28,925 nucleotides of DNA. Source: a virus. The position numbers and the translations under genes are program-made. Location: IMG/VR virus record IMGVR_UViG_3300030117_002102, positions 1 to 28,925 of that record. One strand, given 5' to 3'. This document shows positions 1-28,925 of this stretch, piece by piece. The notes beneath the pieces were generated by a model. That model worked only from the letters and a program-made list of their open reading frames with translations, did not search any database and was not told where the DNA came from. Within the stretch, counting starts at the first letter, position 1. Every line of letters begins with the position of its first letter.

Positions 1-260
1 TTTGTATTAGCATCTAAAGCACTTTCCCCAAGAACAGTGTTACCAGATTGAGAGTTTGCACCTTTACCTACAGTTACTCCATTAAATATTACATCTCCAC
101 TATGACCAGCTTCCTTCATTAAAGGAGTACCGCCAGCAGTACTTCCGTCATGTACTACAAGTGTTTTCTTTGTTGTGTCTACAGTTACTTCTTTTGATAC
201 ACCTGTAAACGAGTTATGTTCGGTGGTTGTACCACCTCTAAGTTGTAATTGATCCGGCAT
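1..260 (-). CDS. Fibre-like structural protein, 5' part only (runs off left edge)
   Basis: About 86 N-terminal residues are visible, starting MPDQLQLRGGTTTEH and continuing into TLVVHDGSTAGGTPLMKE and NTVLGESALDAN. The opening resembles the short N-terminal module of many phage tail-fibre and tail-spike proteins (an RGG/RGT opening, then VHDGSTxGG). The NTVLGESAL stretch resembles the repeated N-T-x-x-G-x-x-A-L unit of fibre and adhesin heads. A strong ribosome binding site, AGGAGG at 271-276, lies inside the last codons of the upstream tail fibre gene, and the ATG follows that gene's stop by three bases, so the two are co-translated. Its place directly after gene 17 suggests a second host-recognition or fibre-tip component. 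The family call is by motif only; the rest of the protein is outside the window. Confidence 0.75.
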   Translation of the reverse strand, partial: MPDQLQLRGGTTTEHNSFTGVSKEVTVDTTKKTLVVHDGSTAGGTPLMKEAGHSGDVIFNGVTVGKGANSQSGNTVLGESALDANT

Positions 261-263
261 TGT

Positions 264-2366
264 TTAAATTCCTCCTAAGTTGTAAGTTGCAGATCCTTTT
301 GCGAGTGACATTCTTATTGGCGTAAATGATTCATTACTAAAAGCAGCACCTGTTACTGCTAAACCTCCAAGGTCGATATTGTTATTTCCAGCTGATGCGG
401 TGTATACAGTACTAAATGACGAAGTAGCAATTTTTGAAAGTTCTAAAGAATTTTCACTTATCCCTTGCCAAACGCTTCCGTTATATAAACGAAGTTGTTT
501 TGTAACGTTATTCCAGTACAAATCTCCTTCAGTTACTGAATTGCCTAAAGCATCACTAACTGGATCTGACGCTGCTTCTCCTAGATAAAGAGATAAGAAA
601 TTATTTAGATATGTCGAAGCGGTATTAACATTGGTAATATTTGAACCAACAGTATTAACGTTTGATATAGAACCAGCAACAGTATTAACGTTTGCTATGT
701 CTCCAGCTGTAGTATTTACATTTGCAATACTTCCAGCTACTAATCCTATATCTGTTTCATCATTAGCAACTGTTGTTACGTTTCCGCTTATACCAGCTAC
801 AGTTGTTACGTTTCCAGATATACCAGCTACAGTAGTTACATTGCTGTTATTACCAGCAACAGTATTTACGTTATTAATACTTCCGGCAACTGTATTTACA
901 TTGCTGATAGAACCAGCTGTAGTATTGACGTTTGCAATACTGCCTGAAACATTACCTATATCTGTACCATCATTTGCAACAGTAGTTACATCAGATGAGA
1001 TACCAGCAACAGTAGTTACATTTCCACTTATACCAGCTACGGTATTTACGTTACTGATAGCTCCAGCAACTGTATTTACACCAGATATACTTCCAGAAAC
1101 TGTTGTAACCTCTGTTGCTTTTGGTACTAATCTGTGGAATGTATATGTATTGAGAGTAGTAGTTGTTTCTACTATCATTCCAAATGTTGCAGCGTATGTT
1201 GTGCTATTTGCTGCTCCTGTAATAGTTACTGTTGAGTTACCTACAGTTCCATTACTAATAGATATTTGACCAGAACTATTAGAAGTTAAATTCTGAGATA
1301 AAGCTTGAATGCTGACTAAAGTACCAGCACCATTATTTACATCAGGGTTAGTATTAGGAAAACTTGTTTCATTTGCTATTGGTACAAAACCACCGACATC
1401 ATCTACAAGGTCTACTATTCTTGCGTCAATAGCAGCTGTAGTCGCTACCTTATTATCAGCAGCAGTCCAAGTTTCACCTGACTGTATTTCTTCAGCACTT
1501 GCTAAGTTGTAATATCTAGCGTCTGCTTCAGTTTCGGTAAAGTACCTACCGTCTAATGCACCATTTAATAATTCGGTTTCTGTGTAATATCTACCGTCTA
1601 ATTGACCATTAGTTAGTTCAGTTTCTGTAAAGTATCTATTGTCTAAAGTACCTGTTGCTATTTCAGAATCAGTTAATTTATTAGATTGAAGTAGTGTTTT
1701 TATTTCTGCTGCTGTCTGATCATCTTTAGCATTAGTTTCAATGGTATCTAGCTTAGTACCATCTGCTGCTACGTCTCTAGAATCTACGGTTCCAGATACA
1801 CCTATATTACCTGTAACTGTTAGTGCACCTGTTGCAGCAGTACCAGTTGTAGATAGGTTTTGAGATCCAAACGATGGGGTTACTTTTGTACCAGCTATCG
1901 CCGCGGATGCATTTATATCAGCATTGACAATAGTTCCATCTGCAATTTTGGCTGATGTTACTATTGAATCTTTAAGATCTGTTTCTCTTACAAGCTGTCC
2001 TACAGCTTCTTGAGAAGAATATAAAACCTGTGTTTGGTTATCGTTTAAATCAACCGCACGTATAGAAGAACCGGCAGCAAATACAGCTGCTGGATTATCT
2101 ACATTTGTATTTCTATATATATGTACATTACCGCCATCAAGAATTGCATTTCCTGGATGGGCTGGAGTAGCACTGTTAAATACTACATTTGTGTTTGATA
2201 TTGTGTAGTCATTATCCGTTTGACCACTTGTGTTTTCAGTTTTGAGTTCCCATAATCCTGATGAAGCGTTATAAATTTCTACTTTTAAATCGCTATTAGC
2301 AAGAATTGGGAAAGTAAACGGTAAGGTTGTACCCCCTCCGTCTCTAAAATGTTCAGTTGTCGCCAT
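264..2366 (-). CDS. 17: T7 gp17-like tail fibre protein
   Basis: A 700-residue tail fibre. Residues 1-130 resemble the N-terminal virion-anchoring domain of T7 gp17: the VFAAGSSIRAVDLNDNQTQ segment matches the T7 region with DGSILRAYDLN, which binds the tail. Beyond it the protein is modular. There are three 15-residue repeats of the type RYFTETELTNGQLDG (residues 244-286), then about fourteen 10-residue G-S-I-S-N-V-N-T-V-A units (about 417-583), then a tip domain. The segment GNSVTEGDLYWNN near residue 608 resembles a fibre-tip motif seen in other cyanophage fibres. The fibre makes the first contact with the host surface. The distal half does not resemble T7, as expected for a host-range protein. 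Gene 16 lies upstream (63-base gap) and another fibre-like gene follows after three bases. Confidence 0.92.
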   Translation of the reverse strand: MATTEHFRDGGGTTLPFTFPILANSDLKVEIYNASSGLWELKTENTSGQTDNDYTISNTNVVFNSATPAHPGNAILDGGNVHIYRNTNVDNPAAVFAAGSSIRAVDLNDNQTQVLYSSQEAVGQLVRETDLKDSIVTSAKIADGTIVNADINASAAIAGTKVTPSFGSQNLSTTGTAATGALTVTGNIGVSGTVDSRDVAADGTKLDTIETNAKDDQTAAEIKTLLQSNKLTDSEIATGTLDNRYFTETELTNGQLDGRYYTETELLNGALDGRYFTETEADARYYNLASAEEIQSGETWTAADNKVATTAAIDARIVDLVDDVGGFVPIANETSFPNTNPDVNNGAGTLVSIQALSQNLTSNSSGQISISNGTVGNSTVTITGAANSTTYAATFGMIVETTTTLNTYTFHRLVPKATEVTTVSGSISGVNTVAGAISNVNTVAGISGNVTTVAGISSDVTTVANDGTDIGNVSGSIANVNTTAGSISNVNTVAGSINNVNTVAGNNSNVTTVAGISGNVTTVAGISGNVTTVANDETDIGLVAGSIANVNTTAGDIANVNTVAGSISNVNTVGSNITNVNTASTYLNNFLSLYLGEAASDPVSDALGNSVTEGDLYWNNVTKQLRLYNGSVWQGISENSLELSKIATSSFSTVYTASAGNNNIDLGGLAVTGAAFSNESFTPIRMSLAKGSATYNLGGI
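618..1118 (-). repeat. Tandem 30-bp coding repeats in tail fibre, 210-bp higher-order period
   Basis: About fourteen imperfect 30-base units encode a 10-residue motif G-[SA]-I-[SA]-N-V-[NT]-T-V-A. Two units are followed by a variant spacer, NDGTDIG near residue 465 and NDETDIG near residue 535. These are 70 residues apart, so seven units form a 210-base super-repeat present about twice. The regular glycine and beta-branched pattern suggests a repetitive trimeric beta-structured shaft; that is inference. Such repeats can expand or shrink by recombination and change fibre length. Confidence 0.9.
1506..1637 (-). repeat. 45-bp repeats (RY[FY]TETEL module) in tail fibre
   Basis: A 15-residue unit, RYFTETELTNGQLDG, then RYYTETELLNGALDG, then a shortened RYFTETEADA and RYY, occupies residues 244-286. 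This kind of unit is common in phage tail fibres as a linker between anchor and shaft. It differs from the 10-residue repeats further along the same protein. Confidence 0.85.
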
Positions 2367-2429
2367 TTGTTTTACAAACGTTTAGTTATTTAGTTGTGTT
2401 GTGGCGAGTGGATTTGTTTATTCAGTTGT

Positions 2430-5400
2430 CTATTTAGGCATTTCTAGAATTTTGTCTATTGTGCCTTTGTTTGCTTTTCTATTTTTTAATTTTTGGTCTC
2501 TTTCTTCAATAAGAAGTTTTTGGACGTCGTTATCATTTTTAAGTGATGCCCAAGCTCGTTTCTTAGCTTTGTCAAATGCTTTTGCAATTCGTTTGTAGTG
2601 TGGGAATGATCTTGGTTCAACATCGCTCATACCATTTTTTCTGTAGTAATTCATTTCAGCTATAGATATCTGTATTGATTCCTCTTGAGCCATTTTGTCA
2701 AATACAGCTTCTAAGTTTTGATCTCCTATAGCTTTTTGAAACATTGATCTTACCTTTGGACTATCACTTAAATCTGTTCCATCTGGAGCTGAGTATGTAG
2801 AAGTTCTCATGTCGTAACCACTGTTAAATAACAACTCTCTCCCGGGTGTGTAATCTATATTGAAATTCACAGGTGAAACCGCATTAAACATACGGGTTAT
2901 AAAGTTGTGATCTTTAATAGGTTTACCAGTTAAGATGTCGTATTTAATTGGTAATGGATCTGCTGCAATATTTTCAGTAATTAAGTTTCTATTTCTAATA
3001 GAACTTTGAATATCTGAACCTAGCTCTCTTGTATATGGTGTTAAGACTTTACCTATTTCATTTCTAAGACTAGATAATGGAATAGAGTTATTCATTAACG
3101 AAGCTATAATTCTCTGCTGTTGTCCGGGTGCACCAGAAAATAAATCTACAAATGACTGTAATCCTGCTAAGTAAGATTTACTTGTAGCAGTACCAGCTAA
3201 CGCCATTGCTAATTTAGATAATCTATCTTCAGCCCACTCTTCACCCATTAATTGTTGGTGATCTCCTATATCTCCTACTAACGCAAGTATCTGGTTGTAA
3301 GGTTCAAAGGCATCATAGTTAACCCAAACACTACCAATCTTGATTGTTCTTGGTTTCCATCCAGCATCTAACCATGCTTGTCTCTGTGTTCTATCTGTTG
3401 GTCCGTTGCCATGCAAATTACCACTTAAATAAGCCATACTTGCCATACTTAATGCTGCTGATCCAATAGCTAATCTTCCGTTTTGTACGGCTTTAGCTGT
3501 CATTAAATCTTGTGCATTATGTATTCCATACTTATGTAGTGATTGGAGATTAGATCCGGGTTTTGCTCGAGCTATTTCATTAAACTCTTTTACTAAGAAA
3601 TTAAATCCGGGAGTATGTTTAGCAGTAAGTGCTAATCCATTAATACCAGTTCTAGCGAATAAGAAAAATGGTCTAGCCCATGGTGCTTCATTAAAAGCTT
3701 CTCCAAGTTTCTGAGAAAATCCTGTTAAATCTTGAGTAAGAGTAGCTTCTTTTCTACTAAATTCAGCAGCAGCATCTGTAATATTTCCATTAGAGTCGAA
3801 TATTTCTCTGTTAAAATTATCTTCCATATCCTTAAAAAACTTTGCATCTAAGTTTTGGAAGTTACCATCAGGTAAATTATTTGCTGCCTTTAAGAATGCT
3901 TTTTCTCTGGCTCTTGCTCTACCAATAATTAATGCAAAAGCATCATCAGTAGATGCCATAAGTTTTGTTGAGTAGGTTAAGAAACTATTGTCGTTTAAAC
4001 CTCTAACCATATTGGCAGTTCTATATAAAGCTTTGTCTACTTTGTCTCCTCTTGTTTCTGCCCAATGACCATACATAGTCCATTGGTCGTCTTGTTTAGT
4101 TCTTTCAACAAATCGAGTTTTCATTGTTGATATATCACCAGACCAATAAGAATTTAATCTTCTTTTAAATAATTCAAATGATTCTGGTATTGCTTCACGC
4201 ATTGCATTTAGAGAAGCTAATCCAGCTCTCATAGTTGCACTATCACCTTTTAATAAACCTCCCATAGCCATAGCCATTGGACGTGAGAATGCTGCGGTTG
4301 ATGTACCCATAATTGCTCGGACTGCTGTTTTAGGTCCAGACAAAACACTATGAGTAAACATAGATCCCATCTCTCTTAGGAATGCACCAGTCTTCTTAGG
4401 ATCTCCAGCCCATTCACCACCTCTCATCTTGACTCTCATAAATTGGTCAAGGTCATCTAAGGTATGAATATCTTTAGCCATTGATATACCTTCAAACATT
4501 GCTTTAAATACTTCATCACCACCTTCTTCAGTAGTCATATCTAAAGCCATACGGAAAGCATCAATACTTTCCTGTACCTGTTTGTCTATCATTTCAGCTT
4601 GGAGTTTTGGAGTAACTGTTTTACCCTTCATCTTTCCAAACTGTCGTAGTTGTTGAGATATGTCGGCACTAGCCATTTTTCTCATCTGCAAACCAGCGAT
4701 TAGTTTTTCAACCATCTTCTGAGCAGGACCATCAATATCTTTAATATCGTATATATCTGCTAATTCTCTAGCTGCAACTCCTGCATCTCTTATCTCATTA
4801 AATAGAGAAGCATTAATCATGTCTATAGCATCAGCATATTCACTAGAAACATAAGAATATAGTGTTTTCTTTCCACTCTTACGTACTAACTTTTCTTTGC
4901 TTATATCTTTCCAAAACTCTTCAGGAGTCATGTCAGATGTATTTCTACCTTCAAAAACTGCTTTATAAGTATCAAGATCTTGTGCATACATTTCATCAAG
5001 AGTCTTACCTTGTCTTGCAGCAGTCTCTTTCATCTGTTGAACATAACCTTGACTTCTAAATCTACGTAGTACTTTTTCTATAGTTGATCTAGCTTCTTTA
5101 GTTCCTTTAGTAAGTGCAGTTACTTCGGTGTTAGATAGTGTAGATCCAACACTTCCTTCTTCAGAACCAAAGTTATTCTTTTTAGCTTTTCTTGCCTTAT
5201 TTATATTCTGAGCTGTATCTATTGAAGTAGTAGCTTTTTGAGATCTGTCTGCTATGTCAGGATTCTTACTTGCTCTGAATCCGGGTTCTTTTGTCTGAGT
5301 AGCAGCTTCTTCTAGTTGTTGTGATTTAATACTTTTTTTTCTAGAAGTAATAAAATTATCTACTTGATCTTTTGGAAAGTTTCTAGCAACACCACTGAAG

Positions 5401-6110
5401 ACAGTATCGAATATACCTCCAAGAACTAAGCCTTCAGTTACGTTTTTAAGAGTATTCATTATTGGACCATCATGCTCTTGTGAAGCGAGTGGTGTGTCTA
5501 ATAAAGGAAATCGTTCTTTTAGCATTCCAGAAATATTGCTATCTAAAGAATCTTTATCTAATAGGTCGAATCTAGCTCCAGTTAAAGCACCACTTTTTAA
5601 AGTTTGTAAAAATGTAAGACCCTGCCCAACTTTTCCAAAACCACCAGTTGTATATAACGTAGCTCCAACTTCAGTGACACCTTTTATTAAGCCTCCCCAC
5701 CAAGTTTTAGTTTCTAAAGGATCTTCCTCACCATATAGAAAATCATCCCATTCTGGTTCATAACCTTCTTCAGTTTCAGCTTGTTCTTGCATCTCTCCTG
5801 AAGCAAAATCAATGACTCGTTCTGGAAGAGTTATAAGGTTAGCAGCAGCTTCTCTAACACCAGCTATAGGTGCTTTAACTGTGTCAGCTATATAGTCACC
5901 TAAGTTAGCTCCTTTTGGCTTATTAACTTCGGTTGCTTGTTTTTCTTGTTCAGCATATTGTGCTTGCACAGCAGCTCGTTCTTGTTCTGCTGCCTGCATG
6001 TTTTCGACTGCCGCAGCAGTCTCCTCTTCGGATAATCCATCACCAGACATTTCTATTTCCAGTGTCGGATCAAATTCTTCATTCATAGTTACCACGGTAA
6101 ATATTGCCAT
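2430..6110 (-). CDS. 16: T7 gp16-like internal virion protein
   Basis: A 1226-residue protein at the position of T7 gene 16 (1318 residues), between the gp15-like protein and the tail fibre. In T7, gp16 is part of the internal core; it leaves the capsid at infection and helps form the channel that carries DNA across the cell envelope. Assignment rests on size, order and neighbours; I could not see the N-terminal transglycosylase motif of T7 gp16. The first 100 residues are acidic and Gln/Glu-rich ([16 protein letters not shown]). The C-terminus is highly charged and probably helical ([20 protein letters not shown]). Start is uncertain: ATG at 6110, or the internal ATG at 6086 giving [12 protein letters not shown]. 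Neither has a clear ribosome binding site. The gap to gene 15 is 22 bases. Confidence 0.85.
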
Positions 6111-6132
6111 ATGTAAGGCAAGTAAACCGCAG

Positions 6133-8187
6133 TTACTCGTCCTTAATCATGTTGGCTTTTTTGTTATAAATGGATGTTTTAACGTTTTGTTCTCCGTACT
6201 CCTTTTCATATCTCGCTCTTGTGATACGACCACGGGTAGGAAATTTATAAATAAGATTTTTTATTTTTTCATCTAACTCATCTTTATTATCATCTTTAAC
6301 TTCATCTTCTACTAAAAACCTAACTTGAGCATTTGCAAAGTTAATTGGATTAACACCCATTCTTAAAGCTAAATCTCTGTAGTAAGTTGGTACATCTTTA
6401 AGCTGTTTAAGTGGTGAGTTATGCCACCTTACTAATCCTTTTTCTATTTCTGCATTAGTTGTTATTTTATTAGTTCTCCACTTACCACCAGCAGATTGAG
6501 TCATAGATACTTGCATCATTCGACTATAAGTTTCATCTTCACTTACAAAATCTGTACTCATCATTTGCTGAACTTGTCTTTGATTGAGAGCTGCTTTTTC
6601 AACAGCTTGTTTAGCTGCTGCCATAGCTTGTTCAGGAGTACTTACAACTTGACCATTACGGAAATAAGTAGATTGGTAAGTTTCATTGAATATTGCTTGT
6701 AAGTTATCTCTTAAAGCTAACCACTTAGGAGATTTAATATCAGTCTCACCAAATTGATCTTCTGATGCTTCGTTAGTCCAAGATTTAACCCACTCTTCAC
6801 CTTTTTTATTATCATCTGAACCGGGAGTTAGTGCTGTACTTTGGATAATTTTATCTTTGTATTTATTAAATATTTCAGTACTAACATTAGTCATATCAAA
6901 ATCATATACACCACCTTGGTAGCGGATAGATTCCTGAATCATTTCTTCAGCTAAGTCATCATCCATATGACCAGCTAATGCTCCAGCTATTTCATTAGGA
7001 ACATAACCATCATATTCATTTTTATAATATGCCATCAGTAGAGTTTTCTGATCGTTATTTAAATCACCATATGATTTGATAGTTTCTACATCAGCAATTA
7101 TTTTTGCTTCTTTTTCTTCTTCTCTAGCTTGTACTCCTAGTTTAGCTGCATCAGCAAGTTCACCTTCTAAACCTTCCCATTCTCTCCATGAACCCATAGT
7201 CTTTGTAGAACCATCACGAGCTGTTATTTCGTGATTAACAATAGACATAGCTTCTGGATAAGAGATTTTATTTTCACTAACTAAATCAATAAGATTTTCT
7301 TTAAAAGCTATTCTTCCAGCTTGTATAGAAACCCTATTTCTAGCTGCGTAACGAGCTGCCCAATCATGTGCTAACTGATGACCATCTTCAGGATTAGCAG
7401 TAGCGAACCCTAGTTCTATCATTTTTGAGTCAGACTCTTGTACTTGAATTTGATAAGCTTTCTCTCTTTTTATAGCTTGTTCTTTTCTTCTTTTTTCGTC
7501 AAACTTATCTATTTCTGGTTTAACAACAGTAGCTACAAGAGCTTCGTTTAATCCTGCAAATTGCTTGGCATATTCAAACTTAATCTTTGTATCTAAAGCT
7601 GCTTGTTCAGCAGGAGATAGATTATCCATGTGACCAACAGAAACTTGTTGACCATCTCTAATAACATCTATCTTTGTAGTTTCGTAAGCATCATAAACAA
7701 ACTGGTCATACCCTTTAGCTTTCTGTAAAGCATATTGTTCTGCAACCATATACTTTTCCCAGCCAGCCATGTTACGAAATTCTTGAGCGGTGATAGAGTC
7801 ACCGGTTTCTGCTTCGTACTTAGATGCAAACTCTTGTGTAGCTAAATCATCTTCAAATAACTGATCTCTTTCACCTCTAAATGTTGCTTCTAATTCTGGG
7901 CTAACACCTCTAGTTAGTATGTCTAGTTTTATTTGTGCTTCTCTATCTTGTCTATATTTATCTTGTTTCTTTTTTATGATGTCACCGATAGTAGATGAAA
8001 GAGACGCTAAGCCCTTATACATATTTTCGGTATTTCTAACTCTATCAGCAGAGTTTTTTTCTAACTGCTGTAGGTATCTTTCTTCTGATTGTTGGATAGC
8101 TCTATCAGATTTTTCTTGTTCTGGTATAACATCAAGTATTTCTTGAGGTGTTACTGACTGCCCAGTTATATTGTAATTTGGAATCAT
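6133..8187 (-). CDS. 15: T7 gp15-like internal core protein
   Basis: A 684-residue protein (T7 gp15 is 747) between the gp14-like and gp16-like genes. It is rich in Glu, Lys, Gln and Ala, with long stretches that look alpha-helical, for example DRAIQQSEERYLQQLEKNS near residue 30 and KRREKAYQIQVQESDSK-like segments in the middle. T7 gp15 forms an internal core ring and, after ejection, part of the periplasmic DNA-delivery tube. There is no signal peptide or membrane segment. The ATG lies two bases after the gp14 stop, with no clear ribosome binding site, so coupled translation is likely. The call is mainly by position and length, because this family diverges rapidly. Confidence 0.85.
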   Translation of the reverse strand: MIPNYNITGQSVTPQEILDVIPEQEKSDRAIQQSEERYLQQLEKNSADRVRNTENMYKGLASLSSTIGDIIKKKQDKYRQDREAQIKLDILTRGVSPELEATFRGERDQLFEDDLATQEFASKYEAETGDSITAQEFRNMAGWEKYMVAEQYALQKAKGYDQFVYDAYETTKIDVIRDGQQVSVGHMDNLSPAEQAALDTKIKFEYAKQFAGLNEALVATVVKPEIDKFDEKRRKEQAIKREKAYQIQVQESDSKMIELGFATANPEDGHQLAHDWAARYAARNRVSIQAGRIAFKENLIDLVSENKISYPEAMSIVNHEITARDGSTKTMGSWREWEGLEGELADAAKLGVQAREEEKEAKIIADVETIKSYGDLNNDQKTLLMAYYKNEYDGYVPNEIAGALAGHMDDDLAEEMIQESIRYQGGVYDFDMTNVSTEIFNKYKDKIIQSTALTPGSDDNKKGEEWVKSWTNEASEDQFGETDIKSPKWLALRDNLQAIFNETYQSTYFRNGQVVSTPEQAMAAAKQAVEKAALNQRQVQQMMSTDFVSEDETYSRMMQVSMTQSAGGKWRTNKITTNAEIEKGLVRWHNSPLKQLKDVPTYYRDLALRMGVNPINFANAQVRFLVEDEVKDDNKDELDEKIKNLIYKFPTRGRITRARYEKEYGEQNVKTSIYNKKANMIKDE

Positions 8188-8189
8188 AG

Positions 8190-8948
8190 TTAATAAGCAT
8201 AAGGTTGAAATGTCCTAATAGTATGACCAAAGTATGGATCTATAACAGGAGTGTAATTAGGTTTTGGTTGTGGGGTTGGATCTGGAGTTGGATCTGGAGT
8301 TTTTTCCTTTCTGAAAGGATTTTTATTGAGGTCCATATCAGCTAATCCAGCACCTAACGCCTCACCCATGCCAAGCATGAATGTCATACCTACGTTCTGC
8401 ATTACTGGAGCTGGTGGTGCTAAGTCTTGTACTGGTTGAATAGCTACCTGTCCAAAGGATCTATTTAGTAGTCCTTTTAACTGTCTATTAACTTCTTCAT
8501 TACTTTCTTTAGCTTTGTAACCAGCCAGAGTTAAACCTCTTGATCTAAGTCTTTGACTCATACCAAACTTTGCATTGTTGATAACTAATGCTCTAGCTAC
8601 TGATTTACCTCCTACTCCACGCTCTGCGGCAGAGGCTTCAATCGCTCCTTCGCTGGCAATCATCTTTCTAAAGTCTTCTTGGTTCTCAAGTATGGCTAAA
8701 GATCTTGCATTATTTAATTGTATTTGTGTTCTTGTATAAGCTCGTTGAGCTGCAATGTTTGCTTGGTCAACTTCTTCCTCGAACTGAACTTTCTTACTTG
8801 CATAAGTAGCTCTTGTTTGCATCCACTTACGTTCTCTGACTTTAAGTTGATGTTCATAATTCCTGCGTCTTTCTGCGTTAGCTTGAGATGCTGCTTGAGC
8901 ACTTCCTATCGCTGAGAACGCTGGACCTATTGCTGCTGGACTGCACAC
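8190..8948 (-). CDS. 14: T7 gp14-like internal virion protein
   Basis: A 252-residue protein starting MCSPAAIGPAFSAIGSAQAA, which matches the style of T7 gp14 (MCWAAAIPIAISGAQAIS): Met-Cys followed by an Ala/Ile/Gly-rich amphipathic stretch. T7 gp14 inserts in the outer membrane during DNA ejection. The centre is helical and charged (RTQIQLNNARSLAILENQED), followed by an EGAIEASAAERGVGGKS segment. The C-terminus has a PDPTPDPTPQPKP linker encoded by 12-base repeats and ends in aromatic residues (FQPYAY). The start is GTG at 8948, chosen for the conserved MC(S/W) opening. It lies inside the 3' end of the upstream gene (71-base overlap). Confidence 0.88.
   Translation of the reverse strand: MCSPAAIGPAFSAIGSAQAASQANAERRRNYEHQLKVRERKWMQTRATYASKKVQFEEEVDQANIAAQRAYTRTQIQLNNARSLAILENQEDFRKMIASEGAIEASAAERGVGGKSVARALVINNAKFGMSQRLRSRGLTLAGYKAKESNEEVNRQLKGLLNRSFGQVAIQPVQDLAPPAPVMQNVGMTFMLGMGEALGAGLADMDLNKNPFRKEKTPDPTPDPTPQPKPNYTPVIDPYFGHTIRTFQPYAY
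8278..8301 (-). repeat. 12-bp tandem repeat encoding Pro-Asp-Pro-Thr in gp14
   Basis: Two exact copies on the + strand of the 12-mer GGATCTGGAGTT encode the PDPT units of the gp14-like protein's C-terminal linker. It is likely a slippage-generated flexible spacer. Confidence 0.75.
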
Positions 8949-9372
8949 GGCAAAATTCTATAAAGGATAAATTGTTTGGTCCGTAGGAAAATCTTCTAAG
9001 AAATTTAAAACCTAAAAACCTAAGTAACTTAATATGGACTTTGTTTCTTTCGTCAACAATATTCCACAGTAACTTTTCTGTTCTTGCATTAACATACCTT
9101 TTTGCTTCTCTAGCAAAGGTATGAGGATATTCGAGAATAGCTGGGGTGCAAAGCATCCAGATTTGTCCACCATTGTGAACTCCTGCCATGCCTGCTATCT
9201 CGCCATTTGGCACTTCAAAATACACTGAGTCGCAATTATGAAAACCTACGACTAAGGCATTTAAAGGGTCATGTCCATGACCTTCTGTAACCTCCCGATA
9301 ATCATCGGGTAATAAATTAGAAGCCACACGAAGTGCAGCTTCCAATGTTGCTGGGTGAATGTATTTAGACAC
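8878..9372 (-). CDS. 13: T7 gp13-position internal virion protein, acetyltransferase-like
   Basis: A 164-residue protein between tail tube B and the gp14-like gene, the slot of T7 gene 13. The core (residues 1-143) has the look of a GNAT-type N-acetyltransferase fold: an HPATLEAALRVA helix, a VYFEVPNGEIAGMAGVHNGG strand-turn, then AKRYVNARTEKLLWNIVDE and a LLRFLGFKFLRRFSYGPNNL ending typical of the last GNAT strands. Catalysis is unproven; in T7-like phages this protein is usually treated as a virion-assembly factor. Start is GTG at 9372, overlapping the gp12 stop by eight bases. The last 21 residues (from QSSSNR onward) are serine-rich and lie wholly over the start of gene 14 in another frame, so they are probably a dispensable extension past a natural end near FIEFCRV. 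Confidence 0.75.
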   Translation of the reverse strand: MSKYIHPATLEAALRVASNLLPDDYREVTEGHGHDPLNALVVGFHNCDSVYFEVPNGEIAGMAGVHNGGQIWMLCTPAILEYPHTFAREAKRYVNARTEKLLWNIVDERNKVHIKLLRFLGFKFLRRFSYGPNNLSFIEFCRVQSSSNRSSVLSDRKCSSSISS

Positions 9373-12300
9373 GCTCGTAAAATTTGTTGTTATAAATCCC
9401 TTCCCATGCCATGGTTTGTAATGTGGCAGGAGTTGGGTGAGTTGATTTAAGGCTTAAATTTACGTATAAATTACGGTCATATATTGGTATTGTTCTTAGC
9501 ACATCATCATCAAATATTCCTGATGAGTTAGCTTGGTAAATATTAGCTGGTTTTACTTCAAATAATTCTGTGTAGTCTGATTTACCTTGTCTAGTTAACG
9601 TAGCTTCGTAAACTCCTACACTTCCAAATCCAAACTTAACTCTATGAATTATGGTGTCACTTCTTGCATCAGATATATACCTTTCTCCTTCTCTGGTTAC
9701 GTAATAAATTTTTGGAAAATCTATTTGCATTGTATATAAATATCCAATAACAAATGATTCATTAGACCAATCTCCCAGTATTTCTAGATTGGATCCATTT
9801 ACAGTAATGGGTGCATATCTACCAGAATTAACACCTTGATCTACATCGTAAGCAACTAATTGATTACTGCTTTCTAATCCAACTGGTTTAGCTTTAGTAG
9901 ATTTATTGGTTGCTGAATTATAAGTAAATCCAGAAACAGTCATCAAATGATCTAAATGAACTCTGTTTTCATCTATTAATTGACTATCAGTATCTACTTT
10001 TATTGAAAATTTAAGTAATTGTTGTTTGGAATTATTCCTGACTACCACAAATAATGAGTCATCTTGCATACAGTGATACTGAATATTTCCAGATACAGTC
10101 CATTTAAACCAAGAAGCAAGTTGTCTATCTGTAATTTGGTTAAAGTATCTATAACCATACAAAACATTTGTATCTTTTTCACTAAAAAATACAACTGAGT
10201 TTTCTCTAGAATTAGATACGAGTTTTAGATCTTTTTCAAATAATTTAGAAACAACTTTACTTTGTTCAATAACCTGTACTTCACCTTCTCTCTGGATGCG
10301 GTTCATTTCAAAAAATCTACTGTATTTACCAGCATTGTCTAAGAACCCAACTGTGGTTCCAAGTGATATTGGATTTGTAGATTTATTAAAATTATATGAA
10401 GCTAAATTATTTATCTTGGCAGTAAGTGGTGTGAATTGATCACTGTCTGTAGTTAACATAAATTGTTGATTTTCAGTAAACAAAACCAAACCTGTATTAA
10501 CCTGAATACCATCAAACAAAATAGCAGGATATTCGGAACTAGCTGAAATATCTACAGGATCTGCTGCTGTTAGTTCAAGTGCAGTCTTACCAAAAAAGTT
10601 AAAAAAGTTACCGGGTCGAGACAAGACAATAAATTCATCAGCTAGCATCGCCAGCCTATTTCTAAAAAACAACATCTTGTTAATTGCCTTACCTATAAAA
10701 GAAGGTTCCGGGTTTGTATCTTCATCTCCTACAATCGCATCGTCCCATTGTGGAGCACTATAAGAATTTCCAGAAATAGTGTAGGAAGAGCCATCTAGTT
10801 CAGTAAGTCTAAAATTACCATCTGCTGTTCTTATTAGAGCGACAGGCATTTTAGAATATTTAAACCTTATTTTTCTTCCGGGTTTAGCACATTCTTCCCA
10901 TATACCTTCACCATCTTTATCATTATTACCAAAAAACTTTACGTAATAATTGTCTTCTTCAGCTGCTGCATTATTAATTACTTCAACAACCATCCCATGC
11001 TTACATTGTGTAGGTAAATCTCCTGCATCATTTACTTTTGAAGTAACTACATTTAATAGCTCGCCTACAGGAGTAGACGCATTAAAGATTGCATCTCTTT
11101 TTATATGTAACCCATTTCCAATCTGTGTAATTGTAAAACCATTTCCAGTAGTAGCTGTTGCACTACCAGTTAACTCTTTTCTTATATCACCAAGAATACT
11201 TTCAGCAGTAATAGTTGTTTCAGTATCAAACGGTGTTGGGTTAGGTCTAACTAAACCTAAGTTAGCTTGTACCGCAGAAGTACTTACACTTTTAATAGTT
11301 ACTTTATAAAACCCATCTTTCATCCATACAAAAAAATAATCACCTTCTTGCCATCCTTGACCACCATGTAGTAAATCGTATGTTGTTGTATATCTAGCTT
11401 TATAATTAGTAGTTTGATTCTCTCCACTACCAGTTGTAAATGGTACTGATTGTCCAGTAGTTCTTATACGAAAATAAAGGTTTTTTGGAGATCTTGCAGA
11501 CGTGCCAGTTAAAGTATCAACTTCAGTATTATCTATACCTCTTCTTACTTTAATTGTGTATTTAAAATTAGTTCCTGAAGTTGTAGCTACGCGGTTGTAG
11601 TAATACTCAGTACCCGCACTATAAGGTTGAGACCCTATTTCTACCGGATTATCATTGTTATAAATTAGTCCACCTACAGCATTTTCATCAGTAAATTCCT
11701 TATTATCTGAAACGTCAAAGATACGAGTACCTACATTAGGTGCATACGCATCGTTACCCTCACCGGCACTATTGTCTGTAGGTGCATAGCTTCCATTATC
11801 GTAGTCATCTATATTATCTCTAGTTGCATGAGTTCTTAAATAACCACCACTTGTACCATAATTATTACTTGAACCAACAAGTTCAACATCTATCCTTGTT
11901 GCTGTAGAAACGTTAGTTGTATTTGTATTGTCAAAAACATTTAAAGCATACTGTTTTGAATAAGAGATACTTTTTAGTTCAACAAAAATTTCTTTCTTAA
12001 AATCTCCAAGAGGTTCTACAGTGGTATCCATTTCAGTAGTAATGGATCTGTTATTTATATAAGTAAAATCGTTGAGAGTTAAGGTTTGTATATCTTGTTC
12101 ATTTGTATGAGTTAAATATGTGTTATTTCCAATAGCATTAACAACTGTTTTTTCTGCTCCAGTCAAACAATCCCACATTTTAACAACACCATTTCGTGCT
12201 ATCTGTCCTATGTATTGTTCGTTTTCATCACGATAGTAATGAAACCATTTACCGTCTGCTGTTGAATTATTTGTTCCATCAGACAAAGATGCCACAAACT

Positions 12301-12445
12301 TACCGGCTGGTCTTTTAACTAATCCAGTGGTTATATCAGGAATTGCATTTACTAAATTTTTAACTTGTCCCGGAATCTTCTGTTCGTCAGGTTGTTGGGA
12401 AATTCCACCTGTAAGACTGTGTATAGTTTGTGTGATATTTGCCAT
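9365..12445 (-). CDS. 12: Tail tubular protein B (T7 gp12-like)
   Basis: A 1026-residue tail nozzle protein. The N-terminus ANITQTIHSLTGGISQQPDE is the hallmark opening of the T7 gp12 family (short lead-in, then GGVSQQP), followed by NLVNAIPDITTGLVKRPAG. Other family-like segments include the central AINKMLFFRNRLAMLADEFI and the region around residue 615 (FNFFGKTALELTAADPVD). It is longer than T7 gp12 (794 residues); the extra length lies mostly in an Asn/Thr/Ser-rich insertion around residues 150-420. gp12 forms the hexameric nozzle at the tail tip and carries the fibre attachment with gp11. ATG overlaps the gp11 stop by one base (TAATG). Confidence 0.95.
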   Translation of the reverse strand: MANITQTIHSLTGGISQQPDEQKIPGQVKNLVNAIPDITTGLVKRPAGKFVASLSDGTNNSTADGKWFHYYRDENEQYIGQIARNGVVKMWDCLTGAEKTVVNAIGNNTYLTHTNEQDIQTLTLNDFTYINNRSITTEMDTTVEPLGDFKKEIFVELKSISYSKQYALNVFDNTNTTNVSTATRIDVELVGSSNNYGTSGGYLRTHATRDNIDDYDNGSYAPTDNSAGEGNDAYAPNVGTRIFDVSDNKEFTDENAVGGLIYNNDNPVEIGSQPYSAGTEYYYNRVATTSGTNFKYTIKVRRGIDNTEVDTLTGTSARSPKNLYFRIRTTGQSVPFTTGSGENQTTNYKARYTTTYDLLHGGQGWQEGDYFFVWMKDGFYKVTIKSVSTSAVQANLGLVRPNPTPFDTETTITAESILGDIRKELTGSATATTGNGFTITQIGNGLHIKRDAIFNASTPVGELLNVVTSKVNDAGDLPTQCKHGMVVEVINNAAAEEDNYYVKFFGNNDKDGEGIWEECAKPGRKIRFKYSKMPVALIRTADGNFRLTELDGSSYTISGNSYSAPQWDDAIVGDEDTNPEPSFIGKAINKMLFFRNRLAMLADEFIVLSRPGNFFNFFGKTALELTAADPVDISASSEYPAILFDGIQVNTGLVLFTENQQFMLTTDSDQFTPLTAKINNLASYNFNKSTNPISLGTTVGFLDNAGKYSRFFEMNRIQREGEVQVIEQSKVVSKLFEKDLKLVSNSRENSVVFFSEKDTNVLYGYRYFNQITDRQLASWFKWTVSGNIQYHCMQDDSLFVVVRNNSKQQLLKFSIKVDTDSQLIDENRVHLDHLMTVSGFTYNSATNKSTKAKPVGLESSNQLVAYDVDQGVNSGRYAPITVNGSNLEILGDWSNESFVIGYLYTMQIDFPKIYYVTREGERYISDARSDTIIHRVKFGFGSVGVYEATLTRQGKSDYTELFEVKPANIYQANSSGIFDDDVLRTIPIYDRNLYVNLSLKSTHPTPATLQTMAWEGIYNNKFYERV

Positions 12446-13056
12446 TATCTTATAAGTGCATTGTATGGTTGGTATGGTCTATAGGAATTGTTATGGCTAA
12501 ATCCCATATAAGAATGATCACCTTGATTACATTCGTATTCAATAACTGAAGCTCTTGTAAATGCTTCTTTATCATTCAAAAGTGATACTAATTCTTTATT
12601 AGAAACTAATTGAGCTGCTGCAATAGTTGAAGCTTTGCAGATTATATATCTTTGAAAAACTGGTGGTACATCTTCAAAACTGTAAAGAGTAACAATATCT
12701 AAATTAATTTTTTCTTCAAATTTATCTGTGTGATCAACAAGATCATATAATCTTCCATTTCTTCTAACTAGATCAACATTTCTATTTACGCTGTCTCCAT
12801 GTACGTCATATCTAAGAATGTTTGCTGGAAATGATATGTATTTTGTTATTGAATCAGGAGAAAACTCTACATTATATTCAGTATTAAAATGCCATCCTTC
12901 ATTCTGTATATCTTTATTAGCTTCGATTAATAAGTTATGTACAAATGTTGTTTCAGGATTATTAAAATCTAATGTTGTTATTGGTGATTGACCAATGCTA
13001 CCCAAGATAGAATTAACTGCGGATAGTTCGGTATCGGTTGCTATTTGAGTAGTCAT
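12445..13056 (-). CDS. 11: Tail tubular protein A (T7 gp11-like)
   Basis: A 203-residue protein (T7 gp11 is 196) starting MTTQIATDTELSAVNSILGS, with ANKDIQNEGWHFNTEY near residue 48. The AVN..L...G..P opening and the EGWHFN motif are characteristic of the gp11 tail-tube/adaptor family. It forms the dodecameric adaptor between portal and nozzle. It is the first gene after the gene 10 terminator, and its last codon is coupled to gene 12. The start ATG lies a few bases beyond the terminator T-run with no strong ribosome binding site. Confidence 0.95.
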   Translation of the reverse strand: MTTQIATDTELSAVNSILGSIGQSPITTLDFNNPETTFVHNLLIEANKDIQNEGWHFNTEYNVEFSPDSITKYISFPANILRYDVHGDSVNRNVDLVRRNGRLYDLVDHTDKFEEKINLDIVTLYSFEDVPPVFQRYIICKASTIAAAQLVSNKELVSLLNDKEAFTRASVIEYECNQGDHSYMGFSHNNSYRPYQPYNALIR

Positions 13057-13060
13057 AAAT

Positions 13061-13084
13061 AAAAAAAAGGGACCCGAAGGTCCC
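13061..13084 (-). terminator. Factor-independent terminator between capsid and gene 11 (T-phi equivalent)
   Basis: Read on the minus strand: stem GGGACC, loop TTCG, stem GGTCCC, then a run of eight T (13068-13061). The UUCG tetraloop makes the hairpin very stable. T7 has its main late terminator, T-phi, at the same place, just after gene 10. Partial termination here would give much more capsid mRNA than tail mRNA. Confidence 0.92.
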
Positions 13085-13100
13085 GTATAAAATGTATAAA

Positions 13101-14225
13101 TTAGAACGCAGAAGGAGCAGAAGCACCAACATATAGTTCTACAGCAGCAGCTGGGTTTAGATAGTCTGCACCCATTGCCATTCTTCCAAGTATTACATCA
13201 CCTTGGTAAACAACTGAAACGTCGCCTGAAGTTACTTGAACCTGTGGTCCAATAGCTTCTACAACGCCAGCAGCTTCTTTCTGGAAAATCAAACCACATG
13301 ACTTAGCTGCTACTTCTGCTGAAGTACCGTAGTCATTGTTAATTCCAGATGTTGCTCCTGAAGCATTTTCAAGAGATGGTCCAATATGAGAACCTAAGTT
13401 ACCGGGAGCTGTCTTACCTGTAGTACCACCGAAAGCTGTACCATACTTGCCAAGGAATGGAATATTCATTGACTTGAAGATCTTGATTCCAGCGATTTCT
13501 ACTACACCCTTACCACCTTGTAAAGCTGCACCTTGTACATCTCTGTTTACAAGTCCGTTGTTTCCAACATCTGTGATAAGTGAATAGTACTGACGTGGGT
13601 TTAGAACCGCACATCTACCTTGTGAACTTACACCTTTTTCGTCTAAAGCAGCAGCAGCATCATAGAATGCTGTTACTAGGTTACTAGCACTGAAAGCGTC
13701 AGAATCATTAGTTGTTGAACCAACTCTGATCTGTGTTCCACCGGGTTCTACGAAGTTTGCCTTCGTGATTGGAGAAGCAGCTCTAGCTCCTCTAGTGATA
13801 GCTCTGAAGATGAGTCTGTCATACTTCTCAGCTAATGCGTATCCAATCTTCTTGGATATTTCTCCACGTAATTCAAAATGAGCAAGTGTTTCATCTAGTT
13901 CATAGACGAATGCACTTGAAATTAATAGGTCGTCGCATGTAATTGTTTTTTCTGCGACTGGAGGTGCGCCATCACTGTTACCTAAGATACTGTTTCCGGG
14001 AGTATGGAACTCAGCAGTTGTGCGTCCAGTATAAATGAACTGCAAACTCTTTCCGTTCTTCAATGTTCTCTTCATCACCATGTCACGAGCGATTGTCTCG
14101 TGCTGGAAGCCTTTGAACATTTCTCCACTAAACAATTTAAGGTAGAGTGCTCTAGCGTCACCTGTAGCGTTTGACTGACCTTGGCGTGTTAGCGAGGTAG
14201 TCAAATCGGACTTCTGATGAGCCAT
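13101..14225 (-). CDS. 10: Major capsid protein (T7 gp10-like)
   Basis: A 374-residue protein (T7 gp10A is 345) located between scaffold/psbA and tail tube A. Residues 20-60 (GDARALYLKLFSGEMFKGFQ, then ETIARDMVMKRTLKNGKS) match the N-arm region of T7-type HK97-fold capsids. LLISSAFVYELDETLAHFEL near residue 100 and KYDRLIFRAITRGARAASP near residue 133 are also family-like. The C-terminus ends VELYVGASAPSAF. I see no slippery sequence near the 3' end that would make a T7-like gp10B extension. Codon use is more GC-rich than in the neighbouring tail genes, consistent with high expression. The upstream leader is long and structured. Confidence 0.95.
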   Translation of the reverse strand: MAHQKSDLTTSLTRQGQSNATGDARALYLKLFSGEMFKGFQHETIARDMVMKRTLKNGKSLQFIYTGRTTAEFHTPGNSILGNSDGAPPVAEKTITCDDLLISSAFVYELDETLAHFELRGEISKKIGYALAEKYDRLIFRAITRGARAASPITKANFVEPGGTQIRVGSTTNDSDAFSASNLVTAFYDAAAALDEKGVSSQGRCAVLNPRQYYSLITDVGNNGLVNRDVQGAALQGGKGVVEIAGIKIFKSMNIPFLGKYGTAFGGTTGKTAPGNLGSHIGPSLENASGATSGINNDYGTSAEVAAKSCGLIFQKEAAGVVEAIGPQVQVTSGDVSVVYQGDVILGRMAMGADYLNPAAAVELYVGASAPSAF

Positions 14226-14414
14226 TATTTTCTACTTAAATGTAAGGGTATATATTGTCGTTCCTAACGTTAGAATGTTGTCAGTCTTAATTGGTCTAAC
14301 GTGAGACTGTCACGTTTTGTGGTCTTTTCCCACCGTCGACGGGTAAAAGGTATCCTCCTCAGAGGGCTTTTCCCAAATTGAGTAAGGAGGAATCGCACCT
14401 CCTCTATGGTCAAA

Positions 14415-14468
14415 CTACTTGACTACTCTTGTGTAAGCAACGCCACGATATACGAATGTAACTTTCAT
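14415..14468 (-). CDS. Tiny 17-residue ORF, YRGVxY motif (DUF4278-like)
   Basis: ATG at 14468 is preceded by GGAGA at a good distance (TGGAGATAACC before ATG), one of the few convincing ribosome binding sites nearby. The peptide is MKVTFVYRGVAYTRVVK. The YRGVxY core is like the short DUF4278 family found in cyanobacteria and their phages, which also opens MKLTYRGVxY. It could be a real micropeptide, a decayed remnant, or a leader peptide for the structured region downstream. Function unknown. Confidence 0.35.
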   Translation of the reverse strand: MKVTFVYRGVAYTRVVK

Positions 14469-14470
14469 GG

Positions 14471-14683
14471 TTATCTCCATATACCAAGACCCCGTTCCAT
14501 GCCTTGGTGCTCATGCGTCTCCGGAGAGATGAACGGACGTAATATCATGTGTTTTTGTTTAGGTTGCATCCAGTGTCTTGTAACACCGGCGATGATAAAG
14601 AGATTAGTTATCAGAGTTATCGTCGTCAGTAAGTTCTTTATCAGTTTCTTTTTTTGTTTCTTCTTCACTATTGCAAAATTCAA
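14471..14683 (-). CDS. Possible small membrane protein, unknown
   Basis: An ORF of up to 70 residues in the psbA-capsid gap. The start would be TTG (14683) or GTG (14668); there is no ATG near the N-terminus and no clear ribosome binding site, which argues against it. In its favour: a lysine-rich N-terminus (VKKKQKKKLIKNL) followed by one hydrophobic segment of about 20 residues (LLTTITLITNLFIIAGV), then a polar tail with several His and Met. That layout suits a small inner-membrane protein, and T7's holin is of similar size, but there is no sequence match that I recognise. It overlaps the acidic 33-residue ORF in another frame; probably only one of the two is real. Confidence 0.25.
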   Translation of the reverse strand: MNFAIVKKKQKKKLIKNLLTTITLITNLFIIAGVTRHWMQPKQKHMILRPFISPETHEHQGMERGLGIWR

Positions 14684-14705
14684 AGCTGGTTACGCTTGCT
14701 CGCAT
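14604..14705 (-). CDS. Possible 33-residue acidic peptide, unknown
   Basis: ATG at 14705 lies 17 bases after the psbA stop. The product starts MRASVTSFEFCNSEEETKK and ends in a strongly acidic DDDNSDN tail. It has a proper ATG, with a weak GATAAG upstream, and directly follows psbA. It overlaps the hydrophobic ORF in another frame. I do not recognise it. Confidence 0.35.
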   Translation of the reverse strand: MRASVTSFEFCNSEEETKKETDKELTDDDNSDN

Positions 14706-14722
14706 CTTATCTGATTGATGTC

Positions 14723-15805
14723 TCATCCTATTTGTGGAGCTGAAAGTGCAACTTGTGTTGACTCAGTTGAAGCTAAGTCAAGTGGGAAGTTGTGAGCATT
14801 TCTTTCGTGCATAACTTCAAATCCGAGGTTAGCTCTATTCAATACATCTGCCCAAGTAGGAATTATTTTTCCATTTACATCAACTACTGATTGGTTAAAG
14901 TTGAAACCATTAAGGTTGAAAGCCATAGTGCAGATTCCCATGGAGGTAAGCCATATGCCAACCACTGGGAAAGTACCAAGAAAAAAATGTAGAGCACGAG
15001 AATTATTGAAAGAAGCATATTGAAAAATTAATCTCCCAAAGTATCCGTGTGCAGCAACTATGTTATACGTCTCGCCTTCTTGACCAAACTTATATCCATA
15101 ATTCTGTGATTCAGTTTCCGTGGTCTCCCGAATGATTGAGGAAGTAACAAGGCTTCCGTGCATAGCAGCAAACAAAGCACCGCCAAACACACCCGCAACT
15201 CCGAGCATATGAAAGGGGTGCATAAGGATGTTGTGTTCCGCTTGGAAGACAAACATAAAGTTGAATGTTCCACTTATTCCTAAAGGCATACCATCAGAGA
15301 AAGATCCCTGACCAAATGGATAAACTAAGAAGACAGCTAACGCTGCTGATACTGGTGCCGAGTAAGCAACAAATATCCAAGGTCTCATGCCGAGTCTGTA
15401 TGATAGTTCCCATTGTCTTCCTGCATATGCAAGTACTCCTATTAAGAAGTGAAAGACTATGAGCTGATATGGTCCGCCGTTATATAACCACTCGTCCAAA
15501 GTGCCGGCTTCCCAGATCGGGTAAAAGTGCAATCCAATTGCGTTGGAGCTAGGGACGACTGCTCCTGAAATAATATTGTTTCCGTACATTAACGAGCCGG
15601 AAACTGGCTCACGTATGCCATCTATATCTACTGGCGGTGCAGCGATAAAGGCGAGTATAAAACATGTGGTAGCAGCTAGTAAACATGGAATCATTAGCAC
15701 ACCAAACCAGCCTACGTATAGACGGTTTTCTGTGCTAGTGACCCAGTTACAAAACTTCTCCCAATTGGTTGTAGTGTCTCTTTGTGTTACTGAGATTGCA
15801 GCCAT
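14723..15805 (-). CDS. psbA: Photosystem II D1 protein
   Basis: A full-length, apparently functional D1 of 360 residues. D1 binds the P680 chlorophylls, QB and the Mn-Ca cluster, and turns over fastest under light damage. Visible key residues (canonical number plus one, because of one extra N-terminal residue): Tyr162 (TyrZ), Asp171, Glu190, His191, His199 (P680 ligand), the [11 protein letters not shown] loop and the QB-side [10 protein letters not shown]. The C-terminus has [12 protein letters not shown] followed by the CtpA cleavage point after Ala345. Residue 131 (canonical 130) is Gln, the low-light type. Phage psbA keeps D1 supply going while host expression shuts down. The gene sits between scaffold and capsid, so it is likely expressed with the late virion genes. 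Cyanophage psbA is known to be acquired from and exchanged with hosts. Confidence 0.98.
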
Positions 15806-15813
15806 TTGATTAA

Positions 15814-16020
15814 TTAGTTTAAATGTATGTTGTCACATTCCTCTTCTACTTTTGAGAGGAAAAAATTGATGAGGTCCATCTTAGCTTGGTAAGGTAGTTC
15901 CTCATCTAGTATCACTTTGTATCTTGCTTCAACAAAATCGAAGCAACTCATCTTCCATTTGTAAGGTTCAATAACCCTTGGTTTAGAAAATGCCGGGTAT
16001 GATCTGACCTGTGGTGACAT
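15814..16020 (-). CDS. Small unknown protein between hli and psbA
   Basis: An ORF that extends past the hli stop to eight bases before psbA. I take the ATG at 16020 (68 residues, [13 protein letters not shown]...), overlapping the hli 3' end by 38 bases. A longer form from 16083 lies fully over hli and is less likely, and a shorter 45-residue form could start at [13 protein letters not shown]. The unique part ([20 protein letters not shown], then [19 protein letters not shown]) is well composed, acidic and probably helical, with clear codon character. It fills the whole gap between the two photosynthesis genes. No family recognised. Confidence 0.6.
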
Positions 16021-16189
16021 AAGCACCAATAGCAGCAACGAAACCAAGCATCGCTGCCCAGCCGTTAAAGCGTTCTGCTTCATTTGTCATAATTGGGTGT
16101 GTGTTGTGGTGTGTCATTGGAATAATTCGTACTGGTGGTTCGTAAGGATATTCGTTTTCGAGTAATGTATCTAGATCTTTTGTTTTCAT
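15983..16189 (-). CDS. hli: High-light-inducible protein with N-terminal extension
   Basis: A 68-residue protein. The C-terminal half has the one-helix HLIP/CAB motif: EAERFNGWAAMLGFVAAIGA followed by [12 protein letters not shown]. The E-x-x-N-G-x-x-A-M-x-G-F core supplies chlorophyll ligands (Glu, Asn) and helix packing. HLIPs bind chlorophyll and carotenoid in the thylakoid and protect photosystem II during stress. Residues 1-33 are a polar, His/Pro-containing extension (EPPVRIIPMTHHNTHP). The start ATG at 16189 shares TAATG with the scaffold stop, which favours the long form. An internal ATG at 16090 would give a 35-residue core protein but has no ribosome binding site. It lies next to psbA, as in P-SSP7-type phages. 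Confidence 0.93.
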   Translation of the reverse strand: MKTKDLDTLLENEYPYEPPVRIIPMTHHNTHPIMTNEAERFNGWAAMLGFVAAIGAYVTTGQIIPGIF

Positions 16190-16989
16190 TAGAATTGCAG
16201 ATCTGATTGTTCAAGTTTTGCTACGACGTCAGCTCTATATGCTGGGTCATTATCGTAACGAGGATCTCCCATCGCTGCTACGAGTTCAGCTTGTGATCTG
16301 AAAATATCACCACTGGATGATGCTGGTTTGCCTTGTAGCATTCTTCCTTCATATCCATTGGATTCGTCATATTGTCTTTGTAAGCCTTGAAAAGCTATAC
16401 CGATTGCGGCTGGGTTGCCAGTATCAACAACAGAATCGAAAGCATCTATCTGTGCATCTGGGAGATTACTAGCAGCCCACTCAATAACTCTGTTGTAGTT
16501 GGATTCTCCTCCTGCTGCGTTCTGAACACTATTAACTTGTGCGTCAGACATTTGTACAGCTTGTTGTGGAGCTTGAGGATTGCTGGCTTGAATTTCTAAG
16601 TAAGCATTAACTAAATCTTGACTACTCATTTCAGAAAATTTTTCAATAGTTTCCTCACTAAGAGTTCCATCATTAGCGTAATACTCTTCAGAGGCTTCGT
16701 TAATTAAACTGACCGCAGGAGAAGCATCAGATACTTCTTCATAGCCTTCTTCCTCTTCTTCATATCCTTCGTCTGTTGATTCGTAGTCGTAGTCTTCTTC
16801 TTCGGTTTGTCCAAGTTTTTTCTGTAATGATAAGTATGCGTTTTCTAATTCTTCTGCGTTTTTATATTTACCAGCTAATAGTCCTTCTTGTTCTGCTACT
16901 AGCTGCTCTCCAACTTCTAAAGAATCTTGTTCTTCAGCTGTTAAAACTTCTGTATCAGGAGAGTTATCACTTGTAAATGTTTCTGCCAT
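16189..16989 (-). CDS. 9: Scaffolding protein (T7 gp9-like)
   Basis: A 266-residue, very acidic protein located directly after the portal, as T7 gene 9 (307 residues). It has many Glu/Tyr clusters (DYDYESTDEGYEEEEEGYEE around residues 62-83) and a helical C-terminal part that would bind capsid protein. It guides procapsid assembly around the portal and leaves on DNA packaging. The ATG overlaps the portal stop by one base, and the stop overlaps hli by one base (TAATG). Assignment is from order, charge and length; scaffolds have little sequence conservation. Confidence 0.9.
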   Translation of the reverse strand: MAETFTSDNSPDTEVLTAEEQDSLEVGEQLVAEQEGLLAGKYKNAEELENAYLSLQKKLGQTEEEDYDYESTDEGYEEEEEGYEEVSDASPAVSLINEASEEYYANDGTLSEETIEKFSEMSSQDLVNAYLEIQASNPQAPQQAVQMSDAQVNSVQNAAGGESNYNRVIEWAASNLPDAQIDAFDSVVDTGNPAAIGIAFQGLQRQYDESNGYEGRMLQGKPASSSGDIFRSQAELVAAMGDPRYDNDPAYRADVVAKLEQSDLQF

Positions 16990-18539
16990 TATTCAGTTTG
17001 TTCAATTGGTGGTTCTTGTTTTGATGGATCTGCTAAAGGTGAATTTGCAAATTGACCAGCCTGTTCAAGTAAGATCTGGTTCTGCTTATCCTGCATGAGT
17101 TGTTCTTTATCATCTCCAACTTCTTGTTCAGTCTTAACAAGGTTCAGTACATCAATACCTTGTGCAGCTGCAAGACGTTTAATAGCTTCTAGAGGATTAA
17201 TGAATTTCATTAACATCTCTGGACCAACTGTTCCTGCAACTGTCTGCATAAACATTGTTAAAGCTTCTCTATCTTGACCACGTCCTAAAGCATTTACACC
17301 CGCAACAATGGCTGGTCTTATTACATCTTTAGGTAACTTGGGTAGTTCGTTTGATCTTTGTAAAACTAAAAGTGTTCTATCTAAATAGGGTATGAGGAAA
17401 GATGTAGTTAATAAGCTAAAGATTCCACCAAGCTGTTGCTCTAGTTCTAACTGAGTTAGTCTGACTTCTTCTGCTGTTACTCTTTCTGCATTCCTTACAT
17501 TCATAACAAGGAAAGCTTCAAGTAATCTTCTCTCAATTGTTTGTGCCATCTGAGCTGCTGTTGAAAAATCAGCAGTTTTTCCGACCTGAACGACTTGTAC
17601 GTCCTCCGCCCGACCTTGTACGATGGCTCCATTTCCAGCCTTTGCGATAGTGGCTGGCTTTGTAGTTGAAGATGGACTAACCAGAAAGATTACTTTCGAG
17701 GCTGCCGCAGCTCCTTCTACTAATGCTTGTGATAAACCTTCAAGAGATTTGAGATCACCAAGGAACTCTTCTACTCTTCCACGTCCATACTGTTCTCCGT
17801 CTACAGAATTGAAAGTCAGGACGAGCCATGGACTTGCATTCTTAGGAGCTGTACTTCTTGTGTTAGGTATTATCTTATCTAATACTTCTTGGTGCCATAC
17901 CCATCTGCCGTTATCAAGTTTCACGTACGTATAAACTTCGACATCATCTGTATGACTACCAGTGGTTTCGTCAATACCTGTATTAGGTTGTGGCTTTGGT
18001 ACTTCATACCCAAGCACATCACGACTTATCAATTCCTTTGTAACTATTTCTAGGACGTTACCATTTCCATCTCTGTTGACGACATACCTATTCAGTGGGT
18101 AGTTCTTTATCCCATCTTTGCCCATAAATAACAAAGCATTACCACCAACAATTAAATGTTTAAGTGCTTGGTGTATCACAACTCTGTCATTTGATGCAGC
18201 GATATAGTCCATGACCATTCGCTCCATTTTGGATAAAGAAAGATCAAGTTCTGACCTTGCTTCTGGAGGTAGATCTTCACCTAACTTATCTTCTCTTACT
18301 TGTAGCTTAAAGAAGGTTCCTTGTGGAGGTAGGATTGCTAGCATTAATTTTGCTGCAAGCCCTACCGTACACTTGGATCCTACTGATTGCCACGGAATAT
18401 TGAGAGTTTCGTGTGTAGGTCTTGAAGATGTATCGTCTTGAATTAAATAAGGTAACGTGAGTTCTGAACAATCAACGGCTTTGTCTAGGAATTGGCGTCG
18501 ATCTGTTACCAATTGATTGTATCTCTCACGAGCGAGCAT
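16989..18539 (-). CDS. 8: Head-tail connector (portal) protein, T7 gp8-like
   Basis: A 516-residue protein (T7 gp8 is 536). The opening RYNQLVTDRRQFLDKAVDCS leading into ELTLPYLI is the gp8 family start, and NIPWQSVGSKCTVGLAAKLM near residue 47 fits the conserved G-x-x-x-V-N-x-L-A-x-K-L region. It also has LKSLEGLSQALVEGAAAASK near residue 265 and RLLEAFLVMNVRNAERVTAEEVR near residue 345, both strongly family-like. It forms the dodecameric ring through which DNA enters and leaves. The ATG overlaps the upstream stop by one base (TGATG). Confidence 0.96.
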   Translation of the reverse strand: MLARERYNQLVTDRRQFLDKAVDCSELTLPYLIQDDTSSRPTHETLNIPWQSVGSKCTVGLAAKLMLAILPPQGTFFKLQVREDKLGEDLPPEARSELDLSLSKMERMVMDYIAASNDRVVIHQALKHLIVGGNALLFMGKDGIKNYPLNRYVVNRDGNGNVLEIVTKELISRDVLGYEVPKPQPNTGIDETTGSHTDDVEVYTYVKLDNGRWVWHQEVLDKIIPNTRSTAPKNASPWLVLTFNSVDGEQYGRGRVEEFLGDLKSLEGLSQALVEGAAAASKVIFLVSPSSTTKPATIAKAGNGAIVQGRAEDVQVVQVGKTADFSTAAQMAQTIERRLLEAFLVMNVRNAERVTAEEVRLTQLELEQQLGGIFSLLTTSFLIPYLDRTLLVLQRSNELPKLPKDVIRPAIVAGVNALGRGQDREALTMFMQTVAGTVGPEMLMKFINPLEAIKRLAAAQGIDVLNLVKTEQEVGDDKEQLMQDKQNQILLEQAGQFANSPLADPSKQEPPIEQTE

Positions 18540-18799
18540 CAGTTAAGACCCCCGCTTTTGGTATCCATACCTGTATTTACTTTAGGATCTAATTTAATCC
18601 TTAATGAACCAGTTCCTTCTTTGTACATGGCTGGGTTTTTATTACCACGTTTTGTTTTAGCTTTCCTTACCTGTGGATCTACATCCTTTAAAATAGGATT
18701 AGGAGGATCCACTGGCTCAGCTGGAGGTAATGGTGGTGGTGGAGCTGGAGGTAATGGTGGTGGAGCTGGTAGTGATCTTTGTCTATTAAAAATACACAT
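18539..18799 (-). CDS. Proline-rich small virion/tail protein (T7 gp6.7/gp7.3-like)
   Basis: An 86-residue protein just before the portal, the place of T7 genes 6.7 and 7.3 (small virion proteins needed for tail assembly or adsorption). N-terminal residues 10-33 are a proline/alanine stretch (PAPPPLPPAPPPPLPPAEP) encoded by GGT/GGA-rich repeats. The C-terminus GSLRIKLDPKVN...SGGLN resembles the S-L-x-I-x-L...GGLN ending of T7 gp7.3-type proteins. The middle is basic (VRKAKTKRGNKN). It is coupled at both ends: TAATG with the gene before and TGATG with the portal. The family assignment is tentative. Confidence 0.65.
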   Translation of the reverse strand: MCIFNRQRSLPAPPPLPPAPPPPLPPAEPVDPPNPILKDVDPQVRKAKTKRGNKNPAMYKEGTGSLRIKLDPKVNTGMDTKSGGLN

Positions 18800-18984
18800 T
18801 AGATTTCCTCGTCTTCTATTGATTTAATGTAATCAATTACACTAGCTTGCCCAGCTCTATACATAATTGATTCAATTGGTTCTTTTGGGTGAATTGGTTC
18901 CCACCCGAAGTTATCGTCTAACTTCTTTATTAACTCTGTTAGTCTTTCGTTGTGAAGTTTAAGAGTATTGAGGGAGATTGACAT
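18799..18984 (-). CDS. Small conserved-looking protein, unknown
   Basis: A 61-residue protein from ATG 18984 (MSISLNTLKLHNERLTELIK), overlapping the 3' end of the reductase beta gene by 26 bases; a TTG at 18996 would add four residues. The first half is a probable amphipathic helix, the second has FGWEPIHPKEPIESIMYRAG and an acidic tail (SIEDEEI). It is coupled by TAATG to the proline-rich gene. It may act with either the reductase or the tail genes. No family recognised. Confidence 0.65.
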   Translation of the reverse strand: MSISLNTLKLHNERLTELIKKLDDNFGWEPIHPKEPIESIMYRAGQASVIDYIKSIEDEEI

Positions 18985-19672
18985 TACTATGTTCAAAAAA
19001 TGCAGGCATTCTTGCTGCCTTCGTCTGAGAAAACTCTGGTGCTCTACCCTCGTACATTAGTCTGTCACTGGCATCTAACCAAAATTTTTTGTCCAAATAT
19101 CTATCTTCATTTCTTTTTAAAGGTTCCATAACCCAGTTGATTGTTGCCTTCCGTAGAAGGTCAAGAGATCTACTTGGTTTAAGTCCTAGCTCTGCACATA
19201 CCAATGAGTTAGCTGCCACATGAACTTGCTCATCTCTTGATATATCTGCGCTAACAGTTCTTAAACCGGCATCACCACAAAATCTAAAGAATGGTAGTAA
19301 TACAAAAAAGATTGCTCTCTCTGCTACTAATGCTTTACAAATTGTGTGGTCTGGGTGAGCTTCCCAAGCTGCACGTAAGCGTAATGCTTCGGCTTCGGCT
19401 TTATCATCTACGCCTAGTGCGTTGGTGATGTATCCAAGTGCAAGATCATGTTTAATCTCGTCTTTGACATTGCTTTCTAAAAGTGCTCTGGCAGTGTCGG
19501 GAACTTTTTTATCAAGTGCGTCTGTAATAAACTCGCCAACTGGTAACTCCATATGGCGTATTGCAAGAGCACGGTAGATGGTTTCTTCTGCACCTTCTTT
19601 AAGTTTTCCTTTAGATGTTTGTACGGGTGTCCAAGTTCTTTTCCGGGACAGTAATTTTATGTAGGGATTCAT
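18959..19672 (-). CDS. nrdB: Ribonucleotide reductase class I beta subunit (divergent)
   Basis: A 237-residue ferritin-like metal subunit that makes the oxidising equivalent for the alpha subunit. Metal-ligand pattern visible from the ATG at 19672: Glu72 and His75 (DEIKH), Glu118 (VAERAIFF), Glu148 and His151 (DEQVH); the first carboxylate is probably Glu42 or Asp51. Where E. coli NrdB has Tyr122 (four residues after the first ligand His) there is Leu79; the nearest Tyr is 81. It is much shorter than E. coli NrdB (376). The C-terminus NLPQYS has a Tyr that could join radical transfer. The start overlaps the alpha stop as ATGA; a TTG start nine bases upstream is less likely. A P-SSP7-type pair once called class II was later reassigned to class I, from memory. 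Confidence 0.85.
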   Translation of the reverse strand: MNPYIKLLSRKRTWTPVQTSKGKLKEGAEETIYRALAIRHMELPVGEFITDALDKKVPDTARALLESNVKDEIKHDLALGYITNALGVDDKAEAEALRLRAAWEAHPDHTICKALVAERAIFFVLLPFFRFCGDAGLRTVSADISRDEQVHVAANSLVCAELGLKPSRSLDLLRKATINWVMEPLKRNEDRYLDKKFWLDASDRLMYEGRAPEFSQTKAARMPAFFEHSNVNLPQYS

Positions 19673-21075
19673 TGCTGACAATCACAACCTATTTCGTCTG
19701 GTTTATTACTCATTATTTCTGCCAAGTAATCGTCAACTGAGGTATCTTCTAGAGCTGCATAAGCATCTGTCTTATCCTGTGTATCTCCCATTACTTGTAG
19801 TGCATAATATAAAGAAGTTTGTGGTGAGTTAAGCCACTCTTCTATAAATGCCTCATCGTAAGTCACCATGTCGCTCCAACTGTTGAAGCTATAGCCATGA
19901 AGCAATCCTGTTCTATTTAGCATGATCATTATCTGATCTGCTACTTGTTTATAACTCTCCCATCCAACTTCAGATGCGATTTCAACGTCGCCATATTTTA
20001 CCTGTTCAACACCAAATTCACCTGAATCCCTGTCAACTACTCGACTAATTGGTGGTGCTATTTCTGGTGTAGAAGTAAAGCCATGAATGTCTCTACTCCT
20101 GTAAGAACAACTGGCGGTAGGGGCTATCGCGAATGCCCGTTCCATGTTGTTCTCACGTGCAATGTTAGCTGCCTCTTGTATGCCGAGGAAGAGCTCACGT
20201 GCAGCTAATCCCGCGTAACCTTCGTAAGGCTCAGCATTATTACATGCTTCAAGTGCCTTACCAAACTCGGCATAGGTAATATTGTTATTGGCTAAGAAGT
20301 TAGCTAAACCAAGCATCCCTAGTCCTACTTGTCTGTCATTCTCTGGCTTTAAGTATTCACCAGACTGTCCAACACCTGTTTTACCATGGAGGCTGCACAG
20401 TTCTTGCATGCCTTCACGGAAAGCTGGTCGGAGGTCGCCGATACGACAGGCACCGAGATTGATATGCTGTAGGAGGCACGTTCCACGTGAGGGCAAATAA
20501 ACTTCCAAGCATACATTCGATCTAATTCTTTTTCCATTATTGTCATGTTTTATTTTTGATAACCAAATGTCTCCTCTTGCAATTCCTCCAAGTATTGCTT
20601 CCTTTGTTTCAGGGTTTGAATTATTCCAGAGTTCTTTGGTGAGGTCAACACATCGTTTGACCCATGGGAGCTCGTGTCTTTCTGTGAACACGAACTCAAG
20701 GATATCGGCGTGATTAATATCAAGATGGAGGACGCAAGCACCGTTCCTAAATGTGCCCCCCCTACGTAGTATTTCATTTAATGTTGAGTAAATTTTTCCG
20801 AATGAGACAGGTCCTGATGCAACGAGTGAATCAGGTCCTTTATTTGTTGTTGTTCCTCTTGGTCTAACGTCCGACAAGTGGACTGCGACTCCTGCTCCAT
20901 ATCTAAGAGCATGCGATACAAATCTCCAGCTCGCTTCGATGCCATCACTTCCTTCCATGCTGTCCTGCACGTTAAAAATTGTGCAGCTTACCGGTAGACG
21001 GTCAGTAGGATTATCAATCCATGCTTGGACTCGACCAGTCCTAGCTATTTTGTTGGGTTCTATTTTCGATTTCAT
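19669..21075 (-). CDS. nrdA: Ribonucleotide reductase class I alpha subunit, N-terminally short
   Basis: A 468-residue catalytic subunit reducing ribonucleotides for phage DNA synthesis from host RNA and nucleotides. Active-site residues: Cys31 (PVSCTIFN) and Cys210 (LGACRI) as the substrate-reducing pair, and Asn187-Val-Cys189-Leu-Glu191 as the N-x-C-x-E radical site. APTASCSYRS around residue 318 is the phosphate-binding loop. Tyr423-Tyr424 (SLYYALQ) matches the tandem Tyr of class I radical transfer, which argues against class II. The C-terminal CDCQQ gives the redox cysteines as CxC rather than the usual wider spacing. The E. coli N-terminal ~190 residues, including the ATP cone, are absent, so overall allosteric control by ATP/dATP is probably lost. 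It overlaps the DUF3310 gene by 35 bases. Confidence 0.93.
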   Translation of the reverse strand: MKSKIEPNKIARTGRVQAWIDNPTDRLPVSCTIFNVQDSMEGSDGIEASWRFVSHALRYGAGVAVHLSDVRPRGTTTNKGPDSLVASGPVSFGKIYSTLNEILRRGGTFRNGACVLHLDINHADILEFVFTERHELPWVKRCVDLTKELWNNSNPETKEAILGGIARGDIWLSKIKHDNNGKRIRSNVCLEVYLPSRGTCLLQHINLGACRIGDLRPAFREGMQELCSLHGKTGVGQSGEYLKPENDRQVGLGMLGLANFLANNNITYAEFGKALEACNNAEPYEGYAGLAARELFLGIQEAANIARENNMERAFAIAPTASCSYRSRDIHGFTSTPEIAPPISRVVDRDSGEFGVEQVKYGDVEIASEVGWESYKQVADQIMIMLNRTGLLHGYSFNSWSDMVTYDEAFIEEWLNSPQTSLYYALQVMGDTQDKTDAYAALEDTSVDDYLAEIMSNKPDEIGCDCQQ

Positions 21076-21253
21076 TGAGTAAATAATGGGCAGCTTTTTT
21101 TAAATCTTTTAAGTCGTTGTCTTTATAACCAGCTCGACATATATATTTGATTACGTTTCCAAGGTGATAGTTCAGGCTTTGATCTCTAATGAAATCCCAT
21201 ACTTCTATGTTTCCTCTCTGGTAGTAATCAGGACCTTCGTTTTTTTGCTTCAT
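21041..21253 (-). CDS. DUF3310-family small phage protein
   Basis: A 70-residue protein with the DUF3310 signature: DYYQRGNIEVWDFIRDQSLN, then YHLGNVIKYICRAGYK and DLKDLKKAAHYLLNEIE. The family is widespread in phages and related to the domain in T7 gp1.7 (a nucleotide kinase), so a role in nucleotide metabolism is plausible; that is inference. Its place directly before the reductase genes fits. It overlaps the upstream small gene by 26 bases and nrdA by 35 bases. Confidence 0.85.
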   Translation of the reverse strand: MKQKNEGPDYYQRGNIEVWDFIRDQSLNYHLGNVIKYICRAGYKDNDLKDLKKAAHYLLNEIENRTQQNS

Positions 21254-21368
21254 GTAACAGGGGTGAAATTAAGTTATTTAATTTGAAAACTTGCTCTTGT
21301 AACCTCATATAAAGTTCCATCATTGTCTCTTTATCTATTTCATACAGTGCTAACTGGATCTCTCTCAT
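21228..21368 (-). CDS. Small helical protein, unknown
   Basis: Start taken at ATG 21368 (46 residues, MREIQLALYEIDKETMMELY), preceded by AGGAC at a usable distance. A longer frame opens at 21440 but lies over the exonuclease gene. The product is a probable amphipathic helix (QEQVFKLNNLISPLLHEAKKRRS) with a basic C-terminus. It overlaps the exonuclease stop by 29 bases and the DUF3310 start by 26. No family recognised. Confidence 0.6.
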   Translation of the reverse strand: MREIQLALYEIDKETMMELYMRLQEQVFKLNNLISPLLHEAKKRRS

Positions 21369-22125
21369 CTCTAAGTCCTGATGGAGGGTCAATTTCGTAC
21401 TGTCCCACAGGTTGCCAGAGGATTGGTTCTCTTTTTTCATGGTCGTAGTCGTCAGTAGTTAAAATTCTTGCCAGTCGTGCATTGATTAATGCGTCTGCTT
21501 CAGTCATATCCTTTTCTTCAAAGGTCTCAACGACTGCTTTCCATGTGTATCCTTTCTGTTCAAAGATCTTTTCTGCCTTCTTGATACCTATTCCCGGGAC
21601 ACCTGAATATCCGTCAGTATTATCACCAGCCATAGTTTGTATCAAGTGCCATCTTGCTCCTTCTTCTGGAGAAATCGTTACAGTTTCTTTGAAGTCATAT
21701 AATTTACCGGGAATCTGTCTCATGTCCTTATCTGGAGAGACAATAACATTGCCGGGGTACTTTGTTGCGTAGATACCTAACGCATCGTCAGCTTCAAGTG
21801 TATCCTTAAGAATAACTTTATATCTTTTTTTAAGCTCCTGTATCACACGTTTGAATCCACAGGGCTTTTTTCGTTGTCGATGACCCTTGTAATCGGGCAG
21901 AATTTTTTTCCTAAAATTATTAGGGCTTGTAAAAAACAATACTAAATCTTCGTCAAAAAACGAGCCAAATTCAGTTTTTATCTTTTCTAAATCTCTTGTG
22001 ACGCATTTCATAGCATCTGAGAAGTTTGAAGTAACGACTATGACGTCATCACCAAAATCCATTTCTGTTTCTGCTGCTGCACAGCATTTATAGACTATAT
22101 AGTCGCAATCAATTAATAATTTCAT
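21340..22125 (-). CDS. 6: 5'-3' exonuclease (T7 gp6-like)
   Basis: A 261-residue nuclease of the FEN/T5-exonuclease superfamily. Acidic metal-binding sites: Asp6/Asp8 in LLIDCDYIVY; the basic-acidic pair KKILPDYKGHRQRKK; EADDALG near residue 112; VSPDKDMRQI near residue 131; and the helix-hairpin-helix DNA-binding loop AGDNTDGYSGVPGIGIKKAE near residue 167. T7 gp6 removes RNA primers and degrades host DNA to nucleotides, feeding the reductase encoded next. It starts two bases after the polymerase stop. Confidence 0.94.
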   Translation of the reverse strand: MKLLIDCDYIVYKCCAAAETEMDFGDDVIVVTSNFSDAMKCVTRDLEKIKTEFGSFFDEDLVLFFTSPNNFRKKILPDYKGHRQRKKPCGFKRVIQELKKRYKVILKDTLEADDALGIYATKYPGNVIVSPDKDMRQIPGKLYDFKETVTISPEEGARWHLIQTMAGDNTDGYSGVPGIGIKKAEKIFEQKGYTWKAVVETFEEKDMTEADALINARLARILTTDDYDHEKREPILWQPVGQYEIDPPSGLRDERDPVSTV

Positions 22126-22127
22126 AT

Positions 22128-23450
22128 CTAATGTACGTCAGCCCATGTTGGTCCTTCTTTTGCTTCGGCAGCTATGGGACAACGTAATTGGTAATATTCT
22201 CCAGCTAATATTGCTGATGTTTCTAGTTCTCTTTTTACTCCAACTGCGTGATAAGGTCGACATTCATACTGCAATTCGTCGTGAACGAATGCAAGTTGAT
22301 GTGTGTGAAAAGGTTGTAGTCGATCATTTGCAATGACCATCCAACGCTTTGCAACAATACCAGCAGAGCATTGAAGTAAATAATTTAACGCTTTGTGCGG
22401 GCTATCGACCAGCACCCTTCGTCCGTCCAATGCCAAGAGGTAACCGTTAGCAGCCTTATTTGAAACCGCTCCCAATAAGTCGGAGAGTCCTTCGATAGCA
22501 GATACGAAAGCCGTTCGGATCTCGGATCCTTTTTTTCTAGCTTCCTTGGGTTGTAAAGAGTTATCATAACTCGTTCCTATTTTTTCGTTTCCAGCACCAT
22601 AAAGAAAGGCATAAGTCACAGTCTTAACTTGGCGTCTGGTGATTCCTATTTTGTCTGCATTTACTTGATGTATATCATCGTTTAGTAAGATATCGGCGTA
22701 TCGACCTCCGTCATATCTGCCAAGGTAATGTGCAAGCATTCGTAGTTCAATACCACTTAAATCTGCTCCTACCATTGTGTGTCTTGGACTGGCAGTAAAT
22801 AGTTCTCTAAATTCTTTATCAGCAGGTACCTGTGCTAAATTCGGTTTTCTGTGAGCACATCTAAATGTGTTTGTAGAAACTGAACAGTTGTGGTGAATCC
22901 TACCTTTAGTCGTAACAAGCTTGTTCCATGCGTTCACGCCTTCGGATATCATTCCAAGCTTCTTCTTTATCGTCAAACATTTCGCACATGCTAGCGAGAA
23001 GGGAATATTTATCTCCGTCAATGTAATCTCGTCGATAATTGGTTTCCCAGTCGTAGTGGTCTTGCTCAATTTGACATTCAAATGTGTCGTCAGAATCCAT
23101 GCTATATGGTCTCTCGATGTGGGGTTAAACTCCTTTATTCGTTGTATTTCACATCCTGCTCTGTATCCTTGTGTTGCGTTATCTCGTTTAGGAGTGAACA
23201 ACGATCCTGCAACGAAAGGGAATTGTTTTCGAAGTATGTCAATAGTTTCTTCCATCTCTCTTCTGAGATGTGACTCAAGTTGCTGAGCTTTTGATTCATT
23301 AAATGTCCATCCATGAATTTCTTGTTCAGTCAATATTTCTGCGACGCGATGCTCTAATCTACACGCGTCAGATAAGGGCGGAAGTGATCGCATAATTTTG
23401 TAGTTACTTTTACGTCTTGGACCATGTAGTCCTGCATTTCTTGACTCCAC
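22128..23450 (-). CDS. 5: DNA polymerase, polymerase domain (gene 5, 3' part; split)
   Basis: A 440-residue frame holding the family A polymerase domain. Motif A is VGADLSGIELRMLAHYLGRY (catalytic Asp), motif B is RRQVKTVTYAFLYGAG with Tyr at the E. coli 762-equivalent position, and motif C is AFVHDELQYECR (catalytic Asp). The C-terminus KEGPTWADVH mirrors T7 (MGPNWAICH). The 5' end lies in the -1 frame relative to the exonuclease piece and overlaps it by 97 bases. The nominal start is GTG 23450 and an ATG lies at 23393, neither with a clear ribosome binding site. Homology to T7 starts only at DACRLEHRVAEIL, equivalent to T7 VDIEHRAAWLL. Together the two pieces are ~590 residues, a normal cyanophage polymerase length. 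Probably one gene with a frameshift, or a frameshift-translated gene. Confidence 0.93.
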   Translation of the reverse strand: MESRNAGLHGPRRKSNYKIMRSLPPLSDACRLEHRVAEILTEQEIHGWTFNESKAQQLESHLRREMEETIDILRKQFPFVAGSLFTPKRDNATQGYRAGCEIQRIKEFNPTSRDHIAWILTTHLNVKLSKTTTTGKPIIDEITLTEINIPFSLACAKCLTIKKKLGMISEGVNAWNKLVTTKGRIHHNCSVSTNTFRCAHRKPNLAQVPADKEFRELFTASPRHTMVGADLSGIELRMLAHYLGRYDGGRYADILLNDDIHQVNADKIGITRRQVKTVTYAFLYGAGNEKIGTSYDNSLQPKEARKKGSEIRTAFVSAIEGLSDLLGAVSNKAANGYLLALDGRRVLVDSPHKALNYLLQCSAGIVAKRWMVIANDRLQPFHTHQLAFVHDELQYECRPYHAVGVKRELETSAILAGEYYQLRCPIAAEAKEGPTWADVH

Positions 23451-23872
23451 TCTTGCCAGTCACTGGTCTTACCAAAGTCTCCTTTGTATTCGCCTAATCT
23501 GTAACCGTATGCTTCGAGTGAATGTCTTCCATATAGTTGTAGTGGCATATGTCGCCATTGCCTTCGCTTATCTATCTCCATCAAATTTGGATGAAATAGG
23601 CGAGAAAGGACAAGAGTATCAACGCATTCAGCACAAGTAAAAAACTCACTGCTAAGCTTCCGTAGAACAGGAAGGTCATAACCAATAATGTTATGCCCAG
23701 CGAGAGTATCAGCTTCCATAAGTTGATTGATACCATCCCTGATACTGGGCGTCTCGTCATCTTGATCGTTATATACGTAGCTTTTTTCCTCTTTGGTACA
23801 AAAGGTGGAAATGCAATGTATTTTAGAAACGTCATATAATAGTCCGTTTGTTTCTATATCGAATACCAGCAT
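23354..23872 (-). CDS. 5: DNA polymerase, 3'-5' exonuclease domain (gene 5, 5' part; split)
   Basis: A 172-residue frame equal to the proofreading domain of T7 gp5. Catalytic acids: Asp and Glu in VFDIETNGL (residues 4-6), NIIGYDLPVL near residue 61, CVDTLVLSRLFHPNL near residue 83, SLEAYGYRLGEYKGDF near residue 117, and QDYMVQDVKVTTKL near residue 147, matching T7 DYMVQDVVVT. It ends shortly after, at a TAG, where T7 continues into the polymerase domain. The ATG overlaps the stop of a small upstream ORF (TAATG) and has no ribosome binding site of its own. Confidence 0.93.
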   Translation of the reverse strand: MLVFDIETNGLLYDVSKIHCISTFCTKEEKSYVYNDQDDETPSIRDGINQLMEADTLAGHNIIGYDLPVLRKLSSEFFTCAECVDTLVLSRLFHPNLMEIDKRRQWRHMPLQLYGRHSLEAYGYRLGEYKGDFGKTSDWQEWSQEMQDYMVQDVKVTTKLCDHFRPYLTRVD

Positions 23873-23997
23873 TATTTTTTAGCGGTATATGTTTTATCCC
23901 TAAACTTTGCTTTTTTCTTTGCTTGTTTTGTGGGTGGGTTTGGTTTCTTCAGCTCAGAAGTCTGTTTGGGGATTGAAAATTGGCTCCGTAGTTTCAT
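23872..23997 (-). CDS. Possible 41-residue lysine-rich peptide between genes 4 and 5
   Basis: ATG 23997 opens inside the 3' end of the primase-helicase gene, and the frame stays open across the whole 81-base gap to gene 5. Its stop and the polymerase start share TAATG. The product starts MKLRSQFSIPKQTSELKK and is strongly basic (PPTKQAKKKAKFRDKTYTAKK). It has no good ribosome binding site. In its favour: it fills the only gap in the replication block and would couple translation from gene 4 to gene 5, whose start has no ribosome binding site. It could bind nucleic acid or the acidic tail of a partner. It may also be chance. Confidence 0.45.
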   Translation of the reverse strand: MKLRSQFSIPKQTSELKKPNPPTKQAKKKAKFRDKTYTAKK

Positions 23998-25510
23998 CGT
24001 ATTTACATGTTTCTTTGTTGTATTTCAGTTGACATGCGACACCTACTTCACCTGAATATCGGTTTTTTAGAACACGCAAGATAGTTGTATCTTCAGCTTC
24101 CGTTTGTTGGTTTCTTTCCAGTCCCCATACTTCATCTGCTAGTTGGCTTATTGCTGCGCTTCCCCTCAGTTGACCAAGAGTTACACGTGCGCCTTCTTCG
24201 TGATTCTTATCTGTTTGTGTTCTTCGTAGATGAGATACCAAGAATAGTTTTATTCCTGTCTTTTCAACTAAACTTCGTAGCTTAGTCATGGTGGTGTCGA
24301 TCATCTTTCTCTCATCTCCATCTAATCCGGAAATCAATATACTCAGATGGTCCAAAAATATGGTCTTCGTTTCGAGCGCGAGTGCCATATATTCAATGCG
24401 ACTGTAGATAATATCAGGATCAGCACTCCCGAAGTGGTCATAAAGAAAGAGATTCCAGTTTTTGAGCGTGTAGTCATATGCTTCTTGTAATGTTTCCTTG
24501 GTATGTTCTCCAAGATGTAATGCTTTACCAGTAGCTACAGACATCAAGCCTAAAGCTGTTCTTCTATTTGATTCTTCTAGTGCGATATACCCGACACGCT
24601 CGTCCTTGTCTAAGAAGTGAGTCGCCAACTGTCTTGTCAGGGTTGATTTACCTTGACCTGTTCCTGCACTTATTACCGTCAGCTCTCCGTATCTACAACC
24701 ATGAGTAAGTCTTTGCAGTCCTGCAAATGGATACTCAAAGTCACATGGAGGACTAGGATTAGTGACTAATTCCAGAAGCGATTTACCATCGACGATGCCA
24801 TCCGGTTGATACGGCGACGCATTCCAGATCGCTTTACGAATAGCCTCTGAATCTCCAGCTTGGAGAGCATCAGAAGCATCTTTGTACGGATCCTGAAGGT
24901 GAGCAATTTTAACTCTCCCAGATGGTAAGAGAGAAGCCACCTGCTCCGTTGCTTTCTGACCAGCCTCGTCCTTGTCAAAGAATAAGATAATTTCTTTATA
25001 ACCTTGGAAAAGCTGGAGTTGTTTCTGTATATCTTTCTTTGCCGACGCTGCACCATGAGGAAGGGAAACATGCGCCCAGTTAGGGTAGGCTTCCCAGCCC
25101 GAAGCAGCATCGAGTTCACCTTCATATACAATGATAAGTTTGCCAGTAGAAGGAATGAGAGACTGACCAAATAAAGTATCTGTAGTAGTTCCCTCATACT
25201 TAAAGTCCTTTAACTTGCTTTTGGTTTTGAATCCTCGAAGTGTTTTATCGCTGCTGTAATAAGGGAAGCGGAGAAGTTCTCCGTCTCTATATATTTTGTA
25301 GTGTTCGCAGGTTGCTTCACTGATTCTTCGTTTTTGCAGCCTTTGGGCTGATCCTTTGAATGTGACATTGGTGGGCATATGATTGTGATAATTTTTTGTC
25401 GTTAAGTTTTGACAACTAAAACAAAATGTATTTCCGTCGCTATATATAGCTTTCGCATCTGAAGAGCCACACACTTCGCATGGCTCATGTCTTAAAAACT
25501 CTGCTGTCAT
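23954..25510 (-). CDS. 4: Primase-helicase (T7 gp4-like)
   Basis: A 518-residue bifunctional protein from ATG 25510, sharing ATGA with the gene 3 stop (a TTG three codons upstream is less likely). Zinc-binding domain: Cys11, Cys14, Cys30, Cys33 (CEVCGSSD...FCFSC). Toprim primase core: IVYEGELDAASG and ILFFDKDEAGQKA near residues 130-185. RecA-type helicase: Walker A SAGTGQGKSTLTRQLA near residue 280, Walker B-like TIFLDHLSIL near residue 380, and LFLVSHLRR, then GQLRGSAAISQLADEVWGLER. The C-terminus is TEPIFNPQTDF; T7 gp4 also ends in an acidic tail with Phe that binds polymerase. It unwinds DNA and primes the lagging strand. Confidence 0.96.
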   Translation of the reverse strand: MTAEFLRHEPCEVCGSSDAKAIYSDGNTFCFSCQNLTTKNYHNHMPTNVTFKGSAQRLQKRRISEATCEHYKIYRDGELLRFPYYSSDKTLRGFKTKSKLKDFKYEGTTTDTLFGQSLIPSTGKLIIVYEGELDAASGWEAYPNWAHVSLPHGAASAKKDIQKQLQLFQGYKEIILFFDKDEAGQKATEQVASLLPSGRVKIAHLQDPYKDASDALQAGDSEAIRKAIWNASPYQPDGIVDGKSLLELVTNPSPPCDFEYPFAGLQRLTHGCRYGELTVISAGTGQGKSTLTRQLATHFLDKDERVGYIALEESNRRTALGLMSVATGKALHLGEHTKETLQEAYDYTLKNWNLFLYDHFGSADPDIIYSRIEYMALALETKTIFLDHLSILISGLDGDERKMIDTTMTKLRSLVEKTGIKLFLVSHLRRTQTDKNHEEGARVTLGQLRGSAAISQLADEVWGLERNQQTEAEDTTILRVLKNRYSGEVGVACQLKYNKETCKYDETTEPIFNPQTDF

Positions 25511-25863
25511 TTCAACCAATCAACTGGAATGCAGTGTGCAGCGCACCATAATATTCCGTATCGCTCACACCATTTTGCATAGGTTGTTTTGCTTTTTTTG
25601 GAAATCCTTTTGTATGGATCTTGAAAGACCATACGAAGATCTATTGTTGGGTTATCTTTTATGACTTGTCTTATTTTTCGCCTAGATGGTGGATCCCAAT
25701 ATCCTTTAACCTCTAGGATTACTCCATTATTCGGTAATACAAAATCAGGAGTATAGCTGTGTTGGATAGTGTAAGGGTAGGACGCTTCCTCATATTCGTA
25801 GTCAACGCCCAACGTTACTAATAGATCAGCTACTTTCTCTTCAAGTCCTGATCGAAATGCCAT
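25507..25863 (-). CDS. 3: Endonuclease I, Holliday junction resolvase (T7 gp3-like)
   Basis: A 118-residue protein (T7 gp3 is 149) with the family catalytic set: Glu8 in FRSGLEEKV, Asp40 in YTPDFVLP, Glu51 and Lys53 in ILEVKGYW, matching T7 Glu20, Asp55, Glu65 and Lys67. It cleaves four-way junctions and helps degrade host DNA. It lacks T7's lysine-rich C-terminal tail. ATG overlaps the gene 2.5 stop (TAATG) and its stop overlaps gene 4 (ATGA). Confidence 0.95.
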   Translation of the reverse strand: MAFRSGLEEKVADLLVTLGVDYEYEEASYPYTIQHSYTPDFVLPNNGVILEVKGYWDPPSRRKIRQVIKDNPTIDLRMVFQDPYKRISKKSKTTYAKWCERYGILWCAAHCIPVDWLK

Positions 25864-26432
25864 TAGAAGTCGTCTTCTACTGAGCTTGGTGTCGTGTCAG
25901 GTGTCACGTTTGGGTCTTGTGTCTTAAATCCAGCAGTGTTGCCAAATAATTCAGCAGCTCCTTGATCGTCAAGATCACCTGTATCCACACCTACCTCTGA
26001 CTGCACACTTACTATCTGAACTCCAGACAACTTGAGTGATGTTCCATAGGTCACGCCATCTCTAAGTATGTATGGTTTCTGAGTAAATCCAAGCTTAACT
26101 TTGCTGCCTGAATAAACTGGTGTACTTTCGTCCTTGATTGGTGTACCTTCAGTATCAACAATCGGAGGTCTCTTTTCATCTGACCAAGAAAACTTGATTA
26201 GGTACTTACCTTTCGATACCTCTTCCCATGGTGTAGGTTTTAGTGTCGATCTCTTTGGGTTCTTAAGTTTACTCTCTGCCCACTTTAGGCATTCGTCTCT
26301 TTCATCTTCTAGCGTAGAGATTAAGTCTTCTCCTACTACAGCTTTTAATGAATAGCCAAACTTACTTGGCTTCAACACAGCCTGAAAACCTTCAAGGGTT
26401 ACAGGCTCGGGTGTTACGTGTATGTTTCTCAT
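25863..26432 (-). CDS. 2.5: Single-stranded DNA-binding protein (T7 gp2.5-like)
   Basis: A 189-residue protein (T7 gp2.5 is 232) between RNA polymerase and endonuclease, the T7 order. It has a beta-rich core (LKPTPWEEVSKGKYLIKFSW, then VYSGSKVKLGFTQKPYIL and GTSLKLSGVQIVSVQSE) and an acidic C-terminus ending SSVEDDF. The terminal Phe after acids is the T7 gp2.5 hallmark and is needed to contact polymerase and helicase. ATG overlaps the RNA polymerase stop (TAATG). Confidence 0.9.
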   Translation of the reverse strand: MRNIHVTPEPVTLEGFQAVLKPSKFGYSLKAVVGEDLISTLEDERDECLKWAESKLKNPKRSTLKPTPWEEVSKGKYLIKFSWSDEKRPPIVDTEGTPIKDESTPVYSGSKVKLGFTQKPYILRDGVTYGTSLKLSGVQIVSVQSEVGVDTGDLDDQGAAELFGNTAGFKTQDPNVTPDTTPSSVEDDF

Positions 26433-28807
26433 TAACAGAAAAAATATTGTGAATCAATTACGGCTTCTGGTTTTAAGTCGCCAATAATCGGTGGTTCAGA
26501 CTCTGACCCGATAGATCGAGCAAAGTCTTTTAATGGTTCATGCTCCGCAAATAGGTGCATGTAAGTTTCTCGTACGAGAGTGGACAGTTTACACATATCA
26601 GTAGCTAAACAAAGCACTGAATCATGTATTGTCGCTATTGGTTTTTTGAATTTAGTTGCTGCGAAATGCAATAAAGAAGCATCTAGTGAGTGAATTAGAT
26701 TTGGAGCTGTAGCGTTTTTATGATGTTTTAAGTCAACTACCTTTTTTTCACTACCAATTACAAGCTGACATCTTCCCATTAACATAGTGTCAATACGAAT
26801 AAGTTTTCCTGAGTTTTTCATTAACTTTTGATGTACTTTAAAGCCACTTGGAGATCTCCAAACTATTTCCTCTTTTCCACTTTTAATAGCTTTCGTAACT
26901 TCTTGTTCTATCCACTTCATCACGTTCATAGCTCCGGGAACTACTTCGTTCATAGCAACTCGCACAGCTTGTACGCATTGAGTTAGTTCTTCTTTATCAA
27001 CTTCTACTCCCTTTTCCTTAAAGGCGTCCCTGATATATGACCTATTACTAAAGGGTTTAGCATTGTAAGGTATTGTCATCACGCACCTTTTGGTTACTTT
27101 CCTGTCCCAGTAAGGCTTTAACCTGTCAGGAATAGCCTCCACGCTCCTTGAAGCGATGGTTGCATAGGCGTCTTGGGGTTTGTTACTTCCAATGACATTT
27201 ACCATGCGAGCAGTGGAGGCGTCCTTGGCGAGACCGGCGAGAATCTGAAGACCACTACATGTAGCGTCTACTGCTACAGGAAGATGTGTTACGTCCGTGT
27301 GTCCCAAGATGAGACTGACATACTCATTTGCAGCAGCCAAAAATAACCATGGTTCGTCTGCATTTTCCCAGTCAGCGATGTATTTGATTGGGTCTTTAAC
27401 TATTCTGAATACAAGATCTTGATTAGCTGGTATTGATACCCACTCTAATCTTTCTTGCATCGTAGCTTTATCTAGTCCATACGTAGTTGCTAACTGAAAC
27501 TTGATCCACTCCAAACCTTTTGGTGTTATCTTTGCACCTTCACTAAAGAGAATTAGACTTTTTCCAAAGTCAGTATCTTGAATTGAAAGTACCGAAGGTA
27601 TGGGATATGCTCTTCCACGGTAATCAAACGAAAAAGGTATGTAGAAATCCTTACCTTTAAACTCACGTACAACATTCATAGTCATGCGTGTTCGACAGGA
27701 CTTACGCACCTCTGCTGCCTGTTTGTTCATCGCTTTTGTTTTTGATCTTTTCCACTCTGTCCATACTTCCTTGCTCGCATCTTCATGCGGTTTAGGTTGG
27801 ATAGGGTGACTAACAATAGGTTTAAATTTACCTACTTCTATTTCTTTCTCTTCTAATTCCTCCGCAACTTGTACTATAAAGTTATTTAACTTGTATTTTA
27901 CGGATTGAAGAGAATTAATAAATTCATAAGGAAGTTCTTCTCCCTGTATATATGAGGGATCGGTTTTTCGTACAAATTGATGGCATTTATTAAGGTCATT
28001 TAATAGATAACCGCCATCTTGTAACTGGTTCCAATTTCTTGGCTTAATAAGCATAGGCTTAGCCAAAGGACTAAAAGTTTCTGCAACTTTAATAAGAGTT
28101 TCTTTGTGTTCAATTAATTCTTGAGTAGGAGTTAGTAAATTTAATTTATTATTTTTACTTGCCATGACAACTACTCTTTCAAACCATTTAGTTTCTTCAC
28201 AAAATACATCAACGCACCATGCTCCAAGTTTATTTTTAATACTTTTACTCCATGTAATCCAAGGTGTAATGCCACATTTATGGATAGTTGTTTGTATTGA
28301 TTTTCTTTTATATGCAGTTCCTTTAGATTCGTGCCAATAATTCTTTTTTAAAGTAGCAAATAAAGCCGGTGCTTTTTCATCGTAGTATCTAAGTTGACAG
28401 TCAGCTTCAATTGCGTTTGCGATGCTTGTGACAATATTTTCAACACGATGTTTTGTCTTTCTAGAAGAGAATACATGATCGAATATTATCTTACCTGTAA
28501 TTAAAGCTATTAACTCAGAAGGTATAGGAAATAAATATTGATTTAAAAAAGCAACACCTCTTCCAGCATGTTTGCGTGAATATTCTTTCTTATCATCTAT
28601 TGCCTTAATTATTGTAGGCAAGATAGCAGTTATTGATGCTGAGCCATAAACAGTAGCGGAAGCATATGTTTGATCTTCTAGTTTTTTTGTATTCAAACGA
28701 AGCTTTTCTATTCCACCACTTATACATTTACGCTCGAACTCCTGCTGATCCTCAATCTGTTTTTCGGTAAGCATGCTCGGTAGATTTTTCTGTGCACTTT
28801 CGTACAC
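26432..28807 (-). CDS. 1: Single-subunit phage RNA polymerase (T7 gp1-like)
   Basis: A 791-residue polymerase (T7 is 883). Catalytic signs: LPVAVDATCSGLQILAGLAK (Asp537-equivalent), KRCVMTIPYNAKPFSNRSY (Lys631/Tyr639-equivalent region), IHDSVLCLATD (Asp812-equivalent) and FYIPFSFDYRGRAYPIPS before the palm. The segment around NSGKLIRIDTMLMGRCQLVIG corresponds to the promoter-specificity loop region. The N-terminal third is shorter than in T7. The protein ends DSQYFFC rather than T7's FAFA. It transcribes the middle and late phage genes. The start is uncertain: GTG 28807, or ATG 28774 (MLTEKQIEDQQEF), neither with a strong ribosome binding site. A terminator and a tRNA-Leu fragment lie just upstream. 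Confidence 0.96.
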   Translation of the reverse strand: MYESAQKNLPSMLTEKQIEDQQEFERKCISGGIEKLRLNTKKLEDQTYASATVYGSASITAILPTIIKAIDDKKEYSRKHAGRGVAFLNQYLFPIPSELIALITGKIIFDHVFSSRKTKHRVENIVTSIANAIEADCQLRYYDEKAPALFATLKKNYWHESKGTAYKRKSIQTTIHKCGITPWITWSKSIKNKLGAWCVDVFCEETKWFERVVVMASKNNKLNLLTPTQELIEHKETLIKVAETFSPLAKPMLIKPRNWNQLQDGGYLLNDLNKCHQFVRKTDPSYIQGEELPYEFINSLQSVKYKLNNFIVQVAEELEEKEIEVGKFKPIVSHPIQPKPHEDASKEVWTEWKRSKTKAMNKQAAEVRKSCRTRMTMNVVREFKGKDFYIPFSFDYRGRAYPIPSVLSIQDTDFGKSLILFSEGAKITPKGLEWIKFQLATTYGLDKATMQERLEWVSIPANQDLVFRIVKDPIKYIADWENADEPWLFLAAANEYVSLILGHTDVTHLPVAVDATCSGLQILAGLAKDASTARMVNVIGSNKPQDAYATIASRSVEAIPDRLKPYWDRKVTKRCVMTIPYNAKPFSNRSYIRDAFKEKGVEVDKEELTQCVQAVRVAMNEVVPGAMNVMKWIEQEVTKAIKSGKEEIVWRSPSGFKVHQKLMKNSGKLIRIDTMLMGRCQLVIGSEKKVVDLKHHKNATAPNLIHSLDASLLHFAATKFKKPIATIHDSVLCLATDMCKLSTLVRETYMHLFAEHEPLKDFARSIGSESEPPIIGDLKPEAVIDSQYFFC

Positions 28808-28817
28808 ATGGACAATT

Positions 28818-28847
28818 AAGAAAGGGACTAGCTTTTTAACTAATCCC
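28818..28847 (-). terminator. Likely factor-independent terminator upstream of RNA polymerase
   Basis: Minus strand: GGGATTAG, loop TTAAAAAG, then CTAGTCCC (8 pairs, one G-T) and a TTTCTT tail. It would end transcription arriving from the gene to the right, probably the integrase, just before gene 1. The T-run is interrupted, so it may be leaky. Confidence 0.7.
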
Positions 28848-28873
28848 GTCCACTAATTATTCAAATCTCGTGA

Positions 28874-28915
28874 GGATTTTAAGTCCGGCGCGTCTACCAA
28901 TTCCGCCACACTCCC
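28874..28915 (-). other. attP: Probable attP: 42-base match to the 5' part of tRNA-Leu(UAA)
   Basis: The minus strand from 28915 reads as a tRNA-Leu 5' half: acceptor strand GGGAGTG, D-arm GCGGAATTGGTAGACGC, anticodon stem CCGGA, loop CTTAAAA with anticodon TAA, then TCC, after which the match breaks (no anticodon-stem closure, T-arm or matching 3' acceptor). P-SSP7 is reported to carry a 42-base exact match to an uninterrupted host leucine tRNA gene beside its tyrosine recombinase. The length and tRNA here agree. There is no intron after the anticodon T, so the host gene targeted should be intronless. The integrase is expected just past 28925. Confidence 0.85.
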
Positions 28916-28925
28916 AAGGGGTTTC

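Follow-up and report, generated by a model that had tools for sequence, protein, structure and literature searches.

According to our analysis, the nrdB-like gene of this stretch of DNA very probably encodes the radical-generating, R2-fold subunit (beta) of a class Ø ribonucleotide reductase (RNR), with the oxidant stored on metal and the usual class I relay. We infer with high confidence that the oxidant is metal-centred, and it most likely contains manganese. The stretch as a whole (28,925 nucleotides, hereafter the window) comes from a virus record of 45.8 kb and of the P-SSP7/P-GSP1 kind. Its closest matches are Prochlorococcus and Synechococcus podoviruses, with P-GSP1 matching at 84.7% across 60% of a 10-kb segment, and the virus that carries the gene is a marine cyanophage. 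The coordinates of the two genes and of the residues discussed below are collected in Table 1.

Table 1. Class Ø reductase genes of the window and residues assigned within them (nucleotide positions of the window).
Feature	Position	Strand	Basis or conservation
nrdB-like beta, class Ø, 237 aa (ATG 19672, stop 18959)	18959..19672	-	ORF, PHROG 6799, relatives
nrdA-like alpha, class Ø, 468 aa	19669..21075	-	ORF, PDB 7URG, alpha alignment
Trp14 codon, Trp48-type residue	19631..19633	-	220/220 where a residue is present, gap in 2
Glu42 codon, metal ligand 1	19547..19549	-	222/222
Gly46 codon, ligand 1 + 4; Lys in sister branch; class Id Lys71 position	19535..19537	-	
Glu72-x-x-His75, metal ligands 2 and 3	19448..19459	-	Both 222/222
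Leu79 codon, Tyr122 position	19436..19438	-	Leu 219/222, Phe 3/222
Tyr81 codon, C. trachomatis Tyr129 position	19430..19432	-	Tyr 217/222, Phe 5/222
Glu118 codon, metal ligand 4	19319..19321	-	222/222
Asp147-Glu148-x-x-His151, Asp237-type residue and ligands 5 and 6	19220..19234	-	
Tyr236 codon, Tyr356-type, second-last beta residue (then Ser237)	18965..18967	-	222/222
Alpha Cys189, finger-loop thiyl Cys (S-CBP4 C185; name from PMC9531940)	20509..20511	-	163/163
Alpha Tyr423-Tyr424, radical-transfer dyad	19804..19809	-	Tyr423 163/163; Tyr424 162/163 and one X
Alpha C-terminal Cys-Asp-Cys (CXC), C464-D-C466	19678..19686	-	Alpha alignment

The beta subunit is a member of the group known as class Ø or Cyano SP RNR, for which the name "If" has also been proposed. 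The alpha of the window is short (468 residues), with the barrel as its only Pfam domain and no ATP cone, and has a YY dyad at 423–424 and a CXC tail, and the beta, ferritin-like and 237 residues long (about 240 are expected), is encoded directly after it. The residue pattern given for the class, with Phe or Leu at the Tyr site, the ligands E, E, H, E, E, H and the second-sphere residues D, D (Table 4 of PMC6370689), is reproduced by Leu79, by E42, E72, H75, E118, E148 and H151, and by D71 and D147; E42 is also the first metal ligand listed for the P-SSP7 beta (Table 3 of PMC6370689). The C-terminal Tyr with almost no tail behind it is represented by Tyr236, followed by Ser237. The betas of P-SSP7 (YP_214198.1) and P-GSP1 are 79% and 93% identical to that of the window, and those of P-SSP7 and S-CBP4 share its ligands, the Leu at the Tyr site, the second-last Tyr and the location directly after a short alpha; nothing notable differs in the window protein. 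The preliminary description was aware that reductases of the P-SSP7 type had been reannotated from class II to class I. However, the missing Tyr itself, which it offered as an observation, was already in print for the family (PMC6370689; PMC9531940): Harrison et al. (2019) found the P-SSP7 beta, noted the absence of the Tyr and proposed the subclass "If" (PMC6370689). The window protein is a new member of this family. The cofactor or biochemistry of class Ø/Cyano SP was called uncharacterised in 2022 (PMC9531940) and in a 2026 preprint (PMC12918982), and no later characterisation of a class Ø beta was found in the open-licence literature.

To describe the family we used 327 full-length matches from 327 of 334 loci, which gave 222 distinct betas after identical sequences were merged; these are a sample, with the best 80 loci kept per search and with search patterns that excluded positions 79, 81 and 46. 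In the remaining 7 of the 334 loci the beta frame is incomplete, because the contig ends or the frame is shifted. The placement of Leu79, four residues past His75, on the E. coli Tyr122 site was correct in the preliminary description: Tyr occurs there in 0 of the 222 relatives, and the column requires two changes on the tree. Glu42, Asp71, Glu72, His75, Glu118, Asp147, Glu148 and Tyr236 are identical in all 222 sequences, and His151 is His in 221, with one X. The five ligands named earlier (Glu72, His75, Glu118, Glu148 and His151) were thus recovered, but the sixth, Glu42, had been overlooked. This conservation across 222 relatives makes Leu79 and the ligands traits of the family rather than a quirk or an error of the contig. 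The shortness remarked on earlier, about a third relative to standard NrdB, agrees with 237 residues against the class I beta average of 346 (PMC9531940), i.e., 31% shorter.

In three loci, nrdB is split: L087 2001-2713 (P-GSP1), L085 2001-2716 and L367 1501-2215 (S-CBP4). The cause is a run of A one base shorter than that of the window at the Lys-Lys-Phe-Trp codons; the shortened run, absent from all examined contigs with a full beta, either reflects a misread homopolymer or marks a -1 frameshift site. The DNA polymerase of the window (minus strand, 22128-23872) lies in two overlapping frames, 23872-23354 and 23450-22128; that of P-SSP7 is likewise in two frames, and its record notes a split gene or a programmed shift. 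Other loci (L157, L160-L166 and L168-L171) are contigs of GTDB genomes with a beta 47-92% identical to the phage protein, from bins assigned to Bacteroidetes, Flavobacteriales, Euryarchaeota, Planctomycetota and others. These have the look of binned phage contigs, so mis-binning may account for part of "class Ø in bacteria."

The beta matches PHROG 6799 (E 1.3e-134). This family and many phage records label it "ribonucleotide reductase class Ia beta subunit," and the alpha is annotated in some phage records as "class II" or nrdJ; both labels clash with the residues, and the "class Ia" label does so because the class Ia Asp ligand and Tyr are absent. No Pfam family was assigned to the beta at E up to 1. 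A phmmer search of the beta against the PDB gave no related solved structure by sequence, and its only hits, Izumo sperm proteins (E 0.029), were discarded as chance matches.

The AlphaFold2 model of the window beta, built on 76 aligned window and locus sequences, reached a mean pLDDT of 91.5 and a pTM of 0.88, and its predicted ligand-bearing helices span residues 29-53, 59-86, 110-132 and 135-162. The best PDB chains in Foldseek were R2 proteins, with a putative class I R2 of B. halodurans, the class Id R2 of F. johnsoniae and the class Ic R2 of C. trachomatis among the first four; only the first chain in the list had E < 0.001. With VIA-align, all 50 entries listed were RNR R2 by title (Z 18.4-20.0, rmsd 3.0-3.8, 214-233 residues aligned), including C. 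trachomatis R2c 4d8g (Z 19.4, rmsd 3.0, 214 aligned) and the class Id protein of L. blandensis (Z 19.4, rmsd 3.1, 217 aligned). For an S-CBS4-like beta carrying Lys46, a second model gave a pLDDT of 91.5, the same helices and Z of 18.3-19.8 to R2 entries. The comparison of a predicted structure with the NrdB classes, suggested in the preliminary description, thus supports the R2 fold, but the fold Z scores tie Ic, Id, Ia, Ib and Ie within 1 to 2 units, and neither HHalign nor Z sorts the subclasses. The last aligned model residue (237, or 239 in the second model) falls on E. coli 357 in the holocomplexes 6w4x and 9db2, which is consistent with Tyr236 being the Tyr356 equivalent, in a tail with pLDDT near 60. 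An idea that the invariant Pro44 breaks helix B, as in class Id metal loading, found no support in the Gly46 and the Lys46 models, both of which have a continuous helix 29-53.

Two readings that would remove the oxidant from the metals, or the radical chemistry from the beta altogether, appear highly improbable. A radical could be stored on Tyr81, or on another residue, in place of Tyr122; Tyr81 is only two residues past position 79 and is Tyr in 217 of the 222 relatives. However, it is Phe in the other five, through five separate changes on the tree, and in the predicted continuous helix 59-86 the helix geometry would turn residue 81 about 200 degrees round from residue 79. In a profile alignment, E120-x-x-H123-x-x-x-F127-x-Y129 of C. 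trachomatis R2c lies, gapless there, under E72-x-x-H75-x-x-x-L79-x-Y81, so that Tyr81 aligns with Tyr129 of a protein that stores its oxidant as Mn(IV)/Fe(III) (PMC8463856, PMC11883743). These R2c sequences were the nearest in a profile search of the PDB (E 0.059-0.074, not significant and used for register only). A comparison with 13 viral class Id-like sequences by hhalign gave probabilities of 1.9% and 3.1% (not significant, again register only). In both registers, E42 matches ligand 1, Leu79 the Phe/Tyr site and Tyr81 the +2 Tyr. Judged by these alignments, the tree and the predicted helix, Tyr81 is not the radical site, and the earlier view that it does not replace Tyr122 stands. The preliminary description had called for a non-Tyr oxidant, either a dimetal cofactor or a modified residue. 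The dimetal part is retained, but the modified-residue option is left with no candidate, because position 79 has no conserved Tyr, Trp or Cys and all ligands are kept, unlike in class Ie.

Alternatively, the alpha could be a class II, B12-dependent enzyme and the beta-like protein could have another job. By BLAST, alphas of this kind are nearer class II than class I (PMC9531940), and the PDB matches of the window alpha beyond 7URG and the class I chains 6dqw and 6dqx are B12-dependent reductases. Its match to the S-CBP4 alpha structure 7URG has E 7.8e-212, and in that structure the YY dyad is described as stacked on the thiyl Cys, filling the adenosyl pocket (PMC9531940). The dyad is kept in 163 of 163 alphas (one with X at the second Tyr), the beta follows the alpha directly, its ATG overlapping the nrdA stop by 4 bases, and the beta retains Trp14 and Tyr236. 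The class II reading is therefore as doubtful as a Tyr81 radical, and a class I-type beta partnering the alpha, as assumed in the preliminary description, is supported.

With the oxidant on the metals, two metal ions held by Glu42, Glu72, His75, Glu118, Glu148 and His151 would react with O2 or reduced oxygen species, and the oxidising equivalent would remain on the metal pair because position 79 has no Tyr. The hole would then pass from the metal site through Asp147/Trp14 and Tyr236 to Tyr424/Tyr423 and finally Cys189 of the alpha. We take the relay roles of Trp14, Asp147, Tyr236, alpha Tyr423/Tyr424 and Cys189 from their positions and from established knowledge of class I. The absence of the Tyr, together with the retention of all ligands, makes the metals the best place for the oxidant.

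The nature of the metals can be approached through a comparison with the known subclasses. Class Ia and Ib proteins have Asp as ligand 1 and a radical Tyr, where the window beta has Glu42 and Leu79; in class Ie the metal carboxylates are lost and the Tyr site bears DOPA, whereas here six ligands are kept and there is no Tyr. All four carboxylate ligands of the beta are Glu, as they are in class Ic, class Id, R2lox and BMM proteins, with Asp in Ia/Ib (PMC6370689, Table 3; PMC4118035). The all-Glu pattern occurs in both Mn/Fe protein groups and in bacterial multicomponent monooxygenases, with the caution that the metal cannot be read from whether ligand 1 is Glu or Asp (PMC4118035). Class Ic R2 of C. 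trachomatis resembles the window beta in the non-Tyr residue at the Tyr122 site (Phe, Leu or Val in class Ic), the all-Glu carboxylates, the Tyr at +2 and the Gly at ligand 1 + 4. However, the window beta is a third shorter and has no significant sequence similarity to it, and class Ø forms a separate branch in the trees of PMC6370689. The class Ic second-sphere Glu119 is replaced by Asp71 (222/222), and Tyr222, conserved among R2c and relaying an electron in cofactor assembly (PMC4118035), by Asp143 (Asp in 213, Glu in 9 of the 222), in a register taken from the non-significant C. trachomatis R2c profile alignment; because of these two replacements, the beta is not a plain class Ic protein. 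For the branch with Gly46, to which the window belongs, we rank a class Ic-like Mn(IV)/Fe(III) cofactor first, at about even chances; a class Id-like Mn2(III/IV) centre comes second, as a possible but rather unlikely solution, and a di-iron high-valent centre or another solution third, as improbable.

A dimanganese cofactor could also apply to the whole family: Mn2(III/IV) would form from superoxide or H2O2, and Gly46 members would be comparable to lysine-less class Id proteins. We regard this as tentative and somewhat unlikely. Class Ø shares a Glu as ligand 1 with class Id (NrdBi; Mn2 proteins of F. johnsoniae and L. blandensis), and part of each family carries a Gly-to-Lys change at ligand 1 + 4; Lys or Arg46 occurs in 56 of the 222 relatives exactly at class Id Lys71/Lys174, within a similar stretch (E-V-A-V-K-S-F in F. 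johnsoniae, E-L-P-V-K-D-F in class Ø S-CBS4). Some class Id members lack the lysine and may nevertheless bind Mn2 (PMC6754362). A search of the 45.8-kb record turned up neither an NrdI nor a glutaredoxin gene, and class Id needs no NrdI (PMC8463856), but the missing NrdI is a weak point since the record may be a fragment. Against a class Id-like chemistry, the Tyr of class Id at the Tyr122 site (Tyr104) is essential for activity (PMC8463856), whereas the window has Leu79 and Tyr is found in 0 of the 222 relatives; class Id proteins are also about 100 residues longer, and their subgroup Lys at ligand 1 + 4 is Gly46 in the window. The helix B break of the Id type is absent from both AlphaFold models (29-53 unbroken), but apo class Id is also unbroken. 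The preliminary description added that less dependence on iron would suit an ocean phage; Cyano SP abundance is anti-correlated with iron, with host distribution given as the cause (PMC12918982).

Position 46 divides the family. The 222 relatives have Gly in 165 (including the window phage), Lys in 54, Arg in 2 and Ala in 1. In an IQ-TREE analysis of 95 representatives, with column 46 left out, the Gly rows formed one side of a branch with a support of 99/100; the split was present in all 200 bootstrap trees examined, from a bootstrap that had not fully settled. P-SSP7, S-CBP4, P-GSP1, Mic1 and the window phage have Gly46, and Syn5, SS120-1, S-TIP28 and S-CBS4 have Lys46. In class Id, the corresponding lysine (Lys71 in F. 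johnsoniae, Lys174 in L. blandensis; ligand 1 + 4) is described as conserved and proposed to attract superoxide (PMC8463856), and it arose from Gly in a subgroup only (PMC6754362). The word "lysine" has 0 uses in the main text of Harrison (PMC6370689) or Burnim (PMC9531940), no literature on a superoxide lysine in cyanophage NrdB was found, and the Gly/Lys46 split appears to be new relative to what these two defining class Ø papers describe. PMC6370689 assigns the S-TIM5 beta to class Id, but its residue at ligand 1 + 4 is Gly, so this beta is no control for the lysine.

In all 215 loci where both genes could be read, some of them duplicates of one contig, Gly46 goes with CXC in the alpha (141) or Lys, Arg or Ala with CXXC (74), and the pairing is the same on 162 distinct alphas (101, 58, 2 and 1). 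Freshwater phages of the Mic1 type, whose alpha lies apart from the beta, have a Gly46 beta but a CXXC alpha (6/6 alphas read). This exception shows that Gly46 and CXC are not tied and rules out their functional coupling; the remaining pairing amounts to a single event, since it follows one split of the tree. The Mic1-type loci (L081, L360-L365) hold a class Ø beta with no adjoining alpha, the two genes being about 12 to 13 kb apart in Mic1, and their alpha frames exceed 500 aa. Should the Mic1 types prove to be the outgroup, class Ø would have acquired Lys46 a single time, in parallel to the gain in class Id.

A more speculative and improbable reading is that class Ø uses two activation chemistries, in which the Lys46 branch would form dimanganese with superoxide and the Gly46 branch Mn/Fe with O2. 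The Lys46 branch (S-CBS4, Syn5, SS120-1 and S-TIP28 types) would then have gained the Gly-to-Lys change of class Id independently. If this is true, phage reductases with no Tyr would have tuned the oxidant supply in photosynthetic hosts by one residue.

Class Ø RNRs are the smallest known oxygen-dependent reductases, and in one study they form an early-branching group of classes I and II (PMC9531940). Their beta is reported to be unstable without metals (PMC9531940), a complication for any work on metal dependence. With the Gly/Lys46 split come naturally matched pairs, and a swap of a single residue, by which the oxidant (O2 or superoxide) and the metals could be probed, and the comparison would test whether the superoxide lysine of class Id evolved twice.

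Follow-up and report, generated by a model that had tools for sequence, protein, structure and literature searches.

The locus considered here poses the question of how a virus makes its replicative DNA polymerase when the exonuclease and polymerase homologies lie in two different reading frames. The stretch of DNA that was analyzed (the window; 28,925 nucleotides) is part of a 45,809-base IMG/VR virus record. It codes for a T7-like cyanopodovirus of the MPP-A (P-SSP7) type, with psbA, a ribonucleotide reductase, and T7-like replication and structural genes, and its best named matches are P-GSP1, P-SSP2, P-SSP3, and P-SSP7. The original prediction placed a DNA polymerase split over two frames here and offered four options (a sequencing error, a natural frameshift, programmed frameshifting, and a true two-part polymerase with independently started subunits) without choosing among them. 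The split is real: an exonuclease open reading frame (ORF) runs from 23872 to 23354 on the minus strand, and the polymerase ORF follows on the same strand in the −1 frame. The last of the four options fits everything that we tested, and the locus very probably encodes a two-subunit T7-type replicative polymerase from overlapping, independently started genes. Its features are the following.

23354 to 23872, minus strand: exonuclease subunit gene, 172 aa, DnaQ/RNase H-like 3'-5' exonuclease
22128 to 23393, minus strand: polymerase subunit gene, 421 aa, family A polymerase domain, with its stop codon at 22130 to 22128
23391 to 23393, minus strand: polymerase start codon ATG, spanning the exonuclease codons TTA and TGC
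23354 to 23356, minus strand: TAG that ends the exonuclease gene, 37 nt past the polymerase ATG
23354 to 23393, minus strand: dual-coding overlap, 40 nt including the stop, with the polymerase in the −1 frame
23394 to 23407, minus strand: A-rich leader before the polymerase start, GTAACTACAAAATT

The exonuclease ORF closes with ...VTTKLCDHFRPYLTRVD*, its frame ending at 23354 as originally described, and its TAG lies within the bases that encode Leu-Glu in the LEHR motif of the polymerase. The DACRLEHR segment at which polymerase homology had been said to resume does lie in the −1 frame. That frame opens after a TGA at 23462 to 23460 and runs to 22128. From these limits a region of about 110 bases had been proposed for any switch between frames; the limits stand, but the conserved ATG at 23393 to 23391 had not been listed, and the real overlap is confined to the 40 nt from 23393 to 23354. 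Read in the exonuclease frame, these nucleotides give the end of that protein's C-terminal helix; read in the −1 frame, they hold polymerase codons 1 to 13.

Both halves are predicted, with confident folds, to be complete T7 gp5-like domains. The exonuclease corresponds to T7 gp5 residues 1 to about 190 and matches Pfam RNase_H_2 as well as T7 gp5 itself (E = 5e-21). Its DEDDy catalytic residues D5, E7, D66, Y149, and D153 are present and invariant in 53 sequences, and its model (pLDDT 93) has T7 gp5 as the best structural match and a C-terminal helix (residues 144 to 169) that passes through the overlap region. The polymerase matches Pfam DNA_pol_A (E = 1e-34) and T7 gp5 (E = 7e-48), contains family A motifs A, B, and C with invariant catalytic residues, and begins with an M1 that is invariant in 50 sequences; its model (pLDDT 92) again has T7 gp5 as the best match (TM 0.87), and the first helix starts at residue 9. 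On T7 gp5, the split maps between residues 183 and 212, in the interdomain linker, which bears out the earlier suggestion that the break lies between domains. The exonuclease half matches PHROG 403 ("DNA polymerase exonuclease subunit") and the polymerase half matches the polymerase-only PHROG 15971, so that separate exonuclease and polymerase genes are a recognized arrangement, with exonuclease-only and polymerase-only families like the halves in the window.

Judging from dN/dS (about 0.07 to 0.22 for the polymerase and 0.10 to 0.32 for the exonuclease, in pairs for which it was computable), both halves are under purifying selection and behave as functional genes. These values bear on a further possibility, natural loss of function, in which the polymerase would be decaying and the phage would rely on another polymerase. 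The MPP-C cyanopodovirus lineage, published without any identifiable DNA polymerase gene (PMC9860041), lends this idea some credit, but dN/dS of about 0.07 to 0.32 across the two halves, the invariance of the catalytic residues, and the constraint on both frames in the overlap (see below) leave it with next to no probability.

Relatives gathered from IMG/VR and from phage records yielded 316 related loci whose exonuclease and polymerase frames differ; the 252 distinct junctions among them come from isolates and from many metagenomes. The offset is −1 in all 316 and +1 in none. The exonuclease stop lies 37 nt from the polymerase start in 62 of 62 close relatives and in 277 of the 316 split loci, the remainder having it 31 to 88 nt after the start. 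ATG or TTG occupies the polymerase start position in essentially every locus (ATG in about 298, TTG in about 17, and one ATT followed by TTG). A further scan of 80 loci, a set partly overlapping the earlier one, found the same arrangement in 78. In a tree of 70 polymerases, all split loci, including the window, form one clade with support of 100/100; outside it lie the fused polymerases of the Syn5, P60, S-CBP2, and SS120-1 type and a pelagiphage. Because the split loci form a single clade, the split is most likely an old, single event: a one-base frame change would have occurred once, in the ancestor of the MPP-A cyanopodoviruses, and would have been kept since.

The same −1 offset in 316 of 316 loci, in one clade that stands beside fused-gene phages, rules out both a sequencing error and a new mutation as the origin of the split. 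The option of a recent natural frameshift is excluded by the recurrence of the junction in a clade with full support, and the comparison of gene 5 across sister phages, which had been proposed as a check, found one and the same offset in all of these split loci and a fused gene in the neighboring clade. An error of sequencing or assembly in an ordinary intact gene 5 might still be entertained because fused gene 5 occurs in sister clades and because the gene-only records of S-CBP1 and S-CBP3 (EF535232 and EF535233) are in frame. Each of these records, however, matches the genome of its phage (KC310802 and KC310803, respectively) except for a single extra base, which in both cases falls at the same gene position, inside the overlap; since the split is conserved in all other data, it is probably the gene-only records, not the genomes, that were edited or are erroneous. 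A likely real sequencing error sits elsewhere in the gene: the genome of S-CBP42 (L105, KC310805), a member of the fused clade, differs from its gene record EF535234 by one base in the exonuclease part, a difference that is probably an error in KC310805. With 252 distinct junctions from many data sets sharing offset, start, and stop, the error option is excluded for practical purposes, and given this conservation an extra base in the reads that would join the frames of the window is very unlikely.

If the polymerase is a gene of its own, its start should leave a mark on the exonuclease codons that it overlies, and the codon evidence says that translation begins at the ATG (rarely TTG) inside the exonuclease gene. 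Across the 252 distinct junctions, which include related sequences and are thus not independent trials, the exonuclease codon that the start overlaps reads CTA in 135, TTA in 103, and CTT in 12; CTA and TTA give the polymerase an ATG, and CTT gives it a TTG. The other leucine codons, CTC, CTG, and TTG, never occur at this position, as opposed to 40% of leucine codons elsewhere in the genes, and the two nonsynonymous variants (ATA and GTA) retain the ATG. The next exonuclease codon, when it specifies cysteine, is TGC in 141 of 141 cases, against a 61% share of TGT among cysteine codons elsewhere. With the bases that follow, TGT at this site would in general turn polymerase codon 2 into a stop. 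The exclusive use of TGC therefore implies reading of the polymerase frame from its second codon, which is needless for a frameshift late in the overlap. In addition, 78 of 215 junctions have a polymerase-frame stop only 6 or 9 nt ahead of the start.

Synonymous diversity places the boundaries of this constraint. In the exonuclease frame it is 0.85 of expectation upstream (0.77 in the lowest upstream stretch of equal size) and 0.53 in the overlap; in the polymerase frame it is 0.32 of expectation in the overlap and about 0.9 right after the exonuclease stop. Dual coding, with its synonymous constraint, thus spans the distance from the polymerase ATG to the exonuclease stop.

The polymerase start has no Shine-Dalgarno match, and neither do most genes of this phage. 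The A-rich leader before the ATG is predicted to be the least paired part of the region. It contains a lysine codon, AAA at window positions 23396 to 23398, that is almost never AAG (synonymous diversity 0.07 of that expected), a bias far beyond codon usage and one for which coding gives no reason. The near-invariant AAA is perhaps an initiation context or signal, although in principle it could belong to a decoding signal.

The latter reading leads to the main competitor, programmed −1 ribosomal frameshifting near AAA-TTA/CTA, by which a fraction of ribosomes would make an exonuclease-polymerase fusion and the rest free exonuclease. An offset that is always −1, the almost invariant AAA before the junction, and the conserved exonuclease stop would all be expected of it, and it is an option named in the P-SSP7 and S-TIP37 records. 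The stretch A-AAA-TTA, which had been pointed out as permitting imperfect slippage, is indeed present at 23399 to 23393 and, as noted then, is not a canonical slippery site. With regard to FRAMESHIFTING, an in-frame X_XXY_YYZ heptamer is absent from 266 of 271 junctions and present in 5. The base preceding AAA varies freely (C, A, T, or G), and a match allowing tandem −1 re-pairing was found in at most 2% of junctions at every position tested, from 8 nt before the polymerase start to the exonuclease stop. RNAalifold, applied to 22 diverse junctions, returned 0 consensus pairs in a search space of structures free of pseudoknots. Frameshifting would also leave the ATG/TTG start kept for no reason.

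A further locus that bears on this is L318 (contig IMGVR_UViG_3300020421_001823), which lies inside the split clade and has another gene between the two halves. On this contig, the features are the following.

157 to 699: exonuclease ORF, intact
687 to 1526: C5-cytosine methyltransferase ORF, 279 aa, complete (Pfam DNA_methylase, E = 9e-50)
1501 to 2775: polymerase ORF, intact, with the usual N-terminus MKPLPPLPDWVALEH kept

The methyltransferase sits exactly at the exonuclease/polymerase joint, and its overlaps with the neighboring ORFs measure about 13 and 26 nt. Some 800 nt separate the halves, the former polymerase start within the exonuclease has been mutated away, and a frameshift cannot join exonuclease and polymerase here. 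L419 and L420, which are closest to L318, show the usual overlap and lack the insertion, which is therefore recent; no further copy of it was found in IMG/VR beyond the same contig. L318 is a single contig, but it is unlikely to be a chimera because none of its three ORFs is interrupted at either of the overlapping joints. With the heptamer, re-pairing, RNA structure, and this locus all against it, frameshifting as the source of the polymerase is improbable and strongly disfavored; formally, it keeps a small probability as a minor contributor at loci where the two genes overlap in the usual way.

The same insertion speaks to a last alternative, an intron, intein, or other splicing unit that would rejoin the halves. 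Insertions of this kind are common in phage polymerase genes, and the idea has been raised for OM43 phages (PMC10580990). Yet the exonuclease and polymerase overlap, with no intervening sequence to remove, and the sole insert seen, that of L318, is a complete methyltransferase ORF; splicing can be given hardly any weight.

We therefore return to two independently started genes and to how they might work. The conserved arrangement, the start-codon and dual-coding constraint, the intact catalytic residues, and the predicted folds have direct support in the data. On this basis, the upstream gene would yield a 172-aa proofreading exonuclease by normal termination, and the downstream gene a 421-aa polymerase that starts, in the −1 frame, at an ATG of its own within the exonuclease gene, 37 nt ahead of the exonuclease stop. 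Initiation would be independent of a Shine-Dalgarno sequence and of the A-rich kind, as on most genes of this phage, and ribosomes translating the exonuclease would probably aid it through coupling. The two polypeptides may then reassemble into one holoenzyme like T7 gp5, a proposal suggested by their homology to gp5 and by the position of the break in the linker between the gp5 domains. Whether the overlap is also a control device, with the internal start setting the ratio of proofreader to polymerase, is more speculative, and we consider it rather unlikely; if it were, some polymerase would work without proofreading or with an exchangeable proofreader.

The arrangement in the window has no difference of substance from the split in two MPP-A isolates, P-SSP7 and S-TIP37, whose ORFs 17A and 17B share its gene order, −1 offset, 40-nt overlap, start, and stop; the window polymerase is 84% identical to that of P-SSP7. 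The nearest relatives by sequence outside the split clade, the polymerases of Syn5, P60, and S-CBP2, share the domain order of the window polymerase and come close to it in total length, with one uninterrupted ORF of about 583 aa as opposed to two ORFs in the window. T7 gp5, to which both domains are homologous with a like predicted fold and conserved exonuclease and polymerase catalytic residues, is likewise a single polypeptide. It also differs in carrying a thioredoxin-binding insertion in the thumb (about T7 residues 262 to 338); polymerase residues 69 and 74 align to T7 gp5 residues 268 and 317, so that most of this insertion is absent from the window polymerase, where it aligns mostly to a gap.

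The P-SSP7 GenBank record states that ORF17A/17B "may be a split variant of DNA polymerase, or a programmed ...," and the S-TIP37 record is annotated likewise. The published P-SSP7 proteomics, in the citation by Sabehi and Lindell 2012 (PMC3350473), left frameshift versus split undecided, and Harrison et al. 2019 (PMC6370689) reported that "a frameshift mutation" blocked scoring of the polymerase residue that determines fidelity. Our literature search, which covered mainly papers outside subscription, found none that decides between the two. The split itself was thus already known from isolates; what appears to be new is the clade-wide evidence that the polymerase is initiated independently, together with the L318 insertion. 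This evidence strongly favors a split over a frameshift and brings the question of mechanism close to settled. The point matters because these are widespread marine phages whose polymerase has been labeled a frameshift or split variant for years, and several phage records list no gene there. Treating the locus as two genes would make the polymerase annotatable and restore it as a marker, and a two-subunit T7-type polymerase with separable proofreading would become directly testable.

The identities of the two halves to the window are decoupled in several relatives: L010, L012, and L018 have exonucleases 67 to 69% and polymerases 90 to 93% identical to those of the window, and the opposite is seen in L043 and L053 (exonuclease 90 to 92%, polymerase 82 to 83%). 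This pattern suggests recombination near the exonuclease/polymerase joint and exchangeable halves, and the exonuclease and polymerase alleles of MPP-A phages seem, from these comparisons, to have been swapped independently.

Elsewhere in the window, a 240-aa ORF of the ribonucleotide reductase (18959 to 21075) matches a class Ia beta-subunit family, whereas the reductase gene is called class II in the P-SSP7 and S-TIP37 records. The class Ia match agrees with the published reannotation of a cyanophage reductase (PMC6370689).

Follow-up and report, generated by a model that had tools for sequence, protein, structure and literature searches.

Why should a T7-like cyanophage carry the first half of a bacterial tRNA gene, and what would become of the host gene and its surroundings if the phage recombined there? 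The locus that raises this question lies at the end of the window analyzed here, that is, the whole stretch of 28,925 nt taken from IMGVR_UViG_3300030117_002102, a virus record of 45,809 bases. The relevant features are given below in window positions, or in positions of the record where these lie beyond the window.

26432..28807, minus strand: T7-like RNA polymerase gene, which follows attP (Pfam RNA_pol, E 5e-63)
28672..28873, minus strand: RNA polymerase-side att arm, homologues of which are kept in window-type host inserts (shortest to +129, longest to +243 from tRNA base 1)
28824..28847, minus strand: terminator-like hairpin, T-rich in its tail, separating the half tRNA from the RNA polymerase gene
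28874..28915, minus strand: attP core, corresponding to tRNA-Leu(UAA) bases 1-42, i.e., its 5′ half up to and including the anticodon arm (exact host match)
28916..28925, minus strand: last 10 bases of the flank on the integrase side, up to an assembly gap (sequence read)
Record 28950-28955, past the window end and the N gap: -10-like TACAAT, in a position like that of the host trnL promoter
Record 29025-29909, just right of the gap: tyrosine integrase, 294 aa, reading frame intact (Pfam Phage_integrase, E 3e-22)

An earlier note on this DNA had claimed that 42 bases match a tRNA-Leu gene from its first base to the 3′ side of the anticodon stem. This match is exact (42/42 bases) in at least 119 stretches of bacterial genome contigs, which is far beyond chance; 80 matches, as listed, all fell in Prochlorococcus or uncultured Synechococcaceae, and ARAGORN identified the host genes as tRNA-Leu with anticodon taa. 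Identity extends two bases (TT) upstream of tRNA base 1. At the other end, the abrupt stop that the note had described is real, since the phage has TC after base 42 where hosts have GT, and its reading that the site uses the 5′ half including the anticodon is borne out by a fragment running from base 1 through the anticodon arm. The note had also staked its interpretation on a near-exact match in a host trnL gene and on a tyrosine recombinase just right of position 28925, and both were found. Its comparison with P-SSP7 needs one refinement: in P-SSP7 (L200) the match stops a few bases earlier on the 3′ side.

By DNA comparison, the right part of the window is closest to the T7-like cyanophages P-GSP1, P-SSP2, P-SSP3, and P-SSP7, and it shares with P-SSP7 the order of integrase, att, and RNA polymerase. 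Ten bases beyond the tRNA fragment, the window ends at a run of 10 N (record 28926-28935; L006:527-536), which falls between the tRNA half and the promoter-like element. In the close relative L126, a much shorter spacer joins the same two sides, so that the gap at the att site seems to be an artefact of scaffolding. With the gap lying between integrase and att, the criterion for an attP of this kind is met, namely a match to the first half of tRNA-Leu directly downstream of the integrase and upstream of the RNA polymerase. Beyond the window, the integrase is followed by a small protein assigned to a transcriptional-regulator PHROG, in a position like that of gp0.7 of P-SSP7. We identify the feature as a T7-like cyanophage attP, a further case of a published site type whose core was already known.

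Two side observations concern the same record. An overlapping ORF pair on the minus strand (window 22128-23450 and 23354-23872) lies where the P-SSP7 DNA polymerase is annotated as split or frameshifted, and a split polymerase as in P-SSP7 seems to be present in the window phage as well. At its end (L006:14765-17410), the record breaks off within a long, highly repetitive protein rich in Asn and Thr; judged from the translation, this is probably a tail fibre whose C-terminus is chaperone-like.

According to the 2021 study (PMC8776855), 11 of 13 integrase-bearing T7-like cyanophages have an attP matching the first half of tRNA-Leu, and P-SSP7 and S-TIP37 integrate at the tRNA-Leu site, which in S-TIP37 requires both the integrase and attP. 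These experiments agree with the claim of the earlier note that the phage can, or once could, insert into the host chromosome. The window site resembles the attP of P-SSP7 and S-TIP37, with their exact host match and integration at trnL, as well as the order of integrase, half tRNA-Leu, and RNA polymerase seen for P-SSP7; it differs from P-SSP7 in that its match runs a few bases further on the 3′ side and in its integrase, which has only about one third identity to that of P-SSP7. Matches of 42 bp and 39 bp to tRNA-Leu have also been described in two cyanophage contigs (PMC3861242). PMC8776855 further reports that no stable lysogens formed despite integration, that no difference in fitness was detected between S-TIP37 and its integrase mutant, and that the benefit of the integrase to the phage is uncertain.

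The lack of a fitness difference suits the reading that the fragment is merely a relic attP, kept by descent without present function, and it also suits such a reading that the fragment is not itself a gene and that a search of the window found no tRNA gene. We regard this reading as highly improbable. The integrase frame is intact, the 42 bases are exact, and related phages integrate in experiments (PMC8776855). Moreover, the arrangement is conserved far beyond close relatives: the same element occupies the same place, in the order integrase, att, RNA polymerase, in 80 phage contigs whose integrases are down to about 32% identical to that of the window phage. This set comprises 82 viral loci (L126-L138 and L198-L266) plus the window's own record, less L131 (without the exact 26-base pattern), L228 (a different context with neither integrase nor RNA polymerase), and L259 (a host contig, left out of the promoter, hairpin, arm-presence, and contig-order counts). 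Exact identity from tRNA base 1 spans 39-44 bases across the set. Relative to this base, the RNA polymerase gene starts at +107 to +154 in 77/77 contigs showing it, and the integrase gene ends at -114 to -80 in the 71 contigs that contain it.

The attP also bears a -10-like element. A TAnnnT hexamer occurs at -27 to -24 in all 55 distinct phage flanks; windows of the same width elsewhere gave 6.9 on average and 32 at most, and the host trnL loci show a TAnnnT peak at -27/-26, the same spacing as the phage element. In the window's own sequence, which the gap interrupts, a scan for the promoter consensus returned no complete sigma-70 site; promoter activity therefore rests on position and conservation and is inferred without transcript data. 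On the other side of the half tRNA, the terminator scan returned one terminator-like site against a mean of 0.2 in shuffles, and the hairpin has a fold z of -4.1. The search pattern for this hairpin was fitted by 41 of the 80 contigs (39 did not fit), and four stem types that differ by paired changes account for 40 of the 41. The hairpin is probably a terminator, an activity inferred from its form. We also considered that the host trnL promoter might drive the phage RNA polymerase after integration, an idea weakened by the terminator-like hairpin lying between them.

We propose that the phage integrase recombines attP with the 5′ half of the host tRNA-Leu(UAA) gene, as published for P-SSP7 and S-TIP37 and, for the window phage, by inference. 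Integration within the 5′ half would sever the tRNA from its own promoter. The attP block, however, would act as a unit of promoter element, half tRNA, and hairpin. At the integrase-side junction, the phage promoter and phage 5′ half would join the host 3′ half and so rebuild a complete, transcribed gene, and at the RNA polymerase-side junction, the orphaned host promoter and 5′ half would run into the phage hairpin. Such a promoter-like element would explain how the 5′ half of a tRNA can be used without silencing the gene. The arrangement is reminiscent of tRNA-dependent lysogeny, in which, according to PMC10865867, the phage compensates its host for a tRNA gene broken by integration; those phages bring a whole replacement tRNA, whereas here a 5′ half and a promoter element would be supplied and the host gene rebuilt.

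The host side of this site proved informative in a way that the earlier note had not foreseen, any more than it had the promoter-like element in attP: many trnL loci contain inserts with phage arms. The host sample consisted of 119 loci from the exact 42-mer matches listed (the true total is at least 119), most of them titled as single-cell or metagenome assemblies. The gene upstream of trnL, which from its sequence we take to be pyrC, is visible in 110 of them; the nine that end before it were left out, among them L056 and L103, which do carry phage-type flanks. The distance from the pyrC end to trnL is 104-192 bp in 85 of the 110 listed loci and 356-3048 bp in the other 25. With L117 reclassified as occupied because its first 5′ half is a left copy, 26 of these listed Prochlorococcus loci are occupied and 84 are empty, with pyrC beside trnL.

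The structure of the inserts, their arms, and their occupancy are directly observed. Inserts measure about 0.25-2.9 kb, and their arms are about 65-98% identical to phage contigs (L259 remained a target in these comparisons, where its rows represent host flank and not the integrase side of a phage). Among the loci listed, the RNA polymerase-side arm is present in 22/26 occupied loci, being undetectable in four inserts, versus 1/84 empty loci, the single exception (L107) looking truly empty on reading. A left copy of the 5′ half is found in 18 of 25 measured inserts, mostly 105-109 bp from pyrC, the position at which an empty genome has the start of its trnL. For most occupied loci there are near relatives with an empty site (e.g., L117 and L015, 99.3% identical in pyrC), and tandem arrays of two inserts occur in G159, G017, and L013. 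In a wider search of 266 genomes of the genus, the RNA polymerase-side arm of the window phage matched 17 and the integrase-side arm of L134 matched 18. A loose integrase-side criterion scored all 26 occupied loci but also 56 of the 84 empty ones and was not used as evidence. Likewise, a CTAGCG-like motif near -98 (14/26 occupied with a loose pattern, 0/84 empty with a slightly different one) serves as illustration only, because both patterns were written after the sequences had been seen.

As for the tRNA gene itself, a complete trnL stands behind a phage-type flank in 11 of the 119 listed host loci, and ARAGORN calls an intact tRNA-Leu(taa) in 11/11. When 12 insert-bearing genomes were searched whole, just one 5′-half copy in each was found to continue into the tRNA 3′ half. 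A counterpoint is that the working trnL has a host-type rather than a phage-type promoter flank in 16/25 inserts, which a simple circle model does not predict. Many arms are decayed, and therefore these insert copies may no longer move. In L163, L165, and L168, the left and right arms are closest to different phage types. Host-type flanks, mixed-type arms, and decayed arms count against the integrase account and fit a history in which both homologous recombination and integrase took part.

One viral record captures such a junction. In L259 (IMGVR_UViG_2551306554_000001, 1-8780), a Prochlorococcus-like trnL flank is joined via the 5′ half to a phage RNA polymerase, and the phage part also encodes an ssDNA-binding protein, a primase/helicase, and a ribonucleotide reductase. 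It is a host-phage junction of a relative of the window phage, in a natural cell or in an assembly. We rejected the idea that the entire promoter region of the host is copied by P-SSP7-type phages, L259 being no phage flank but a contig of the host, in which a phage is integrated or infecting.

Most inserts contain one or a few genes, often for envelope proteins; some have at least two ORFs and some none of note. Pfam assigned TPR, outer-membrane beta-barrel (OMP), PspC, DUF4234, TM2, and DUF805 families in a first batch of seven proteins, and a YadA-like anchor (two proteins), a rhomboid, and a putative 2OG-Fe(II) oxygenase in a second batch of ten, six of which had no family. No integrase was present among these 17 scanned cargo proteins. 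The arms end at recurrent positions for a given cargo, in different hosts and with arms of different phage types: at about +205 to +243 and -202 to -221 for TPR cargo, +132 to +139 and -114 to -125 for PspC cargo, and about +144 and -218 to -222 for OMP cargo, the left arm being no more than weak in the first G017 insert. The end of most P-SSP7-type inserts falls at about +156 to +164, adjoining ATCTAGCG, which repeats on both arms of P-SSP7-type phages near -95 and +152; this motif was picked after the data had been seen.

We propose that such inserts are cassettes lacking an integrase, in which phage-like att arms enclose a single cargo gene or a few, and that they would be excised and inserted in trans by the integrase of infecting phages. 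Carriage could occur by the capture of circles at the phage's own attP or by accretion, through composites that arise when a phage integrates beside a cassette, as described for CIMEs in PMC5704250. The integrase of otherwise lytic phages would in this way serve as a gene shuttle, alongside or instead of the lysogeny route. Host inserts flanked by phage sites suggest that these phages move genes between cells; the moving enzyme and the carrier are inferred, with no reads or circles to document them.

The main rival remains that the inserts are ordinary decayed prophages that have lost nearly all phage DNA, their host genes having arrived later by unrelated routes. C-terminal integrase fragments do persist at trnL in G009, G255, G003, G017, and G008 (window-type inserts), window-type inserts keep the start of the RNA polymerase gene, and PspC cassettes mostly follow their hosts. 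Across the 266 genomes, a search with the window integrase found only the C-terminal fragments at trnL and weak matches elsewhere, and one with the P-SSP7 integrase found a single weak match of 27%; no intact phage-type integrase was found, as decay would have it, and the criterion for a classical stable prophage is not met. Random decay, however, predicts varied leftovers, whereas the same cargo and arm ends recur across hosts and phage-type arms. Furthermore, a large stretch of phage genome is kept in 0/25 inserts examined, the arms found in window-type inserts are never shorter than the intergenic att region, and the similarity of some cargo far exceeds that of the hosts. We therefore consider decay unlikely as the origin of the inserts.

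That last point can be quantified. TPR cargo in G003 and G009 is 96.7% identical against 78.9% for the flank; short TPR cargo shows 95.7% against 84.4% (G159/G002) and 90.6% against 84.6% (G159/G255), and OMP cargo 91.8% against 84.0% (G008/G017). These are the four of 18 pairs compared in which cargo is closer than flank; in the other 14 it is less alike. In the alignment of L031 and L104, too, identity rises abruptly at the insert. PspC cargo, in contrast, has mostly diverged as much as its hosts, and only 2/45 pairs show it clearly closer than both flanks. Judged by these identities, some cargo is shown to have spread horizontally between divergent hosts.

Cargo could alternatively be exchanged by homologous recombination across pyrC, trnL, and old arms, with phage integrase needed for first insertions only. 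In L031 and L104, the cargo is nearly identical with a much less similar left arm, and in L163, L165, and L168 the two arms of an insert are closest to different phage types; both are expected from recombination within the insert. The flanking host DNA of L031 and L104, however, is only about 79% identical and would be a poor substrate, and trnL flanks cannot explain PspC- and TPR-like genes beside other tRNA genes with other short repeats. Exchange of this kind strikes us as decidedly unlikely to be the whole account.

Taken as a whole, attP, promoter handover, and integrase-moved cassettes together probably provide the best explanation, although we hold this with no great assurance. More tentatively, and as a possibility that we would neither assert nor dismiss, the integrase of T7-like lytic cyanophages may shuttle integrase-less cassettes, usually with one envelope gene, among Prochlorococcus at this one tRNA gene, which would help to keep the integrase in non-lysogenic phages. 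No phage contig with a cassette between integrase and RNA polymerase was found: none of the 80 att-bearing contigs matches the cargo tested, which did not include that of most P-SSP7-type inserts. TPR, PspC, and OMP cargo had no relatives among the viral contigs searched, nor did TPR and PspC cargo in the phage records searched.

Among known systems, the inserts are most readily compared with CIMEs, which keep attL and attR, have lost integration and transfer genes, and often stand in tandem at one site (PMC5704250). The presence of both att sites is met for most inserts but not all (22/26 with the RNA polymerase-side arm, 18/25 with the left copy), and the lack of their own integration and transfer genes is met. 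CIMEs, however, derive from conjugative or mobilizable elements, whereas the inserts, of about 0.25-2.9 kb, have the att arms of an essentially lytic phage and their transfer is inferred; they work like CIMEs but are not classed as such, because their arms match cyanophage sequence. Tycheposons are likewise cargo-bearing elements at Prochlorococcus tRNA genes, but in PMC10872708 they span 4-200 kb and the one shown has a tyrosine recombinase. The inserts are smaller, lack a recombinase, and have phage att arms, so that the tycheposon criterion is not met. PICMI and other phage satellites are also small chromosomal elements that depend on virulent phages, as the inserts would by our proposal; a PICMI excises and replicates by means of three core proteins of its own (PMC10803314), whereas the inserts encode no integrase and their packaging is only hypothetical.

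As far as the literature was searched, host inserts with phage att arms represent a new class, and the promoter-like element in attP is also new. Neither a promoter in attP nor host cassettes are discussed in the portions of PMC8776855 examined, and no report of either was found in the open full-text literature, although novelty is not certain. Cassettes with phage-like arms in about a quarter of the listed trnL loci offer a testable benefit of the integrase, namely gene transfer, and point to a specific way in which surface genes could be gained and lost by a streamlined bacterium that is very abundant in the ocean.

Related genes also occur elsewhere. PspC genes are present in 17/266 genomes, 14 of these at trnL; the other three are more distant, and two of them are neighbours of tRNA-Ser(GCT). 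The TPR cargo has three distant relatives, two of which adjoin tRNA-Ser(CGA). These single PspC- and TPR-related genes (L313:1128-1829 and L314; L292 and L294) are accompanied by short repeats, TGTTGTGAG and GTGTTGGTGGGTA, and by a partial tRNA copy in L313. Possibly they are cassettes of the same type that rely on another recombinase.
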